This document shows positions 1 to 64,000 of a stretch of DNA of 64,000 nt, one piece after another. The position numbers were made by a program, and so were the translations under genes. Source of the stretch: Thermococcus sp. 4557 (GTDB lineage: Archaea; Methanobacteriota_B; Thermococci; Thermococcales; Thermococcaceae); contig NC_015865.1 of NCBI RefSeq assembly GCF_000221185.1, forward strand, positions 744,001 through 808,000, given 5' to 3'. The notes below the pieces were generated by a model. That model did no database searches, was not told the origin of the DNA, and worked only from the letters and a program-made list of their open reading frames with translations. How positions within the stretch are numbered: the first letter of the stretch is position 1; each line of letters opens with the position of its first letter.

Positions 1-286
1 ACATCAGAGCCGCCGACGGTGCGCCCAGCAGGATGTACGGCTTACGCCGCCCGATCCGCGTTCTCGTCATGTCGCTGAGCGCGCCCAGGAACGGGAGCAG
101 GAGAACCGCGAAGAGGTTGTCGATGGTCATGATGAAGCCCGTGGCTGTCTTGCTGAGGTGGAACGTATCCTGGAGAAAAATCGGGATGTACGCGTTGTAG
201 AGGGCCCAGATGATGCTTATTCCAAAAAATCCAAAACCGAGTATGAATATCCTGCTGTACTTAAACTCCAATCCTTGCACCCCCAT
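1..286 (-). CDS. MFS sugar-type permease, N-terminal part
   Basis: The reverse strand reads as the N-terminus of a major facilitator permease and runs off the left edge of the window. Two hydrophobic helices (about residues 12-30 and 46-66) are followed by a loop with GALSDMTRTRIGRRKPYIL. This is the MFS motif A (SD...R.GRRKPYI) typical of the sugar transporters related to SLC45 and GPH. ATG at 286 is the first start, but a TATA-like TTAATTAAAA centred near 304 would place transcription start at about 278-280, so a leaderless GTG at 280 is equally possible. It is divergent from the glycerophosphodiesterase genes. The substrate is not evident. Confidence 0.8.
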   Translation of the reverse strand, partial: MGVQGLEFKYSRIFILGFGFFGISIIWALYNAYIPIFLQDTFHLSKTATGFIMTIDNLFAVLLLPFLGALSDMTRTRIGRRKPYILLGAPSAALM

Positions 287-379
287 TCGATTATAGGGTT
301 TTAATTAACAGGGAAAATACACGGATGAAACTTTTAAGGCTTGTGAGCTCATTTTTGAGCGGTTGGAGAGGTGACAACT

Positions 380-1081
380 ATGGACAGTGAGAGACCTCTC
401 ATCCTTGGACACAGAGGGGTCAGGGGAAGGCTCGAGAACACGCTACCATCCTTCGAGAGGGCGCTCAGATACGCGGATGGAGTGGAGTTCGATGTGAGAC
501 TGACCCGCGATGGAAAGCTCGTAACCCACCACGACGCGGGCTTTTACTCAGACGGAGCTTTCTACCCCCTCAAAAATCTAACCTTCGTCGAGCTGAGAAG
601 GCTGCACCCGAGGGGGAGGATAATACCGCTGGTGAGGGACGTCTTCACACGGCTTAACAGTGCGGTATTCAACGCCGACGTTAAAGAGGTCAATGCAGTT
701 GAACCCCTGCTAAGGGAGGCGGAACGGTACGGGACCCTCAAGAGAACCGTCTTTTCTTCGGAGAGACCGGAGATAGTGGAGACCGTTCTGAAGGCATGTC
801 CCAACTGCAGGGTGGGTTTTTCAATAGTGGGCTATTCCTCCATCCTGTGGGTTCCGCGGTTGAAGGGAATCTACTCCCTCCACGTGCCGATAGATGCAAT
901 TTCGTACGTTGGGTACGGGGCGTTCAGGAGCCTTCTCCAGACCTTCAGAAAGCGTGGACTTAGAATTTACCTCTGGAACCACGGGATGAACGAACTCCTC
1001 TGGGTACCCAGGCTTCTCCCGCTCGTGGACGCCGTCATCTCGGACGACCCGGTGAGACTTAGAAAAGTTTTTACGGCCTGA
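380..1081 (+). CDS. Glycerophosphodiester phosphodiesterase (first paralogue)
   Basis: 233-aa GDPD-family TIM-barrel protein. It should hydrolyse glycerophosphodiesters to glycerol-3-phosphate and an alcohol. Family residues are present: HRG and ENT near the N-terminus, EFD about 30 residues later, TRDG and the HHD pair, and a closing [11 protein letters not shown]. It lacks the DRTSNG segment found in the neighbouring paralogue and is shorter in that loop, so its substrate may differ. ATG at 380 follows GGAGAGGTGA; the in-frame GTG at 371 lies inside that ribosome binding site. A TATA-like AACTTTTAAGG lies near 330. No signal peptide is seen, so it should act in the cytoplasm. It is followed by the second GDPD and glycerol kinase. 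Confidence 0.88.
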
Positions 1082-1106
1082 GGCGAGTATCAGGGAGGTG
1101 ATTTTC

Positions 1107-1850
1107 GTGGCGGAAAGAAAGGTCTTCCTGCTCGGCCACAGGGGCTACTCCGCCAGGTACCCCGAGAACACGCTTCTTGCTTTCAAAAAGGCGGTTGAAG
1201 CGGGTGCCGATGGAATTGAGCTGGACGTGTGGCTGACAAAGGACGGGGAGGTCGTGGTGATCCACGACGACACGGTTGACAGGACGAGCAACGGGAGCGG
1301 TAGAGTCAAGGATATGACGCTGGACGAGCTGAAGTCCCTGGACTTTGGGAACGGAGAGAGGATTCCAACGCTCGAAGAAACCTTCGAAGCCCTCCCGGAG
1401 GATGTTCTAATCAACGTGGAGATAAAAGATGTAGAAGCGGTGAAAAAGACGGCCGCAATAATCGGGGCAAACAACCCGTCGAGGGTTATGGTGTCTTCGT
1501 TCCTAATCGATGCCCTCCATGAGTACAGGAAACACGACAGGGAGACAAGGATGGGGCTCCTCGTGGACAGGGAGGAGACGCTCGCACGGCTCCCTGCCCT
1601 CATCGGCGAGCTATCTTTGTGGTCAATAAATCCGCCTGTGGAGGCGCTTGAACTCATCGGTGTGGAAAAAACAGTGGGTGCCCTCCAGATGGCCAGGGGG
1701 GCGGGCCTTAAGGTCGTTCTGTGGTCCCTCAAAGATGAGACCTACTACGCCAACGATAACCTCGTCCGCCTCGGCGGACTCTTCGATGGGGTCATAGTCA
1801 ACGACGTGGAAAGGATGATTGAGTACCTGTCAAGGTTAGGGTTAAGGTGA
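1107..1850 (+). CDS. Glycerophosphodiester phosphodiesterase (second paralogue)
   Basis: 247-aa GDPD with all canonical motifs: [36 protein letters not shown] and a C-terminal [11 protein letters not shown]. The reaction is glycerophosphodiester to glycerol-3-phosphate plus alcohol. GTG at 1107 sits six bases after the Shine-Dalgarno GGGAGGTGA; the GTG at 1098 is part of that site. It begins 25 bp after the first paralogue, so the two are probably co-transcribed, and glycerol kinase starts 54 bp downstream. The close pair suggests duplication followed by specialisation. No signal sequence is visible. Confidence 0.92.
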
Positions 1851-1904
1851 AGACCGAATCCCTAATATACCTCCTTGCTCTTTCTTCCTCTTCGGTGGGC
1901 ATCA

Positions 1905-3386
1905 ATGGAAAGGTTCATCCTCTCCCTCGACGAGGGAACTACCTCAGCCAGAGCAATAATCTTCGACAGAGAGAGCAACGTTCTAAGCGTCGGCCAGTAC
2001 GAGTTTCCCCAGCACTACCCCAAGCCCGGCTGGGTCGAGCACAACCCGGAAGAGATATGGGACGCCCAGTTCAGGGCCATCAAGACCGCCCTGGAGAGGG
2101 CAAAGATCGAACCAAGCCAGATAGCGGCGATAGGCGTTACTAACCAGCGCGAAACGACGATAGTCTGGGACAGGAGCGGTAAGCCGCTCCACAACGCGAT
2201 AGTCTGGCAGTGCCGGAGAACGGCCGAGATGGTGGAGAAGATAAAGAGGGAATACGGTGATGTAATCAAGGAGAAAACGGGCCTCGTGCCGGACGCATAT
2301 TTCTCGGCCAGCAAGCTGAAGTGGCTCCTCGACAACGTCCCAGGTTTGAGGGAAAAGGCCGAGAAAGGGGATGTTCTCTTCGGAACGGTTGATACATTCC
2401 TAATCTACCGCCTCACCGGAGAGCACGTCACAGACTACTCCAACGCCTCAAGGACGATGCTTTTCAACATCAGGAGGCTCGAATGGGACGATGAGCTTCT
2501 CGAAATCTTCAACATCCCAGAGGAGGTTCTGCCCGAGGTCAGGGAATCGAGCGAGGTCTACGGCTACACCAAGAGGGAACTCCTCGGTGCGGAGATACCC
2601 GTCAGCGGCAACGCGGGCGACCAGCAGGCGGTACTGTTCGGCCAGGCGGGATTCGAGGCAGGAATGGTCAAGGCCACCTATGGAACGGGGAGCTTCATCC
2701 TGGCCAACACGGGCAAGACCGTCCGCTACTCCAACAACCTGCTCACGACGATAGCGTGGGGACTCAACGGGAAGATCACATACGCCCTCGAGGGGAGCGT
2801 CTTCATAACCGGTGCGGCAGTTCAGTGGCTCCGCGACGGAATCAGGATAATAAAGAGCGCGCCCGAGACCGAAGAACTCGCGAGAAAACTTGAGAGCAAC
2901 GAGGGGGTCTACTTCGTCCCGGCCTTCGTAGGACTCGGTGCCCCCTACTGGGACCAGTTCGCGAGGGGGCTGATAATCGGCATAACGCGCGGAACCGGCA
3001 GGGAGCACCTCGCGAGGGCGACTTTAGAGGCCATAGCATATCTGACGCGCGACGTGGTCGAGGAGATGGAGAGGCTCGTCGGAATAAAGGAGCTCCGCGT
3101 CGATGGGGGAGCGACTGCGAACGACTTCCTGATGGAGTTCCAGGCGGACATACTCAACAGGCGCGTCGTCAGGCCCGTCGTGAAGGAGACCACAGCCTTG
3201 GGGGCGGCATATCTGGCAGGCCTCGCCGTCGATTACTGGGAGAGCCTCGAGGAGATAAGGAGCCTGTGGAAGGCGGAGAGGGTCTTTGAACCGACGATGG
3301 ACGAAGAAACGAGGGGGCGGCTCTACCGCGGCTGGAAGGAGGCCGTGAAAAGGGCGATGGGCTGGGCGAAGGTTGTTGGGGCCTGA
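1905..3386 (+). CDS. glpK: Glycerol kinase
   Basis: 493-aa FGGY-family kinase: glycerol + ATP to glycerol-3-phosphate. It has the typical N-terminus ([16 protein letters not shown]), the [13 protein letters not shown] segment, the FGGY signature region around [13 protein letters not shown], and the C-terminal nucleotide-binding part with [19 protein letters not shown]. Length matches bacterial and archaeal GlpK (about 495-500 aa). ATG at 1905 follows GGTGGGC. It follows the GDPD pair with a short gap and precedes the G3P dehydrogenase module. Its product and that of the GDPDs converge on glycerol-3-phosphate. Confidence 0.97.
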
Positions 3387-3420
3387 CGAACGCACGGCCC
3401 CGGCCCCTTCTTTTTTGATG
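3387..3420 (+). terminator. Probable terminator after glpK
   Basis: A GC-rich run (GGCCCCGGCCCC) is followed directly by TTCTTTTTTG. T-rich tracts of this kind terminate transcription in Thermococcus. It separates glpK from the downstream dehydrogenase module, which has its own promoter. Confidence 0.55.
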
Positions 3421-3544
3421 TAAATGCAAAACCTGAAGTTGCCGGCAGGGCGAACGCCATATCTGTTCATTCGGCGAGTGTCCACCCATGTCCTTCCTTC
3501 TCATGCCCAGAACTGTTCTGTCCGCCCTTTTCAGCCAAACTTAA

Positions 3545-3570
3545 GGTTAAGGAAAGCTTTAAAACGGTGA
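3545..3570 (+). promoter_or_regulatory. Promoter of the G3P dehydrogenase operon
   Basis: An A-rich BRE-like stretch followed by GCTTTAAAAC at about 3556-3565 forms a TATA box 40-50 bp before the ATG at 3605. The rest of the 218-bp gap after glpK (3387-3604) holds no convincing ORF. Confidence 0.5.
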
Positions 3571-3604
3571 AAGTCCTTTCTCAAGTTAAATCGAGGTGAA
3601 GGGT

Positions 3605-5092
3605 ATGAAAACGAAAGTGGCCATAATAGGCGCGGGGATTAGTGGAGCCAGCATAGCGCGCGTCCTGAGCAGGTACGAGAACCTCGAGGTTCACCTGATA
3701 GAGAAGGCACCGGACGTTGGCTGGGGCGTCAGCAAGGCGAACACGGCTTTGATCCACGGCGGTTACGATGATGACCCGGAGAGGTACCCAATGAGGGCGA
3801 AGCTGTGCATAAGGGGAAACAGGCTCTGGCACCAGTGGGTCAAGGAGCTAGAGATTCCCCACATCTGGAACGGTGCTTTAATCGTCGCGACGAAGGATGA
3901 TGACTTCGACGAGCTTGAGAAACTTTTAGAGCGCGGAAGGAAGAACGGCGTCCCCGAGATGAGGCTCGTTGATAGGGAAGAACTCTTCCACCTTGAGCCG
4001 AACCTGACCCCCGAAGCGATAGGCGCCCTGTGGGTTCCGATAGTGGGGCAGATTGGGCCGATTCCAGCCGTCATAGCGATAACCGAGAACGCAGTGGCGA
4101 ACGGCGTAAAAACTCACCTCGAGACAGAGGTCACCGGCATAAAGGTCGAGAACGGCGAGGTTAAGGGAGTGGAGACCAACAACGGGTTCATAGAGGCTGA
4201 CATCGTCATCAACGCCGCGGGCCTCTACGCCGACAGGATAGCGAGAATGGCTGGCATAGACTACTTCGAGATACACCCGAGGAAGGGAGAATACTGGCTC
4301 TTCGACGAGGGACTCCCCGGACCGAGGAGGGTTCTCTTCCCGACCCCGACCCCGATAAGCAAGGGAATCGTGGTAACAACCGAGGTATCCGGCCATCTGA
4401 TGATAGGGCCGAACGCCCAGGATCTGCCGCCCGAGGAGAAAGAGGACCTTTCCACCACAAGGGAAGGGCTCGAGGAAGTCTGGGAAGGGGCAAAGAAGCT
4501 CTGGCCCCAGCTTCCGCCGAGGAGCAAGGTCATCAGAACCTTCGCCGGATTGAGGCCAGAACCGACGGGAGGGGACTTCATAATCAAAGCCGAGGAAGAG
4601 GTCGGGGGCTTCATCAACGTCGCCGGAATACGCTCTCCGGGACTCACAAGCGCCCCTGCCATAGCCCACGAGGTTGCCGGGATAATCGAACGCGACCTCG
4701 GGGTAAAGCTGGTCGAGAAAGAGAAGTGGAACCCCTACAGGAAGGAGATAAGCCACCTCTTCATGATGAGTCCCGAGGGGGTGAACGAGGCCGTAAAGAG
4801 GAACCCCTCTTACGGAAAGGTGGTCTGCAGGTGCAACAACGTGAGCGAGGGGGACGTGCTTGAAGCCATTGAGAGGATGAAGTTCATAGGCGTTAAAACG
4901 CCGAGCGTGGATTCCGTGAAGTTCAGGACGAAGGCAACCACCGGGACATGCCAGGGGAGCTTCTGCAGGCCGAAGATAGTCATGCTCCTCGCGAGGGAGT
5001 ACGGAGTTGAGCCGTGGAAGGTTACCCTGAAAGGTAGGGGAAGCGAGATTGGAGTGGGCGACGTCAAGGCCCTTCTCAGGGGGGATGCCTGA
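3605..5092 (+). CDS. FAD-dependent glycerol-3-phosphate dehydrogenase (GlpA-like) with C-terminal [2Fe-2S] domain
   Basis: 495-aa DAO-family oxidoreductase. The N-terminus has a dinucleotide-binding IIGAGISGAS motif and the FAD/substrate region NTALIHGGYD. The end of the FAD domain has GLRPEPTGGDF and RSPGLTSAPAIA. Residues about 405-450 form a BFD-like [2Fe-2S] domain with cysteines in CRCNN and TGTCQGSFC. The expected reaction is glycerol-3-phosphate to DHAP with electrons passed to the partner subunits. ATG at 3605 follows GAGGTGAAGGG. Its stop overlaps the start of the next gene, indicating coupled translation and a complex. The electron acceptor is unknown. Confidence 0.9.
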   Translation: MKTKVAIIGAGISGASIARVLSRYENLEVHLIEKAPDVGWGVSKANTALIHGGYDDDPERYPMRAKLCIRGNRLWHQWVKELEIPHIWNGALIVATKDDDFDELEKLLERGRKNGVPEMRLVDREELFHLEPNLTPEAIGALWVPIVGQIGPIPAVIAITENAVANGVKTHLETEVTGIKVENGEVKGVETNNGFIEADIVINAAGLYADRIARMAGIDYFEIHPRKGEYWLFDEGLPGPRRVLFPTPTPISKGIVVTTEVSGHLMIGPNAQDLPPEEKEDLSTTREGLEEVWEGAKKLWPQLPPRSKVIRTFAGLRPEPTGGDFIIKAEEEVGGFINVAGIRSPGLTSAPAIAHEVAGIIERDLGVKLVEKEKWNPYRKEISHLFMMSPEGVNEAVKRNPSYGKVVCRCNNVSEGDVLEAIERMKFIGVKTPSVDSVKFRTKATTGTCQGSFCRPKIVMLLAREYGVEPWKVTLKGRGSEIGVGDVKALLRGDA

Positions 5093-6348
5093 TGTTCCCG
5101 GGGATTCCGATGCTGAACTACGATGTTGTGGTCATCGGCGGCGGACCGGCAGGCATGGCGGCCGCGGCAAGGGCCAAGGAACTGGGGCTGAACGTTCTCC
5201 TCCTGGATGAGAACGACTACCTGGGAGGGATACTCCCCCAGTGCATACACCCCGGCTTCGGACTGCACTACTTCAGGGAGGAACTGACCGGCCCGGAGTT
5301 CGCGGCGAGGCTCGCGAAGAGGCTGGTCGAGCTCGGGGTGGAATACAGAACCGCCGCGAGGGTTATGGAAATCAGAAACTACTCCGACCTGGAGAAGGTC
5401 GTGATCTTCACATCCCCAAGCGGGGCTTACCAGGCGTGGGCCAAGGCAGTCATATACGCCGCCGGCGCTCGCGAGAGGCACGCCTTCGAGATAGGAATCG
5501 TCGGCGATAGGGTTGCCGGAGTCTACACCGCGGGGGAGGCCCAGACGCTCATGGACATCTACGGGGTTCTGCCCGGGAAGGAAATCGTCATCGTCGGCTC
5601 CGGGGACGTTGGCCTGATAATGGCGCGCCGCTTCGCCCTTGAAGGAGCGAAGGTGAAGGCCGTCATTGAGCTGATGCCCTACCCCGGTGGATTGGCCAGA
5701 AACGTTATGATTCTGAGGGACTTCGATATTCCACTCTACCTGAGCCACAAAGTCGTGGAGGTCCGCGGAAAGGGAAGGGTCGAGAGGGTGAAGGTAGTAA
5801 AAGTGGACGAGAACCTCAACGAAATCCCCGGAAGCGAGTTCTGGATCGAGGCGGATGCACTGATTATCTCCGCCGGGCTCGTGCCCAGCGTCAAGAAGCT
5901 GACGGCCATAGGGGTTGAGATTGACCCGTCCACCGGCGGGCCGGTTGTGAACGACAGGCTCGAGACGAGCGTTCCCGGGGTTTTTGCCGCTGGAAACGCG
6001 CTCCTCATCAACGACCTCGTCGATTACGTTGCGGAGCAGGGAGAGCTGGCGGCCGAGGGGGCGAAGGAGTTCATCGAGAACGGCGGAATAGAGAGCAGGA
6101 AGTGGATCCGGGTTGAGAAAGGAGAAAACGTCCGCCTCCTCGCCCCACACCGCCTCAGCGGGGAGCGCGACGTTTACCTCTACCTGCGCGTTGCCAGGCC
6201 AATGGAAGACGTCGAACTCAGGATTCCCGAGGTCGGGAAGCGCGTAAAGCTCTCCCTGGCAACGCCGGCAGAGATGCTCAGGGTGAAGCTGAAGGCGGAG
6301 GAGATCAGGGATGCAGAGAAGCTCACCGTCGAGGTGGTGAGGGAATGA
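5092..6348 (+). CDS. FAD/NAD-binding oxidoreductase, GlpB/HcnB-like partner subunit
   Basis: 418-aa pyridine nucleotide-disulfide oxidoreductase fold. The N-terminal FAD motif is VVVIGGGPAGMAAA; a second dinucleotide motif, IVIVGSGDVGLIMARR, starts near residue 165; the FAD-closing segment is TSVPGVFAAGNAL. QCIHPGFG near residue 45 is shared with alpha subunits of amine and proline dehydrogenases. ATG at 5092 overlaps the previous stop (TGATG); a second start at 5110 follows GGGG and is also possible. Sandwiched between the dehydrogenase and a DUF1667 protein, it probably relays electrons from glycerol-3-phosphate to an NAD(P) or ferredoxin-type acceptor. Confidence 0.85.
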   Translation: MFPGIPMLNYDVVVIGGGPAGMAAAARAKELGLNVLLLDENDYLGGILPQCIHPGFGLHYFREELTGPEFAARLAKRLVELGVEYRTAARVMEIRNYSDLEKVVIFTSPSGAYQAWAKAVIYAAGARERHAFEIGIVGDRVAGVYTAGEAQTLMDIYGVLPGKEIVIVGSGDVGLIMARRFALEGAKVKAVIELMPYPGGLARNVMILRDFDIPLYLSHKVVEVRGKGRVERVKVVKVDENLNEIPGSEFWIEADALIISAGLVPSVKKLTAIGVEIDPSTGGPVVNDRLETSVPGVFAAGNALLINDLVDYVAEQGELAAEGAKEFIENGGIESRKWIRVEKGENVRLLAPHRLSGERDVYLYLRVARPMEDVELRIPEVGKRVKLSLATPAEMLRVKLKAEEIRDAEKLTVEVVRE

Positions 6349-6695
6349 CGAAGACGTACCGCTTCACCTGCATCGTCTGCCCCCTCGGCTGTTCAATCGA
6401 GGTCGAGGTGGAACACGGAAAGGTGAAGGACGTCAAGGGATGCAAGTGTCCGCGCGGTAAGGAGTGGGCGAGTCAGGAGGCCACCAGCCCCAGGAGGGTC
6501 GTCATGAGCGTCGTTCATGTGGAAGGCGGCGCGCTGCCAACGGTGAGCGTTAAAACTGCGGAGCCGGTGCCGAAGGAGCTGATTCCAGAGCTGATGAAAT
6601 TCCTGGCGGGGCTGAAGCTCAAGGCGCCAGTGGAGATAGGGGAAGTCGTTGCCGAGTGGAACGGAATAAAAATAGTGGCCACGAGGGGGGCTTAG
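6345..6695 (+). CDS. DUF1667 small Fe-S-type subunit of the G3P dehydrogenase module
   Basis: 116-aa DUF1667-type protein. Four cysteines in its N-terminal half (TCIVCPLGC and GCKCPRG) are arranged as for a metal centre. Start ATG overlaps the preceding gene by four bases (ATGA). DUF1667 proteins are habitually encoded next to GlpA/GlpB-like oxidoreductases, so a third electron-transfer subunit is the natural reading; its chemistry has not been shown here. The operon ends here, five bases before the convergent lipoprotein gene. Confidence 0.82.
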   Translation: MTKTYRFTCIVCPLGCSIEVEVEHGKVKDVKGCKCPRGKEWASQEATSPRRVVMSVVHVEGGALPTVSVKTAEPVPKELIPELMKFLAGLKLKAPVEIGEVVAEWNGIKIVATRGA

Positions 6696-6700
6696 CCCCC

Positions 6701-7507
6701 TCACCAGAATATTTCCTCAAAGTCTCCAGCGTTCTTTATACCCTCTGAGGCCTTTATCTCAACGGGCTCGTTGATGTTCGACAGGGCAACGGTTTCATGG
6801 AGGATCATGTGGATATCGGTCGTCTCCCCGCTGTAGTTCTTTATCGTCATTATGAGGTACATGTGGGTTTCGATGAAAGTTGGCATTCCGTCCTTCGTCA
6901 GGTGAACCTCCACCCAGCCGGAGTTCGTGGTGACGTTCACCCCCCTCTCGCCATCGACGCTCCAAAGCTCGTTGAGGTATCCGGTCTGGTTTGTGGCGTT
7001 CGCGAACTCCCAGAAGGTAACGTTCACCCTGAAGGCGTAGCCGTCGGCGAGTTTCTCTATGGTGACGTTCTTCTCGTTGAGGAGATTCCTTATGTAGTCC
7101 ACGTTGAGGGAGCCCCTGGCCTGGGAGTAGAGGTCATCGTCGGGGGAGACGTTGTACCACTTCCCGTCGACCATGAAGTAGACGCTGGAGTTGTTGACGA
7201 AGTAGGGCCAGTCCATGTTAACGTCCATCCCCATCATGTGCATCGTTATGCTCATGTTTCCTTTCTCCAGCCCGGCCGTGTTGTTGAAGACGCCAACGGA
7301 GCGACCCGACATCGTGAAGTTTATCGTCTTATTGGTGTACGGGTCGGTAAAGTGCATGCTCATTGAAAAGTTCTGGTCGTAGCTGGCGGTTTCTATGCTC
7401 TGGAGGGCCTCGAGGACCTTCTCCTCGGTGAGGCCAGCTTGATCCCCCATGCAACCACTCGCCAGCACCACGAAGCCTATCAGGAAAAGCGCCATCAGCC
7501 GCTTCAT
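6701..7507 (-). CDS. Predicted lipoprotein
   Basis: 268-aa protein with a short hydrophobic signal and lipobox (LASGC at about residues 15-19), so it should be anchored outside the membrane. The mature part is rich in Asn-X-Ser/Thr glycosylation sequons and in alternating beta-type segments, and begins EEKVLEALQSIETASY. Such outer-face lipoproteins often have a LolA/LppX-like half-barrel, but that is only a guess. It shares this design with the lipoprotein at 9907-10674. A TATA-like AGTATTTAAAGC lies near 7550. Function is unknown. Confidence 0.75.
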   Translation of the reverse strand: MKRLMALFLIGFVVLASGCMGDQAGLTEEKVLEALQSIETASYDQNFSMSMHFTDPYTNKTINFTMSGRSVGVFNNTAGLEKGNMSITMHMMGMDVNMDWPYFVNNSSVYFMVDGKWYNVSPDDDLYSQARGSLNVDYIRNLLNEKNVTIEKLADGYAFRVNVTFWEFANATNQTGYLNELWSVDGERGVNVTTNSGWVEVHLTKDGMPTFIETHMYLIMTIKNYSGETTDIHMILHETVALSNINEPVEIKASEGIKNAGDFEEIFW

Positions 7508-7615
7508 TGTACTACCCCCAGTTGTGCTCAGGAGAATGTGGGAAAGTTGCTTTAAATACTTTTTCTATTCAGATTTTGCACACCATCGATAAAAGTTTGC
7601 AAAAAGTGGAAACAA

Positions 7616-8245
7616 TCACCAGGGCTCCCGCTCCCAGGGCTTTGGGTAGGGTATCTCCCCGAGCTGGTCGCGTAGGTACCTCTTGAGGAGGGGCTTCAAC
7701 CAGCCTATTAAAACCTGCCAGCAGTGGGTCTCTTCAATCTCGTAGGTTTCGTAGGTATCCACGTAATCCACCAGAACGCTGCTGTTCCTCGGGTCGTAGT
7801 TGAGGGAGTGGGTGGTGTTGAAGGAGACCCACCTTAGAGTGTCCCCCTCATAAACCGCCTTAAGCCGGAGGTGGGTATTCAACGGCCATCCTTTCGCGTC
7901 CTTGGAGAGCACCAAAATTGAGTACTCGTCTTTACTGACGAGCCGCCTCGACAGGGCCTTTTTCTCGAACTCGTCTATTAGTGCGTGGGGGTCGTTGAAC
8001 CTCTTGGAATCGTTCTCCTCCGGGAAGTAGGAGCTAACGAACCTAACCCTCCATTCGTCGTCCACCTGGTAGTAGGCCCTGAAGACGCCCGGACACGCCA
8101 CCCCATAGCCCATCTTCGAGAAGGACATGAAACCTCGGCTTTCAAGCTCGTAGCGGTAGGTGTAGCCCTCCAGGGACATCGGAACGAGGAGCAGAATTGA
8201 GAGCAGGAGAAGGACAACACCGAGCACCTTTCTCCGCCTCGACAT
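7616..8245 (-). CDS. Membrane-anchored hypothetical protein
   Basis: 209-aa protein with basic MSRRRK followed by one hydrophobic helix (residues 8-25), giving a signal anchor with the remainder outside. Residues 30-209 are mixed alpha/beta with many aromatic residues and no motif I recognise. ATG at 8245 follows GGTGGT with good spacing; the longer frame from 8272 would overlap the next gene. It lies 15 bp downstream of the 8260-8892 gene on the same strand, so co-expression is likely. Function is unknown. Confidence 0.65.
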   Translation of the reverse strand: MSRRRKVLGVVLLLLSILLLVPMSLEGYTYRYELESRGFMSFSKMGYGVACPGVFRAYYQVDDEWRVRFVSSYFPEENDSKRFNDPHALIDEFEKKALSRRLVSKDEYSILVLSKDAKGWPLNTHLRLKAVYEGDTLRWVSFNTTHSLNYDPRNSSVLVDYVDTYETYEIEETHCWQVLIGWLKPLLKRYLRDQLGEIPYPKPWEREPW

Positions 8246-8259
8246 GCAGACCACCCGGG

Positions 8260-8892
8260 TCAGTTGTTCCACGGGCCGAGCATCTCGAAGCTCCCTCGGA
8301 TTTCTGCAACCTCTCTCCGGTTCCAGTCAATGTAGTTCCTCTCGCTTCTCCATGTGAAGCGTCCGCCCTTAAGCTCGCCCTCCCCGTTCACCCGGAGAAA
8401 GGCGATTATCTCGTACCTCTCCTCGACCCTGCTCCCATTCTCGATGGTCCCAACGGCGTAGCTCTCCCTCCCCCCGAGAACGACGCGGATTTCGTATTCA
8501 TCCCGCCCGACCTTCTCGATTCCCTCAACCGTGCCCTCCTTTAAAACCCAGTTCGCGAAGTTGAGCGCGTTCCACTCCACTCCTTTGCTGTAGAGTGCAA
8601 CGTCCCAGTTGAGGTCGTAGAACTCCTCGCCAGGAACTGCCCTTACAATCGAGGTTCCGTTCCCCGAAGTCACCCTCCAGAAGGCGCTTTGGTTTTCATA
8701 GCTAACGCAGGCAAAGATTTCCTTCTCGGTGAGATTGTCGGCAAGCTCCGCCCTCCAGCAGAAGGAGTTCTGGTCCCCAATGGCATCGAGAACGTCCTCC
8801 GCAGATGGCCCTTCCAGCGTCCCATTCACCACGGCCCAGACCGCCAGCACTACGAGAACAGCCACCGCGGCAGCAACCGCCGTTTTTCTCAT
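8260..8892 (-). CDS. Exported hypothetical protein
   Basis: 210-aa protein with an N-terminal signal anchor (MRKTAVAAAVAVLVVLAVWAV) and no lipobox cysteine. It has several Asn-X-Ser/Thr sequons and starts its mature part with a segment like that of the two lipoproteins nearby (SAEDVLDAIGDQNSF), hinting at one diverged family of surface proteins. ATG at 8892 follows GGTGGGC. No catalytic motif is visible. It is encoded between another exported protein and a PrsW-type protease gene. Confidence 0.65.
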   Translation of the reverse strand: MRKTAVAAAVAVLVVLAVWAVVNGTLEGPSAEDVLDAIGDQNSFCWRAELADNLTEKEIFACVSYENQSAFWRVTSGNGTSIVRAVPGEEFYDLNWDVALYSKGVEWNALNFANWVLKEGTVEGIEKVGRDEYEIRVVLGGRESYAVGTIENGSRVEERYEIIAFLRVNGEGELKGGRFTWRSERNYIDWNRREVAEIRGSFEMLGPWNN

Positions 8893-8954
8893 CACGCCCA
8901 CCGAAAAAAGTTTGAAAATGAAAGGCTATAAAGGTTACCATCAAGGGTGGAATC

Positions 8955-9158
8955 TCACAGCGCCTCAAACTTCTGCAGAAATATCCTGAGGTCCGTCCTG
9001 AAGGGTTCCTCGGCCCGCTCCATCTCCTCGTTCAGCAGCTGGAGGAAGTTCTCCCTGTCGGTGGCCTCCTCCCAGAGGCGCTTTACCAGATTCTCCAGCC
9101 GATCATAATACTCCACGTAAGGCCTGGCTTCAAATAAAGCCTCCTCTAGCTCGGTCAC
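8955..9158 (-). CDS. Small acidic helical protein, coupled to PrsW
   Basis: 67-aa protein starting at GTG 9158, six bases after GGAGGGA. Its start overlaps the stop of the PrsW-like gene by four bases (GTGA), so it is translationally coupled. The sequence is acidic and heptad-like (TELEEALFEARPYVEYYDRL...), consistent with a short helical bundle or coiled coil. The long frame that continues upstream of 9158 is a shadow of the PrsW gene. It may be a cytosolic partner of the protease; no family is recognised. Confidence 0.65.
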   Translation of the reverse strand: MTELEEALFEARPYVEYYDRLENLVKRLWEEATDRENFLQLLNEEMERAEEPFRTDLRIFLQKFEAL

Positions 9159-9862
9159 AGTCCGTCCCTCCTCTTGAACCAGTAATACCACAGCCTGCTC
9201 CTGTCCTCCGCCTGTCCAAGGAGGAGGAAGTAGCGGAGCAGGGCAAGGTTCAGGATTATGAAGAATACCAGCAGGATGTTGTACGCGGGGACGCCGGCAC
9301 TCATGAACGCGTAGTAGTCCCAGATGAAGTGCAGAAACATCGCCAGCAGGAAGTACGAGGCCGTGGAAGTCATTTTGCCCTCCGCCTTCATGCCGTAGGC
9401 CACTCCTATCACGGCACTCCACGTGGCATGGGCGATTGGGGTGAGGAACGCGCGCATCACCGTCACTCCGAGACCCCAGCCGAGGCCGTAGAGGAAGTTC
9501 TCCGTCGCGGCGAAACCGAGGCCAGCAGCCACGCCGTAGACGAGGCCGTCCATTATCCCGTCCATCTGCCCCGCCTTGAACGGCCAGCGTATGGCCAGCG
9601 CCTTGGCGGGTTCTTCCACTATTCCGGCCACGAGGGCGACGTAGAATGCAGACGCGGGCAGGAGGGGCTGAATGGCTCCACCGAGGGTCAGAAAGCTCTC
9701 CAGGATGAACGCTATGCCAACCGAGAGCGTTCCTCCCAGGATGAACGTGCCCAGGACGTACCTCCTCGGCTCGGGCTCGTACCTGTCGGCGTGATAGAAG
9801 TACCAGAGTATCGCCAGTGCAGGTCCGTACGCAAAGAACACCAGACCGCTGAACGCATCCAC
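9155..9862 (-). CDS. PrsW-family intramembrane metalloprotease
   Basis: 235-aa protein with about seven membrane helices and the PrsW family motifs: EEPAK (about residue 80), DGLVYGVAAGLGFAATENF, and HATWSAVIG. A later H (about residue 182, FLHFIWDYYAF) could complete the metal site. Bacterial PrsW cleaves membrane-bound regulators. Here it is co-encoded with a 67-aa acidic protein and is surrounded by exported and lipoprotein genes, possible substrates. A TATA-like CTTTAAATC lies near 9900. Confidence 0.85.
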   Translation of the reverse strand: MDAFSGLVFFAYGPALAILWYFYHADRYEPEPRRYVLGTFILGGTLSVGIAFILESFLTLGGAIQPLLPASAFYVALVAGIVEEPAKALAIRWPFKAGQMDGIMDGLVYGVAAGLGFAATENFLYGLGWGLGVTVMRAFLTPIAHATWSAVIGVAYGMKAEGKMTSTASYFLLAMFLHFIWDYYAFMSAGVPAYNILLVFFIILNLALLRYFLLLGQAEDRSRLWYYWFKRRDGL

Positions 9863-9906
9863 CGCAGATCCACCAAAAGAAAATGGGGGAAGTGGGATTT
9901 AAAGGT

Positions 9907-10674
9907 TTAGCATCCACTCAGGAAGTCCGTCAGGTCGATACCCTGTGCCTTGAGGTACTCGACGAGCTCCTCGGGCGGCTCCACCACTGCGGCGTTGGGG
10001 TTCCTGACGTCTATTGTGATCACGTCTACCCACTTGGCGCCACCCTTCTCGTAATAGACGGTTTTCTTTATCCCCACAGGAACCAGGTTCTTGGTGAGCC
10101 TGACTTCGATCCGGGTCTTGTATGCGTTCGTCACGTTGGGCCCAATCGCGGTGCCGCCGGTCTCGTTGGCGTAGATAACGTAGTAATCCCCATCCTCGAC
10201 GACCCTGACGCTATCGATGTTAAGGACCTCCCAGAGCCCGCTGAGGATCGTGGAGTTAAAATCCGGCCCTTCGCCCGGTCCGTAGCATGAGGCCTCCCAG
10301 GTCACGGTGCCGTTACGGTCGAAATAGCTTGCGTAGCCGCTGGATGTGGTGTAGTAGTAGCTCCTGTAGTACGAGCCGCCGCCCACGGAGCTGTTCGAGA
10401 AGGTGGAGACGGATTTGAGCTTCCTTTCAAAGTCGATCGCACCCTCGTTCGAGAGCTGGGCCACGAGTTTTGTTCCATTGTAACTGTCCACGTGCATGGT
10501 GTACTCGTAGCTCTTGAGGGATTTTATTGCGTTCTCCATATCATCGGAGGTAAAAGGAAGGTTCGCGGCGGTCGTCGTGGTCGTGGTTGGGGCAGGGGTC
10601 GTCCCGCCACCGGAGATGCAGCCCGCGGCAAAGACCACCAGAACAATGAACAGGCCAATGTAAAGCTTCCTCAT
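9907..10674 (-). CDS. Predicted lipoprotein with Thr-rich linker
   Basis: 255-aa lipoprotein. MRKLYIGLFIVLVVFAAGC is a signal with lipobox AAGC, followed by Gly and a Pro/Thr linker (TTPAPTTTTTT) that lifts the domain off the membrane. The mature domain starts TSDDMENAIKSLKSYEYTMHVD and resembles the design of the 6701-7507 lipoprotein (about 90 residues of beta-rich sequence with sequons). ATG at 10674 follows GGTGATGGA; the upstream in-frame codons have no ribosome binding site. Function is unknown. Confidence 0.75.
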   Translation of the reverse strand: MRKLYIGLFIVLVVFAAGCISGGGTTPAPTTTTTTAANLPFTSDDMENAIKSLKSYEYTMHVDSYNGTKLVAQLSNEGAIDFERKLKSVSTFSNSSVGGGSYYRSYYYTTSSGYASYFDRNGTVTWEASCYGPGEGPDFNSTILSGLWEVLNIDSVRVVEDGDYYVIYANETGGTAIGPNVTNAYKTRIEVRLTKNLVPVGIKKTVYYEKGGAKWVDVITIDVRNPNAAVVEPPEELVEYLKAQGIDLTDFLSGC

Positions 10675-10833
10675 TCCATCACCCGAGATAACTCCCCCAC
10701 GGGGTATTAAAAGGTTAGCATCGCCTCCTGGGTGTTCCGGTGCCAGTGAGGTTTCTTCTTCACAGTCCAAATTTTGTTAGGAGAACCGAAAAGGTTTTAA
10801 ATCCGTCCACCAATGGAACATCGGTGAGTAAAA

Positions 10834-11118
10834 ATGCCCTACATTGGTTTCGCCAAGAGCCCCTACGGCCCCGGGAGAACCTACGAAACGGTGCTCGAAG
10901 AGCTGGGGAAGATGGGCTTCAGAATAGAGTTCGCAAAGCACCACTGGGCGGGAGACCTTCCCTTCGGCCTCATCGTCGCCGAGACCGCTCGGGGGCCCGT
11001 TGCCGTGAGATGGTCTCTCGGAAGGGAGTTCTTGCTCCGGCTGGAGGAAGTTGATAGGGAAAACTACGACGAGTTCGTGGAGGACACGATAGAGTACACC
11101 AACGCGGACTCAGGCTGA
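10834..11118 (+). CDS. Conserved-looking small hypothetical protein
   Basis: 94-aa soluble protein beginning MPYIGFAKSPYGPGRTYETV. A TATA box (GGTTTTAAATCC, about 10794-10805) lies 30 bp upstream, and GGTGAG precedes the ATG, so this is an independent transcription unit with a short leader. It has mixed alpha/beta sequence with an acidic C-terminus. No domain is recognised. It ends at the base before the convergent HAD gene. Confidence 0.7.
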   Translation: MPYIGFAKSPYGPGRTYETVLEELGKMGFRIEFAKHHWAGDLPFGLIVAETARGPVAVRWSLGREFLLRLEEVDRENYDEFVEDTIEYTNADSG

Positions 11119-11799
11119 TTAAATCATGCCCCTCTCCTGCTTTACCCGCTCAATGACGTCGAATATGCTCCACAGGTCCCTTATGACGTGGAGGTGAGGT
11201 ATCAGGGCCAGCTTCTCGGGGTTCTTCTCCACGAACTTCGCTGTGAACGGGAAGTAGTACCAGACGTACTCGGTGTTCTCGTCGCCGTGGCCGATGAAGC
11301 GCCAGGGCTTGTCGTCCACCCAGATGAAGACGTCATCGCCGTACTTCTCACGAACAAGCCGGAACGCCTCATCTATGGTCATGTCGTGGCCAAAGACGAT
11401 GACGTCGTCGAAGAGGTCGTAGATGCCCATCCGCTTCAGGCGCCGCACCTTCATGCCATCGATGAAATCCTCCGCCGAGAAGGAAAGGACCACGTGGCCG
11501 TCCTCCCTGAGCTTCCTCAGCAGTTCCGGCGAGTCGTCTATGGGCTTCGTCAGCTTCGCCCTCTCCTCGAACCATGCCTCAAAGAACTTTGTGCGGAGGA
11601 AGAACGGCGGCCTGCTTTTCTTCTTGTGCTTTCCAAAGGTGGGCCTCTCAAACTGGAGCTCGATTTTAGTCAGGAGCTTCGCCCAGACGGCCTTTCCGGG
11701 AAGCCATCGGTAGCGCCTCTCGAGCGCACGCTGAAACGCCTCCTCAATGCACGAGTACGTGTCCGCTAGCGTTCCGTCGAAGTCGAAAGCGATTATCAT
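11119..11799 (-). CDS. HAD-superfamily hydrolase
   Basis: 226-aa protein with the HAD nucleophile motif DFDGTLAD at residues 5-12. Motif II is probably the SFSAEDF segment near residue 112, and the later FGHDM and VDDKPWRF aspartates (about 140-170) provide the Mg-binding acidic pair. It probably hydrolyses a small phosphorylated metabolite; the substrate is unknown. ATG at 11799 follows GGGGGTC with normal spacing. The helical cap between motifs I and II is basic (KHKKKSR). Confidence 0.8.
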   Translation of the reverse strand: MIIAFDFDGTLADTYSCIEEAFQRALERRYRWLPGKAVWAKLLTKIELQFERPTFGKHKKKSRPPFFLRTKFFEAWFEERAKLTKPIDDSPELLRKLREDGHVVLSFSAEDFIDGMKVRRLKRMGIYDLFDDVIVFGHDMTIDEAFRLVREKYGDDVFIWVDDKPWRFIGHGDENTEYVWYYFPFTAKFVEKNPEKLALIPHLHVIRDLWSIFDVIERVKQERGMI

Positions 11800-11975
11800 T
11801 GACGACCCCCTAACTGGGGAGGAAGATGGACATTTAAGCGTTGTCCCGGGTGACTTTTTCCATGTCGGATGATACGGCATGACCTAGAGGGCTCCAAAAG
11901 CCATAACCCCAGTAACTCGAAAAAGTTTTAACCCCGCGTCACCTCACAAGCCTCGCATACACTTGGGGTGATAAA

Positions 11976-13271
11976 ATGAAGAGGGCTGGAGCCATAGTTC
12001 TCGTCCTTATAGTCCTCAGCGGGCTGGGCTTCGTGAGCGCCTGGCCGACCGACGGACCGACCCTCGACAACCCTATGAACGTCCACCAGAAGCTGACCTA
12101 CAAGGCCATACAGGCGGTCTACAAGGACAACTCGCAGCTGGGTTCAATCCTCATGCAGTACCAGGACAAGCTCCTCTACGGAGCATACGATGAGGACTGG
12201 CGCGGTGGAAGCATCGAGTTCAAGGGTAAGACCTACACCCTCCAGAGCCAGTACCACTTCCTCGACCCGATGGACCACTCCGAGCTGATAACCGTCGATC
12301 TCTTCGGAGACCGCGACAGCTCCGGCGCCGACATGGCCCAGAAGCTCTACGAGCAGGCGGTTCAGCTCTGGAGGCAGGGCAAGAGGGAAGAGGCCATGTT
12401 ATACCTCGGCAGGACGGTTCACATCCTCGAGGACATGAGCATGCTCGTCGCCCACACCACCCCAGCGCTCTTCGAGGACCTTGAGCAGTTCAGCTACATA
12501 GAGGACGCCCACGACTTCGTCGAGAACGATATCTCCCCCACCGTCGCCGACGACATACTCAACGACCGCGTTCCCCTCGACCTCACGCCGATAAAGTGGT
12601 GGCAGATTCCGCAGGAGAAGCAGAGGTTCATCTACGGCTACGACATCTACATAGCCGACAACGAGAACGGCCACATGAGCCTCGCCAACGGCGTCGCCTG
12701 GGCCTACGCCGACCTCATCGCCCACAACGCCTGGAGATACATGCTCTACTCGACCGGCAAGGACATCAACCTCTGGAGCGAGCGCGGCCACCTCGGAAGC
12801 TACTTCTGGACGAAGGAGCTCAAGAAGGGCGACTGGAGCGTCCTCAAGCTTGAGTTCAAGGGAGCCAGCTCGATAACCCTCGTCTTCAAGGACATAGACA
12901 TGCAGAACGCCTACTTCAAGACCCTCGGCTACGTTGAGGTCTACGACAAAAACTGGAACCTCATCGCCCGCTACGCCCAGGACCCGAACCCACTTGAAGA
13001 TACCAGCGTCACCGTTCCTGGAGATACCGTCTACATCTACACCTACGTCACCGGCGACGACTGGCTCGACGACGACGTGGACGGCTGGGCGGTAAGGAAC
13101 ATCGAGCTCCACGCCAACTTCGACGTGAACGCACCGAGCGGCTTCAAAACCCTCGACGGCAGGGAGTACAGCCTTGTCCAGTGGGCCGTCTACGAGACCA
13201 TGCAGTACGATATAAGGGCCGTTGCTGGCCTGATGGAGAAGTTCTTCGAGGACGTCGGCGTTACCGGCTGA
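11976..13271 (+). CDS. Secreted zinc-dependent phospholipase C-like protein
   Basis: 431-aa exported protein. The signal peptide (residues 1-22) ends ...FVSA-W, which would leave Trp as the mature N-terminus. In the zinc PLC/P1 nuclease family an N-terminal Trp is a zinc ligand. Other likely ligands are visible: HQK (about 34), the YHFLDPMDH segment (about 92-100), HILED (about 150) and HTTP (about 160). Residues about 280-375 form a second, beta-rich Asp-containing segment ([12 protein letters not shown]), possibly calcium binding. It may cleave phospholipids or phosphodiesters outside the cell. It has its own promoter (AAGTTTTAACC near 11925). Confidence 0.82.
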
Positions 13272-13319
13272 TCTTTCTCCATTCTTTATTGTTTATGTAT
13301 GCCCATCTCCCTTCTCCCC

Positions 13320-13346
13320 GTGCCCGGGCACAAAACATATATTCCC
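13320..13346 (+). promoter_or_regulatory. Palindrome and TATA box before gcvPA
   Basis: A perfect 12-bp palindrome, GTGCCCGGGCAC (13320-13331), abuts the TATA-like ACATATATTCC (13336-13346). Transcription would start near 13368, 25 bp before the ATG. The palindrome sits at or just upstream of the BRE, a place where archaeal activators or repressors bind. No glycine riboswitch-like tandem structure is visible. Confidence 0.5.
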
Positions 13347-13393
13347 CACGCCCAACTTTCAACGAGCATCTTAAAGCTCAGAAGGTGATAGGC

Positions 13394-14734
13394 ATGGGAA
13401 GGCACTACCTCCCGAACCTTGCGCACAGGGATGAAATGCTGAAAGAAATCGGGTTCACGTCGATCGAGGACCTCTTCTCCGACGTCCCGAAGGGCATGGT
13501 CCAGAAGTTCAACCTGCCCGAGGGAAAGAGCGAGTATGAGGTCTTCATGGAGCTTAACGAAGTCCTGGGTCAGAACAGGACCGCCCTTGAGATGCCCAGT
13601 TTCCTTGGAGCCGGGACGTACTTCCACTACGTTCCCGCGCACGTAAAGTACCTCATCGAAAGGAGCGAGTTCCTGACCGCTTACACACCATACCAGCCCG
13701 AGGTAAGCCAGGGGATGCTCCAGGCCCTCTTCGAGTATCAGAGCATGATAGCCGAGCTCGTGGGTCTCCCAATAGTCAATTCATCGATGTACGACTGGGG
13801 CACGGCGATGGCAGAGGCGGCGCTGATGAGCGCCCGCGTTACCAGAAGGAAGAAGTTCGTCGTCCCCAAGGCCCTGAGTCCCGAGAAGAAGGCCGTTCTC
13901 AGAACCTACACCGCGGGCCCGGGCATGGAGATAGTCGAGGTGCCCTGGGACGAGAGGGGACAGGTCGATATGGAGAAGCTCAAGGAAGCCGCCGATGGTG
14001 CGGCAGGTGTTTACGTTGAGGTGCCCAACTTCTTCGGGCTGATCGAGGAGAACCTAAGGGAAATCGGCGAAATCGCCCACGAGGCAGGGGCGCTCCTCGT
14101 AGTCGGCGCCGACCCAACGATCCTCGGCGTAGTAGAGGCGCCGGGAGAGCTCGGGGCCGATATCGTCGTCGGCGAGGCAGCCTACTTTGGAAACCCGATG
14201 AACTTCGGAGGTCCGAGGGCGGGAATCTTCGCGGTCAGGAACGACAAAAAGCTCATCCGCCAGATGCCCGGAAGGGTCATCGGAATGAGCAGAGACGCGG
14301 ACGGAAAGAGGGCCTTCGTGATGACGCTCCAGACCAGGGAGCAGCACATAAGGCGCGCCAAGGCGACCTCAAACATATGCTCAAACGAGGCCCTGGTGGC
14401 GGTTGCCGCGGCAATACACCTCGCAACCCTCGGCCCCGGCGGCCTCAGAGAGCTTGGAGAGGTCATCTTCAAGAACACCGCCTACCTCAAGAAGAGGCTC
14501 TCGGAGGTGGCGGAGGTTCCGTTCGATGGCGTGAACTTCAAGGACGTACTCGTCCGCTTTGAGAGACCCTACAGCGAGGTACACGAGAAGCTCCTGGCAA
14601 GGAACATCCACGGCGGCTACTACATAGGGGAGCACTTCCCCGAGCTGGGTGAGGGGGCCCTCTTCGCCGCGACCGAGACGACGAGAAAGGAATGGGTCGA
14701 TGCCCTCATAGAGGCCCTCAAGGAGGTGGCCTGA
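13394..14734 (+). CDS. gcvPA: Glycine dehydrogenase (decarboxylating) subunit 1
   Basis: 446-aa N-terminal half of the PLP-dependent P protein of the glycine cleavage system, which decarboxylates glycine and loads aminomethyl onto the H protein. The sequence is typical: [38 protein letters not shown], and NMFGGP-type [18 protein letters not shown] at 13394 follows GAAGGTGATA. The long upstream frame overlapping the phospholipase gene is not coding. gcvPB follows directly. The GcvT, GcvH and lipoamide dehydrogenase genes are not in this window. Confidence 0.96.
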
Positions 14735-16243
14735 ATGTTCCGTCAGGCTAAATGGAGCGAACCGCTCATCTTTGAGCTCTCAAGGCCGGGAAGGGCTGGC
14801 TACACGATGCCGGCCCCCATAGAGGACGTGGCGGTTGAAATTCCCGAGAAGATCAAGAGGAAGAGCCCATTGAACCTTCCGGAGCTGAGCGAGCCGGAGG
14901 TTGTGAAGCACTACACCCGCCTCAGCGAGATGAACTACGGCGTCGATTCCGGCATCTACCCGCTCGGCTCGTGCACCATGAAGTACAACCCCAAGATAAA
15001 CGAGGAGATAGCTGGGCATCCGGGAGTAGCTTATATCCACCCCTACCAGGACGAGAGGACCGTTCAGGGAGCTCTAAGAGTCATGTGGGAGCTTGAGCAG
15101 TGGCTCAAGGAGATAACCGGCATGGACCGCTTCACCCTTCAGCCTGCTGCCGGAGCCAACGGTGAGTTCACGGGCGTTTCGATAATTCGCGCCTACCACC
15201 TCGACAACGGCGAACCGCAGAGGGACGAGATGCTGGTGGCCGATTCCGCCCACGGAACCAATCCTGCCTCCGCGGCGATGGCCGGCTTTAAGGTCATCGA
15301 AATCCCCTCGACCGAGGAGGGAACGATGGACCTGGAGGCCCTTGAGAACGCCGTCGGTGAAAGGACGGCAGGTTTAATGCTCACCAACCCCAACACCCTC
15401 GGCATCTTCGAGGACGAGATACTCGAGATAGCGAAGATAGTTCACAAGGCAGGTGGCCTGCTCTACTACGACGGCGCCAACCTCAACGCCGTTCTCGGAA
15501 AGATAAGGCCCGGCGATATGGGCTTCGACGTCGTCCACCTCAACCTCCACAAGACTTTCTCAACCCCGCACGGCGGCGGCGGTCCTGGCAGCGGGCCGGT
15601 CGGCGTTAAGGACTTCCTCAAGGACTACCTGCCGGTTCCGCTCGTGGGCTACGATGAGGAGAACGACCGCTACTACCTCGACTACAACGTGCCGAAGAGC
15701 ATAGGCAAAGTCAAGGAGCTCTACGGCAACTTCGCGGTGATGGTTAGGGCCCTGACCTACCTCAAGATAATGGGCAGGGACGGCCTCAGGGAGGTCAGCG
15801 AGATAGCGGTTCTCAACGCCAACTACCTCACCCAGAAGCTGAAGGGAACGAGGGGCTACGAGCTGCCCCACAAGGAGCTCAGGAAGCACGAGGTTGTGTT
15901 CAGCGCCGAGCCCATGAAGAAGGAGACAGGGGTTAAGGCCCTGGACGTTGCCAAGAGGCTCCTCGACTTCGGAATGCACGCACCGACTATATACTTCCCG
16001 CTGATAGTCCACGAGGCGCTGATGATCGAACCCACCGAGACGGTCAGCAGGGAGGAGCTTGACGCCTACGTCGAGGCCCTCAAGAGGATAAGCGACGAAG
16101 CCTACAGCAACCCGGAAATCGTCAAGAGCGCGCCCCACAATGCCGCCGTTAAAAGGCTCGATGACGTACTTGCGGCCAAGAGGCCGATCATCACCTGGAG
16201 AATGTACAGGGAGCTGAAGGAGAAGGGAGAGGTTGACTACTGA
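14735..16243 (+). CDS. gcvPB: Glycine dehydrogenase (decarboxylating) subunit 2
   Basis: 502-aa C-terminal half of the two-subunit P protein, carrying the PLP lysine. The lysine is in [21 protein letters not shown], the hallmark of GcvPB. Other conserved blocks are [13 protein letters not shown] and [13 protein letters not shown]. The ATG follows the gcvPA stop by one base, with AGGAGGTGG inside the end of gcvPA, so subunits are made in equal amounts. The pair forms an alpha2beta2 decarboxylase. Confidence 0.97.
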
Positions 16244-16378
16244 CTTCCCTTCCATTTTTCTTACTGCCTCTTTTGCACAGGCGAACAAACTTTTGAAAAA
16301 AGTTTGATCAAAAGATTGCCTTTCCTGCCAACGGGTAAAAAGTCAGTCATGCACTAATAGATTTGGCAATTCTTGAGT

Positions 16379-16488
16379 GAGTTTACTCCCCAAGCAAGCA
16401 CCTTCAGGTAGTTTCAAACTTATTTTGGCGTCCAAAGGACGCCGTTGGGAGTGAAACCCTCTTCAAAGAGCAAATTACACAGAAACTC
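16379..16488 (+). repeat. Triple-nested stem element, copy 1
   Basis: Three helices are nested around one centre: outer GAGTTT (16379-16384) with AAACTC (16483-16488); middle GTTTCA (16411-16416) with TGAAAC (16452-16457); inner GGCGTCC (16427-16433) with GGACGCC (16437-16443), loop AAA. Two further copies (17034-17148, 31328-31436) keep the same plan. The strand is set by the T-rich left side. It may be a structured RNA or a DNA cruciform element. Confidence 0.65.
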
Positions 16489-16531
16489 GCTTAAAAATTG
16501 GCAACTTCAAAAAAGCACTTAATTTCCGCCA

Positions 16532-16553
16532 ACGCTTTGCGAAGCAAAGGGTT
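16532..16553 (-). repeat. Hairpin downstream of tRNA-Thr
   Basis: CAACG-CTTTGC-gaa-GCAAAG-GGTTG forms a near-perfect stem directly beyond the 3' end of the tRNA gene. An equivalent hairpin with different stem bases follows tRNA-Cys (31482-31505), so the pairing is conserved more than the sequence. It could be a trailer or termination structure. Confidence 0.5.
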
Positions 16554-16560
16554 GATAGAA

Positions 16561-16637
16561 TGGAGCCCCGGGCGGGATTTGAACCCGCGACCGGCGGATT
16601 ACAAGTCCGCCGCCCCACCAGGCTAGGCTACCGGGGC
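16561..16637 (-). tRNA. tRNA-Thr (TGT)
   Basis: Cloverleaf on the reverse strand: acceptor GCCCCGG/CCGGGGC, discriminator T, and encoded CCA. The anticodon stem-loop is GGCGGACTTGTAATCCGCC with anticodon TGT, and the T arm is GCGGG-TTCAAAT-CCCGC. No intron. A TATA box (AACTTTATATTTTCC on the reverse strand, 16657-16671) places the transcription start at the mature 5' end. Confidence 0.95.
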
Positions 16638-16737
16638 ACGGTTTAAGACTCCCCGGGGAAAATATAAAGTTTTCGCAGCCGGTTCTCGCGCCATGTTCCG
16701 CAAAAATGACTGACATTCCCCCATCGGGAGGCACCGT

Positions 16738-16752
16738 AAGATTTATAAATCC
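16738..16752 (+). promoter_or_regulatory. Promoter of tRNA-Asn and the CAT tRNA
   Basis: AAGATTTATAAATCC is a strong TATA box about 30 bp before tRNA-Asn. Transcription would begin a few bases upstream of the mature 5' end. The following tRNA is only five bases beyond, so both are probably in one transcript. Confidence 0.65.
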
Positions 16753-16778
16753 ACTCCATATTCCCTACATTGGGTCGT

Positions 16779-16854
16779 GCCGCCGTAGCTTAGTCGGTAG
16801 AGCGCCGGACTGTTAATCCGGCGGTCCCCGGTTCGAGTCCGGGCGGCGGCGCCA
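16779..16854 (+). tRNA. tRNA-Asn (GTT)
   Basis: 76-nt cloverleaf with acceptor GCCGCCG/CGGCGGC, discriminator G, and encoded CCA. The anticodon loop CTGTTAA gives anticodon GTT. The T arm is CCCGG-TTCGAGT-CCGGG. No intron. Confidence 0.96.
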
Positions 16855-16859
16855 TCAGT

Positions 16860-16937
16860 GGGCCCGTAGCTCAGCCTGGTCAGAGCGCGCGGCTCATAAC
16901 CGCGTGGTCGGGGGTTCAAAGCCCCCCGGGCCCACCA
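16860..16937 (+). tRNA. tRNA with CAT anticodon (elongator Met or Ile2)
   Basis: 78-nt cloverleaf with acceptor GGGCCCG/CGGGCCC, discriminator A, and encoded CCA. The anticodon loop is CTCATAA on a CGCGG/CCGCG stem. It lacks the three G:C pairs expected in the stem of initiator tRNA. The GGGCCCG acceptor with A73 resembles tRNA-Ile, so it may be the Ile2 tRNA whose C34 is modified to agmatidine, rather than elongator Met. Sequence alone does not settle this. Confidence 0.9.
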
Positions 16938-16939
16938 TT

Positions 16940-16972
16940 GAAACTTTGCGCAAGCAAAGTTTCATCAAAAAG
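16940..16972 (+). repeat. Hairpin repeat with TCAAAAAG tail
   Basis: GAAACTTTGC-gcaa-GCAAAGTTTC is a perfect 10-bp stem starting three bases after the CCA of the CAT tRNA, followed by ATCAAAAAG. Related copies lie at 16286, 17213 (opposite orientation), 30808 and 31239. Confidence 0.6.
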
Positions 16973-17033
16973 TTCTGACTGTGTTTGGTGCTGTGCCCTT
17001 GAAGTCGTGCGATATTTTAACTCCATTCTCAAG

Positions 17034-17148
17034 GGGGTTTAACTCTCGAATAATCCTCTTCAAGCAGTTTCAACCTTGTTATTGGCGTCCTTCGGACGCC
17101 GTTTGAAGAGTGAAACACTCAAAGAGCGCAATTAGAAGAGTAAACCCC
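17034..17148 (+). repeat. Triple-nested stem element, copy 2
   Basis: Outer helix GGGGTTTA (17034-17041) with TAAACCCC (17141-17148), extended by CTCT with AGAG. Middle helix GTTTCA (17067-17072) with TGAAAC (17111-17116). Inner helix GGCGTCC/GGACGCC (17084-17100) with loop TTC. An alternative pair, CTCTTCAA with TTTGAAGAG, competes with the middle helix. The outer helix sequence differs from copy 1 but still pairs. Confidence 0.65.
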
Positions 17149-17212
17149 AACAGAATCACCCGTTTAAAGTGCACGAAGTTTTTTCAGGCTTTTAACCAGT
17201 AAAAACATTTTT

Positions 17213-17238
17213 GATCAAACTTTGCTCTGCAAAGTTTC
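17213..17238 (-). repeat. Hairpin repeat, reverse orientation
   Basis: On the reverse strand this reads GAAACTTTGC-aga-GCAAAGTTTGATC followed by AAAAA: the same hairpin-plus-tail unit as at 16940, with a three-base loop. It lies in non-coding sequence between nested element copy 2 and the rpo promoters. Confidence 0.55.
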
Positions 17239-17584
17239 AGCGCCGTTCTCACTGTCGTTCGAACATCCTTGACGGATGGCGGAAGCTGAGATGCCCTCTG
17301 AAAACACCGATTTTTCAAGCGGGTTCGTACGGTTGAGCGGTAAAAACATTCTGATCCACAATACTGGACCTTTCAAGGCCGTATTGGACATTTAAAAGCG
17401 TCAGTAGGCGCCGTTTTGTACAAAAAACTGACCAAATTTTGCCCATATTTTTGCTAGATATGACAGATGAAACGGTTGACTAACTACATTGTGCCATTAT
17501 CCTACCAGAAATCACGTCAAAATTACAGTAGATTTCGAGCATATGGCCGTTTTTTAGAAAGTTCGAATATCGAACCGACGGCAA

Positions 17585-17723
17585 ACATTTATAAGTCTTT
17601 CCCCATACTGATGAACATAGAAGTACATCAGAGTAGCTTTTCGGCATGGAAAACGGTTCTTAAACTTTACGCAACCGATATAAACCCCTACGAGCCAGAT
17701 ACCACTCGAAAAGCTTATATACC
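17585..17723 (+). promoter_or_regulatory. Tandem promoters of the RNA polymerase operon
   Basis: Three TATA-like boxes lie upstream of rpoH: ACATTTATAAGTC (17585), CGATATAAACC (about 17676) and AAGCTTATATACC (17711). The last would start transcription near 17745, about 40 bp before the rpoH GTG. The others would give longer leaders. Any one of them may be the main promoter. Confidence 0.45.
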
Positions 17724-17786
17724 GAAACCCGCAGGTGTGAGGTAGTGATAATCGTTCTTAAAAAATGTTAAAGGGGGCAATTCTCG

Positions 17787-18035
17787 GTGGCGACGAAAAA
17801 AGAGTTTGATATATTCACGCATGAGCTGGTTCCCGAGCACAGAATACTGAGCGAAGAGGAGAAGGAGGAGCTTCTCAGGAAGTACAGGATCAGAATCTCC
17901 CAGCTTCCGCAGATCAAGGCTTCAGACCCTGCTGTCGTGGCCCTTGGGGCAAAGCCGGGCGACATCCTTGAGATCAAAAGAAAAAGCCCGACAGCGGGCT
18001 ACTACAACTACTACCGCCTTGTGGTGGAGGACTGA
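17787..18035 (+). CDS. rpoH: DNA-directed RNA polymerase subunit H
   Basis: 82-aa archaeal RpoH, homologous to the C-terminal domain of eukaryotic RPB5. It begins [22 protein letters not shown] and holds the conserved [27 protein letters not shown] block that contacts the large subunit near downstream DNA. Start GTG at 17787 follows GGGGGC. It is the first gene of the conserved archaeal rpo operon and is followed by rpoB after 17 bp. Confidence 0.97.
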
Positions 18036-18052
18036 TTCTGCGAGGTGAGATT

Positions 18053-21000
18053 ATGGCATCGAGAGGACCAACCGTTGTGGATGTTACTCCTGACGACCTC
18101 TGGCTCGTTATGGACGCCTACTGGAAGGAGAGGGGGCTCGTAAGGCAGCACCTTGATTCTTACAACGCTTTCATTGAGAGCGGCATGCAGCGGGTCATAT
18201 ACGAGTTCGGCGGCCTGAAGCCGGACATCCCGGACTTCGAGGTTAAGTTCGGTAAAATACGCCTGGGCGAACCCGAGTTCCAGGAGGCCCAGGGGCAGAG
18301 GAAGCCGCTCTACCCGATGGACGCCAGGATAAGGAACCTGACCTACTCGGCCCCGCTCTACCTCGAGCTCATCCCCGTCATCAAGGGCATCGAGCAGGAG
18401 GCCGTTGAGGTCCGCATTGGAGAGCTCCCGATAATGCTCAAGTCCAAGGCCTGCAGGCTTTACGGCCTCAGCGACGAGGAGCTCATCAAGCTCGGCGAGG
18501 ATCCAAAGGACCCGGGAGGATACTTCATCATAAACGGTTCTGAGAGGGTTATAGTCTCTATCGAGGACCTCGCCCCGAACAAGACCCTCGTTGAGCGCGA
18601 CGAGAGGCAGAACAGGATAATCGCAAAGGTCTTCTCATACAGACACGGTTACAGGGCCCTGATAACCGTCGAGAGGAGGAAGGACGGTATCCTCTACGTC
18701 AACATCCCGAACGTTCCGAGACCCGTCAAGTTCGTTTACGTTATGCGCGCCCTCGGTCTTCTGAGCGATAAAGAGATCGTCGAGGCCGTGAGCGATGATC
18801 CGAGGATACAGCAGGTTCTCTTCGACAACCTCGAGGACGCCAGCGACGTGATGAACCAGGAGGACGCTCTCGACTACATAGGAAAGCTCTCCCTGCCCGG
18901 CCAGCCGAAGGAGTACAGGCTCAGGAGGGCCGAGCACATCATAGACAACAACCTCCTCCCGCACATGGGCGTCGAGCCGGAGAGGAGGAAGGCCAAGGCC
19001 TACTACCTCGGCATGATGGCCCTCAAGGTTCTCGAGCTTTCGCTCGGCCTCCGCGGTGAGGACGACAAGGACCACTACGCCAACAAGAGGCTCAAGCTCG
19101 CTGGAGACCTCCTCAGAGACCTCTTCCGCGTCGCCTTCGGCCAGCTCGTCAAGGACATGCAGTACCAGATGACCAAGACCTACCAGAGGAAGGGTGAGCG
19201 CTACACCTTCGAGAACATCCAGCGCTTTGTGAGAAACTCCATAAGACCGGACGTCCTCAGCGAGAGAATTGAACATGCCCTCGCGACCGGTGCCTGGCCC
19301 GGCGGAAGGACCGGTGTGAGCCAGCTTCTCGATAGAACGAACTACATGAGCACCCTTTCACACCTCAGGCGCGTTACCTCCCCGCTCAGCAGGGACCAGC
19401 CCCACTTCGAGGCGCGTGACCTTCACGGAACCCACTGGGGAAGAATCTGTCCGACGGAGACTCCGGAAGGTCCGAACTGTGGTCTCGTTAAGAACCTCTC
19501 ACTGATGTCCCAGATAACCACCGGCATTCCCGAGGAGGAGGTCAGGGAGTATCTGAACAAGCTCGGCGTCGTTTCCATCGAGGAGCGCCGCCCGAGCCCC
19601 GAGCTCTGGCGTCTCTACCTCAACGGTGTTCTCATCGGAACCATAGAGGACGGAGAGTCCCTCGTCCGCAGGATAAGGAGCGACAGGAGAAGCGGAAAGA
19701 TAAGCGACGTCATCAACGTGGCGATGTACCAGGACGAGGAGGTCAGGGAAGTATACGTCAACAGCGACGACGGCCGCGTCAGGAGACCGCTCATCATCGT
19801 CGAGAACGGCAAGCCTAAGCTAACCAAGGAGCACGTCGATGCAATAAAGAACGGAGCCCTCACCTGGAACGACCTGGTGAAGATGGGCATCATAGAGTAC
19901 CTCGACGCTGAAGAGGAGGAGAACGCCTACGTTGCCACCTGGCCCTGGGAGGTCACGGAGGAGCACACCCACCTCGAGCTCATGCCGGCCGCGATACTCG
20001 GTATCCCGGCTTCGCTCGTCCCGTACCCGGAGCACAACGCGGCCCCGCGTAACACCTATGGGGCGGGTATGGCCAAGCAGAGCCTCGGCTTTGGTGCCGC
20101 CAACTTCAGGATAAGGGTGGACACGCGCGGGCACCTCATGCACTACCCGCAGGTTCCGCTCGTCAACTCACGCATCATGAAGGCCGTCGGTTTCGAGGAG
20201 AGGCCCGCCGGTCAGAACTTCGTGGTCGCGGTTCTCAGCTACGGCGGCTACAACATGGAGGACGCAATCATCATGAACAAGGCCTCCATCGAGCGCGGTC
20301 TCGGAAGGAGCACGTTCTTCAGAACCTACGAGGCCGAGGAGAAGCGCTACCTCGGCGGTCAGACCGACCGCTTTGAGGTTCCCGACCCGACCATACAGGG
20401 CTATCTCGGCGAGAAGTACTACCGCCACCTCGACGAGGACGGTATAATCTTCCCGGAGTCAAAGGTCACGGGTAAGGACGTTCTCGTCGGCAGAACTTCA
20501 CCGCCGAGGTTCCTTGAGGAGCAGAGCGGTCTCGGAGGAATAATCCTCCAGGAGAGAAGGGAAACGAGCGTCACCGTCAGGCCGAGCGAGAGGGGTATAG
20601 TTGACAAGGTCATCATCACCGAGACCGGCGACGGAACCAAGCTCGTCAAGGTGACCACCAGGGACCTCCGCATCCCGGAGTTCGGAGACAAGTTCGCATC
20701 GAGGCACGGTCAGAAGGGTGTCGTGGGCCTCATCGTTCCGCAGGAGGACATGCCCTGGACCGAGAGCGGAATCGTTCCCGACCTCATCGTCAACCCGCAC
20801 GGTATCCCGAGCCGTATGACCGTCGGACAGCTCATCGAGGCCATAGGCGGAAAGGTCGCCGCCCTCACCGGAAGGAGGGTCGATGGAACCGCGTTCATTG
20901 GTGAGCCCGAGGAGAAGCTCAGGAAGGAGCTTGAGGAGCTTGGATTCAAGCACAGCGGCAGGGAAGTCATGTACGACGGCATAACCGGAAGAAGACTGGA

Positions 21001-21421
21001 GGCCGACATATTCGTGGGCGTCATCTACTACCAGAGGCTCCACCACATGGTCGCCGACAAGATGCACGCGAGGAGCAGAGGTCCGGTGCAGGTTCTCACC
21101 AAGCAGCCGACCGAGGGAAGGGCCAGGGAAGGTGGTCTCAGGTTCGGTGAGATGGAGCGTGACGTCCTCATCGGACACGGCGCCGCGATGCTGCTCATAG
21201 AGAGACTGCTCGAGGAGAGCGACAAGACCGAGGTATGGGTCTGCGAGAGCTGCGGACACCTGGCACTCGAGGACAAGCGCAGAGGAAAGGTCTACTGCCC
21301 GGTCTGTGGAGAGGAAGAGAAGATCAGCAAGGTGGAGATGAGCTACGCCTTCAAGCTGCTGCTCGACGAGCTGAAGGCTATGGGAATAAGGCCGTCCCTC
21401 AAGATAACGGATAGGGTGTGA
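18053..21421 (+). CDS. rpoB: DNA-directed RNA polymerase subunit B (beta)
   Basis: 1122-aa unsplit B subunit, the second-largest subunit of archaeal RNA polymerase. Landmarks include [19 protein letters not shown], the RDGYRALI-like fork region, [24 protein letters not shown], the [18 protein letters not shown] block with the conserved acidic residues near the active site, [17 protein letters not shown], and a C-terminal zinc ribbon (CESCGHLA...CPVCGEE). Start ATG follows GAGGTGAG. No intein or frame split is seen. It ends five bases before rpoA1. Confidence 0.98.
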
Positions 21422-21425
21422 TAGC

Positions 21426-24143
21426 ATGCAGTCGATGAAGAAGATCATCGGGAGTATTGAATTCGGTATCCTCTCACCCCAGGAAATCAGAAAGATGAGC
21501 GCGGCCGAGATAACCGTCCCAGACACCTACGACGACGACGGCTACCCAATCGAAGGCGGCCTCATGGACAAGAGACTGGGTGTTGTTGACCCGGGACTCC
21601 GCTGTGAGACCTGTGGGGCGAGAGCCGGAGACTGTCCGGGTCACTTCGGCCACGTTGAGCTCGCCAGGCCGATAGTCCACGTCGGATTCGCCAAGACCAT
21701 TCACCGCGTCCTCGAGAGCACCTGTCGCGAGTGCGGAAGGATAAAGCTCACCGACGAGGAGATAGAGGAGTACATGCACAAGTTCGAGGTCATGGGCGAC
21801 AGGAAGAAGGCCAAGGACAGGCTCATCAAGGAGATACACAAGAAGGCCAAGGAGAGAATGGTCTGCCCGCACTGTGGAGCGCCGCAGTTCCCGATCAAGT
21901 TCGAGAGGCCGACCATCTACTGGGAGCTCAGGAAGGACGAGGAGGGCAACGAGTACAGGCACAGAATGATGCCGAGCGAGGTCAGGGACAGGCTCGAGAA
22001 GATACCGGACAAGGACCTGCCGCTCCTCGGACTCCACCCGGAGAAGGCCAGGCCCGAGTGGATGATACTGACGGTCCTGCCGGTTCCGCCGGTTACCATG
22101 AGACCGTCCATCACCCTCGAGAGCGGCATCAGGGCGGAGGACGACCTCACCCACAAGCTCGTTGACATCATCCGTATCAACAACCGCCTTAAGAGCAACA
22201 TCGAGGCCGGTGCACCGCAGCTCATCATCGAGGACCTCTGGGACCTCCTCCAGTACCACGTCACCACATACATCAACAACGAGACCTCCGGTATTCCGCC
22301 GGCCAAGCACAAGAGCGGAAGGCCCCTCAAGACCCTCTCCCAGAGGCTCAAGGGTAAGGAGGGCCGCTTCCGTGGAAACCTCAGCGGTAAGCGTGTCAAC
22401 TTCTCGGCCCGTACGGTCATCAGCCCCGACCCGATGATAAGCATCAACGAGGTCGGCGTTCCAATGGCCGTCGCCATGGAGCTCACCGTTCCGGAGAAGG
22501 TCACCGAGTTCAACTTCGAGAAGCTCAAGAAGATGGTTCTCAACGGGCCCGAGAAGTATCCGGGAGCCAACTACGTCATCGACCCCGAGGGAAGGAGAAT
22601 CCGCCTCATGGAGAACAACCTCGAGATCATCGCCGAGAAGCTCGACCTCGGCTGGACGGTCGAGAGGCACCTCATGGACGGAGACATAGTGCTCTTCAAC
22701 AGGCAGCCCTCACTCCACAGGATGTCCATCATGGCTCACCGCGTTCGCGTTATGCCGTACAGAACCTTCCGCCTCAACCTCTCGGTCTGCCCGCCGTACA
22801 ACGCTGACTTCGACGGTGACGAGATGAACCTCCACGTGCCGCAGACCGAGGAGGCGCAGGCCGAGGCGAGGATACTCATGGAGGTCCAGAACCACATCAT
22901 CTCGCCGAGGTACGGAGGCCCGCTCATCGCCGGAATCCAGGATCACATCTCCGGCGGCTACCTGCTCACCCGCGAGGGTGCATACTTCACCCGCTCAGAG
23001 GTCGAGCAGATGCTCATGTTCGCGGGAATCGACATCCGCGAGCTTCCGGAGCCGGACAAGGTTGAGGACGGCGTTGAGCTATGGAGCGGAAAGACCATCT
23101 TCTCGCTCGTCCTGCCGGAGGACCTCACCATCTGGTACCGCAACAAGCTCTGCGACGAGCCGGAGCGCTGTGAGGCTCTGGAGAAGCTCATAGAGGAGAA
23201 GCTCGTCCCCGACCCGGGGGAAGTCAGGAAGCTCGCCTACGACGGCTTCGTTTACATCCAGAACGGAAAGCTCCTCAGCGGAGCCATAGACAAGAAGGCC
23301 TACGGAAGGGAGGACGGAAAGCTCCTCGACCTCATAGTGAGGGAGTACGGCGTTGACAGGGCGAGGCAGTTCCTCGACCAGGTCACCAAGCTCGCCATCT
23401 GGACCATCACCCACAAGGGCTTCACCACCGCCATAGACGATGAGGACCTCCCGAGCGAGGCCCTCGACAGGATTCACGAGATAATCCGCGAGGCTGAGGA
23501 GAGGGTCAACAGGCTCATAGAGGCCTACAAGAACGGTGAGCTTGAACCGCTGCCGGGTAAGACCCTTGAGGAGACCCTCGAGAGCAACATCATGGCTGTC
23601 CTCGCCGAGGCGCGTGACAACGCCGGTAAGGTCGCCGAGCGCTACCTCGGTATGGGCAACCACGCGGTCATCATGGCCAAGACCGGAGCAAGGGGTAAGA
23701 TGCTCAACATCACCCAGATGGCCGCTATGCTCGGTCAGCAGTCCATCCGTGGAAAGCGCCTCTACCGCGGCTACCGCGGAAGGGTTCTCACCCACTTCAA
23801 GCCGGGAGACCTCGGCGCGAGGGCGAAGGGATTCGTCACCAACTCCTACAAGAGCGGCCTTACCCCGCAGGAGTACTTCTTCCACGCAATGGGTGGACGT
23901 GAGGGACTGGTTGACACGGCGGTCAGGACTGCCCAGAGCGGTTACATGCAGAGAAGGCTCATCAACGCCCTCCAGGACCTCAAGGTGGACTACGACGGAA
24001 CCGTCAGGGATCCGACCGGAATCATCGTCCAGTTCAAGTACGGTGAGGACGGCATCGACCCGATGAAGAGCTGGCAGGGCAAGACCGTTGATGTTGACAG
24101 GGTCATCCTTAGAACCCTCGTCAAGATGAGGGGAGGTGAGTGA
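21426..24143 (+). CDS. rpoA1: DNA-directed RNA polymerase subunit A'
   Basis: 905-aa N-terminal part of the largest subunit. It has the clamp zinc sites (CETCGARAGDCPGHFGH and CRECG...CPHCG) and the absolutely conserved active-site motif NADFDGDEM, which binds the catalytic Mg. The bridge helix region GREGLVDTAVRTAQSGYMQRRL is near the C-terminus. No intein interrupts it. The last bases overlap the ribosome binding site of rpoA2, whose start lies one base after the stop. Confidence 0.98.
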   Translation: MQSMKKIIGSIEFGILSPQEIRKMSAAEITVPDTYDDDGYPIEGGLMDKRLGVVDPGLRCETCGARAGDCPGHFGHVELARPIVHVGFAKTIHRVLESTCRECGRIKLTDEEIEEYMHKFEVMGDRKKAKDRLIKEIHKKAKERMVCPHCGAPQFPIKFERPTIYWELRKDEEGNEYRHRMMPSEVRDRLEKIPDKDLPLLGLHPEKARPEWMILTVLPVPPVTMRPSITLESGIRAEDDLTHKLVDIIRINNRLKSNIEAGAPQLIIEDLWDLLQYHVTTYINNETSGIPPAKHKSGRPLKTLSQRLKGKEGRFRGNLSGKRVNFSARTVISPDPMISINEVGVPMAVAMELTVPEKVTEFNFEKLKKMVLNGPEKYPGANYVIDPEGRRIRLMENNLEIIAEKLDLGWTVERHLMDGDIVLFNRQPSLHRMSIMAHRVRVMPYRTFRLNLSVCPPYNADFDGDEMNLHVPQTEEAQAEARILMEVQNHIISPRYGGPLIAGIQDHISGGYLLTREGAYFTRSEVEQMLMFAGIDIRELPEPDKVEDGVELWSGKTIFSLVLPEDLTIWYRNKLCDEPERCEALEKLIEEKLVPDPGEVRKLAYDGFVYIQNGKLLSGAIDKKAYGREDGKLLDLIVREYGVDRARQFLDQVTKLAIWTITHKGFTTAIDDEDLPSEALDRIHEIIREAEERVNRLIEAYKNGELEPLPGKTLEETLESNIMAVLAEARDNAGKVAERYLGMGNHAVIMAKTGARGKMLNITQMAAMLGQQSIRGKRLYRGYRGRVLTHFKPGDLGARAKGFVTNSYKSGLTPQEYFFHAMGGREGLVDTAVRTAQSGYMQRRLINALQDLKVDYDGTVRDPTGIIVQFKYGEDGIDPMKSWQGKTVDVDRVILRTLVKMRGGE

Positions 24144-24144
24144 A

Positions 24145-25320
24145 ATGGTCGCAGCGAAGACCATCAAGAGCCTGGTGGACAAGGCGGACCTCCCGGAGAA
24201 CCTCAGGGAGGAGCTCTACAACAAGCTGGTCGAGTACAACAAGAAGTACAAGCTCAAGAAGGCGGAGATAGAGGCCATCATCGAGGAGACCGTCCGCGAG
24301 TACCAGAACGCCCTCGTCGAGCCTGGAGAGGCGATAGGTACCGTTGCCGCACAGTCTATCGGTGAGCCGTCAACCCAGATGACCCTCAACACCTTCCACT
24401 ACGCGGGTGTCGCGGAAATCAACGTCACCCTCGGTCTGCCGAGAATCATCGAGATTGTCGACGCGAGGAAGAACCCATCAACGCCAATCATGACCGTTTA
24501 CCTCGACGAGAAGCACCGCTACGACAGGGAGAAGGCCCTCGAGGTCGCGAGGAGGATCGAAGGTACCACCCTGGAAAACCTCGCCCGCGAGATGAGCATC
24601 GACATACTCAACTACGAGTTCGTCGTTGACATAGACCTGGAGAGGCTTGAAAAGGCCGGTCTGGACATGGAGAAGGTCCAGAGGAAGCTCGAGGGCTCTT
24701 TCAAGAGCGCTGAGTTCGAGGTTGATGGATACACGCTCATAATGAGGCCCAAGAAGGTAGGCAAACTCTCAGACCTCAGGAGACTTGCCGAAAAGGTTAA
24801 AAAGCACCGCCTTAAAGGCCTCTCGGGCGTCGGGAAGACCATCATAAGGAAGGAAGGCGACGAGTACGTCATCTACACCGAGGGCTCGAACTTCAAGCAG
24901 GTGCTCAAGGTCCCGGGCGTTGACCCCACGAGGACCAGGACGAACAACATCTGGGAGATCGCCGACGTGCTCGGCATCGAGGCGGCAAGGAACGCCATCA
25001 TAGAGGAAATCGTCAACACGATGCGCGAGCAGGGTCTCGAGGTTGACGTCAGGCACATCATGCTCGTCGCCGACATGATGACGCTCGACGGTGTGATACT
25101 GCCCATAGGCAGGCACGGTATAGTTGGGGAGAAGGCCAGCGTGCTTGCCAGGGCTGCCTTCGAGATAACCACCCAGCACCTCTTCGAGGCCGCTGAGAGG
25201 GGCGATGAGGACCCCCTCAACGGTGTCGTGGAGAACGTGCTGATAGGACAGCCGGTTCCAGTCGGAACCGGAATGGTCAAACTGGCAATGAATCTCCCCC
25301 TGAGACCGAAAAGGGAGTAG
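24145..25320 (+). CDS. rpoA2: DNA-directed RNA polymerase subunit A''
   Basis: 391-aa C-terminal part of the largest subunit (trigger loop, jaw and clamp base). The trigger-loop segment EPGEAIGTVAAQSIGEPSTQMTLNTFHYAG is intact, and the C-terminal block HIMLVADMMTLDGVILPIGRHGI is typical. ATG at 24145 follows GGAGGTGAG. The A'/A'' split is the normal archaeal arrangement. rpl30e follows after 13 bp. Confidence 0.98.
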   Translation: MVAAKTIKSLVDKADLPENLREELYNKLVEYNKKYKLKKAEIEAIIEETVREYQNALVEPGEAIGTVAAQSIGEPSTQMTLNTFHYAGVAEINVTLGLPRIIEIVDARKNPSTPIMTVYLDEKHRYDREKALEVARRIEGTTLENLAREMSIDILNYEFVVDIDLERLEKAGLDMEKVQRKLEGSFKSAEFEVDGYTLIMRPKKVGKLSDLRRLAEKVKKHRLKGLSGVGKTIIRKEGDEYVIYTEGSNFKQVLKVPGVDPTRTRTNNIWEIADVLGIEAARNAIIEEIVNTMREQGLEVDVRHIMLVADMMTLDGVILPIGRHGIVGEKASVLARAAFEITTQHLFEAAERGDEDPLNGVVENVLIGQPVPVGTGMVKLAMNLPLRPKRE

Positions 25321-25333
25321 GGAGGTGTGATGT

Positions 25334-26079
<746 letters not shown>

Positions 26080-26089
26080 GGTGATGATC

Positions 26090-26533
26090 ATGGCTGGAAA
26101 GAAGGCCCCGTATGGAGAGTTTGCCGGAAGGAAACTCAAGCTCAAGAGGAAGAAGTTCCGCTGGAGCGACATCAGGTACAAGAGGAGAGTCCTCAGGCTC
26201 AAGGAGAAGAGCGACCCGCTTGGAGGTGCCCCGCAGGCCAAGGGCATCGTCCTTGAGAAGATAGCCGTCGAGGCAAAGCAGCCGAACTCGGCTATGCGTA
26301 AGGCCGTCAGGGTTCAGCTCATCAAGAACGGTAAGGTCGTTACCGCCTTCACCCCCGGTGACGGTGCCATCAACCACATCGACGAGCACGACGAGGTCAT
26401 CATCGAGGGAATCGGTGGTCCAAAGGGTGGTTCCGTCGGTGATATCCCGGGAATCAGGTACAAGGTCGTCAAGGTCAACAGGGTCTCCCTCAAGGAGCTC
26501 GTCAAGGGAAGGAAGGAGAAGCCGAGGAGGTGA
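26090..26533 (+). CDS. rps12: Ribosomal protein S12
   Basis: 147-aa small-subunit decoding-centre protein (S23e type). The loops that contact the decoding site are recognisable: [20 protein letters not shown] and [20 protein letters not shown] at 26090 follows GAGGTGATGATC, which also contains two earlier in-frame ATGs that are less well placed. The N-terminus is strongly basic. It is followed by rps7 after five bases. Confidence 0.97.
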
Positions 26534-26538
26534 AGTGA

Positions 26539-27186
26539 ATGGCCAAGGCAATCACCGAGAGGTTCTATCAGCCTAAGGAGCTCAAGGTCATGGGCAGGTG
26601 GAGCGTTGAGGACGTCGTCGTGAACGACCCGTCCCTCAGGCCCTACATCAACCTGGAGCCGAGGATCCTCCCGCACAGCCACGGAAGGCATGCCAAGAAG
26701 TCCTTCGGCAAGGCCAACGTTCACATCGTTGAGAGGCTCATCAACAAGGTCATGCGCAGCGGTGCCAGCGGCCACAAGGTCGGCGGCCACTTCATGAGGC
26801 GTGAGAGCCGCTCCCTCATGAGCAAGAAGATGAAGGCCTACGAGGTCGTCAAGGAGGCCTTCATGATCATCGAGCGCAGAACCAAGCAGAACCCGATACA
26901 GGTTCTCGTCAGGGCCCTTGAGAACTCCTCCCCGAGGGAGGACACCACCACCATCGCCTTCGGTGGAATCCGCTACCACATGGCCGTTGACGTTGCCCCG
27001 CTCAGGAGGCTCGACATAGCCCTCAAGAACCTCGCCCTCGGTGCTTCAGCTAAGTGCTACCGCAACAAGACCAGCTACGCCCAGGCCCTCGCCGAGGAGA
27101 TAATCGCTGCAGCCAACAAGGACCCGAAGAGCTTCGCCTACAGCAAGAAGGAAGAGATCGAGAGGATCGCCCAGTCCTCACGCTGA
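26539..27186 (+). CDS. rps7: Ribosomal protein S7
   Basis: 215-aa archaeal S7 (S5e type), which nucleates assembly of the 30S head. Recognisable segments include [25 protein letters not shown] and [16 protein letters not shown]. The ATG follows GGAGGTGAAGTG. It is the last gene of the rpo/ribosomal operon; T-rich sequence (TTCTGCTTTTCTCTCC, 27208-27223) follows and is the likely terminator. Confidence 0.97.
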
Positions 27187-27268
27187 GGGCTGGTTGCTTC
27201 TACCCTCTTCTGCTTTTCTCTCCTCGTTTATCGGAAGGTTTTTGTGCTCGAATGAGAGTTCTTTTCCG

Positions 27269-27463
27269 GTGGTTGAATTGGGGAAGCGAAAATTTCAGGC
27301 CCTTGACTTTGGAGATGAAGTCGTTCTTGTCCCGATTGAGGATGGCGTAGAGTTGCGTGGAATTCTAAAGCTCGACAAGTCTGCTAAGGAGATCATGCAG
27401 GAAATTCGCGAGGAAGAAAAGGCATTTGAAGAACGCAAACTCCTCCGTCTCGGACTGCTCTGA
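27269..27463 (+). CDS. Small AbrB/antitoxin-like protein
   Basis: 64-aa protein from GTG 27269: VVELGKRKFQALDFGDEVVLVPIED, then a charged helix (KSAKEIMQEIREEEKAFEERKLL). The GDEVVLVPIED turn and C-terminal helix recall AbrB/VapB-type antitoxins of archaea, but the usual first strand (SKGRIVIPKEIR) is missing. There is no toxin gene beside it. It may be an orphan antitoxin or a truncated copy. The start is uncertain; an upstream frame to 27194 has no ribosome binding site. Confidence 0.45.
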   Translation: MVELGKRKFQALDFGDEVVLVPIEDGVELRGILKLDKSAKEIMQEIREEEKAFEERKLLRLGLL

Positions 27464-27489
27464 GCTTTTCTCCAGATATTATACCCTTC

Positions 27490-27532
27490 GGGAGAAGGGA
27501 AATCTATAAGTACCCGGAGGGAGAAGGGAAAT
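27490..27532 (+). repeat. 14-bp direct repeat flanking a TATA box
   Basis: GGGAGAAGGGAAAT occurs at 27490-27503 and again at 27519-27532. Between them lies TCTATAAGTAC, a TATA-like box. The second copy contains the ribosome binding site and the ATG (27531) of the next gene. The repeat may be an operator or a small duplication. Confidence 0.6.
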
Positions 27533-27914
27533 GGGAACACTAGCTTTTATAGGGGGTACTATTTTGTTTATATCGAGTTTTATCGGATTACTTGAACCCG
27601 CTAAATGGTTCAAACGCCCTGAATTTGGCAAATTGGGGGTTATTGACCAAATGAAAGAATCAGCAATCATCTTGATTGGAATTGTGGCAGGCAATATTAT
27701 TTTGTTCTTTGATCCCGAGTGGTATGCTGAAGTACCAATCTGGATGTTAGCTCTCTCTTCACTAGCATTCACGTTTGCTTTGGTGTCTTTAGTAATAAAC
27801 TACCGCCGCCTCAAACGCTTCGAGCAGGAGGAAATGCTCGAAAGGCTCGCCGAAAAGATGGGCGAGAAGCTTGGAGAATCAATGGCTAAGGGCATAAAGG
27901 CGAAGGAGTCCTAA
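27531..27914 (+). CDS. Small membrane protein of unknown function
   Basis: 127-aa protein with three likely membrane helices (about residues 3-20, 44-62, 70-90) and a charged cytoplasmic tail (RRLKRFEQEEMLERLAEKMGEKLGES). Base composition in the first 250 bp is clearly AT-richer than in its neighbours, which fits recent acquisition. No family is recognised. GGGAGAAGGGAA precedes the ATG. It is flanked by other small genes of unknown origin. Confidence 0.6.
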   Translation: MGTLAFIGGTILFISSFIGLLEPAKWFKRPEFGKLGVIDQMKESAIILIGIVAGNIILFFDPEWYAEVPIWMLALSSLAFTFALVSLVINYRRLKRFEQEEMLERLAEKMGEKLGESMAKGIKAKES

Positions 27915-27952
27915 CTCCAACTGGTTTTAATTCCCCTTTCCCATCTCTCACA

Positions 27953-28105
27953 ATGAAGCCTGAAAAACGCCGACGTCCTGAGGAAAATACGAAGAAAAGG
28001 CTGACCAAGTACTATGAAAGTCCAAAGGCGAAAATCTGGGGACGGAAGAAGATTGACAAGTTGATTGAGAAAGAGACGGAAGAACTTTTGCGAAAAGAAC
28101 TGTGA
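27953..28105 (+). CDS. Small basic/charged protein
   Basis: 50-aa frame: MKPEKRRRPEENTKKRLTKY, ending in a charged helix (KLIEKETEELLRKEL). A TATA-like GGTTTTAATT lies about 25-30 bp upstream of the ATG, so a leaderless or very short-leader message is plausible. More than half of the residues are Lys, Arg or Glu, suggesting a nucleic-acid or partner-binding peptide. It is AT-rich like the preceding membrane protein gene. The call rests on the frame and promoter only. Confidence 0.45.
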   Translation: MKPEKRRRPEENTKKRLTKYYESPKAKIWGRKKIDKLIEKETEELLRKEL

Positions 28106-28116
28106 GGCATTTCAGC

Positions 28117-29235
28117 TTAAACCAAACTCTTCCCCACCATGTTTCCGGGTTTTTCTATCCCGAAGAACCTAAGCACAGTCGGCGCTATGTCCATCAGGCT
28201 CGGCTCTTCGAGTTCAACGTTCTCGAAGCCCCAGAGAACCAGCGGGACCTTCATGACCGGCTCGTTCATCGAGCCGTGCATTCCCTTAACCCAGTGGCTC
28301 ACTCCCTTTATGCCCTTGCACATCCTGTGGGAGCAGAACCAGTAGCCTGGCCTGGCAGAGACTATCAGCTCGCCGCCCTTCGGGCTGTCGAGGTGGGAGA
28401 GTTCGTCCCGGAAGAAAACCTCCTTAACGCCCGGTGCCTTTCTCAGAACTTCAAAGGCTTCCTCGGCCTCGTTTGGATTCCGCAGATAGACATGAACCCC
28501 GCCGCCGGAGGAGACGCGTAGCGTCTCGATTCCGTGCTTTCTCAGGTAGGTTTTCAGGTTCACCCAGGTGTGAACCTCTTCCTGCCCGTGGTCGGCGAAA
28601 ATAACGAAAGCGTACTCATCTTTAAGGCGTTCCCAGAGAGTTCTGACTGCTGTGTCCACGGTCTCCACAGCTTTAAGCGCTCCCTCGCTCAGCGGCCCGT
28701 GGTCGTGGCCCATGCCGTCTATCGAGGCGAAGTGGACGAGGAGCAAATCCGGTCTGCACTCCTCGTACAGGTATATGGCCGAGTTCATGACCCAGACGTC
28801 CTTCCTCCAATCGCGACCGTGCTGGCGGTACATCCTGTCGCCGGCAAAGAAGGGTGGGAAGATTCTAACGTCAGTCCCGCTGAACGGGGGCATCGTATAG
28901 CCGCTGACGGCCGCGGTTCTAACACCTTTCTGCCGCAGCAGGTCAACGATGGTCGGGGCCTTAATGACCCTGTGGGGATTAAAGGCCACCTCGTAGTCGT
29001 AGAAGTTGACCTTCCTGTCGCTAAGCCGGTCGTAGTAGCCGTTCTCGACGACCCCGTGGTCTTTCGGCCACACCCCCGTCATCACGCTGGTGTGAACTAA
29101 GTCCGTGAGCGTTGGAAAGATGGAGTCAACCACCGCGAACTCACCGCTTTCAGCAAGCTCGCTCAGGAAAGGCATGTGCTTCAGGTTGTAGACCCCGTTC
29201 CCGTCGAGACTTATGAGGGCGAGCTTCTTTCTCAT
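28117..29235 (-). CDS. Alkaline phosphatase-superfamily phosphodiesterase (nucleotide pyrophosphatase type)
   Basis: 372-aa protein of the type I phosphodiesterase/nucleotide pyrophosphatase family. SLDG near the start provides the first metal-binding Asp; the nucleophile Thr is probably in PTLTDLVHTSVMTG (about residues 42-55). Later metal ligands are HFASIDGMGHDHGP and FADHGQE. No signal peptide is visible, so it should be cytoplasmic. The substrate may be a nucleotide or phosphodiester. The ATG at 29235 lies three bases after the stop of a small upstream gene. Confidence 0.88.
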   Translation of the reverse strand: MRKKLALISLDGNGVYNLKHMPFLSELAESGEFAVVDSIFPTLTDLVHTSVMTGVWPKDHGVVENGYYDRLSDRKVNFYDYEVAFNPHRVIKAPTIVDLLRQKGVRTAAVSGYTMPPFSGTDVRIFPPFFAGDRMYRQHGRDWRKDVWVMNSAIYLYEECRPDLLLVHFASIDGMGHDHGPLSEGALKAVETVDTAVRTLWERLKDEYAFVIFADHGQEEVHTWVNLKTYLRKHGIETLRVSSGGGVHVYLRNPNEAEEAFEVLRKAPGVKEVFFRDELSHLDSPKGGELIVSARPGYWFCSHRMCKGIKGVSHWVKGMHGSMNEPVMKVPLVLWGFENVELEEPSLMDIAPTVLRFFGIEKPGNMVGKSLV

Positions 29236-29238
29236 GGT

Positions 29239-29427
29239 TCAAACCCCTAAAACATCGTGAACTGTGTAGAGGTCGGGCTCATCGAGGAACTCCTTTAGAG
29301 ATTCTTCCGAGAGCTTCATTATAGCATAGCCCTCCTCCACCTCAAGCAACTCGTTCAGGAGCCGCTCTATATGCTCAAGCTTCTTCTCAATCCGCATGAG
29401 TTCCCTAACAACGTCAACCCCTTCCAC
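29239..29427 (-). CDS. Small coiled-coil protein, antitoxin-like
   Basis: 62-aa protein from GTG 29427, four bases after GGGGGTGA. A heptad helix (RELMRIEKKLEHIERLLNEL) is followed by a short acidic tail (KLSEESLKEFLDEPDL). This layout resembles small archaeal antitoxins, which have a dimerising helix and a disordered toxin-binding tail, but no toxin gene is adjacent. It lies three bases upstream of the phosphodiesterase start, so it may instead be an operon partner. Confidence 0.6.
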   Translation of the reverse strand: MEGVDVVRELMRIEKKLEHIERLLNELLEVEEGYAIMKLSEESLKEFLDEPDLYTVHDVLGV

Positions 29428-29492
29428 ACAATCACCCCCAGGTGGTGTCAGCCTGACGTGCACTCATCATCTTCAGTGGGATGGAGTGGTCA

Positions 29493-30761
29493 TCATCCAC
29501 CTGCTTTCTCTCTGTTGAGGCGGTATAAATTCTTTCCGAGCCACTCGTCTAAAGTTTTCTGCCTCGCCAAGCTGCCAAGTATATAGCTCCTGGCGAGGTA
29601 CTTCTCAAACGGGTGTTCAAGGCGCCTCCTTACGGCGTCGAGCGCTTCATTGAGCGTCTCAAACCTGCCAATGAGATTACCCATCGCCTTCTTCACCCCG
29701 AGGCGAATCTGCCAGACGCCAACCGGTGCGTAGTACTCGGGGGTGACCTCCCTGAAGACAACGGCCCTCGCCTGCCTCCTTCTCTCCCGCAGGGCTTCGA
29801 GGACGCTTAAACGGGCAGCGTGATATGCGCCGGCGGTTTCCTTGACGTACTCCTTCCTCCCGCGGAAGTCCTCGTAGTCGTGGATTACACTCGGCTCGCT
29901 CGCACCGAAGAGAGACCCCTTAAGCCAGACCTCCAGAAGCTCAAAGGCGTAGCTTTCCGGCATGAGCAGAACGACGTAGTGGTTGCCGAGGAAACGGTAG
30001 AAGTAGACCTCGTAGTCGTTTATCTCCGGGTTGTGCAGAATCTCGCGCCGCAGGTTCTTGCCTATCGTATCCTGAACTGCCGTAATGCTCCACCTCGTTG
30101 GGACGAGCCTTTTGTCCAGGCCCAGAAGACCGGCGGAGAGGAGCCTTATGATGTAGTACTCGTCGAAGCCCCAGTTATAGAGGCGCATTATCGCCGCTTC
30201 CGCCTTCAGCTCGTCACTAACGACGTAGTCAGTCCTCCTCGGAATGCGGGGATTCTCCGTGAGTTCAAAATCTAAAAGTTCCGCCTTCGGCCCGATAGGC
30301 GGTGCAAACTCGCTCGGGAGGACTTTGAGAACGGGCTTCCTCTTGAGGAGAATCTCGCTGTCAACGGGCTTTATAGACATCGCCAGCTCCTGAACCTCGT
30401 CGAGGATCCTGCCGCTCCGTCTCACGTGGACGTCCGCCTTCGTCTCACCCATGACGAGGAGGGAGCGGTAGTAGAGGATGTCTCTTATCGTTTTGTTCTC
30501 CCATTTAAGCGGGTTGTCGAGGTAGTCAGTCTTCCCCTCGATGGGCGGAACAAGGGGGCCGATTCTAACCTTCGGATAGCCGTACTCCCCAACGAAGATG
30601 CTCGGCGGCGAGGAGCCAAAGAGGTGGCGTTTGTTCAGTCTCTGCTCGACGGTGCGGGCTACTCTAAACCTCTCAAGAATCGGACAGGTTGGCCTGCCGC
30701 AGAGGAGCTTTCTGCCCTTGCAGATCGCACAGAGTTTCGAGTTGAAGACCGGGGCGCTCAT
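29493..30761 (-). CDS. nreA: DNA repair protein NreA
   Basis: 422-aa Nre-family protein. It has an N-terminal zinc-binding motif (CAICKGRKLLCGRPTCPI) and a C-terminal PCNA-interacting peptide (QKTLDEWLG). Members interact with PCNA and protect against DNA damage in Haloferax. Start ATG at 30761 has no Shine-Dalgarno, but a TATA box (CATAAATACC on the reverse strand, centred near 30788) lies 27 bp upstream, so the message is probably leaderless. Longer N-terminal frames would include that promoter. Confidence 0.9.
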   Translation of the reverse strand: MSAPVFNSKLCAICKGRKLLCGRPTCPILERFRVARTVEQRLNKRHLFGSSPPSIFVGEYGYPKVRIGPLVPPIEGKTDYLDNPLKWENKTIRDILYYRSLLVMGETKADVHVRRSGRILDEVQELAMSIKPVDSEILLKRKPVLKVLPSEFAPPIGPKAELLDFELTENPRIPRRTDYVVSDELKAEAAIMRLYNWGFDEYYIIRLLSAGLLGLDKRLVPTRWSITAVQDTIGKNLRREILHNPEINDYEVYFYRFLGNHYVVLLMPESYAFELLEVWLKGSLFGASEPSVIHDYEDFRGRKEYVKETAGAYHAARLSVLEALRERRRQARAVVFREVTPEYYAPVGVWQIRLGVKKAMGNLIGRFETLNEALDAVRRRLEHPFEKYLARSYILGSLARQKTLDEWLGKNLYRLNREKAGG

Positions 30762-30807
30762 CGAAGGTAAGGTAAACGGGGAGGTATTTATGGTTTGTTG
30801 CGAGCAA

Positions 30808-30836
30808 CCTTTGCTTGCGCAAAGCTTGACCAAAAG
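30808..30836 (+). repeat. Hairpin repeat with TTGACCAAAAG tail
   Basis: CTTTGC-ttgc-GCAAAG stem followed by CTTGACCAAAAG. It lies upstream of the nreA promoter. It has the same unit as the copies at 16286, 16940, 17213 and 31239. Confidence 0.55.
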
Positions 30837-30933
30837 TTTGTGATTCGTTGTGAGGCTTCGTTATAGAAGGGATTTCAAGCCCAATCTAGGCCCTTAGACA
30901 GTTGGGTCGGCGAAAATAAGCTTTTTCCACGTT

Positions 30934-30983
30934 GGGTTCTACTTGAACCGCGCTCCAAAGGAGCGCCAAAAACGCTTGAACCC
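30934..30983 (-). repeat. Possible degenerate nested stem element, copy 4
   Basis: On the reverse strand: GGGTTC, an 11-base T-rich spacer, inner stem GCGCTCC/GGAGCGC with loop TTT, a 10-base spacer, then GAACCC. The plan and spacer lengths match copies 1-3, with both helices changed in a compensated way. The outermost helix is not evident, so membership is tentative. Confidence 0.45.
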
Positions 30984-31154
30984 TCCTGAAAACTCCTCCC
31001 GGAATGAATACCCTTTCTACCCAAAAAGTGGTCCTTGAAGAAATCCACTCCAGAACACGCTTTTCAAAAGGAATCATATCATTAATCAAACCCTGCAAGA
31101 CCGTCGCCCCTTGCGTCGAACAAAGCTCGACGTCGCGCAGACGAAATTTTGGAG

Positions 31155-31231
31155 GTGTGGGGGCGTTAGCCCCCCGGAGTTTTAGAGAAAACGGGGTTGT
31201 GGGGCGTAGCCCCACTCCGGGGGTTTGAGAG
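31155..31231 (+). repeat. Tandem GC-rich hairpin units
   Basis: Unit 1: GGGGGC-gtta-GCCCCC followed by CCGGAGTTTTAGAG. Unit 2: GTGGGGC-gta-GCCCCAC followed by TCCGGGGGTTTGAGAG. The two share flanks and stem-loop design and look like a diverged tandem duplication of about 40 bp. Confidence 0.55.
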
Positions 31232-31238
31232 TACAGAG

Positions 31239-31265
31239 CAAGCTTTAACAAAGCTTGACCAAAAG
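31239..31265 (+). repeat. Hairpin repeat with GACCAAAAG tail
   Basis: CAAGCTTT-aac-AAAGCTTG stem followed by ACCAAAAG. It is a further copy of the dispersed hairpin-plus-tail unit. Confidence 0.55.
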
Positions 31266-31327
31266 AGTTCCCTTCCTTTTTAAACTGCTATAAATAGAGC
31301 GTGCGCTCTAAACTCTGCCTATGAAGG

Positions 31328-31436
31328 GGTTTAAATTTAAAACAAGCCATTAATCAGGTTTCACTTTTATTCTGGCGTCCGGTGGACGCCTTGTGGGGAG
31401 TGAAACGCTGTAAAAGTAGCAATTGGAGCGTAAACC
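31328..31436 (+). repeat. Triple-nested stem element, copy 3
   Basis: Outer GGTTTA (31328-31333) with TAAACC (31431-31436); middle GTTTCA(CT) (31358-31363) with (AG)TGAAAC (31401-31406); inner GGCGTCC/GGACGCC (31374-31390) with loop GGT. The segment between the middle and outer 3' arms (AGCAATTGGAGCG) is close to that of copy 2 (GCGCAATTAGAAGAG). It lies 72 bp from the 3' end of tRNA-Cys. Confidence 0.65.
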
Positions 31437-31481
31437 ACGTAGAAAACAATCGTTGTTAGAATTGCACGCAGTTTTTCCGTC

Positions 31482-31505
31482 AACGCTTTCGTTAGAAAGG
31501 GTTGA
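31482..31505 (-). repeat. Hairpin downstream of tRNA-Cys
   Basis: CAACG-CTTTC-gtta-GAAAG-GGTTG, just beyond the 3' end of tRNA-Cys. It matches the hairpin beyond tRNA-Thr (16532-16553) in flanks, while the inner stem has changed on both sides. Confidence 0.5.
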
Positions 31506-31507
31506 GG

Positions 31508-31582
31508 TGGAGCCGGGAGGGGGATTTGAACCCCCGTAAAGCGGATCTGCAGTCCACCGCCTCGCCTCTAGGCTATCCCGGC
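31508..31582 (-). tRNA. tRNA-Cys (GCA)
   Basis: 75-nt cloverleaf on the reverse strand: acceptor GCCGGGA/TCCCGGC, discriminator T, and encoded CCA. The anticodon loop CTGCAGA gives GCA. The T arm is GGGGG-TTCAAAT-CCCCC. It follows tRNA-Ser by 21 bases on the same strand and has no separate promoter, so it is probably processed from the same transcript. Confidence 0.95.
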
Positions 31583-31603
31583 ATTCGACCCGGAGAAAGA
31601 TTT

Positions 31604-31689
31604 TGGCGCCGCGGAGGGGATTTGAACCCCTGTGGCCAACGGCCACCGGCTTAGCAGGCCGGCGCCCTACCAGGCTAGGCTACCGCGGC
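31604..31689 (-). tRNA. tRNA-Ser (GCT)
   Basis: 86-nt class II tRNA on the reverse strand: acceptor GCCGCGG/CCGCGGC, discriminator G, and encoded CCA. The anticodon loop CTGCTAA gives GCT. The long variable arm is TGGCCGTTGGCCA. A TATA box (CTTAAAAACCC, 31721-31731) lies about 37 bp upstream of the mature 5' end. Confidence 0.96.
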
Positions 31690-31791
31690 ACTCCCGTGCC
31701 CAGGTTATATGAGCCGGGGAGGGTTTTTAAGTTTTTTGGCTTCCGGCGGATTTATAAAAGACTCCCTCGGAGTTCATGGGGGTGGTGAGAG

Positions 31792-31995
31792 ATGATCAGG
31801 GTCAAGGTCCTGGGAAGGGGAATCGAGACGGAGGTCGAGTGGGAGAAGGGCATGAAGGTAGCCGACGTGCTGAGGGCCGTCGGCTTCAACACAGAAAGCG
31901 CGATAGCAAAGCTCAACGGAAGGGTCGCACTTGAAGACGAGAACGTGAAGGACGGCGACTACGTTGAAGTTATTCCCGTCGTTTCGGGAGGATGA
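31792..31995 (+). CDS. MoaD/ThiS-family ubiquitin-like protein
   Basis: 67-aa beta-grasp protein with C-terminal VSGG. The terminal Gly-Gly is the site of adenylation and thiocarboxylation in sulfur-carrier proteins (MoaD, ThiS) and of conjugation in archaeal SAMPs. It could serve molybdopterin/tungstopterin synthesis, tRNA thiolation or protein modification; no activating enzyme is nearby to decide. A strong TATA box (GATTTATAAAAG, 31749-31760) and GGTGGTGAGAG precede the ATG, so it is expressed on its own. Confidence 0.88.
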   Translation: MIRVKVLGRGIETEVEWEKGMKVADVLRAVGFNTESAIAKLNGRVALEDENVKDGDYVEVIPVVSGG

Positions 31996-32009
31996 AGAAA
32001 GGAGGGGCA

Positions 32010-33209
32010 TCAAGCCCCAAGTCTCTTCCTCATGAAGCTTTCAAACCTGTTCATGGCCTCCTCGAGTATATCAACCGGCGGCAGGAAGACTATCCTGAAG
32101 TGCCAGTCACCGGCGTAGCCGAAGCCGGAGCCGTGGACGAAGAGCACGTGCGCCTCGTGGAGGGCATCCATAACGAAGTCGAAGTCGTTCTTCCAGGCTG
32201 AGCGCTCGTCTATCCTTGGGAAGATGTAAAAGGCACCCTGCGGCTTCTGGGCACTCACACCCGGTATCTCCTGGATGCGCTTGTAGACGTAGTCCCTCCT
32301 CTCCTTGAGCTTCGCCATGTACTCCTCCAGGTAATCCATCGGACCGGTCATGCCGGCTATGGCCGCGAACTGGGCGGGGGTGCTCGGGCAGACCCTAATG
32401 CGGGCCAGTTTGTCTATTGCCTCCCTGACCTCCTCAAGCCTGTTCTCCGGATCCACGTAGTAGAGGTAGCCGAGACGCCAGCCGGTGGCGAAGTAGACCT
32501 TTGAGAGGCCGTTCATGACGATAACGGGAACGTCCTTTGTGAGGGAGCCGGGTGAGACGTGCTTCCCCTCGTAGGTCATCATGTCGTATATCTCGTCGCT
32601 GATTACGGGCAGGTCGTACTCGCCGGCGAGGTCGAGGACTGCCTTCACTGTCTTCTTCTCGTAGAGCGCCCCCGTCGGGTTGTTCGGGTTTATGAGTGCT
32701 ATGGCCTTCGTTCTCTCGTCTATCTTCCGCCTCATGTCATCGATGTCCGGCTGCCAGCCATCCTCCTCAACGGTGAGATATTCCCTCGGGTCGGCACCGT
32801 AGAACTTGACGAGACCGACGTAGGGGGGATAGCTCGGGCTCGGAACCAGTATGTTGTCTCCCGGATCAAGGAGGCCCCCGAAGACAAACTGGAGGGCTTC
32901 CGTGACGGCGGCTGTGACGCGGACGTCCTCGGGCGTTATATCCACCCCGTTCTTCCTCTTCTCTCTGGCTACTATCGCCTCCCTCAGCTCGGGCAGACCC
33001 TCGCTGGGACCGTAGTAGTTGTGGCCTTCCCTTATGGCACGACAGTACGCCTCCCTCATGTGTTCCGGCGGCTGGAAGTCGTATTTACCAGGATCGCCAA
33101 TGTTGAGGCGTATAACATTTATTCCCTTCTTTTCCAGCTCCCTTGCGGGAAGGACGACATCCCTTATGGCGTATTTGATTCCCATGGCTCTCTCGGATGC
33201 GCGAATCAT
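32010..33209 (-). CDS. Alanine (aspartate-type) aminotransferase
   Basis: 399-aa class I PLP aminotransferase, close to the Pyrococcus/Thermococcus alanine aminotransferase (2-oxoglutarate + alanine to glutamate + pyruvate). Key features: RLNIGDPGKYDFQPPEHM near the N-terminus, NPNNPTGALY (PLP-binding Asn), SDEIYD, and NGLSKVYFATGWRLGY with the Schiff-base Lys. Alanine formation from pyruvate is an important outlet of fermentation in these organisms. ATG at 33209 follows GGTGATCCAC; longer frames cross the promoter. Confidence 0.92.
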   Translation of the reverse strand: MIRASERAMGIKYAIRDVVLPARELEKKGINVIRLNIGDPGKYDFQPPEHMREAYCRAIREGHNYYGPSEGLPELREAIVAREKRKNGVDITPEDVRVTAAVTEALQFVFGGLLDPGDNILVPSPSYPPYVGLVKFYGADPREYLTVEEDGWQPDIDDMRRKIDERTKAIALINPNNPTGALYEKKTVKAVLDLAGEYDLPVISDEIYDMMTYEGKHVSPGSLTKDVPVIVMNGLSKVYFATGWRLGYLYYVDPENRLEEVREAIDKLARIRVCPSTPAQFAAIAGMTGPMDYLEEYMAKLKERRDYVYKRIQEIPGVSAQKPQGAFYIFPRIDERSAWKNDFDFVMDALHEAHVLFVHGSGFGYAGDWHFRIVFLPPVDILEEAMNRFESFMRKRLGA

Positions 33210-33262
33210 GTGGATCACCATTTGAATGAGAGGAGATTCATCGTAAAAACCTTTGCCCGGGA

Positions 33263-33273
33263 GGTTTAAAAAG
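33263..33273 (+). promoter_or_regulatory. TATA box of the candidate C/D sRNA
   Basis: GGTTTAAAAAG centred near 33268 predicts transcription start at 33292-33294, exactly where the terminal stem GGGGC of the C/D RNA candidate begins. Confidence 0.55.
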
Positions 33274-33291
33274 CCGGGCGAGTAGTTTTTC

Positions 33292-33358
33292 GGGGCGATG
33301 ACGATTAGCAAGCAAACTGAAAGCTCACGGATGATGACGTGAACACCCTCCGAGCCCC
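33292..33358 (+). ncRNA. Candidate box C/D guide small RNA
   Basis: About 67 nt with terminal stem GGGGC/GCCCC. C box GCGATGA (one change from RTGATGA) is followed by 15 bases and a perfect D' box CTGA. A perfect C' box ATGATGA follows after 10 bases, then a 12-base guide and a D box-like CCGA. The 12-nt C'-D spacing is the archaeal standard for 2'-O-methylation guides. The TATA box at 33263-33273 predicts its 5' end. C and D boxes are each one base off consensus, and I could not assign targets. Confidence 0.6.
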
Positions 33359-33395
33359 TCGATACGTTTATTAACATTCAGAGCCATCTCGTTGC

Positions 33396-33641
33396 ATGAA
33401 CATATTCATCCCCCTGCTTGCCGGCGTTCTGATAGGGTACGTTCTCAGAAAGCAAGGGAAAAAGCTCAACGTAGACCTCCCGATGAGCGCCGCACTGCTG
33501 CTCCTGATATTCTTCATGGGTGTCGAGGCAGGGAAGGTGAAGATAGACGCCCTGTGGCTCCTCAGTTCGTCCATCGTCTTCGCGGCCCTGACCATAGCGG
33601 GGAGCGTTGGGGTCGCTCTCCTCGTGGGGGGAAGGGGATGA
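33396..33641 (+). CDS. LysO-type exporter, N-terminal subunit
   Basis: 81-aa membrane protein with three hydrophobic helices, matching the first part of the LysO (YbjE, DUF340) lysine exporter family. The second part is encoded by the next gene, which overlaps by four bases (ATGA). A TATA box (GTTTATTAAC, centred near 33370) lies 26 bp upstream of the ATG and there is no Shine-Dalgarno, so the message should be leaderless. The family exports lysine or toxic analogues in bacteria; the archaeal substrate is untested. Confidence 0.8.
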   Translation: MNIFIPLLAGVLIGYVLRKQGKKLNVDLPMSAALLLLIFFMGVEAGKVKIDALWLLSSSIVFAALTIAGSVGVALLVGGRG

Positions 33642-34231
33642 GGTTTCTGGTCTACGTTCTGGTCGCACTGGGTGCAGGTATACTCGCCGGGCACTTCTAT
33701 GCCCCCGAATTCGGCAACCTCTACGAGGTCATGCTCTACCTGCTGATACTGATAATCGGAATAGACCTCGGCCAGAGCTTCCGGCTTGCGGAGATTAGGA
33801 AGCTCGGAAGGCTCGCCATAAAACTGCCCCTCGGCACTCTCCTGGGTTCGCTCCTCGGTGGCATCGCCGCTTCCCTTATCCTGGGGATAGAACTCAGGTG
33901 GGGACTTGCCGTCGCCGCTGGCTGCGGCTGGTACAGCCTCGCGGGCCCCCTAATAGCCCAGTATTCAACGGTTTACGGCACCCTCGGCTTCCTGGCCAAC
34001 CTCACCAGGGAGATATTCACCGTTCTGCTGTACCCCGTTGCCATCGGGAAGATGCGAAAGGAGCTGGCGGTTTCCATGGGCGGTGCAACCACTATGGACA
34101 CGACGCTGCCGATAATGACGAAGTTTGGGGGAAGCGAGGTCGCGCTTATAGCCTTCGTCCACGGCTTCGTCCTCACCGCACTGGTGCCCTTCGTCGTTCC
34201 CTTTATACTCCAGCTGTTAGCCGGCGGGTGA
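33638..34231 (+). CDS. LysO-type exporter, C-terminal subunit
   Basis: 197-aa membrane protein with about six helices. It contains the conserved LysO blocks WGLAVAAGCGWYSLAGPLIAQY and GGATTMDTTLPIMTKFGG. GAAGGGG precedes its ATG, which overlaps the stop of the N-terminal subunit. The two together equal one full-length LysO (about 280-300 aa in bacteria). The clean four-base overlap and separate ribosome binding site argue for a true two-subunit protein rather than a sequencing frameshift. Confidence 0.85.
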   Translation: MRFLVYVLVALGAGILAGHFYAPEFGNLYEVMLYLLILIIGIDLGQSFRLAEIRKLGRLAIKLPLGTLLGSLLGGIAASLILGIELRWGLAVAAGCGWYSLAGPLIAQYSTVYGTLGFLANLTREIFTVLLYPVAIGKMRKELAVSMGGATTMDTTLPIMTKFGGSEVALIAFVHGFVLTALVPFVVPFILQLLAGG

Positions 34232-34235
34232 GAAA

Positions 34236-34354
34236 AACTTTTTTAAAGCCTCGCGGCTACCGGGGTTTGCAGGCACTATCATGCCTCACGGCTCGGGGGT
34301 GTCCGAGGCTGGGGCGAGTAGGAACCCACCGGGCCTCTGCGTGGAGGTGAGAGA
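34236..34354 (+). promoter_or_regulatory. Promoter and structured leader of the rpl44e operon
   Basis: CTTTTTTAAAGC (about 34239-34250) is a TATA box with start near 34270, giving an unusually long leader of about 85 nt. The leader can form AGGC/GCCT, CTCGG/CCGAG and GGG/CCC hairpins in series. Near its end CCTC (34336-34339) can pair with the GAGG of the ribosome binding site GGAGGTGA. An autoregulatory ribosomal-protein leader is a reasonable hypothesis. Confidence 0.45.
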
Positions 34355-34639
34355 ATGAAGTATCCGAAGCAGATAAGGACTTACTGCCCCTACTGTAAGA
34401 AGCACACCATCCACAAGGTCGAGAAGGTCAAGAAGAGACCGAGGAGCGAGCTGAGCCAGGGTCAGAGGCGCTTCCGCAGGATCATGAAGGGTTACCGCGG
34501 TTTCCCGAGGCCGAACCCGGCCGGAAGGGAGAAGCCGGTCAAGAAGCTTGACCTCAGGTTCAGGTGCACCGTCTGCGGCAAGGCCCACACGAGGGGACAG
34601 GGCTTCCGCGTTAAGAAGTTTGAGCTGGTGGAGGTGTGA
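34355..34639 (+). CDS. rpl44e: Ribosomal protein L44e
   Basis: 94-aa basic zinc-ribbon protein of the large subunit, near the E site. It has CPYCKKH at the N-terminus and CTVCGKAH at the C-terminus as the zinc ligands. GGAGGTGAGAG precedes the ATG. It is the first gene of the operon rpl44e-rps27e-aif2a-nop10-PAC2, which is common in euryarchaea. It is preceded by a structured leader. Confidence 0.97.
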
Positions 34640-34642
34640 TCC

Positions 34643-34840
34643 ATGGCGCTCCCGAAGAACCTCATCCCGATGCCGAGGAGCAGGTTCCTCCGCGTCAAGT
34701 GCATTGACTGCGGCAACGAGCAGATAGTCTTCAGCAACCCGGCGACCACCGTCCGCTGCCTCGTCTGCGGCGCGACCCTCGTCGAGCCGACCGGCGGAAA
34801 GGGCGTCATAAAGGCCAAGATACTCGAGGTTCTCGAGTGA
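34643..34840 (+). CDS. rps27e: Ribosomal protein S27e
   Basis: 65-aa small-subunit zinc-ribbon protein with CIDCGNEQ and CLVCGATL zinc ligands. It starts three bases after rpl44e, within the same transcript. After it, GCCTCC-gtgccc-GGAGGC (34859-34876) forms a hairpin followed by T-containing sequence and a new TATA box, so aif2a may also be transcribed separately. Confidence 0.96.
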
Positions 34841-34858
34841 ACCTTTCCCTTTCCTTTG

Positions 34859-34896
34859 CCTCCGTGCCCGGAGGCTTCTGCTAAACTTTAAATACC
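34859..34896 (+). promoter_or_regulatory. Hairpin and internal promoter before aif2a
   Basis: The hairpin GCCTCC/GGAGGC (34859-34876) is followed by ACTTTAAATACC, a TATA box at about 34884-34895, 45-55 bp before the aif2a ATG. This suggests partial termination and re-initiation inside the operon. Confidence 0.5.
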
Positions 34897-34941
34897 TCTT
34901 TTCGTAACTTACCCAGGCAGAGAAAATTAGAGGTGGTTGTA

Positions 34942-35769
34942 ATGCCGAGGAAAGCCAAAGAGTACCCCGAAGAGGGAGAGTTCGTGGTTGCTACCGTCAA
35001 GAGCATTCACCCTTACGGTGCATTTCTCAAGCTCGACGAGTACCCCGGAAAGGAGGGATTCATGCACATAAGCGAGGTCGCCTCCACCTGGGTCAAGAAC
35101 ATCAGGGACCACGTTAAAGAGGGACAGAAGATAGTCGCCAAGGTTATACGCGTTGACCCGAGCAAGGGGCACATCGACCTGAGCCTCAAGAGGGTGAACC
35201 AGCAGCAGAGGAAGGCCAAGCTCCAGGAGTACAAGCGCGCCCAGAAGGCCGAGAACCTCCTCAAGATGGCGGCCGAGAAGATAGGGAAGGACTTCGAAAC
35301 CGCTTGGAAAGAGGTCTGGGTTCCCCTCGAGGAGGAGTACGGAGAGGTCTACGCCGCCTTTGAGGACGCCGCCCAGAACGGCATGGACGTCCTCAAGGAC
35401 CTCATCAGCGACGAGTGGGCGGAGGCCCTGAAGCCGATAATCGAGGCCTACGTCGAGATTCCGACCGTCACGATCGACGCGGAGTTTGAGATAACGGTTC
35501 CGAAGCCCGACGGCATCGAGATAATCAGGGAGGCCCTCATAAGGGCCCGCGACAGGGCCAACGAGGAGAAGGAAATAGACGTCAAGTTCTCCTACCAGGG
35601 AGCGCCGAGGTACAGGATAGACATCACCGCCCCGGACTACTACAAGGCGGAGGAGGTCCTTGAGAACATAGCCGAGGAGATACTCCGCGTTATAAAGGAA
35701 GCGGGCGGCGAAGCGACGCTCATAAGGAAGGAGAAGCGCATTAAGAAGGTCAAAAAGAGGGGTTCATGA
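34942..35769 (+). CDS. aif2a: Translation initiation factor aIF2, alpha subunit
   Basis: 275-aa alpha subunit of aIF2, which with beta and gamma delivers initiator tRNA to the small subunit. The N-terminal S1-like OB fold holds GEFVVATVKSIHPYGAFLKLDEY; a helical domain follows (about 88-175); the C-terminal alpha/beta domain binds gamma. ATG at 34942 follows GAGGTGG. The position matching eukaryotic Ser51 is in the loop before TWVKNIRDHVKEG and contains Ser. The stop overlaps the nop10 start (ATGATG). Confidence 0.96.
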   Translation: MPRKAKEYPEEGEFVVATVKSIHPYGAFLKLDEYPGKEGFMHISEVASTWVKNIRDHVKEGQKIVAKVIRVDPSKGHIDLSLKRVNQQQRKAKLQEYKRAQKAENLLKMAAEKIGKDFETAWKEVWVPLEEEYGEVYAAFEDAAQNGMDVLKDLISDEWAEALKPIIEAYVEIPTVTIDAEFEITVPKPDGIEIIREALIRARDRANEEKEIDVKFSYQGAPRYRIDITAPDYYKAEEVLENIAEEILRVIKEAGGEATLIRKEKRIKKVKKRGS

Positions 35770-35948
35770 TGCACTTCCGGATCAGGAAGTGCCCCAGCTG
35801 CGGGCGCTACACGCTGAAGGAGATATGTCCCGTATGCGGTGAGAAGACCAAGGTAGCCCACCCGCCGCGCTTCTCGCCGGAGGACCCCTACGGCGAGTAC
35901 AGGAGGAGGCTGAAGCGCGAGCAGCTGGGCATTGCCGGGAGGGATTGA
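35769..35948 (+). CDS. nop10: rRNA pseudouridylation protein Nop10
   Basis: 59-aa Nop10, a component of H/ACA ribonucleoproteins with Cbf5, Gar1 and L7Ae. Its zinc ribbon is CPSCGRYTLKEICPVCG, followed by the PPRFSPEDPYGEYRR segment that packs on Cbf5. ATG at 35769 overlaps the aif2a stop; an ATG three bases earlier is also possible. The coupling of initiation factor and rRNA-modification genes is typical of archaea. Confidence 0.96.
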   Translation: MHFRIRKCPSCGRYTLKEICPVCGEKTKVAHPPRFSPEDPYGEYRRRLKREQLGIAGRD

Positions 35949-35949
35949 G

Positions 35950-36750
35950 ATGAAGGAGTCAGTCATCCACGTCTACGAGAGGCCGGAACTCAGGGACCCC
36001 GTCTTTATCGAGGGACTGCCTGGCATAGGCCTGGTTGGAAAGCTCGCCGCGGAGCACCTCATTCAGGAGCTCAACGCGGTCAAGTTCGCCGACCTCTACT
36101 CGCCGCACTTCATGCACCAGGTCCTCATCAAGAAGAACTCCGTCGTCGAGCTGATGAAGAACGAGTTCTACTACTGGAAGAACCCCGACGAAAACGGCAG
36201 GGACATCATAATCATCACCGGCGACCAGCAGGTTCCACCCACAGACAGCCCCGGCCACTTCGAGGTCGTCGGGAAGATGCTGGACTTCGTCAACGAGTTT
36301 GGCGTCCGTGAGATAATCACGATGGGCGGCTACCAGGTGCCGGAGCTTCAGGGGGAGCCGAGGGTTTTGGCCGCGGTGACCCACGAAGAGCTCGTTGAGC
36401 ACTACCAGAAAAAGCTGGAAGGCTGCGGCATCGAGGTTATCTGGCGCGAGGACGAAGGGGGAGCGATAGTCGGCGCCGCCGGCCTCCTGCTCGGCATGGG
36501 CAAGCTCCGCTCGATGTACGGGATAAGCCTGCTCGGCGAGAGCCTTGGCTACATCGTTGATGCGAAGGCTGCAAAGTCCGTCCTTCTCGCTGTGACCAAA
36601 ATCCTCGGCCTCGAACTCGACATGACCGCCCTCGAAGAGCGCGCCAAGGAGACCGAGGAGATACTCAGGAAGGTTCAGGAGATGCAGAGGGCCATGCTGG
36701 AGCAGCAGATGCCTCCCACCCCGGAGGAGGAAGACAGGGGCTACCTCTGA
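35950..36750 (+). CDS. PAC2-family proteasome assembly chaperone homologue
   Basis: 266-aa PAC2-family protein (PbaA-like). The N-terminal core has FIEGLPGIGLVGKLAAEHLI, and a conserved IIITGDQQ segment follows near residue 95. The C-terminus is helical and ends ...DRGYL. A penultimate Tyr recalls the HbYX motif used by proteasome activators to dock on the 20S ring, though the preceding residue here is Gly. ATG at 35950 follows GGGAGGGATTGAG. Role in proteasome assembly is inferred from family. Confidence 0.85.
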   Translation: MKESVIHVYERPELRDPVFIEGLPGIGLVGKLAAEHLIQELNAVKFADLYSPHFMHQVLIKKNSVVELMKNEFYYWKNPDENGRDIIIITGDQQVPPTDSPGHFEVVGKMLDFVNEFGVREIITMGGYQVPELQGEPRVLAAVTHEELVEHYQKKLEGCGIEVIWREDEGGAIVGAAGLLLGMGKLRSMYGISLLGESLGYIVDAKAAKSVLLAVTKILGLELDMTALEERAKETEEILRKVQEMQRAMLEQQMPPTPEEEDRGYL

Positions 36751-36759
36751 TCTTCCGCT

Positions 36760-37407
36760 TTATCTCTTCGATTCTTTTTGACCGCTTGAAACTTCAGGCT
36801 TCCCAGGATTGGGAATCCCCGGTACATCCCGCAGTTCTCTGCCAACAATCCGCTCTATGAGTAAGCCCATAGCGAGCACAAAGACCACAGTGAGGGTGAG
36901 TCTCGCCAGCATGAAACCCGCGCCAAGGAACTGGAGTTCTACCAGCTCCTGGGGAATCTTTATGCACGCCCAGGCAGAGAGGAAGGCAATAACACTCGCA
37001 ACACGGGCACCTTTTTTGAGCAGGGACGCCGCTATGGGGAAGGCCACGTAGAGCGGACCCGTTGGAAAGGCCCCGATGAATATCGCGAGCAGCATGCTTT
37101 TTACCCCAGAGTTCCCCCCAAGGTATCTCACGATTAGCTCATCGGGAACGAAGACCGAGAACAGGCCCATCAGCACCATAACGGCCGGCATTATGAGAAG
37201 CATCTCCACGAGGAAGTTCTCGGAGGCCGAGAAGACCGGGTCTTTCTTTTCCGGAAACATCAAGAGGAGCACCGCTGTTATCAGGGCCACAACTCCAAGG
37301 AACAAAAGGTCGCGCAGGAATGCTTTCCTCTGGTTCTTCATCGCCCCCTGGCTCATTCCCTGACGTCCAGGAGGCCTGACGTCCGGGCGGCGCGGGGTTT
37401 CCCTCAA
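36760..37407 (-). CDS. Permease half (DUF318/ArsP_1-like), second gene of pair
   Basis: 215-aa membrane protein with about five helices and the family segment GAFPTGPLYVAFPIAASLLKKGA. It is homologous to its upstream neighbour (SLLEKGASVTSV against SLLKKGARVASV). TTG at 37407 overlaps the neighbour's stop (TTGA) and follows GGGGGTGA, so a TTG start coupled to the first gene is likely; ATGs at 37356 and 37341 are alternatives. The N-terminal 30 residues are hydrophilic. The family includes arsenic-compound efflux permeases; the substrate here is unknown. Confidence 0.78.
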   Translation of the reverse strand: MRETPRRPDVRPPGRQGMSQGAMKNQRKAFLRDLLFLGVVALITAVLLLMFPEKKDPVFSASENFLVEMLLIMPAVMVLMGLFSVFVPDELIVRYLGGNSGVKSMLLAIFIGAFPTGPLYVAFPIAASLLKKGARVASVIAFLSAWACIKIPQELVELQFLGAGFMLARLTLTVVFVLAMGLLIERIVGRELRDVPGIPNPGKPEVSSGQKESKR

Positions 37408-37886
37408 AGTATCACCCCCATGATGAGGCCGATAATGATCGCGACGATGAAGCTGAGGGCGTTCCTGAGCAGGGCCAGCTTGTTCCCCAGAATTCTCATC
37501 TCAAGGGGCAACGTCACGAAGCCGATCATCGTCAGCGTCGTTATGAAGACGGCAACCGAGGTCACGGAGGCACCCTTTTCAAGCAGCGAGGCCGCGAGGG
37601 GGAAGGCTATCAGGGAGGGGATGTGCAGTATCGCGCCGAGGAATGCAACGGTTAGAATACCAACCAGCCCCGCCTCCTCCCCCACGATCTCAGAGATTGT
37701 TTTCTCCGGCACAAAACCGGACATCAGCCCTATGATCAGGATTATGGCGAGCATCGTTGGAAGAATTCTGACGAACGACTTCGCGGCAACCACTAGGGCC
37801 CGTCGCGCCCTGGCCTCGTCCTTCCAGAAACCGATGAGGAGACAGACGAGGGCTAGAACGTTTATAAACAGGGCAGTCGTGTTCAT
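37404..37886 (-). CDS. Permease half (DUF318/ArsP_1-like), first gene of pair
   Basis: 160-aa membrane protein with about five helices and the shared block GAILHIPSLIAFPLAASLLEKGA. The two overlapping genes look like separate halves of one ArsP_1/DUF318-type permease, which normally has an internal duplication in a single chain. A TATA box (GGTTTATAAAAA region, about 37917) lies on the flank shared with the phosphohexomutase 3' end. No adjacent regulator hints at the substrate. Confidence 0.78.
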   Translation of the reverse strand: MNTTALFINVLALVCLLIGFWKDEARARRALVVAAKSFVRILPTMLAIILIIGLMSGFVPEKTISEIVGEEAGLVGILTVAFLGAILHIPSLIAFPLAASLLEKGASVTSVAVFITTLTMIGFVTLPLEMRILGNKLALLRNALSFIVAIIIGLIMGVIL

Positions 37887-37950
37887 GGCTTTTCCACCAT
37901 GAGAAGCATGAAAAAAGGTTTATAAAAAACTAACTGGCGGCATCAGGTAA

Positions 37951-39318
37951 TCAGCCCAGTGCCGCTTCCAAAAGGTTCAATCCCAGCTCAAGGTACTCCT
38001 CGGCCTTCTCCTCGCTCTTGGCCTCGCTGAAGACCCTGATTATCGGCTCCGTCCCGCTGGCCCTGACGAGAACCCAGCCGTCCTCGAAGAGGATTTTAGT
38101 CCCGTCGGTGGTGTCAACAGTGCAGCCCCTCTTCTCAGCGAGCTCGGCGACCTTGGCAACTATGGCCTTTCTGTCCCCTTCAACGTGTTTCTTCGTCTTG
38201 AACTGGTAGTACTTCGGCAGCTCATCTATCAGCTCGCTGAACTTCTTGCCGGATTTCGCGAAGATCTCGACTATCTTTGCCGCCGTCATCGCCCCGTCCC
38301 TGCCGAGGACGAAGTCCGGGAAGATAACGCCGCCGTTCTCCTCGCCGCCGATGGTTCCGTTGTGCTCGAGGAGAGCCCTCGCAACGATGAGGTCGCCGAC
38401 CTTCGTTCTCATGACTTCCGCGTTGTTCCTCCTCGCTATATCGTCGAGAAGGTTTGAAGTGGCTATCGTCGTGACGAGAAGCCCTCCGCCGTTCTCCCTC
38501 AGAACTGCATCGGCAACCAGAGCGAAGGTCTTGTCGCCCTGTATGAACCTGCCGTTCTCGTCTATGAAAACCGCCCTGTCGGCGTCGCCGTCCTGGGCAA
38601 CCCCAAAGTCGGCACCGAGGGCCTTCACGATCTCCATGAAGCCCTTCAGGTTCTCCTCGTTCGGCTCCGGGTTTCTGGCCGGGAAGTGGCCGTCCGGATG
38701 GGCGTTGACGCTGACGACCTTGCAGCCGAGCTCGCGGAGGAGGTAGGGGAGCGTTAGACTGCCTGCACCGTTGGATGTGTCCACGACCACGAAGGGTCTC
38801 CGCTTTTTGATCGCCTCAACGTCAACCCTGCTCTTTATCGCCTCGATGTAGGGCCTGATGACGTCCTCCTTCCTGACGTCGCCTATCTCGTCCCATCTGG
38901 CCCTGTCGAAGTCCTCTTTGAAGAAAACCTCCTCCACGACGGCTTCGCGCTCCTTCTTCAGCCCCATGCCGTTTGGTTCGAGCAGCTTTATGCCGTTGTA
39001 TTCGGGCGGGTTGTGGCTGGCAGTTATTACGGCCCCGCCGTCCGCTTTAAAGTGATCCGTTGCCCACTGGATCGCAGGGGTGGGCGCGATGCCAACGTCG
39101 ATGACGTCGCAGCCGGTGCTGAGAAGGCCGCTTATAAGCGCGCCCTTGAGCATCTCCCCGCTGACGCGGGTGTCCATGCCGACCACTACCAGGGGTTTCT
39201 CCCTCCCCTCGCGCTTGAGCATCGTTCCGAAGGCCATGCCCATCTTGAGGGCAAACTCTGGGGTTATCATTTCGTTGGCTATCCCCCTGACGCCGAAGGT
39301 ACCGAACAGCCTTCCCAT
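37951..39318 (-). CDS. Phosphohexomutase (phosphoglucomutase/phosphomannomutase family)
   Basis: 455-aa alpha-D-phosphohexomutase. The phosphoserine loop is TASHNPPEYNG, the Mg loop DGDADRAVF, the sugar-binding loop GGEENGGVIFPDF, and the phosphate-binding loop RASGTEPIIRV: all four active-site loops are intact. It converts hexose-1- and hexose-6-phosphates; a Thermococcus homologue in this context has both PGM and PMM activity. It ends the operon manC-membrane protein-mutase, giving mannose-1-phosphate for GDP-mannose. ATG at 39318 follows GAGGTGATTGCA. Confidence 0.92.
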   Translation of the reverse strand: MGRLFGTFGVRGIANEMITPEFALKMGMAFGTMLKREGREKPLVVVGMDTRVSGEMLKGALISGLLSTGCDVIDVGIAPTPAIQWATDHFKADGGAVITASHNPPEYNGIKLLEPNGMGLKKEREAVVEEVFFKEDFDRARWDEIGDVRKEDVIRPYIEAIKSRVDVEAIKKRRPFVVVDTSNGAGSLTLPYLLRELGCKVVSVNAHPDGHFPARNPEPNEENLKGFMEIVKALGADFGVAQDGDADRAVFIDENGRFIQGDKTFALVADAVLRENGGGLLVTTIATSNLLDDIARRNNAEVMRTKVGDLIVARALLEHNGTIGGEENGGVIFPDFVLGRDGAMTAAKIVEIFAKSGKKFSELIDELPKYYQFKTKKHVEGDRKAIVAKVAELAEKRGCTVDTTDGTKILFEDGWVLVRASGTEPIIRVFSEAKSEEKAEEYLELGLNLLEAALG

Positions 39319-39328
39319 TGCAATCACC

Positions 39329-39757
39329 TCACATTAGAGCACTGGCAAAGTTGATTATCATCATCACGAAGATGTAGAGTCCGTAGACGAACGCCCCAGC
39401 CTGAATCAGCGAGACGATTATCTTCAGCGGCTTCCACTTGCCGGAGAGCAGGGGCACGGGAATGCCGATCAGTATCGCGGCGAACAGGTATATAACCGCG
39501 TTCTTTATGGCGGAGTAGTCCACCGGTATGTCTATCTGCGGGTAGGTTATGGTGACCTCCTGTCCCTGAACGGTGAAGGTTATATCCGCGTTCTGAAGCC
39601 CCACGACGATTATGTAGGACATTATGAGCACGAAGAGCAGCGTGGGCAGAAGGCTGAGCGAAAGGGAAGATATGGAGCCGCTGAACCGCTCCCACTCATC
39701 CCCGCAGTTCTTGACCTTCTCCTTCTTTTCATTCTTTTCAGATTCTTCAGCCATCAT
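39329..39757 (-). CDS. Small membrane protein between manC and the phosphohexomutase
   Basis: 142-aa protein. The charged N-terminus (EESEKNEKKEKVKNCGDEWE) is followed by about three membrane helices (about 35-55, 85-105 and 115-140), with a beta-like extracytoplasmic segment between the first two (ITFTVQGQEVTITYP). It overlaps the manC stop and follows GGGAGGGAGTG. It is fixed between two sugar-nucleotide genes, so a link to lipid-linked sugar synthesis is possible but unproven. No family is recognised. Confidence 0.65.
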   Translation of the reverse strand: MMAEESEKNEKKEKVKNCGDEWERFSGSISSLSLSLLPTLLFVLIMSYIIVVGLQNADITFTVQGQEVTITYPQIDIPVDYSAIKNAVIYLFAAILIGIPVPLLSGKWKPLKIIVSLIQAGAFVYGLYIFVMMIINFASALM

Positions 39758-41160
39758 CACTCCCTCCCGAAATCGTCCTCAAAACGAACTATATCGTCCT
39801 CACCCAGGTACTCCCCGATCTGGGTCTCAATGACCTCAAGAACGACCTTTCCGGGGTTCTCAAGCCTGTGAACGACACCCGCAGGTATGAACGTGCTCTC
39901 ACCCGGCCGGAGGAGGATTTCCTTCTCCCCGACGCGAACCTTTGCCGTGCCCCTGACCACCACCCAGTGCTCAGAGCGGTGGTAGTGCATCTGAAGGGAG
40001 AGCTTCTTACCCGGCAGAACGGTGAGGCGCTTTATCTTGTAGCGCTCGTTCTCCTCGAGGACGGTGTAGCTTCCCCAGGGGCGGTATGCCGTCCTGTGGA
40101 CAAAGACCCTCTGGTCGCCGCGCTCCTTGAGCAGTTTGTAAACCTCCTTGACGCGCTGGCTCTCCCCGCGGTGCGCGATGAGAAGGGCGTCGTCAGTGTC
40201 TATTATTATGAGGTCCTCAACACCGACCGTCGCGGTCAGGCGCTCCGTCATCACGAGGTTGTTCCGGGAGTTCAGGGGAATGTACTCCGACTTCCTGCCG
40301 CCAATCTTTACGGCGTTTCCGCTCTCGTCCTTCCCCATAACCTCGTAGATGGCGTCGAAGCTGCCCAGGTCGTTCCAGTAGACGTTGAGTGGCACCACCG
40401 CGGCCTTGTCCGTCTTCTCCATGATTCCGTAGTCTATGCTGATGTCAGGGGCGGCGCGGTAGGCTTCATCCACACTCCCAGCGTTCTCAAAGGCCTCGTA
40501 CACGTCGGGGGCGTGTTGGCGGATCTCCCCGATGAAAACCTCGGTATCAAACATGAACATGCCGCTGTTCCAGTAGTAGCCGTTCTCAACGTAGCGCTTT
40601 GCAGTTTCGAAGTCCGGCTTCTCCTTGAACTCATCGACGCGGTAACCGATGAGCTCGTCGCCTTCTCTCAGAGCCTCGCCCGGCTTTATGTAACCGTAGC
40701 CGGTGTGGGGGCGGGTCGGCTTTACCCCGAAGGTAACCAGATAGTTCTTGGCGAGCCTCTCCGCGTTCCTGAAAGCCCTCTCGTAGGCTTCATCTGCCTC
40801 TATCAGGTGGTCGCTTGGGAGAACGGCGACGATTGAATCCCCAAAGGTTTCCTCAACCTGCTTTATGCCCCAGTAAATGGCAGGCAGGGTGTTCTTCCCC
40901 TCCGGTTCGAGCAGGATATTCTCCTTCGGAAGCTCCAGGCCGAGCTCCCTGATGTCGTCGAGAACCCTGAACTTGTACGCATTATTGGTCACGACGAATA
41001 TTTCATCCGGCCTTGAGAACCCGAGATTGAGTACCCGTTCCACGGTTCTCTGGAAGAGGGAACGATCGTCCAGGAACCGAACGAACTGCTTCGGCATCAG
41101 CTCCCTGCTCAGCGGCCAGAGGCGCGTTCCCTTGCCCCCCGCAAGAATAAGCGTTTTCAT
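39757..41160 (-). CDS. manC: Mannose-1-phosphate guanylyltransferase / mannose-6-phosphate isomerase
   Basis: 467-aa bifunctional ManC. The N-terminal nucleotidyltransferase has LILAGGKGTRLWPLSRELMPKQF (GTP-binding signature), and the EKP(D) sugar-binding motif is at FKEKPDFETAK. The C-terminal 120 residues are a cupin with metal-ligand histidines (MHYHRSEHWVV) and RPGESTFIPAGVVHRLEN: the isomerase domain. Together they take fructose-6-phosphate-derived mannose-6-phosphate and mannose-1-phosphate to GDP-mannose for N-glycans and compatible solutes. ATG at 41160 follows GGGGTGGTT. Confidence 0.94.
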   Translation of the reverse strand: MKTLILAGGKGTRLWPLSRELMPKQFVRFLDDRSLFQRTVERVLNLGFSRPDEIFVVTNNAYKFRVLDDIRELGLELPKENILLEPEGKNTLPAIYWGIKQVEETFGDSIVAVLPSDHLIEADEAYERAFRNAERLAKNYLVTFGVKPTRPHTGYGYIKPGEALREGDELIGYRVDEFKEKPDFETAKRYVENGYYWNSGMFMFDTEVFIGEIRQHAPDVYEAFENAGSVDEAYRAAPDISIDYGIMEKTDKAAVVPLNVYWNDLGSFDAIYEVMGKDESGNAVKIGGRKSEYIPLNSRNNLVMTERLTATVGVEDLIIIDTDDALLIAHRGESQRVKEVYKLLKERGDQRVFVHRTAYRPWGSYTVLEENERYKIKRLTVLPGKKLSLQMHYHRSEHWVVVRGTAKVRVGEKEILLRPGESTFIPAGVVHRLENPGKVVLEVIETQIGEYLGEDDIVRFEDDFGRE

Positions 41161-41229
41161 GGTAACCACCCCTGATTTCTGCACAATACTTGGGCCCATT
41201 TGTTTTTAACTTTGGCGTAAAAATGAAAC

Positions 41230-42654
<1,425 letters not shown>

Positions 42655-42662
42655 TCAAAGGT

Positions 42663-43232
42663 TCACTCCTTCCATCTCGGGTTGTCCACAACCTTGACTT
42701 CGCCGTTCTCCTCGATGACCAGCTTGGAGAAGCCCTTCTCGGCTATGCTGCCATAGTCATGGCCGGCGTCGGCTGGATAGACCGCTAGGAATATGAAGGG
42801 CTCGTCGCCTGTGTTAACGGTCCTGTGGGCCCAGTAGGGCGGGACGTAGACAACCGTTCCGGGCCCCATTGGTATCCACTCAGCCCTTCCTTCCGGCGTC
42901 TGGAGGAGCATTCCGCCCTTCCCCTTGATACCGTAGTATATCTCCGCCCTGTCGGCCTTCGAGTGGTAGTGTCCCTTCGTGAAGAAGAACTCCTTCCCGA
43001 CCTTACCCGGGTAGAGAACGGTGGTTGCGAAGTTGAGGTCGCCGTCCTTCTCCTCCTGTTCAATCGCGTAAACCTCGTAAACAACCGGGTTCTCCCTGAG
43101 AAGCTCTTCGTAGGCTGTTTCGTCGACGAAGTACCCCTTCAGGTCGCTGAGCCTCCTGACGAGCTTCTTGGCCCCGGGAATGACGCCGGTTTCGAGGTCA
43201 ATATCAACACCCAGCGGATTCTTGTACTCCAT
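42663..43232 (-). CDS. pgiA: Glucose-6-phosphate isomerase, cupin type
   Basis: 189-aa cupin-type phosphoglucose isomerase, unrelated to the bacterial/eukaryal PGI. The metal ligands are in FTKGHYHSKADRAEIYYG (H, H, E) and the later H in YVPPYWAHRTVN. It interconverts glucose-6-phosphate and fructose-6-phosphate, following the adjacent ADP-glucokinase in glycolysis. ATG at 43232 follows GGTGGT. It has its own TATA box (GGTTAAATAG) with a Tgr-type motif just upstream, a placement different from that at glkA. Confidence 0.97.
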   Translation of the reverse strand: MEYKNPLGVDIDLETGVIPGAKKLVRRLSDLKGYFVDETAYEELLRENPVVYEVYAIEQEEKDGDLNFATTVLYPGKVGKEFFFTKGHYHSKADRAEIYYGIKGKGGMLLQTPEGRAEWIPMGPGTVVYVPPYWAHRTVNTGDEPFIFLAVYPADAGHDYGSIAEKGFSKLVIEENGEVKVVDNPRWKE

Positions 43233-43264
43233 TGGAACCACCGTGATAGAAGTGAGGGTGGGCC

Positions 43265-43301
43265 TATTTAACCTTTCCCTTCTGTATCACCGAAAGTGTT
43301 A
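43265..43301 (-). promoter_or_regulatory. pgiA promoter with Tgr-type motif upstream of TATA
   Basis: TATA box GGTTAAATAG (about 43264-43273) on the reverse strand, start near 43242. TATCAC-CGAAA-GTGTTA at 43285-43301 matches the Tgr motif with one change and lies upstream of the TATA/BRE, as at genes that Tgr activates. It overlaps the stop codon of the M50 protease gene. Confidence 0.7.
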
Positions 43302-43907
43302 CAGCAGTCTGAAGAGGAGGTAGGCGACGCCGATGGAGACCGCCCAGTAGCCGGCGTTCCAGCGGACGACCTTGGAGCCGTCCAGGGGCGGGAAGGGGAG
43401 CAGGTTGAAGAACGCCAGCCACAGGTTGACCGTTGCAGTGGTCTTGATGACCCACCAGAGGGGCGTGAACGGAGCCACTGTCCTCATGGCCACCAGTGCG
43501 GCAGCGCCGACGGCTATGTTGGTAAGCGGGCCCGCGAGGGCTATCCTCCCGAAGGCCTCTCTGGAATCCACAGCGTAGGGAGCGTAGACCTGAACGGCAC
43601 CGAGGGCGGCGAATATCCACGTCGTTCCTGTGAGAAGGCGCATCGCTATGCCCATGAGAAGCGCCAGGAGTATTCCTGTGTCCCAGCGTTTGTAGTACGC
43701 CCTGTAGCCGTAGTGCCGCGCCACCTGCCTGTGGGCGAGCTCGTGGAAGATGAAGGCCGTCAGAACGGCGATGGTGGAGTAGGGAATCGCATAGGGGTCA
43801 AAGTTGGAAAACAGCAGAGCGAGGACTAGAAAAGAAATCAGTAAATCCTCGATCTCCCTCCTTCCCATGCCGTCCCTGTGAATTCCCTTCCACGGTTCGT
43901 AACCCAT
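43299..43907 (-). CDS. M50-family (site-2) membrane metalloprotease
   Basis: 202-aa membrane protein with about six helices. HELAH (about residue 55) is the zinc site and FNLLPFPPLDGSKVVRW (about 170-185) carries the third ligand Asp of M50 proteases. It should cleave within or near membrane spans; some family members are regulatory. ATG at 43907 follows GGGGGTCCC; a GTG at 43931 would overlap the KH-like gene. The substrate is unknown. Confidence 0.87.
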   Translation of the reverse strand: MGYEPWKGIHRDGMGRREIEDLLISFLVLALLFSNFDPYAIPYSTIAVLTAFIFHELAHRQVARHYGYRAYYKRWDTGILLALLMGIAMRLLTGTTWIFAALGAVQVYAPYAVDSREAFGRIALAGPLTNIAVGAAALVAMRTVAPFTPLWWVIKTTATVNLWLAFFNLLPFPPLDGSKVVRWNAGYWAVSIGVAYLLFRLL

Positions 43908-43927
43908 CGGGACCCCCGCGGGGAGGC

Positions 43928-44107
43928 TCACCTGCCCTTCACTTCAATCTTCTTGCCGATTACAAGCTCTGCGGCTTTAACTGCGGCACCGCCGCTTCCC
44001 ACCGCTATCCTCACCTGATCCTCCGGAACGTAAACGACTATCTTGTCCTCAATCTCCTCAATTTCAAGAATCTTGACGTTGAGCATCTTCTCGAGTCTGT
44101 CCTTCAT
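43928..44107 (-). CDS. Small KH-like RNA-binding protein
   Basis: 59-aa protein encoded by an easily missed short frame: MKDRLEKMLNVKILEIEEIE then DKIVVYVPEDQVRIAVGSGGAAVKAAELVIGKKIEVKGR. The VGSGGAAVKAAELVIGKKIEV segment is the GxGG loop and following helix/strand of a NusA-type KH motif. It is probably a single KH domain that binds RNA. The ATG follows TTGGGGATT. It lies between the M50 protease and zinc-ribbon genes on the same strand. Confidence 0.78.
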   Translation of the reverse strand: MKDRLEKMLNVKILEIEEIEDKIVVYVPEDQVRIAVGSGGAAVKAAELVIGKKIEVKGR

Positions 44108-44156
44108 GGCGAATCCCCAAGAATCCTGTGGCGGTTCTAAATATAAAAGTAACGAA

Positions 44157-44333
44157 TCAGTCGAAGTCCCAGATGGTTCTTCCTTTGTGGAACATCATGA
44201 CGTAGCCGCAGTTCTTGCAGATGACTATCTTAACCTTGTGCGCCGTAAAGCCCCATTTGCTGTCTATCTTCCCCTCTTCAACCTTAAAATCCGTTCCGCC
44301 GCAGAGCGGGCAGACCAGATGCTTTCTCTCCAT
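44157..44333 (-). CDS. Zinc-ribbon protein
   Basis: 58-aa protein with two Cys pairs: CPLCGGTDF near the N-terminus and CKNCGYVMMF near residue 42, forming a zinc ribbon. Its ATG overlaps the TraB stop (TGATG) and follows GGGGGTGATG, so it is coupled to that gene. No enzymatic domain is present; it may bind nucleic acid or a partner. It is followed by the KH-like gene. Confidence 0.82.
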   Translation of the reverse strand: MERKHLVCPLCGGTDFKVEEGKIDSKWGFTAHKVKIVICKNCGYVMMFHKGRTIWDFD

Positions 44334-45034
44334 CACATCACCCCCGCTGTCCAATAGGGTGAGAGGAACCTCCGCTCCTTTGCCCTGTCGAGGAGGTGCT
44401 CTATCCCAGGCTTGTGACCGAGACCAACAACGGCTATGACCTTCGGCCTCTTAACCCCCCGGAGCTTCAGGTTCTCGACTATGGAGACGAGGTTCCTCGC
44501 CATGACCTCGTTCCTCTCCTCGACCAGAACGCGGTAGAGGTAGGGGTAGCGGCGCTTGAACTCCACCATCATGACCCTGTACTCGGCCATTGGGTCGGAG
44601 GGCTCGCCGAGCCTGACGGGCAGGAATATCCCCAGAGCTTCCAGGGCCATCAGGAGCTTCTCCCTCCCAGGGGCGGCGGCTATCTTGGAGAGTATGACGT
44701 TGATGTCCTCGTCTATAAGGTAGAGGGGGATGCCAAGGGTTTGAGCGGCGCTTATGGCCGCCTTCATCTCCTCACCGGGCTTCATCCCAAACTCCTCTCC
44801 CAGTTTCTCCTCGACCTTGGCTAAAGCGTAGTTTATCAATCCCTTCCTGCCGAAGCGGAGGGCATCCTCGAGGGTCATCTCCCTGTTCTCGTTCATGGCA
44901 AGGAAGCGCGCCCTGTCGAGCTCTATCGCAACGGCGTTGGGCCTCTCATCGAGTATCGTTCTGATGACCTCCTCCCTGCTCTTCGGCGAAACGTGCATCG
45001 TGCCTATGAGCTTAACGTAGCGAAGATAGCTCAT
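44333..45034 (-). CDS. TraB/PrgY-family protein
   Basis: 233-aa soluble domain of the TraB/PrgY family, named for proteins that limit plasmid pheromone activity in Enterococcus. The family metal/active-site positions are visible: GTMHVSPKS near the N-terminus, AIELDRARF, PLYLIDED, VEERNEVMARNLV and GLGHKPGIEHLL. Many archaeal members have C-terminal membrane helices; this one does not. It overlaps the RNase Z stop by four bases. The fold resembles Tiki-type metalloproteases, so peptidase action is possible. Confidence 0.82.
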   Translation of the reverse strand: MSYLRYVKLIGTMHVSPKSREEVIRTILDERPNAVAIELDRARFLAMNENREMTLEDALRFGRKGLINYALAKVEEKLGEEFGMKPGEEMKAAISAAQTLGIPLYLIDEDINVILSKIAAAPGREKLLMALEALGIFLPVRLGEPSDPMAEYRVMMVEFKRRYPYLYRVLVEERNEVMARNLVSIVENLKLRGVKRPKVIAVVGLGHKPGIEHLLDRAKERRFLSPYWTAGVM

Positions 45035-45975
45035 CCTCTCTCCTCCAGAAGGTTTCTCACGCTGAATTCGCCCGATTTAAACGTCAAAATGTCGAAATCC
45101 CTTGGAACCACGAAATCTACTCCAAAATCGCGGCATATCCTCGAGGCTTCGCTCAGGTATTCATCGTAGGTGTAGCGAAAGGCCCTGTGGAAGAGTGCCA
45201 AAAGCTTAACCTTGGCCTTTTTAGCAACCTCGCAGGCCTCTTCCACCGTTGAGTGATAGCTGTCGCCCCTATCCTCAGAATTCAGGTAGGTCGCCTCGTG
45301 GATGAGGAGGTCGGCATTTTCGGCGAAGAGCCTCACCCTTTCGGCGGGCTCTGTGTCGCCGGTGTAGACGACCTTGAGACCTTTTCTCCTCGGCCCGGTG
45401 ACGTCCTCGAGGCGGATTATCCGCCCGTTCCACTCGATTTTACCTTCCCGCTCAAGCTTTCCGAGTATCGGCCCCTCGCTCAGCCCGTACTCGGCGAGCT
45501 TCTCGGGAAGAAACTTTCCGCGCCTGTCCTTCTCCCGGAAGACGTATCCCAGGGCGGGAACGCCGTGCTCGACCTTGAAGCTCCAGATTTCATAGTCCCC
45601 GAACTTCAGCCTCGTCTCACCGAGCTCGTGAACGTGTATATCGAAGCCCGGCCTGAAGAAGCCGCTCTGGAGAAAGTGCTGGACGAACTCGAAGGTGTAC
45701 TTGGGACCGTAGATGTGGAGGGGCTTTTCCCTGTCCCAGAGGTTCATCGTCTGTATCAGGGCGGCCAGGCCGAGGTAGTGGTCGCCGTGGAAGTGGGTGA
45801 TGAAAATCTTCTCCACCTTCATCGGGCTGAGCTTTGCAGTGTTCATCTGCCTCATCGTGCCCTCCCCGACGTCGAAGAGTATAATCTCACCCTTGTATCG
45901 GAGCGCTACCGCCGGGACGTTTCTCTCCTTAGTGGGCATTATGCCGCCGGTGCCAAGGAAAATCACTTCAAGCAT
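45031..45975 (-). CDS. rnz: Ribonuclease Z
   Basis: 314-aa metallo-beta-lactamase-fold tRNA 3'-processing endonuclease. The zinc motif is THFHGDHYLG (residues about 60-69); further ligands are YTGDTEP and the C-terminal ALFHRAFRYT. FLGTGGIMPTKERNVPA is the family N-terminus. All tRNA genes in this window encode CCA, so it would trim after CCA or act on other precursors. ATG at 45975 follows GGAGGTGATAAC; a TATA box (GCTTTTTAAAC) lies about 30 bp upstream. Confidence 0.95.
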   Translation of the reverse strand: MLEVIFLGTGGIMPTKERNVPAVALRYKGEIILFDVGEGTMRQMNTAKLSPMKVEKIFITHFHGDHYLGLAALIQTMNLWDREKPLHIYGPKYTFEFVQHFLQSGFFRPGFDIHVHELGETRLKFGDYEIWSFKVEHGVPALGYVFREKDRRGKFLPEKLAEYGLSEGPILGKLEREGKIEWNGRIIRLEDVTGPRRKGLKVVYTGDTEPAERVRLFAENADLLIHEATYLNSEDRGDSYHSTVEEACEVAKKAKVKLLALFHRAFRYTYDEYLSEASRICRDFGVDFVVPRDFDILTFKSGEFSVRNLLEERG

Positions 45976-46084
45976 GTTATCACCTCCGAGGAGAAGTTTA
46001 AAAAGCTCCCGGGGCCTTCACCGTCGGGAACTTTCTGAAAATTTTTCTAGTTATCCTCCATAAATGTAAGACATGTTTATGAAA

Positions 46085-46176
46085 ATCGTTTTATATTTTG
46101 AAGTGTAATAAGTATTGGGTTTACGTAGGTTACCATTCTGGGAACCTTCGTGGGCTCAGCTTGAGGGGGCATTTGT
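46085..46176 (+). promoter_or_regulatory. Promoter and leader of the large surface protein
   Basis: CGTTTTATATTTTG (about 46088-46101) is the TATA box, predicting start near 46120 and a leader of about 55 nt. GAGGGGGC lies just before the ATG. The upstream region is AT-rich and holds no other feature. Confidence 0.55.
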
Positions 46177-49176
46177 ATGAAACGAAAGACCGCTTTGGTT
46201 GTTATCCTGCTTCTGGCCTTTTCGGTATTCATCATGCCGGGTCACAGGGTCACCGCGGAGGAATCCGACCTCGTTGACGGTTATGGGGGTATGGTCATAG
46301 CCGATGAAGAAATCATCATCGGCGACCGCGGGGACTACTTCTGGGCCTATGAGAACGAGAGTGGGAACGTCATCGGGAAATTCCACACCGGATACGAAAA
46401 GTGGGATGAGATGGCTGCCTGTGACGTTAACGGAGATGGGAAGGCCGAGATAATCCAGGGCGACAGGAGCACGGACAAGATATACATCTACACGATGGAA
46501 GGAACCGAGCTGGGCAAGCACGACGTCAACTTCGAGGCCGGAGACGACATAGCCTGTGGAGACCTCACCGGCAACGGGAAGGCGGAGATAGTCCACGCCG
46601 ACAGGAACAACTGGATAAGCGTATTTGACGAGGATTTCAACCGCCTGAACCGCTTCAAGGTTGACGACTTCGCGGATGGCGATTCAATAGCCGTGGGTGA
46701 CCTCGACGGAGACGGAAAGGCCGAGATAGTCCATGCCGACGTGAGTGCAAACATCATAACCCTCTACGATACGAACGGCAACGTTATGGGGAGTCTCCCA
46801 ACGGAGGACTACTTCGAGCTGACATCGAGGGACGAGATAGCGATTGGAGATGTCAACCTCGACGGACTGAACGAGCTGGTAATTGCCACTCAGGACTCGG
46901 ACGACTACCAGGAGAGGGGCATACACGTCTTTGGCTTCTCAAAGAAGGGCGCCCAGCTGGAGGGGAGAGAGCTAGCGACCTTCGTGATGCCCTTCCAAAA
47001 GGGGGACAGGATGGCAGTTGGAGACGTCAACGCAGACGGCCTCGACGAGATAGTCTGGGCCTCCCAGGACGGCTACGTGAAGGTCTACAACCTCGGAGGC
47101 GACCTGCTGAACGGGCCGAAGGGCCTGAAGACGGAGTTCAGTTATGGGGCGGGCCTCGCAGTTGGCGACGTGAACGGCGACTCAATAGTCGTTGGACCGC
47201 CAAGGAAGGGAAGGATGCACGTTGAGAACCTCGTTATAGCCGTGATAAACGCTCCGCCGGTTGACTACGACGTCATCAACAAGACGGGGGTATTCTACTC
47301 GGAGTTCACGACCGAAAAAACCCAGGCAACAAAGTTCTCGGTGAAGTCCACCCACGACGTCAAGATGAGCCTCGGAATGAAGGCGGTCATGGGCAACAAG
47401 AAGGTCGCCTACGCTGAGGTCAACCTGAAAATGAACATGGGGTTCCAGCTCCAGAGGGAGAGGGGACGGAGCTACGAGGAGAGCATAACCTACGGACTCA
47501 CCTCCGACATGGGTGACGGGGCGCTCTACGTAACCACGGACTACGACGTCTACGAGTTTCCCATAATAAGCCCACCGGAGCTGGCGGTGGTGAACGGCGA
47601 GCAGCAGTACATACTCGTGACGGTTCCCAAGGGGCCGCCCCACGTCCACTTCCAGAACTACAAGTCGGAGCTCCACGAGATTGGGGACATAAACACCTAC
47701 CCCGAGAACCTGAACGAGCTGAAGAACTACGAGCCCGGAAACCTTCTCGACACCTTCACCATAGAGGTCGGCCAGGTGGGGAGCTCCTACGAGAGGGCAG
47801 TCAAGGAGTTGAGATGGACGAAGAGCAAGAACACCTTCAACGTCGGCGTTTCCCTCGGCATCGGAGGGGGCTACACCTCACCCACGTCAAGCCTCGACCT
47901 GAAGATGGAGGGCAGCTACGGATACGAGAAGGTAACGACCCACGAGGTGACCGTTTCCAACGAGACCAGCGTCAAGGTTGTCTACAAGGGAGGCATAAGC
48001 GACCCGAGCATGTGGTACAACGCAACCGGTGTTATCTACCTCGACAGCGAGGACGGACACCTGGTTCTCGACTTCCTCGTGCCGAGCAAGGGGGAGCACT
48101 ACGAGGCGAGGAGCGGAAGCCCGATACTGATAAACTTCGGCTTCTTCACGATAGACTACTATGCCCTGCTGCTCATGAACAAACCTCCGGAGTGCTCGAT
48201 TTCAGCCTCTCCAAGCTCCGGGAAGCTTCCGCTCGAAGTTGACTTCGCCCTGAACTTAAACGACCCTGAGAACGGCTCCATGAGGTGGGAGATTGACTTC
48301 GGAGACGGCTCTAGGGCCGAGGGCAACGGCACGGAAGTTGGACACGTTTACCGCGAGGAAGGGAAATACAAGGTCATCCTGATGGTCTACGACCCCTGGA
48401 ACGCCAACGCCACCTGTACGGCAGGGATAAACGTCAAACCCAACGAGAAGCCAACGGCGCTCTTCAGCTACTCGCCCGCCGAGATCAAGGCCGGAGACGA
48501 GGTGCTCTTTACCGACAGCTCCACGGACCCGGACGGAAGCGTTGCCAGGTGGAGCTGGAACTTCGGCGACGGAAGCACTTCAACCGAGCGGAACCCGAGG
48601 CACACGTACACGAACCCCGGCTCATACACGGTTATGCTGACCGTTGAAGACGAGAACGGACTGAAGGGAACTTACTACAAGGAGATAAGGGTAGAACCAC
48701 AGAACTATCCTCCGACGGCTGACTTTACGTTCCTGCCAAAGGAGCCGAAGGCCGGGGAGGAGATAAGCTTCGCGGACAAGTCCTACGACAGGGACGGAGA
48801 CATAGTTGGCTGGAGCTGGGATTTTGGGGACGGGAGCACATCCAGCGAGGCTGAACCGATCCATGTGTATTCAAGCGCCGGCAACTACACGGTGACCCTG
48901 AAGGTGAGGGACGACGGTGGAGGAGAGGACGTCAGGAGAATCACCATCACGGTTGGAGCCGCGGAGAGCCCCTCGCCAACCGAGACGACATCAACCGAAG
49001 CCCCAACTACCACTACACCATCCGAAACGACGTCAAGCACGCCGAGTGGGACAACCAGCTCCCCAGAGAAGAGTCCCTCCAGCACCCAGCCATCCCCGAC
49101 TGAGTCAGGGAGCACGTGCGGACCGGGAATAGTCGTCATTCTGGCCGCACTCCTGGCCCTTTGGAGGAGACGCTGA
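46177..49176 (+). CDS. Large CGP-CTERM surface protein with beta-propeller and PKD domains
   Basis: 999-aa exported protein. A signal peptide spans residues 1-28. Residues about 35-360 contain six FG-GAP/VCBS-like repeats with Ca-binding Asp motifs (DVNGDGKAE, DLDGDGKAE, DVNADGLDE), likely a beta-propeller. Residues about 370-670 are beta-rich and unrecognised. PKD domains follow near 680-760 (weak), 765-845 and 850-930, each with FGDGS. A Ser/Thr/Pro linker leads to the C-terminal CGPGIVVILAALLALWRRR: a CGP-CTERM sorting signal. It probably sits on the cell surface as an adhesin or polymer-binding protein. Confidence 0.88.
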   Translation: MKRKTALVVILLLAFSVFIMPGHRVTAEESDLVDGYGGMVIADEEIIIGDRGDYFWAYENESGNVIGKFHTGYEKWDEMAACDVNGDGKAEIIQGDRSTDKIYIYTMEGTELGKHDVNFEAGDDIACGDLTGNGKAEIVHADRNNWISVFDEDFNRLNRFKVDDFADGDSIAVGDLDGDGKAEIVHADVSANIITLYDTNGNVMGSLPTEDYFELTSRDEIAIGDVNLDGLNELVIATQDSDDYQERGIHVFGFSKKGAQLEGRELATFVMPFQKGDRMAVGDVNADGLDEIVWASQDGYVKVYNLGGDLLNGPKGLKTEFSYGAGLAVGDVNGDSIVVGPPRKGRMHVENLVIAVINAPPVDYDVINKTGVFYSEFTTEKTQATKFSVKSTHDVKMSLGMKAVMGNKKVAYAEVNLKMNMGFQLQRERGRSYEESITYGLTSDMGDGALYVTTDYDVYEFPIISPPELAVVNGEQQYILVTVPKGPPHVHFQNYKSELHEIGDINTYPENLNELKNYEPGNLLDTFTIEVGQVGSSYERAVKELRWTKSKNTFNVGVSLGIGGGYTSPTSSLDLKMEGSYGYEKVTTHEVTVSNETSVKVVYKGGISDPSMWYNATGVIYLDSEDGHLVLDFLVPSKGEHYEARSGSPILINFGFFTIDYYALLLMNKPPECSISASPSSGKLPLEVDFALNLNDPENGSMRWEIDFGDGSRAEGNGTEVGHVYREEGKYKVILMVYDPWNANATCTAGINVKPNEKPTALFSYSPAEIKAGDEVLFTDSSTDPDGSVARWSWNFGDGSTSTERNPRHTYTNPGSYTVMLTVEDENGLKGTYYKEIRVEPQNYPPTADFTFLPKEPKAGEEISFADKSYDRDGDIVGWSWDFGDGSTSSEAEPIHVYSSAGNYTVTLKVRDDGGGEDVRRITITVGAAESPSPTETTSTEAPTTTTPSETTSSTPSGTTSSPEKSPSSTQPSPTESGSTCGPGIVVILAALLALWRRR

Positions 49177-49245
49177 CTCCTCCATTTAATTTTAACCAAA
49201 GCGTTAAATACTTCCGGACGGCTAATTATTCTGAGGTGTTCTGAG

Positions 49246-50205
49246 ATGGATGAGATTCTGAAGGCAATCGAGGAAAAGGACTGCAAAAAGGTCGCAGACC
49301 TTCTGTACCACAGGGTTGACGAGCTGGGCGACGAGGAGCTTAAGGAGGTCCTCGAAAAGGCCGAAAAGCTCGCCCTGGAGTGTAGAGACTTCGAACTTTA
49401 CAAGCTCACCGTTTACTACTTCAGCGAGCTCCTGGGGATTGACAAGCTGAGCGAGTTTGAGAAGCTGGTCGAAGAGGAGGACACGTTTGAGGTAAAGTTC
49501 GAGCTGGCCGACCTTTACTACCTCATCGGAGAGCTGGAGAAGAGCCTCGAGCTCTATCGGGCCCTCCTCGAGGAAGAGACCGAGAAGGGCAACAAGGGGA
49601 ACATAGCGAAAATCTACTACGCCATGGCGCTCATCCACGAGGAACTTCAGGAGTACGAGAAGGCCATCGAACTCATGGAGAAAGCCGAGGAGATACACCG
49701 CGAACTCGGAAACGAGGACGAGGTTCTGAGGGTAGCCATCCACAAGGCCTACGTGCTCTTTGAGTCAGGGGAGACCTACGAGGCAAAGGCCATGCTCGCT
49801 GGCCTTCTCCCGAAGGTTCTGAACAAGAAAGACCTCCTCGTGGAGATACACCTGAGCTTCGAGGAGATATTCGAGGAGGACGAGAACTACGAGGCGGCTT
49901 TGCAGGAGTGTCTCTACGCCCTCATCCACGCCCGGGGCTCGGACTACGAGGACATAGCCTTCGGCTCGCTGATGGACGTCCTCTGGCAGCTGATGCTCGA
50001 AGACGATTTCGAGACGGTTTACCTCCACATGGACATGTTCGCCAGGGCGCTCCCGGAGTTGGCGGACTTCTTCGAGGCCGTAAAAGCGATAGCCCTCTAC
50101 AAGGACGGCAAAATCGAGGGAGAGGAGGCGAGCAAGGCCCTGGAAAAGGTCAAGGACCCGCGTCTGCTCGACCTCCTAGAGCTGCTCGGTGAGGCAGAGC
50201 TCTAA
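49246..50205 (+). CDS. Tetratricopeptide-repeat protein
   Basis: 319-aa acidic, all-helical protein. TPR-like pairs are visible, e.g. IAKIYYAMALIHEELQEYEKA followed by IELMEKAEEIHRELGNEDEVL. The N- and C-terminal parts are also helical repeats with weaker consensus. TPR proteins act as scaffolds; no enzymatic domain is present. A TATA-like GCGTTAAATACT lies about 40 bp upstream. It is monocistronic, ending before the convergent TBP-like gene. Confidence 0.8.
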   Translation: MDEILKAIEEKDCKKVADLLYHRVDELGDEELKEVLEKAEKLALECRDFELYKLTVYYFSELLGIDKLSEFEKLVEEEDTFEVKFELADLYYLIGELEKSLELYRALLEEETEKGNKGNIAKIYYAMALIHEELQEYEKAIELMEKAEEIHRELGNEDEVLRVAIHKAYVLFESGETYEAKAMLAGLLPKVLNKKDLLVEIHLSFEEIFEEDENYEAALQECLYALIHARGSDYEDIAFGSLMDVLWQLMLEDDFETVYLHMDMFARALPELADFFEAVKAIALYKDGKIEGEEASKALEKVKDPRLLDLLELLGEAEL

Positions 50206-50308
50206 AAAAGCGTCGCCGGGAAGTATTTCCCTCACGTTTTATTTCATTTTGAAAAACATGAACACAAAAACACAAAAAGAGAGAAAGCCACGACCCCGTT
50301 TCCACCCG

Positions 50309-50848
50309 CTATATCAGGCCGTATTTTTCAAAATCCCTGGTGAGCTCCTCCACGGCCCTCTTGATGTCCTCCTCCGTCCTGGCCCCTGAGACAACCACTC
50401 TCCCGCTGTTGAAGATGAGAACTGTCATCCTGGAGTTTTTGACCCTGTAGACCACACCTGGAAAGATTTCAGGCTCGTACTCCACGTTGGGAAGGGTTAG
50501 TGCAACGATGTCAAGGTCGAGCGTCCCAAGGCCCAGGTCGCCCGCGGCCACGATGTTCTGAACCTGTATCTCAGGCTCCCCCCTGAACTTCATGCCCATA
50601 GCTTCAAGCGTTCGTTTGAGCTTCTCAGTGGCTTTCCTAATCGTTTCAACGCTCTTTGCCCCCGTGCAGACGAGCTTTCCGGAGTAAAATATCAAAAACG
50701 TCACCCCAAAGGACTCCATCTTGTAAACAGCTCCCGGGAATACAGAAGGGTTATAATGCACGGAGTCCAGTTTACTTGCCACCTTCTCAACGTCTATTCC
50801 ACCGTGTAAGTCGATGGAAGCTACCACGTTCTCAACCTTTAGGGACAT
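50309..50848 (-). CDS. TATA-binding protein paralogue
   Basis: 179-aa TBP with two direct repeats. The four intercalating Phe positions are present: FPGAVYKM and LIFYSGKLVCTGAKS in repeat 1, FPGVVYRV and LIFNSGRVVVSGART in repeat 2. It differs from the usual Thermococcales TBP (as I recall it) in much of repeat 1, in having an Arg in the second SGR, and in lacking the acidic C-terminal tail; it ends DFEKYGLI. So it is probably a second TBP, not the housekeeping one. ATG at 50848 follows GGTGGGT. Confidence 0.85.
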   Translation of the reverse strand: MSLKVENVVASIDLHGGIDVEKVASKLDSVHYNPSVFPGAVYKMESFGVTFLIFYSGKLVCTGAKSVETIRKATEKLKRTLEAMGMKFRGEPEIQVQNIVAAGDLGLGTLDLDIVALTLPNVEYEPEIFPGVVYRVKNSRMTVLIFNSGRVVVSGARTEEDIKRAVEELTRDFEKYGLI

Positions 50849-50963
50849 TTTACCCACCGCGTTAAAGTTCGCGACGGAACCTTAACTTTAACGGAAGCTC
50901 ACATGACATTTCATTGCTCTATCAGATTGAAAGAATTGAAATATGGGAGAAAACTTTCCTATA

Positions 50964-51704
50964 TCATGTGAACCTCCTCTCCAGAACTTTTCTGTGGATT
51001 GCACTGCCCGTGAAGAAGAACACAGAGCCAAACAGGGCCAGCATTAAAAGGTCAAGCCACACAGGTAGATATCCATTGCCAAGTGAATGCCTCAGGGCAT
51101 CGACGTAGTATGTCAGCGGTGAGACGAGGGAAATCCACCTGCCGTAGGCGGGCAGGTTTTCGATGGGGACGAAGATGCCGCTGATGAAGAGGAGCGAGAA
51201 TTTAACGAGCGACGACAGCATCATGACGTCGGCGGGAACGTCCGTGGGAGGATAAGAGGACATGAGCACCGTCATTGCAGAGAAGCAGCCAACAGCCAGG
51301 ATGGTGGCGAGGACGAAGAGCCAGATAGAGGGGTGGATTGAGAGGTAGAGCATTGCGGGAACCGCTATCGCGAACGTTATCGCAAGCCCGAAGTAGAGGG
51401 AAGCCTGGAAGTCGCCGAGGAGAACCGTCGTCAGCGAAACAGGGGCTGTTATGAGCCTCTCGAAGGTTCTTCCCCTGCACTCCCACGGGATTATCGTGGG
51501 GCCAACGGCGGTGGATGTGAAGAAGGCGGTCATGGCCGTTAGGCCAACGAGGAGATGACCACCCGAGAGGTTACGCCCTATCATGAAGGCTAGGAACAGG
51601 AAGAAGGGGAAGATAAGGCCCATTATCACCACCGGCCCCTTGAGGTAGAAGATGCGCATGTCCTTCTTCGCTATGGCGAAGGAACGTTTGAGTGCCTCAA
51701 TCAT
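50964..51704 (-). CDS. ABC-2 type exporter permease
   Basis: 246-aa ABC-2 membrane protein with six helices. The sequence GRTFERLITAPVSLTTVLLGD and the late FISGIFVPIENLPAYGRWISLVSPLTYYVDALRHSL match DrrB/NodJ-type permeases. It overlaps the ATPase gene by eight bases. ATG at 51704 follows GGTGAGGGA. With the ATPase it forms an exporter for lipids, drugs or polysaccharide; substrate unknown. Confidence 0.88.
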   Translation of the reverse strand: MIEALKRSFAIAKKDMRIFYLKGPVVIMGLIFPFFLFLAFMIGRNLSGGHLLVGLTAMTAFFTSTAVGPTIIPWECRGRTFERLITAPVSLTTVLLGDFQASLYFGLAITFAIAVPAMLYLSIHPSIWLFVLATILAVGCFSAMTVLMSSYPPTDVPADVMMLSSLVKFSLLFISGIFVPIENLPAYGRWISLVSPLTYYVDALRHSLGNGYLPVWLDLLMLALFGSVFFFTGSAIHRKVLERRFT

Positions 51705-52623
51705 TTCCCTCACCAACCAGCTTGATGAAGACGTCCTCCAGTGAGGGCGACAGCGTTTTGAGGCTCACTATCTTCAACCCCTTTTTTTCGGCATAGTGGA
51801 CGAGCTCCTTAACCGTTGCGTCGGGGTCGTTCGTGAAAACCCTCGCCTTGTCCCCCATCAGCTCGACCTTCGTCGCGGAGGCTATCTCCGAGGGGTCGAG
51901 TTTCATCGGCTCAAAGCTGACCTCAACCGAGATACTGCCTTTGACCAGCTGCTTCAGCTTCTCGGGCGTGTCAATCGCTATTAGCTTTCCTTTCCTAATG
52001 ATTCCAATCCTCTCGCACAGCTCGTTTGCGTCAACCATGTTGTGGGTCGTCATGAATATCGTCTTCCCCCTCCGCTTCTCCTCGCGGATGACGTCCTTTA
52101 TCAGGCGTGCGCTCAGGACGTCGAGCCCGCTCGTCGGTTCGTCGAGGATTAGAAGCTCTGGGTCGCTTATCATCGCCATCGCGAGGATGAGGCGCTGTCT
52201 CATGCCCTTAGAGAAGGCCCTCACCTTCACGTTCCTCTTCTCGTATAGGTCGAAGAGCTTGAGGAGCTCAACCGAGCGCCCCTCTATCTCCCCCCTTCCC
52301 ATCCCGTAGAGCTCGCCCATGAGCCTGAGGTTCTGCATCGCCGTCAGGTCAACGTAGGGGTTGGCCATCTCGGGGACGATGCCCGTTCTCTCCCTCGCCT
52401 TTATCTTTTCCCTCTCGTCGAGCATGTCGTAGCCGAGAACCCTTATCTCTCCTGAATTCGGCCTCAGAACGCCTGTAATCGTTCTGACGGTGGTTGTTTT
52501 TCCCGCCCCATTCGGGCCGAGGAACCCAAAAATCTCACCCCTCTTAACCTCAAAGCTCACGTTATCAACGGCGAGAAAGGAACCGTAGTACTTGGTGAGC
52601 CCGACGACTTCTATGGCCTTCAT
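51697..52623 (-). CDS. ABC transporter ATP-binding protein (DrrA type)
   Basis: 308-aa ATPase. Walker A is GPNGAGKTT, the Q-loop is in GIVPEMANPY, the signature is the variant FSKGMRQRL, Walker B is LLILDEP, and the H-loop is MTTHNM. A C-terminal domain of about 85 residues (EVSFEPMKLDP...) follows, as in DrrA-type exporters. It is co-transcribed with the permease. The ATG at 52623 follows GCTGAAGACA without a clear Shine-Dalgarno; a TATA-like region (TTTAACCTATG) lies about 30 bp upstream. Confidence 0.92.
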   Translation of the reverse strand: MKAIEVVGLTKYYGSFLAVDNVSFEVKRGEIFGFLGPNGAGKTTTVRTITGVLRPNSGEIRVLGYDMLDEREKIKARERTGIVPEMANPYVDLTAMQNLRLMGELYGMGRGEIEGRSVELLKLFDLYEKRNVKVRAFSKGMRQRLILAMAMISDPELLILDEPTSGLDVLSARLIKDVIREEKRRGKTIFMTTHNMVDANELCERIGIIRKGKLIAIDTPEKLKQLVKGSISVEVSFEPMKLDPSEIASATKVELMGDKARVFTNDPDATVKELVHYAEKKGLKIVSLKTLSPSLEDVFIKLVGEGND

Positions 52624-52650
52624 GTCTTCAGCACCTGAATGAACTAAGGT

Positions 52651-53658
52651 TCATAGGTTAAAACTCTTTATGGCTTCAGACACGCTCTTTGCCCTCAGGC
52701 TGGCGAAGAGTCTTACGAAGAGTATCATGAGTATCATGTCGCTGAAGGGGCCTCCCAAGGCCGTTCCAACGGCCGCAAGAGAACCAAACGTCCCTATGGC
52801 CATCGCAGTCGCGAGGGTCATGTTGGAGCCGGTCGAATACACGAGAGATATGATGTGCTCCAGGGGAAAGCCAAGCGCTTTTCCTGTGAAGTAAGCCACG
52901 GCCGCACGCGCTAGGAAGTAGGCGTTCATCATGAGCGCTCCAACGACTATAATCTCTGGCTTCTCGGCTATCATCTTCCCGTTTATGCCGAAGACCACGG
53001 TTATCATCCAGTACATGCCGAGGAGCGAGAGACCCACGAGGGGCTCCTTGAGCTTCATGAGGGCATCTTTTCCCTTCCACCTCAGAACCGCGTACTTCGT
53101 CAGCTGGCCCGCCACGAGGGGCACTATGATGTAGAGGACGAGCGACTTGAGGAGCAGCCACGTGGGGACTTTTATGAGCGTGTGGAGGAGCAGCTTGGCG
53201 TAAACCGGCATGACGAAGAGCGAGAGGACGAACGTCCACACGACGCCGACGAGCGTCAGCTGGAACTTCCCTCCCGCGAGGTTCGTGAATGCCGGCGCCG
53301 AGCTTGGGAGCGGAGCGAGGCTTATCAGCACGACCCCAGCGAGCAGCCTCGGGTCAGTGTTCGGCATTACCGCAAGCCAGAACTTGATGAGAAGCCACGT
53401 CAAGGCTGGGAAGAGGAGGACGTAGAAGGCACTCAATGCCACGAGATACTTCGTCTTTATCTCGGTTCTCGTCGTGAACGCCTTTCTTATGTCCATGAAC
53501 ACCATCGGCTGGAAGAGCATCATAAAGAGGGCAATCGGCAGCGTCCATTTAAGGGACAGGAAGGCATCCCTGTGGTGAACACCGGCGTAGCTCGATAGGA
53601 TGATGAGAGTGAAGACGATGTATGTTATCTTCTCCTTCAGGAACTTTACAATTTTCAT
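52651..53658 (-). CDS. BASS/ACR3-superfamily transporter
   Basis: 335-aa protein with about ten membrane helices of the bile acid:sodium symporter superfamily. The LLAGVVLISLAPLPSSAPAFTNLAGG block matches the conserved helix of this family, but the Cys used by ACR3 arsenite exporters (APC) is absent, so arsenite efflux is unlikely. The late segment IISLVYSTGSNMTLATAMAIGTFG fits the second crossover motif. ATG at 53658 follows GGTTGAG. It is followed by a small protein gene upstream on the same strand and may be part of that operon. Confidence 0.82.
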   Translation of the reverse strand: MKIVKFLKEKITYIVFTLIILSSYAGVHHRDAFLSLKWTLPIALFMMLFQPMVFMDIRKAFTTRTEIKTKYLVALSAFYVLLFPALTWLLIKFWLAVMPNTDPRLLAGVVLISLAPLPSSAPAFTNLAGGKFQLTLVGVVWTFVLSLFVMPVYAKLLLHTLIKVPTWLLLKSLVLYIIVPLVAGQLTKYAVLRWKGKDALMKLKEPLVGLSLLGMYWMITVVFGINGKMIAEKPEIIVVGALMMNAYFLARAAVAYFTGKALGFPLEHIISLVYSTGSNMTLATAMAIGTFGSLAAVGTALGGPFSDMILMILFVRLFASLRAKSVSEAIKSFNL

Positions 53659-53698
53659 CTCAACCATCTCCTAATTCGCCGTTTGGAAAAATAAAAGC

Positions 53699-54013
53699 TC
53701 AGGCGAGCCATAGGAGGCCCACCACCCTTCCGTCCTTCACGAGCTGGACTTTCGTCCCCCACTTCCCGTGCCAGTAGGCGCCGACTTCGAGTTCTCTCGG
53801 CTCAACGTTCTCCCAGAGCTCTCCGACTATCTCCCCGTCAACGAGCAGGGGGATGTGGAAGGTTCCGCAGCGGCAGTGCCACGCGGGCCCCTTCGTGGCC
53901 TTCTCGAGCAGTGCCTTCGCCTTTGCCTTAATTTCCTCGTAGCTCGGCTCATTTTCCATCACGTAGCCAAACCTTCCAACCTTCCACTTCCATCCGGGAA
54001 CACCGAACGGCAT
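53699..54013 (-). CDS. Small protein with HCRCGTFH motif
   Basis: 104-aa soluble protein starting MPFGVPGWKWKVGRFGY; ATG at 54013 follows GGAGGTGG. A helix (SYEEIKAKAKALLEKA) is followed by a beta-rich half beginning AWHCRCGTFHIPLLVDGEIVG. His and two Cys in HCRCGTFH could bind metal. Most of the remainder alternates as in a small beta barrel. No family is recognised. It lies between two transporter genes on the same strand and may be a metal or sulfur-compound-related accessory; that is a guess. Confidence 0.7.
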   Translation of the reverse strand: MPFGVPGWKWKVGRFGYVMENEPSYEEIKAKAKALLEKATKGPAWHCRCGTFHIPLLVDGEIVGELWENVEPRELEVGAYWHGKWGTKVQLVKDGRVVGLLWLA

Positions 54014-54052
54014 CTCAACCACCTCCTACTTTTTGCTCAAACAACGAAAGGG

Positions 54053-54892
54053 TCACGGGGCGGGGGAGGGCCTTCTCGCCATGCGCCTTCCCATCCCGTA
54101 CAGAAAGGCCAGGAAGGCACCCACCACGGCCCCCACGCTGAGCATGTGGAGCGTCTCGGGCACGTTCGCCGTGAGTATCTTCATCACGATCTCAATGAGG
54201 GCCAGCGAGAGTATTGCCAGCATCGTGTAGCGGACGTAGAGTGGCTTTATCCTGTGCATCAGGAGCGAGCCCGTTATCCCGCCGAGAAAGCCAGCAGTTC
54301 CCACCGCCACCAGGGTTTCCATCGCTATGGGTATCCTCGGGAGTATGATAGTGTACGTCAGCAGGGTAACGCCCGAAACTCCGAGTGCAGTGGCTGCCGT
54401 GTTCGCCGAGACCTTCTTCGGGTTTCTGAAGAGGTACGAGAAAGCTATGAGTGCTATTGGCGCCGCGTCCATGCCTATGAGGCCCGCGGTGAAGCCCTCG
54501 ACGGCCCCGAGCGCGTAGATTTTCCAGCCGTCGCCGCCTTCCGCCATCCCGCTGGAGAGCATGCGGTAGAGGGCGAAGAGCAGGAACAGAGCAAAGGCCA
54601 CCAGCACGAGAACCCTCGGAATGTGAACGTTCACGTACGCCCCCAAAGGAACGAAGAGCGCCGCGGGGACGAAGACCCTCGCAACCTTCCTCCATTCTAT
54701 GAGGCCCTTCTTCCAGTTCATGGCGGTTGCCACGGTCAGCTCCGCCGTGTTCTGCGTCAGCCCGAGCAGCATGGCCGCGTGAACGCCCAGTCCCATGGCT
54801 ATGTAGTTGGGTATGAGCACCCCCGCCGCTCCCATTCCAGCTATCGCGAACACGCTCGCGAGGATGTAGGTGAGTATCACCATCCCAAACAT
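54053..54892 (-). CDS. TauE/SafE-family membrane transporter (first)
   Basis: 279-aa TSUP-family protein with eight or more helices. The two family repeats are recognisable: GMGAAGVLIPNYIAMGLGVHAAMLLGLTQN and GFTAGLIGMDAAPIALIAF. Members export sulfite, sulfoacetate or organosulfur anions. ATG at 54892 follows GGAGGTGATGGAGG. Its promoter region is shared with the divergent winged-helix gene and holds two inverted repeats, so it is probably under that regulator's control. Confidence 0.85.
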   Translation of the reverse strand: MFGMVILTYILASVFAIAGMGAAGVLIPNYIAMGLGVHAAMLLGLTQNTAELTVATAMNWKKGLIEWRKVARVFVPAALFVPLGAYVNVHIPRVLVLVAFALFLLFALYRMLSSGMAEGGDGWKIYALGAVEGFTAGLIGMDAAPIALIAFSYLFRNPKKVSANTAATALGVSGVTLLTYTIILPRIPIAMETLVAVGTAGFLGGITGSLLMHRIKPLYVRYTMLAILSLALIEIVMKILTANVPETLHMLSVGAVVGAFLAFLYGMGRRMARRPSPAP

Positions 54893-54916
54893 CCTCCATC
54901 ACCTCCGTCTTCTCTG

Positions 54917-54996
54917 TTTTGTAATATCACAAAAGTCTTTATAAAGCTTTCTATAACATTCGAGCTAAACTCGCTCGAAAGCGGTAATTTTATAAA
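54917..54996. promoter_or_regulatory. Divergent promoter region with two inverted repeats
   Basis: Leftward TATA CTTTATAAAG (about 54937-54946) serves the TauE/SafE gene; rightward TTTATAAA (54989-54996) serves the winged-helix gene. TTTTGT-N6-ACAAAA (54917-54934) covers the leftward start. TTCGAGC-N7-GCTCGAA (54959-54979), a perfect 7-bp inverted repeat, lies between the two TATA boxes. Both are candidate operators. Confidence 0.7.
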
Positions 54997-55018
54997 GATG
55001 GGGGAGTAATAATCAACG

Positions 55019-55357
55019 GTGGTGAAGGTGCCGAAGTGGATGATGGGTGACATGGCAGTTTTGAAGAACCTCATGATGATGCTCAAATCCCTGATGGCCG
55101 AACCGAGGCGGAGCATCATAAGAATCCTGAGCGATGGCATAAAGGGGACGAACGAGATATACCAGGCCCTTCAGGAGAGGGGCCTCAACATGCCCCGCTC
55201 AACGCTCTACTACCACCTCTCTGCCCTTGAGGACATGGGAATAATCGAGATGGCGGGTTACAGAGAGGTTGGAGGTGGAGCGCCCGAGAAGCTCTGGAAG
55301 CTCAGGGTCAGGAAGATAGGAATAGACCTCGTCACGGGGGAGATATTCAGGGAATGA
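55019..55357 (+). CDS. Winged-helix transcriptional regulator
   Basis: 112-aa DNA-binding protein with a winged helix: PRRSIIRILSDGIKGTNEIYQALQERG, then the recognition helix MPRSTLYYHLSALEDMGIIEMAGYR, with wing residues EVGGGAPEKLWKL. This resembles archaeal ArsR/PadR-type regulators. The TATA box centre at about 54992 lies 26-27 bp upstream of GTG 55019, so a leaderless start there is likely; later starts (55028 or 55040) are possible. It is divergent from the TauE/SafE transporter, its likely target, and no ligand domain is visible. Confidence 0.83.
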   Translation: MVKVPKWMMGDMAVLKNLMMMLKSLMAEPRRSIIRILSDGIKGTNEIYQALQERGLNMPRSTLYYHLSALEDMGIIEMAGYREVGGGAPEKLWKLRVRKIGIDLVTGEIFRE

Positions 55358-55807
55358 TGCTAAAAAGAAAAACCTCATAGCACGCCCACTCTAAACATCG
55401 CTGCCTTGAGAGAGTTATCGTAGTTATTGCCCGCTACGTTTCAGCTTCTAGTTGCGTTTGTTGCAACTGGTGTGGTTGGCTTCTTGTTCCTGTTCACATC
55501 AAACCACCTCAAGCGAGAGGTCATCAGCTCCAGGCTGAACGGAAACATCCTAAAAAACAAAACCACAAAATTTACGATTGCAATTTTCATGGGGGATTAT
55601 CAAGGCTCCCAATTTCCTCATAGCGTCTTACCAGTCTATTCTTGCATTAAAAACATAAAGGGATCCTAAAAGCTTCAAATCAGTTTGAAGCTATATCTAT
55701 GTCTTCCCAAGCGTGGGTTGGCCATTCCAAACCACTTGTTGGGGGTACTAGCTCCAAGATCTTAACGGTTTCCCTACAACTCTATTCATCTAACTCTTGG
55801 ACACAGC
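55358..55807. other. Degenerate region, possible insertion sequence remnant
   Basis: 450 bp without a convincing gene. An 80-codon frame from TTG 55427 has one membrane-like segment but no ribosome binding site. A perfect 9-bp inverted repeat, AGCTTCAAA-tcag-TTTGAAGCT, lies at 55671-55692. On the reverse strand, the frame ending at 55683 reads ...PPTSGLEWPTHAWEDIDIASN-stop, with an upstream in-frame stop; it looks like the tail of a broken gene, perhaps a transposase. Confidence 0.4.
55671..55692. repeat. Perfect inverted repeat AGCTTCAAA/TTTGAAGCT
   Basis: Arms of 9 bp separated by TCAG. Subterminal hairpins of this kind occur at the ends of IS200/IS605-type elements, and the adjacent reverse frame resembles a broken gene tail. 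Alternatively it is a simple transcript-end hairpin. Confidence 0.5.
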
Positions 55808-56269
55808 TCAAGAACCACTTAGGGTCTTCAGCCCCTCAACAAATTCCTTTATCCCTTCCTTCAGCCTTTTTTTCATCAGGACCTTCCTGAGGACGGGCCT
55901 CTTGCCAAGGATTTCCTCCATCTGCTCAAGACACTTTCCGGGCCTCCCAGCGCACGTGCAGAAAAAGGCTGCGTTTCTAATCTTCTCTCTGTTCTGGAGT
56001 AGATAAGTCCTTATGGCAGGAGTCACGCGACCGTTCCAGACGGGGGTTCCAATGACCACGAGGTCGTAGCTGGAAGGATCTTTCTCAAACTCTATCTCTG
56101 TGGTTTTACCTCTCGTCGCGTCATAGCCGGCTATGAGGAAGCCAAGAATCCCCTTACGGGGCTTTTTGTCTATGACTTCGTCAATATCCGCGTTGAAGGC
56201 TCTGGCAACTTCTTGAGCAACCCTCTTAGTCGTCTCGCTCCGCGAGTAGAAGACAACGAGCGTTTTCAT
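55808..56269 (-). CDS. Flavodoxin-like protein
   Basis: 153-aa flavodoxin-fold protein. The FMN phosphate loop is SRSETTKR at residues 9-16 and a later FMN-contact loop is GTPVWNGRVTPAI. FCTCAGRPGKCLEQM adds three Cys. Flavodoxins of this short group act as electron carriers or in oxidative-stress protection. ATG at 56269 follows GGTAGTG. A TATA-like GCAATTTAATG lies close upstream. It stands alone on this strand, downstream of the tautomerase gene. Confidence 0.83.
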   Translation of the reverse strand: MKTLVVFYSRSETTKRVAQEVARAFNADIDEVIDKKPRKGILGFLIAGYDATRGKTTEIEFEKDPSSYDLVVIGTPVWNGRVTPAIRTYLLQNREKIRNAAFFCTCAGRPGKCLEQMEEILGKRPVLRKVLMKKRLKEGIKEFVEGLKTLSGS

Positions 56270-56385
56270 AGGCACTACCCACATTAAATTGCTATGATGG
56301 TTAATAGCATTTTTGGACTTCATCATGTCGTGAAGTACAAAAATCGGGGAGAAGTCTTCACCTCCAAGTGCTATAAAGTCTCAGA

Positions 56386-56580
56386 TTAACCCTTTCTCCT
56401 TGCTATTATATCCGCTAGAAGCTCCCCATCAACGCCCACGTTCTCGGGCTCGTTCTCATGAATTACCACGCTCACGTGGTGCACCTTGTAGATCTCCCTG
56501 ACTACGTTGGTTATTCTCCTCACGAGCTCCCTCTTAGTTTCAACATCGACTTTGGGCCCTTCAATTATTATCGTCGGCAT
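56386..56580 (-). CDS. 4-oxalocrotonate tautomerase-family protein
   Basis: 64-aa protein. After removal of Met the N-terminal Pro (PTIIIEGPKVDVETKREL) is the catalytic base of this family. The remainder gives the beta-alpha-beta unit that assembles as trimers or hexamers: VVREIYKVHHVSVVIHENEPENVGVDGELL. Its physiological substrate in archaea is unknown. ATG at 56580 follows GTGATGGC; a TATA-like region (GGATTTTAACAC on the reverse strand) lies about 30-35 bp upstream. Confidence 0.85.
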   Translation of the reverse strand: MPTIIIEGPKVDVETKRELVRRITNVVREIYKVHHVSVVIHENEPENVGVDGELLADIIARRKG

Positions 56581-56703
56581 TGCCATCACAAATCTGTTTT
56601 TGTTTCATGTGTTAAAATCCTTGTGGGTATGTGAGCCATTTTCACGGAGTTAATTGCTAATCCCTGCTACCATGCGAATTCTCCCCCACTCTCGGTAACG
56701 TCT

Positions 56704-56732
56704 TTTGTGCTTATGCACAAAGTTTATATGAG
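56704..56732 (+). promoter_or_regulatory. Inverted repeat and TATA box before the NifX-like gene
   Basis: TTTGTGC-ttat-GCACAAA (56704-56721) directly precedes AAGTTTATATGAG, the TATA box (56720-56732), so it overlaps the BRE. Transcription would start near 56753, ten bases before the ATG at 56764. It is a good position for a repressor site. Confidence 0.6.
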
Positions 56733-56763
56733 AAGAAATTTTCAATTAAACGGGTGATGTGGT

Positions 56764-57159
56764 ATGAGAATAGCTGTTCCAGCGATGGATGACAGGGGCC
56801 TGGAAAGCGAAGTTAGCGGGCATTTTGGAAGGGCGAAGTACTTCGTCTTCGTGGAGGTGGAGGATGGCAAAATAAAGGATTCCAAGGTCGTTGAGGTTCC
56901 CTTCGAGGAGCACGGGCCCGGCGACCTTCCGAGGTTCGTCAAGGAGCACGGCGGAGATGTTGTCCTTGCCTACGGAATGGGCCCCAAAGCGGTCTCCTTC
57001 TTCAACGAGCTTGGTATAGAGGTAGTTACTGGTGCCTACGGAAGAATCAGGGACGTCGTCGAGGCGTTCATTCACCAGGTCCTTGAGGTTGACCCCTACT
57101 GGAAGGAGAAGATAGAGCGCGAAAAGGAAAGGGAAGGATGGGAGAAGCACGGGCATTGA
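56764..57159 (+). CDS. NifX/NifB-type dinitrogenase cofactor-binding domain protein
   Basis: 131-aa protein of the Nitro_FeMo-Co (NifX/NifY/VnfX) family. It has the conserved N-terminus MRIAVPAMDDRGLESEVSGHFGRAKYFVFVE and the GDVVLAYGMGPKAVSFFNELGIEVVTG middle. Archaeal members without nitrogenase bind or traffic Fe-S or Mo/W clusters in other processes. The C-terminus is very charged (EKIEREKEREGWEKHGH). GGGTGATGTGGT precedes the ATG. The window also encodes SufBC, ferredoxin and AOR genes, which fits metal-cofactor metabolism. Confidence 0.87.
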   Translation: MRIAVPAMDDRGLESEVSGHFGRAKYFVFVEVEDGKIKDSKVVEVPFEEHGPGDLPRFVKEHGGDVVLAYGMGPKAVSFFNELGIEVVTGAYGRIRDVVEAFIHQVLEVDPYWKEKIEREKEREGWEKHGH

Positions 57160-57192
57160 GAGGGTTTTCAACGATGGGTTCAGGAAACGTTT

Positions 57193-57215
57193 AAATTTTT
57201 CATATGATTTTTATT
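57193..57215 (+). promoter_or_regulatory. TehA-like gene promoter with CATATG motif
   Basis: GTTTAAATTTTTCATATGATT: a TATA box (TTTAAATTT, about 57190-57199) is followed by the TTCATATGA motif at about 57200-57207. The arrangement copies the sufC promoter (TATA, then CATATG downstream), suggesting a shared regulator. Confidence 0.55.
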
Positions 57216-57228
57216 TCAGGTGAAGCAG

Positions 57229-58233
57229 ATGAAGGTAAGCGTAAAGGACTTCGCACCGAGCTGGTTCGCGAGCGTCATGGGAACTGGGGCCTTAGCCCTG
57301 GCCAGCAAAGCGTACTCATCGAGGATTTCGGCCCTGGGTGGATTGGCAGAGTTCCTAGTCTACTTCAACACGCTCCTCTTCTTCGTCCTCCTAATCCCCT
57401 GGCTCCTCAGGTGGGTGAAGCACACGGAAAACGCACTAAAAGATCTCAAGCATCCTGTTGTGTGTCACTTCTACGGAACGATAGCCGTGGCCATGCTCGT
57501 CCTCTCAGCGGATTATCTCTTTATACTCAAGAAAACCGCCATCGCAAAGGCGTTCTGGATTCCGGGAGCGGTTCTAACGATATTCTTCGCCCTCCTCATT
57601 CCCTACCTGATGTTCGTGGAGAGGGAGATAGACCTCAAGTCCGTTACCCCAGCGTGGTTCATTCCTCCCGTAGGACTGATTGTGATTCCAATGAGCGGTG
57701 CGGCTTTGATATCGAGCTTCTCGGGAACTGCCAGGGAGGTTGCCTACGCGGTTAACTACTTCGCATGGGGAGCGGGCTTCTTCCTCTACCTCGGCCTGTT
57801 CGCGATAGTGTTTTTCCGATTCATAAGGCACGAGCCGATGCCCTGCGGTATGGCCCCAGCGGTGTGGATAAACCTCGGTCCCATTGGAGCGGGAACCTCA
57901 ACGCTCTACGCGCTCGTTAAGGCCAGCGACTTCCTGACGGTCAAAGAACCGTTCTTCGCCTTCGGTTTAATCCTCTGGGGCTTCGGCGTCTGGTGGCTGG
58001 CGATGGCCATCATAATGACCCTATACTACATTAGGAGGCTCACCCTGCCCTACAGCCTCGCCTGGTGGGCCTTCATCTTCCCCCTCGGGGCCTACGTGGG
58101 GGCAACGCACAACGTTGGCACGGCCTTTGGGATAGGGGTAATAGACGGCTTCGGCTTCGCCCTCTACTGGCTCCTCCTCACCATATGGCTGGTAACGGGT
58201 TTGAAAACAGCGAAGCACGTGCTCCTCGAATGA
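57229..58233 (+). CDS. TDT-family transporter (TehA-like)
   Basis: 334-aa membrane protein with ten helices of the tellurite-resistance/dicarboxylate transporter family. KDFAPSWFASVMGTGALAL matches the typical N-terminal helix start, and the family includes TehA, Mae1 and SLAC1-type anion channels. The transported anion (dicarboxylate, sulfite, chloride) cannot be told from sequence. ATG at 57229 follows AGGTGAAG. Its promoter has the CATATG motif seen at sufC and the ferredoxin gene, linking it to Fe-S or redox control. Confidence 0.85.
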   Translation: MKVSVKDFAPSWFASVMGTGALALASKAYSSRISALGGLAEFLVYFNTLLFFVLLIPWLLRWVKHTENALKDLKHPVVCHFYGTIAVAMLVLSADYLFILKKTAIAKAFWIPGAVLTIFFALLIPYLMFVEREIDLKSVTPAWFIPPVGLIVIPMSGAALISSFSGTAREVAYAVNYFAWGAGFFLYLGLFAIVFFRFIRHEPMPCGMAPAVWINLGPIGAGTSTLYALVKASDFLTVKEPFFAFGLILWGFGVWWLAMAIIMTLYYIRRLTLPYSLAWWAFIFPLGAYVGATHNVGTAFGIGVIDGFGFALYWLLLTIWLVTGLKTAKHVLLE

Positions 58234-58243
58234 TTTTTCTTTA

Positions 58244-59197
58244 TCACCATTCCCCCAGGAGGCCCTTTATTATGAGCTCCGCCGCTTCTTCCTCTGTTAG
58301 ACCCTTGGCCATGAGCTGAATGAGCTGGGCCTCGTTTATCCTGCCTATCGAGGCCTCGTGCGTGAGCTCGGCCTTATCGTTCTTCACCCTCAGCAGGGGA
58401 ACGGTCTGGACGTCGGCGTCGCCCTTAACGATTTCGTGACACTCAACGTGCCCCTTCGCGTAGTCCCCAAAACCGTAGGCCTCGTTTATGACGTTGACCT
58501 TCGCCCTGTCAAAGGCTATGGCCGTGCTCCTCAGGTTTGCCCTTGAGCGGGCCCCTTCCAGGTAGGCGACTTCCTTTATTTCAACCGAGTCGTCCTTAAC
58601 CGCCTTCACCTTAGACTCAAGCTCAAGGACGGCCCTCTCACCGAGCCTCGCGACCATCTCAAGCTTCAGCTCCTTCGCTCTATGTTTTGTCAGGGTGAAC
58701 TTCCCCGTGTAGCGGGCGCCTCTGCCAACGCTCACTTCGGTCCTGCCAACCATCCTCACGCCCTCGCCGTGGACGTGCTCGTCGTCGTAGAGCACGTTCG
58801 AACCTTCCCCGATTTTTATTCTCGTTATTGCCTCGTGGGTGAAGTCCTTGGCGTAGGGAAAGATGCAGTGGGACGTGAACCTGACCTTCGAGTTTTTGCC
58901 AACGTTTATGTCAAAGATGACCCTCTGGTAGCCCTCGCTCTTCAGGTAGCCCGTGCAGAGGTGTATGGGGAAGGGAAGCTCAACGTTGTCCGTGATTTTA
59001 ACTTCAGCCCTAACCCCGTTCTCAATCTCCTCGCCCCTTATCTCAACCCCGGGAACGTTGTTGAGGCCGATGACCCTGTCCCCGCTGATGATTATCGCCG
59101 CTATCCTGTCCCCGAAAAGAGATGTATCGAGACCTTCCCGCTGGTAGGCCTCAACCAGCGCCTCGTATTCCCTAGTGAGGTCAATTTTTATCGTCAT
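58244..59197 (-). CDS. sufB: SufB/SufD-family Fe-S cluster assembly protein
   Basis: 317-aa SufB/D-type beta-helix scaffold. It overlaps the sufC gene by 17 bases and follows GGTGGAGA. The C-terminal part has the family block ELTHEASIGRINEAQLIQLMAKGLTEEEAAELIIKG, whose His and Glu lie near the cluster-assembly site. It is shorter than E. coli SufB (about 495 aa), as in other minimal archaeal SufBC systems, where SufBC alone builds [Fe-S] clusters. No SufD, SufS or SufE gene is adjacent. Confidence 0.9.
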   Translation of the reverse strand: MTIKIDLTREYEALVEAYQREGLDTSLFGDRIAAIIISGDRVIGLNNVPGVEIRGEEIENGVRAEVKITDNVELPFPIHLCTGYLKSEGYQRVIFDINVGKNSKVRFTSHCIFPYAKDFTHEAITRIKIGEGSNVLYDDEHVHGEGVRMVGRTEVSVGRGARYTGKFTLTKHRAKELKLEMVARLGERAVLELESKVKAVKDDSVEIKEVAYLEGARSRANLRSTAIAFDRAKVNVINEAYGFGDYAKGHVECHEIVKGDADVQTVPLLRVKNDKAELTHEASIGRINEAQLIQLMAKGLTEEEAAELIIKGLLGEW

Positions 59198-59906
59198 TCT
59201 CCACCATCCCCGTTAGAAGGCACCTCCCGCAGGTTCTCCGGTAGTAGTCAACAACCTCCCGCGAGAAGCCCTTCTTCAGAAGTCTGCCCGCGCAGATGAA
59301 GTATGAGAAGTCGGTCCTGGCCGCTATCTCCTCGTGGTGGGTGATGAGTATCACGGTGGTACCGCACCTCTGGAAGTAGTCGAGAACCCGCTCTATCAGC
59401 TCTCCGGCCGTTATGTCGAGGCCCGAGTCGGGCTCGTCGAGGATGACGTACCTCGGTTTCAGGAGGAGAAGTGATGCGAGCTCCACCCTCTTCCTTTCAC
59501 CGCCGCTCAAACTCCTGTCCACAAAACGGCGGACGTAGAGCTCGTAGGGCAGGCCAACGAGCTCAAGGGCTTCCCTTATCTCGTCCTCCTCGAGTTTAAG
59601 CTTCCCGCCGAGGGTGAGGTAGTTCCTCACGGTTATGCCCTCGTACCGAGCCGGCTCCTGCCAGGCCATGCTTATCCCCAGCTTTGCCCTCCCCGTAACG
59701 CTCAGCCGGGTTATATCCTCGCCATCTAGGAGAATCTGGCCGGACGTTGGCTTTAGCTCCCCCATCAAAATACGAGCTATCGTCGATTTTCCAGCGCCGT
59801 TGGGGCCAAGTATCGCGTAGCTCATTCCATCCCTGAAGGTCATGTTTATTGAGCGGAGGATTCTTCTGCCGTTTTGCGAGTGCTCAACGTTCCTCAGGCA
59901 GAGCAT
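59181..59906 (-). CDS. sufC: SufC-type Fe-S assembly ATPase
   Basis: 241-aa ABC ATPase. Walker A is GPNGAGKST, the signature is SLSGGERKR, Walker B is YVILDEPDSGLD, and the H-loop is ITHHEE. SufC-specific features are MAWQEPARYEGI and the DSGLDI segment. The C-terminus adds RRTCGRCLLTGM, a CxxC tail not part of usual SufC. ATG at 59906 follows GGTAAGA, with TATA GATTTAAATTATT (59933-59945); an ATG at 59921 is also possible. It is transcribed with sufB. Confidence 0.9.
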   Translation of the reverse strand: MLCLRNVEHSQNGRRILRSINMTFRDGMSYAILGPNGAGKSTIARILMGELKPTSGQILLDGEDITRLSVTGRAKLGISMAWQEPARYEGITVRNYLTLGGKLKLEEDEIREALELVGLPYELYVRRFVDRSLSGGERKRVELASLLLLKPRYVILDEPDSGLDITAGELIERVLDYFQRCGTTVILITHHEEIAARTDFSYFICAGRLLKKGFSREVVDYYRRTCGRCLLTGMVENDDKN

Positions 59907-59920
59907 TCTTACCAATAACA

Positions 59921-60008
59921 TTTCATATGAAAATAATTTAAATCTTTCTGGGCAACTTCGTCCAGAACTTTTAGTTGAAAATAATAACATATGAAAATTA
60001 TTTTAAAC
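59921..60008. promoter_or_regulatory. Divergent sufC/ferredoxin promoter region with two CATATG motifs
   Basis: Site A: TTTCATATGAAA (59921-59932), a perfect palindrome just downstream of the sufC TATA. Site B: CATATGAAAATTATTTTAAA (about 59988-60007), where CATATG precedes the ferredoxin TATA. Both read CATATGAAAATWATTTWAAA on the same strand. This is likely one regulator site used in two geometries. Confidence 0.65.
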
Positions 60009-60040
60009 TAATCTGAGCAACTCCCTATGGAGGTGATAAA

Positions 60041-60457
60041 ATGTCCGGAGGAGAAGCTCCCGTCATAGGGAAAGATGCCCTTGGAAGGCCAGTCAAAGAC
60101 CTGAGCGTCATCCCCTGGTGGGGCGTTGACAGGAAGGATATAGAGTGGTACCCGAGGATAAACTACGACAAATGTGCGGGATGCGGTCTTTGCTTTGTAA
60201 CGTGCGGAAGAAGGGTGTTCGAATGGGACACAGACAATGCAAAACCCATCGTTGCGAGGCCCTACAACTGTATGGTGGGATGCAACACCTGCGCCATGCT
60301 CTGTCCCTGTGATGCCATAGAATTCCCCGACAAGAGCTATCTAAGGAAATGGGTGGCAAAAGCGAGGGTGGTGAAAAAAGCCTTTGAAATCGTTGATTCC
60401 ATAATGCCCAAGAACCATCTGAGCGAAGAGGAGCTCAAGAGCACCCCGGAAGGGTGA
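60041..60457 (+). CDS. 2[4Fe-4S] ferredoxin-like protein
   Basis: 138-aa protein with two cluster motifs: CAGCGLCFVTC and CMVGCNTCAMLCPCDAI. The second carries additional Cys spacing. N- and C-terminal extensions (about 45 and 40 residues) make it longer than simple ferredoxins, as in small electron-transfer subunits. The N-terminal IPWWGVDRKDIEWYP is unusual. GGAGGTGATAAA precedes the ATG. It is divergent from sufC and shares the CATATG motif, so iron or Fe-S status control is likely. Physiological partner unknown. Confidence 0.87.
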   Translation: MSGGEAPVIGKDALGRPVKDLSVIPWWGVDRKDIEWYPRINYDKCAGCGLCFVTCGRRVFEWDTDNAKPIVARPYNCMVGCNTCAMLCPCDAIEFPDKSYLRKWVAKARVVKKAFEIVDSIMPKNHLSEEELKSTPEG

Positions 60458-60575
60458 GGGGACGCTGTATTCCGGGTCAATGAGGAATGAAGGGAGAAGC
60501 CGTTTCACGGCCCCCCACCAGATCACCGGCTCTCTAAGACAGGAAAATAACGAAAAACTTGTCTCAAGAGCGTTT

Positions 60576-61313
60576 TCAACCCATAGCCACGAGGAGCGTC
60601 TTTAGGGCTATAAGGTACATTATAACCCCTATCATCCTTTTTACCTGCGAGGAGCTCATCTTAAAGTGCATCAGGTGCGTTCCAAGCCAGCCTCCCGCTA
60701 TGGCGGGAATCGAAACCCACAGAAGCAGTTCCCAGTCTAACGTTCCCATGCCCCAGTAGGTCAGGAAACCGCTGAGGGAGGAAAAGAAGACAATTAAAGC
60801 CGTTGTCGAGGCAACTTTCTTTGGCTCGTAGCCAAGAAGTATCAACGCGGGACTGATTATTCCGCCTCCCCCAACGCCGAGGAGTCCACCCAGAAAACCC
60901 GCTATTCCACCGATGAGCGAGCCCTCAATGATGTGGTTTCCCCCTTCCCTCCGTTTCCTGGGCCGGAAAAAGAGCATCATCGTGCCAGAGTAGAGGAGGA
61001 AGAGTACGAAAACGGCGAGAACGATGCGATGGGGTATGAACTTCCCGGAGTAAGCCCCAAGGGGAGAGGCAACCGTCGCAGTAACGAGAATCGGGAGACC
61101 GAAGCGAACGTCAAGTTTGCCGTGTTTCAGGTTTTTAGCAGTCGCGGAGAGCATTGAGAGTGTGTTTATGAAAAGACCCGTCGGCTTGGCGCTCATCAAT
61201 GGGACACCGAGCCAGCCCATCACCGGGACGATGGCCACCGCTGAGCCGACGCCGCCTATTGAGAAGACGATACTGAGGATGAACGCGATCAGCGCAAGTT
61301 CGGGATAGTTCAT
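60576..61313 (-). CDS. TauE/SafE-family membrane transporter (second)
   Basis: 245-aa TSUP protein with about eight helices. The two repeats are GVGSAVAIVPVMGWLGVPLMSAKPTGL and GLLGVGGGGIISPALILLGYEPKKVASTTA, with the typical GxGGG sequence. It is only distantly like the first TSUP protein in this window (54053-54892). It is a probable exporter of sulfite or an organic anion. The ATG at 61313 lies near TAAAATG without a clear Shine-Dalgarno. It is monocistronic. Confidence 0.85.
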   Translation of the reverse strand: MNYPELALIAFILSIVFSIGGVGSAVAIVPVMGWLGVPLMSAKPTGLFINTLSMLSATAKNLKHGKLDVRFGLPILVTATVASPLGAYSGKFIPHRIVLAVFVLFLLYSGTMMLFFRPRKRREGGNHIIEGSLIGGIAGFLGGLLGVGGGGIISPALILLGYEPKKVASTTALIVFFSSLSGFLTYWGMGTLDWELLLWVSIPAIAGGWLGTHLMHFKMSSSQVKRMIGVIMYLIALKTLLVAMG

Positions 61314-61402
61314 TTTAGGTCACCCGAAAAGCGTGGGCAGTTTCATTTAAAAGGTCTTCCCTCATGAAATAACGTTAGACCGGGATAAGAGGTAGTCCAC
61401 GT

Positions 61403-62341
61403 ATGAACCCCAAAACCAAGGTGGCTTTAATCCTCTCGCTGGTCTCGCCCATCTTCGCCGAAGTGCTGAGCGGTTCAACTCCACCGGTTGAGGTCCTCAC
61501 GAATCCCTTCTCCTTTCCGCTCCTGTGGGCCTACTACGGTGCGGGCGTTCTCCTCGTTCGCGAGGCCTGGGTTCGGTGGGGGAGGAACTACATTAGGCTC
61601 ATGCTACTGGGCTTCGTCTACGGCATCGTTGAGGAAGGGCTCGTTATAAAGTCCTGGTTCAACCCGGAGTGGCCCGACCTTGGAATCCTGGGTGTTTATG
61701 GAAGAGCCTGGGGAGTCAACACCGTCTGGGCGGTGTGGCTGACGATATTCCACTCCCTGATGAGCATAACCATTCCGATAATGGTTGTGGATGCCCTCTA
61801 TCCAGAGTTCCAAAACGAGAGGTTGCTTGGAAAGAGGGGAATCCTGCTTACATCCGCGTCATTTCTGCTGTCGGGCACGGCCTTTTTCGTCTCTCTCGGC
61901 TCCTACCACCCGCCGGCGCTCCAGTACCTCCTCACGGTAATCCTCACGATTTCCCTGCTCCTGCTGGCGAGGAGAATAAAACGGGGAACCCTATTTAAGG
62001 GTGTGTTCCTCAGGGGGCATCCGTTCCTCTACGGCCTCTCGGCCTCTTTTATCCTGTTTTTGATATTCACCGCCCTCCCCCGCTCCCCTGTGCCCCCGGC
62101 CATAACGTCCCTCCTGGGACTCTTCGTGACGCTACACTTCTACTCCATGCCAGCCCATCTGGACGAGAGGGGAAAGTATGCCCTCGCCATTGGCTTCCTG
62201 GCCTTCTGGTTCGTGCCCTACGGCATAATCCTTGAGCTCAACGGCGTGAGGGGTGAGGCTCTCCTCGGCGTGGCCACCTTCACGGTCCTCGCCTGGAAGC
62301 TTAGGGGAGTGTCTGCCACAGGGTATTTCCAGGGAACGTGA
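61403..62341 (+). CDS. Polytopic membrane protein of unknown function
   Basis: 312-aa protein with eight or nine membrane helices. GFVYGIVEEGLVIKSWFNPEWPDL carries a buried Glu pair and TIFHSLMSITIPIMVVD carries a His, arranged somewhat like CPBP-type intramembrane proteases, but the EExxxR motif is incomplete. No confident family is recognised. GGTAGTCC and a GATAAGAGG region precede the ATG. It ends 10 bases before the convergent radical SAM gene. Confidence 0.7.
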   Translation: MNPKTKVALILSLVSPIFAEVLSGSTPPVEVLTNPFSFPLLWAYYGAGVLLVREAWVRWGRNYIRLMLLGFVYGIVEEGLVIKSWFNPEWPDLGILGVYGRAWGVNTVWAVWLTIFHSLMSITIPIMVVDALYPEFQNERLLGKRGILLTSASFLLSGTAFFVSLGSYHPPALQYLLTVILTISLLLLARRIKRGTLFKGVFLRGHPFLYGLSASFILFLIFTALPRSPVPPAITSLLGLFVTLHFYSMPAHLDERGKYALAIGFLAFWFVPYGIILELNGVRGEALLGVATFTVLAWKLRGVSATGYFQGT

Positions 62342-62351
62342 ACCTCAACGC

Positions 62352-63497
62352 TCAGAAGAACTTCCCGAACATGTACTGGGGGATAGGGCACTGAACGATC
62401 CGTCTGGCCCAAAGACAGTCGGCACAGCTCGGCTCGTTGCCCCAGCAGTCGATGTCGCTCGTTTTCACGAAGTCACAGGAGTCCTGAAGGGGACAGTCAG
62501 TACACGAGGGGTACATGTAGTTCTTCATTGTAAAGCGGAACCATGTGTATCTTTCGCTGGTCCATATCTCGGCGAGGCTCTTCTCACGGACGTTTCCAAA
62601 CGAGTACGCGTTCACCTTCTTCTTTCTGCCGAAGATGTACTCGTAGTATGTGTGAAGGAAGCGGTAGCAGGGGGCAACCTCTCCGTCCCACCGGATAACG
62701 GCCACGTTGTTCTCGTCGAAATCACACTGCCTCTCGGTCTTCAGCTCGAAGTATGGTATCTTCACATAGAGGCCCTCGTGGGCGACCTTGTAGAGTTCGT
62801 CCACTATGGGTTCCACATCAACGCTCCCGTCATATATGATGTCATCGACCTGCTCCTCGGTCATTGGAAGGAGGTTCGAAACAAGCAGGGCATCGACGCC
62901 AAGTTCTTTAAGGTACCTCGCAAGATCCGGCAGTTCCCTGTAGTTCTCCTTCGTCAGGACGACCTCGACGCCTATGCTGGGCCTGTGGGTTCCAGCCTCC
63001 TCCCGGTATTTCACGAGCTTTTTTATCTTGTCCGCGGTAACCGCAGCCGCGATATGCCCCAGGGTTATTGCGTTCTGAACCGTTGGGACGGTGTCCATGG
63101 AGAAGTATATCAGCTCAACGCCGAGTTCGGCGAATTCCCGAAGCATGCTGTCTGTAAGGAGTGTTCCGTTGCTGCTCATGCCGAGGGCAAAGCCGCGCCT
63201 CTTGACCTCACGCACCATGTCCATGAAACGCGGATGAACCGAGGGCTCACCTATTCCGCCAAAATATATCAGCTTAAGGTCTGGGAACTCCTCGGCATCA
63301 TCGAGAATCTTGAGAAAAAGCTCCCAATCCATGTCACCCTCGCTGTCCTCCCAGTACTGCTTAAAGCACATCTCGCACTTCAAGTTGCATCGGCTTGTGG
63401 TCTCTATGTAGAGATACTTCATATCGAGCTTCGGCCTGACTATGACCTTTCCGTCCCACAGGGTGAAAGTGTACTCCTTATCGAGTTTTATTCCCAT
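62352..63497 (-). CDS. Radical SAM maturase associated with tungsten oxidoreductase
   Basis: 381-aa radical SAM enzyme. The SAM cluster motif CNLKCEMC is in TTSRCNLKCEMCFKQYW (about residue 35). The C-terminal SPASM-like region holds the Cys-rich CTDCPLQDSC and CWGNEPSCADCLWARRIVQC. The adjacent, upstream gene is a tungsten aldehyde ferredoxin oxidoreductase, and this combination is known as the tungsten-cofactor oxidoreductase radical SAM maturase group. It probably modifies that enzyme or its cofactor. ATG at 63497 follows GGAGGCGGTTGAG. Confidence 0.87.
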   Translation of the reverse strand: MGIKLDKEYTFTLWDGKVIVRPKLDMKYLYIETTSRCNLKCEMCFKQYWEDSEGDMDWELFLKILDDAEEFPDLKLIYFGGIGEPSVHPRFMDMVREVKRRGFALGMSSNGTLLTDSMLREFAELGVELIYFSMDTVPTVQNAITLGHIAAAVTADKIKKLVKYREEAGTHRPSIGVEVVLTKENYRELPDLARYLKELGVDALLVSNLLPMTEEQVDDIIYDGSVDVEPIVDELYKVAHEGLYVKIPYFELKTERQCDFDENNVAVIRWDGEVAPCYRFLHTYYEYIFGRKKKVNAYSFGNVREKSLAEIWTSERYTWFRFTMKNYMYPSCTDCPLQDSCDFVKTSDIDCWGNEPSCADCLWARRIVQCPIPQYMFGKFF

Positions 63498-63609
63498 CTC
63501 AACCGCCTCCGGCGAGGCTGCCGGACATCACGTTACCATATTAAAGCATCATCTCAGTAGAAGGCGCTAAAAACCTTACTGGATAAAAGTGTGTAAAAGA
63601 TAAAAGAAT

Positions 63610-64000
63610 TCAAAGGAATTCCTCGATGCCAAGCTCCTTCGCTTTCTCCGGTGGAACCTTTCCGTCCGGGGTCCAGCCGCGGAGAGCGTAGTAGCGCGGC
63701 AGCATCTCCTTGAGCCTGACGACGTGGCCCTTGTTCGGGCCCTCAGGCATGGGCTCCTCAAGGAAGCGCTTCGGCAGGCTGTCGTCCCTCTCCGGATCGA
63801 GACCGGCTTTGAGGTTGAATATCCTCTCGGCGTTCCAGATGCGCTCGCCTATCTTGAGGTACTCCTCCGTCGAGAAGTCCCAGCCAAGGGCCGCGTTGAG
63901 GAGGTCTCTGAAGTCATCCGCACCGAGGCCAAAGGTCGTGAAGAGACACAGGCCGGCGGCATCGATGACCGCGCTGAGGTTCTGGAAGACTATCAGCATG
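63610..64000 (-). CDS. aor: Tungsten aldehyde ferredoxin oxidoreductase, C-terminal part
   Basis: The reverse strand gives the last 130 residues of an AOR-family enzyme; the frame continues off the right edge. The segment DAAGLCLFTTFGLGADDF contains the Cys that binds the [4Fe-4S] cluster, and the final GERIWNAERIFNLKAGLDPERDDSLPKRF is typical. AOR oxidises aldehydes to acids with ferredoxin as acceptor, using a tungstopterin. The downstream radical SAM gene follows after 112 bp. Which AOR subfamily (AOR, FOR, GAPOR, WOR) cannot be fixed from this part, but the length and sequence favour AOR. Confidence 0.88.
   Translation of the reverse strand, partial: MLIVFQNLSAVIDAAGLCLFTTFGLGADDFRDLLNAALGWDFSTEEYLKIGERIWNAERIFNLKAGLDPERDDSLPKRFLEEPMPEGPNKGHVVRLKEMLPRYYALRGWTPDGKVPPEKAKELGIEEFL

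Follow-up and report, generated by a model that had tools for sequence, protein, structure and literature searches.

The window, by which we mean the whole 64,000-nucleotide stretch analysed here, bases 744001-808000 of the genome, holds three type-A copies of a nested palindromic cassette, which are listed with their neighbouring features in Table 1. Copy 3 lies behind tRNA-Cys, and copies 1 and 2 are likewise found beside tRNA 3' ends, those of tRNA-Thr and tRNA-Met, as an earlier note on this DNA had claimed. The nested stems which that note described for copy 3 were recovered in the sequence, namely the outer GGTTTA (31328-31333) and TAAACC (31431-31436), the middle arms GTTTCACT (31358-31365) and AGTGAAAC (31399-31406), and the GGCGTCC-GGT-GGACGCC core, and the end of the tRNA gene at 31508 is 72 bp from the stretch they span. 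That stretch is real, but it is too small to mark the limits of the element. Six genomic copies align far beyond the reported stems, so that 31328-31436 represents the inside of a larger unit of approximately 266 bp, which has terminal hairpins and a further outer stem. This outermost internal stem is kept in the six-copy alignment, yet is absent as a stem from the minimum-energy fold of copy 3. The nested inverted repeats of copy 3 around GGCGTCC/GGACGCC comprise a GCGTGC/GCACGC-like pair, TGGTTTA/TAAACC and the middle arms. Terminal hairpins were found in all three copies. All three are placed on the minus strand by the family model, copy 2 being oriented oppositely relative to its tRNA, and copy 2 folds into one end-to-end nested hairpin (z -5.3, equalled by 0 of 200 shuffles). 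Furthermore, there are inverted end sequences, near TGATCAAAGTTCGTGATTC in many units, and in many genomes they occur as plus/minus pairs approximately 235-240 bp apart, with zero such pairs in the reversed control.

Table 1. Cassettes, their parts and neighbouring features in the window.
Feature	Coordinates	Strand	Remarks
Full type-A cassette (copy 3)	31239-31504 (266 bp)	minus	Six-copy alignment, coordinates, fold z -3.8, orthologous G032 tail without type A
tRNA-proximal terminal hairpin, CAACCCTTTCTAACGAAAGCGTTG	31481-31504	minus	Starts 3 nt after tRNA-Cys CCA
Distal terminal hairpin, CAAGCTTTGTTAAAGCTTG	31239-31257	minus	
Outermost internal stem	31297-31471	minus	Arms near 31462-31471 (GCGTGCAA) and 31297-31308 (GAGCGCACGC)
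Stretch of the earlier note, outer GGTTTA/TAAACC and middle arms GTTTCACT/AGTGAAAC	31328-31436	minus	
Central hairpin, GGCGTCC-GGT-GGACGCC	31374-31390	none	Compensatory changes across 103 copies
tRNA-Cys (gca), host gene of the tail	31508-31582	minus	
Adjacent GC-rich repeat (CCCCGGAGTGGGG / GGGGGCTAACGCCCCC)	31151-31238 (approximate, by eye)	minus	Recurs in other tails
Second cassette, type C	30805-31150 (approximate, by eye)	minus	Core GCGCTCCAAAGGAGCG at about 30950-30967; near-identical unit in G032 tail
Copy 1, type A	16286-16554	minus	Behind tRNA-Thr (16561-16637, minus)
Copy 2, type A	16939-17237	minus	Reversed relative to host tRNA-Met (16860-16937, plus)
C/D guide RNA sR7 (RF01310)	29446-29500	minus	Overlaps ends of adjoining reading frames; unrelated to cassettes

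In the window the core hairpin pattern was counted three times (0.01 expected), and in the genome six times (0 in the reversed control). A covariance model was built on the 128-nt core and includes no tRNA sequence. It detected about 20 loci (7 strong, 2 intermediate and approximately 10 weaker) in the 2.01-Mb single-contig genome and gave matches at E up to 0.01 in 57 of 61 genomes of the same genus. Across the family, the cassettes are abundant in genus g1 and sparse in g4-g6, and the model found none in the sampled g2 genomes or in the single g3 genome. Exact matches to the core pattern in the named genome collection were confined to Thermococcaceae records. Cassettes measure approximately 270-300 bp and stand singly or in short tandem arrays with a period of approximately 290 bp; related types built on an equal plan around other cores (GACGCC, GCGCTCC) sit in other tails. 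The tails of tRNA genes also contain a distinct GC-rich repeat (AACGAAAGACAAGGGGGCTCC in some of them, CCCCGGAGTGGGG...GGGGGCTAACGCCCCCACACCCCCA), as at 31151-31238 of the window and at loci L164, L130 and L150, and repeats of this type can precede a cassette.

The earlier note had held that the location of the copies beside tRNA genes was not random. To map copies against tRNA 3' ends, we used 108 distinct copies (19 from the own genome and 89 from other genomes, chosen by score) and measured how far the model start lay from the closest facing tRNA or sR36 3' end, sR36 being a C/D guide RNA. Across own and related genomes, 65 of the 108 lay within 135 nt of such an end, 48 of them at 57-68 nt, behind 22 tRNA species and sR36, and the other 17 at 71-135 nt. 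A further 3 were found at 136-300 nt, 24 at 330-430 nt and 3 at 431-700 nt. Only 13 had no tRNA or sR36 3' end within 700 nt, so most copies do not lie away from tRNA genes and the claimed placement is upheld; the full length of the unit, the arrays, the other cassette types and the hosts that are not tRNAs had escaped that reading. The 24 copies at 330-430 nt are mostly second units of tandem arrays. At 335-360 nt, 16 of 17 copies come second to a cassette that begins at the CCA, which identifies the 290-bp period as stacking, and the remaining one lies behind a second tRNA. The placement is also one-sided, with 87 copies having their left end on the 3' side, 5 their right end on the 3' side, and 3 standing at 5' sides.

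One could suppose that the repeats are untargeted and persist only in what little spacer a dense genome leaves free, tRNA tails included. Insertions into genes would indeed be lost, and a few copies do sit at other intergenic sites, but the distance peak is approximately 12 nt wide and one-sided. A null with a generous 100 kb of spacer DNA predicts 0.8% of copies at 57-68 nt against the 48 of 108 seen; this comparison assumes independence, which orthologous copies lack, and its formal chance value is therefore overstated. No such assumption underlies the narrow peak shared by 22 tRNA species, and we find survival in spacers very improbable.

Hosts extend beyond tRNA genes. Six copies stand behind sR36, four of them with a spacing of 57-60 nt. 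Some host sites are not known RNA genes (the L010 group and L027/L048/L111). At L010, L039, L068 and L075, a conserved, GC-rich, hairpin-capable stretch ending in CCCCCCTTACA is directly upstream of the element and may be a guide RNA that lacks annotation; two unexplained host sites, L010 among them, had no Rfam match at E up to 1. In G003, two of the 13 distant copies (L120, near 1410, and L123, near 1413, in the orientation of the element) abut a CRISPR repeat truncated at the identical base; six more repeats lie behind it at one locus, and the other locus has the solo repeat only. At L116, one of the 13 distant copies, the cassette adjoins what appears to be a tRNA 3'-half only, possibly an attachment-site copy, hinting that the 3' part of a tRNA alone is enough as a host.

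As integrases of Thermococcales use tRNA genes (PMC8371274, PMC2718504), the cassettes might be remnants of integrase-type elements with tRNA genes as their attachment sites. However, att-type integration is unsupported in the 18 own tails compared, where the tRNA 3' segment is not duplicated distal to the cassette and the longest match is 6-9 nt, against approximately 7 nt after shuffling. A viral or plasmid origin was also rejected, with no core-pattern match in viral contigs and no match in plasmids. Such an ancestry seems to us barely credible.

The tails of three orthologous tRNA genes (Cys, Met and Thr) were then compared between relatives whose tRNA regions share 92-99% identity, so that the evidence for turnover consists of differences between species. 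Near relatives have different cassettes, stacked cassettes, relics or none at these loci. Behind tRNA-Cys stand type A here, C and A in G004, C in G011 and another type in G002; G032 has the CCCCGGAG repeat and the same C without A, G027 has a relic only, and the more distant G022 has no cassette. At the tRNA-Met tail, the own genome and G027 have a reversed A, G032 and G002 have B types and G011 has C, all followed by the same flank (89-94% identity among relatives). The tRNA-Thr tail varies in like manner. Within single genomes, near-alike copies stand behind different RNA genes. In G058 such copies share 93% identity over 294 nt; in G003 two-unit arrays match at 85% over 574 nt, and the match stops at a terminal hairpin. 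Judged from these alignments, a tail whose occupant changes between close relatives points to a mobile or exchangeable element, apparently undescribed.

Recombination between tRNA tails is a serious rival for how the copies spread. The cassettes would then not transpose, and would be swapped or duplicated among tails by homologous recombination or gene conversion, with tRNA genes, hairpin ends or adjoining repeats supplying the homology. Transfer requiring no mover would suit dispersed similar sequences such as tRNA genes, at which Thermococcales chromosomes are known to recombine (PMC5495485). It would also suit the matching two-unit arrays behind different G003 tRNAs, and the changes in the Met tail, where both tRNA and flank stay constant, could be read as exchanges of what lies between them. 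Nevertheless, left junctions fall 2-9 nt after the CCA whatever the tRNA sequence, sR36 and the CRISPR repeat serve as hosts without homology to tRNA, and the distal flanks of the Met tail are unchanged, making long conversion tracts unneeded. On balance, we think it unlikely that recombination alone distributed the cassettes.

The arms of the cassettes also bear on whether the fold acts in DNA or in RNA. RNAalifold on 103 copies kept only six pairs, all in the core hairpin, probably because the outer arms vary too much in sequence and position to be folded column by column. In each of 98 copies the two arms were therefore aligned with one another, under a scoring that treated GU and AC mismatches equally. 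The real arms scored better than a shuffled arm in 94 of these copies, and the mismatches were GU in 65 cases and AC in 53 (p 0.31), compared with 6 and 0 in tRNA acceptor stems from the same data, a small control. That the arms are complementary without an excess of GU over AC is better explained by a palindrome in the DNA, or by arms kept alike through homogenisation, than by selection on one RNA strand, and so favours a DNA rather than an RNA structure. A role at the RNA level, for instance in terminating tRNA transcripts, in signalling 3'-trailer processing or as a small RNA, would accord with the unvarying spacing behind RNA genes, with an orientation that is mostly the same, and with the compensatory changes in the core hairpin. 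Yet a cassette starts 2-9 nt after the CCA in only about 19 of the 39 distinct tRNA tails of the own genome (counted by eye), the same tRNA in near relatives is followed by different types or by none, and Rfam gave no match at gathering level, nor at E up to 1 over 30800-31510. With the GU counts as they are, given the small tRNA control, we set aside the one-strand RNA hypothesis and hold functional RNA elements to be improbable.

Beyond the observations on how the units are built, where they sit, how they stack and how they turn over in close relatives, we consider it probable that these are foldback cassettes of a non-autonomous kind that strongly prefer small-RNA 3' ends, served by a trans-acting mover and lost by deletion. 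The unit of approximately 270-300 bp, bounded by two terminal hairpins and bearing inverted end sequences and nested inverted repeats round a GC-rich central hairpin, has its home in the DNA right behind small-RNA genes, mainly tRNAs of many species, 2-9 nt after the CCA. A putative recombinase or transposase acting in trans would recognise the hairpins at the unit's ends or the strand in its folded form, and may be steered to RNA-gene 3' ends as harmless insertion sites. Loss would proceed via deletion between the ends, leaving short relics. A more specific proposal, which we put forward tentatively and hold to be doubtful, is that a dedicated and so far undescribed Thermococcus recombination system places nested-hairpin cassettes, in ordered arrays, at small-RNA 3' ends (tRNA, C/D guide RNA and perhaps the trailer end of CRISPR arrays), recognising the end of the RNA gene or its product and not a common sequence. 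As to candidate movers, mobilisation by Y1/RAYT transposases is not supported, as the Y1 gene is absent from the own genome and from the copy-rich G010, with matches in 15 of 61 genus members. No parent autonomous transposon with the same ends appeared among the end-sequence pairs listed, and no target-site duplication was evident by eye at the junctions, whose limits are uncertain by several bases.

According to the 2009 genome paper, Thermococcus gammatolerans has no transposase genes, and Thermococcus genomes are repeat-poor yet fast-rearranging (PMC2718504); tRNA genes have been implicated in chromosome inversions in Thermococcales (PMC5495485). Palindromic cassettes at tRNA tails throughout the genus would mean that abundant dispersed repeats stand beside these inversion-linked genes, and would prompt one to ask which factor can recognise small-RNA 3' ends almost regardless of the gene. 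The open-access literature, with subscription papers outside the search, contained no description of the cassette family, which we provisionally regard as undescribed.

Several known systems share part of this picture. Integrative elements that use tRNA genes through archaeal tyrosine recombinases (PMC8371274) have the same home site, but the cassettes stay outside the tRNA, lack an att duplication and carry no genes. The repetitive non-coding RNA loci sRk48 and sRk52 of P. abyssi are reported to be related to the 3' ends of OrfB (IS607-type) genes, with 1-6 copies per genome and a conserved RNA fold (PMC3124441). They are also repetitive intergenic loci of Thermococcales, and sRk52 adjoins a tRNA gene; the cassettes are set apart from them by the published description, not by sequence. 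REP/BIME sequences with their RAYT (Y1) transposases are, like the cassettes, palindromic, extragenic and sometimes arrayed, whereas cassette units are approximately ten times longer and are maintained in two genomes without the Y1 gene. The tRNA-targeting retrotransposons of yeast and Dictyostelium insert into a fixed zone beside any tRNA gene, a harmless home, which they find via the RNA polymerase III apparatus, and they encode reverse transcriptase. The cassettes share the preference for such a zone, but nothing like RNA polymerase III targeting or a reverse transcriptase was seen for them. MITEs and foldback intergenic palindromes (ERIC-like and NEMIS/Correia-like) are small, non-coding and dispersed, with inverted ends and whole-unit folding, and vary between close relatives. 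The cassettes resemble them in every one of these respects, having terminal inverted repeats and being dispersed within a genome and polymorphic between relatives. They differ in their fixed distance behind many tRNA 3' ends and their stacking in arrays; neither a parent transposase among the end-sequence pairs listed nor, by eye, a target duplication at the junctions was found. We rate the cassette as a foldback or MITE-like repeat with an unusual home site.
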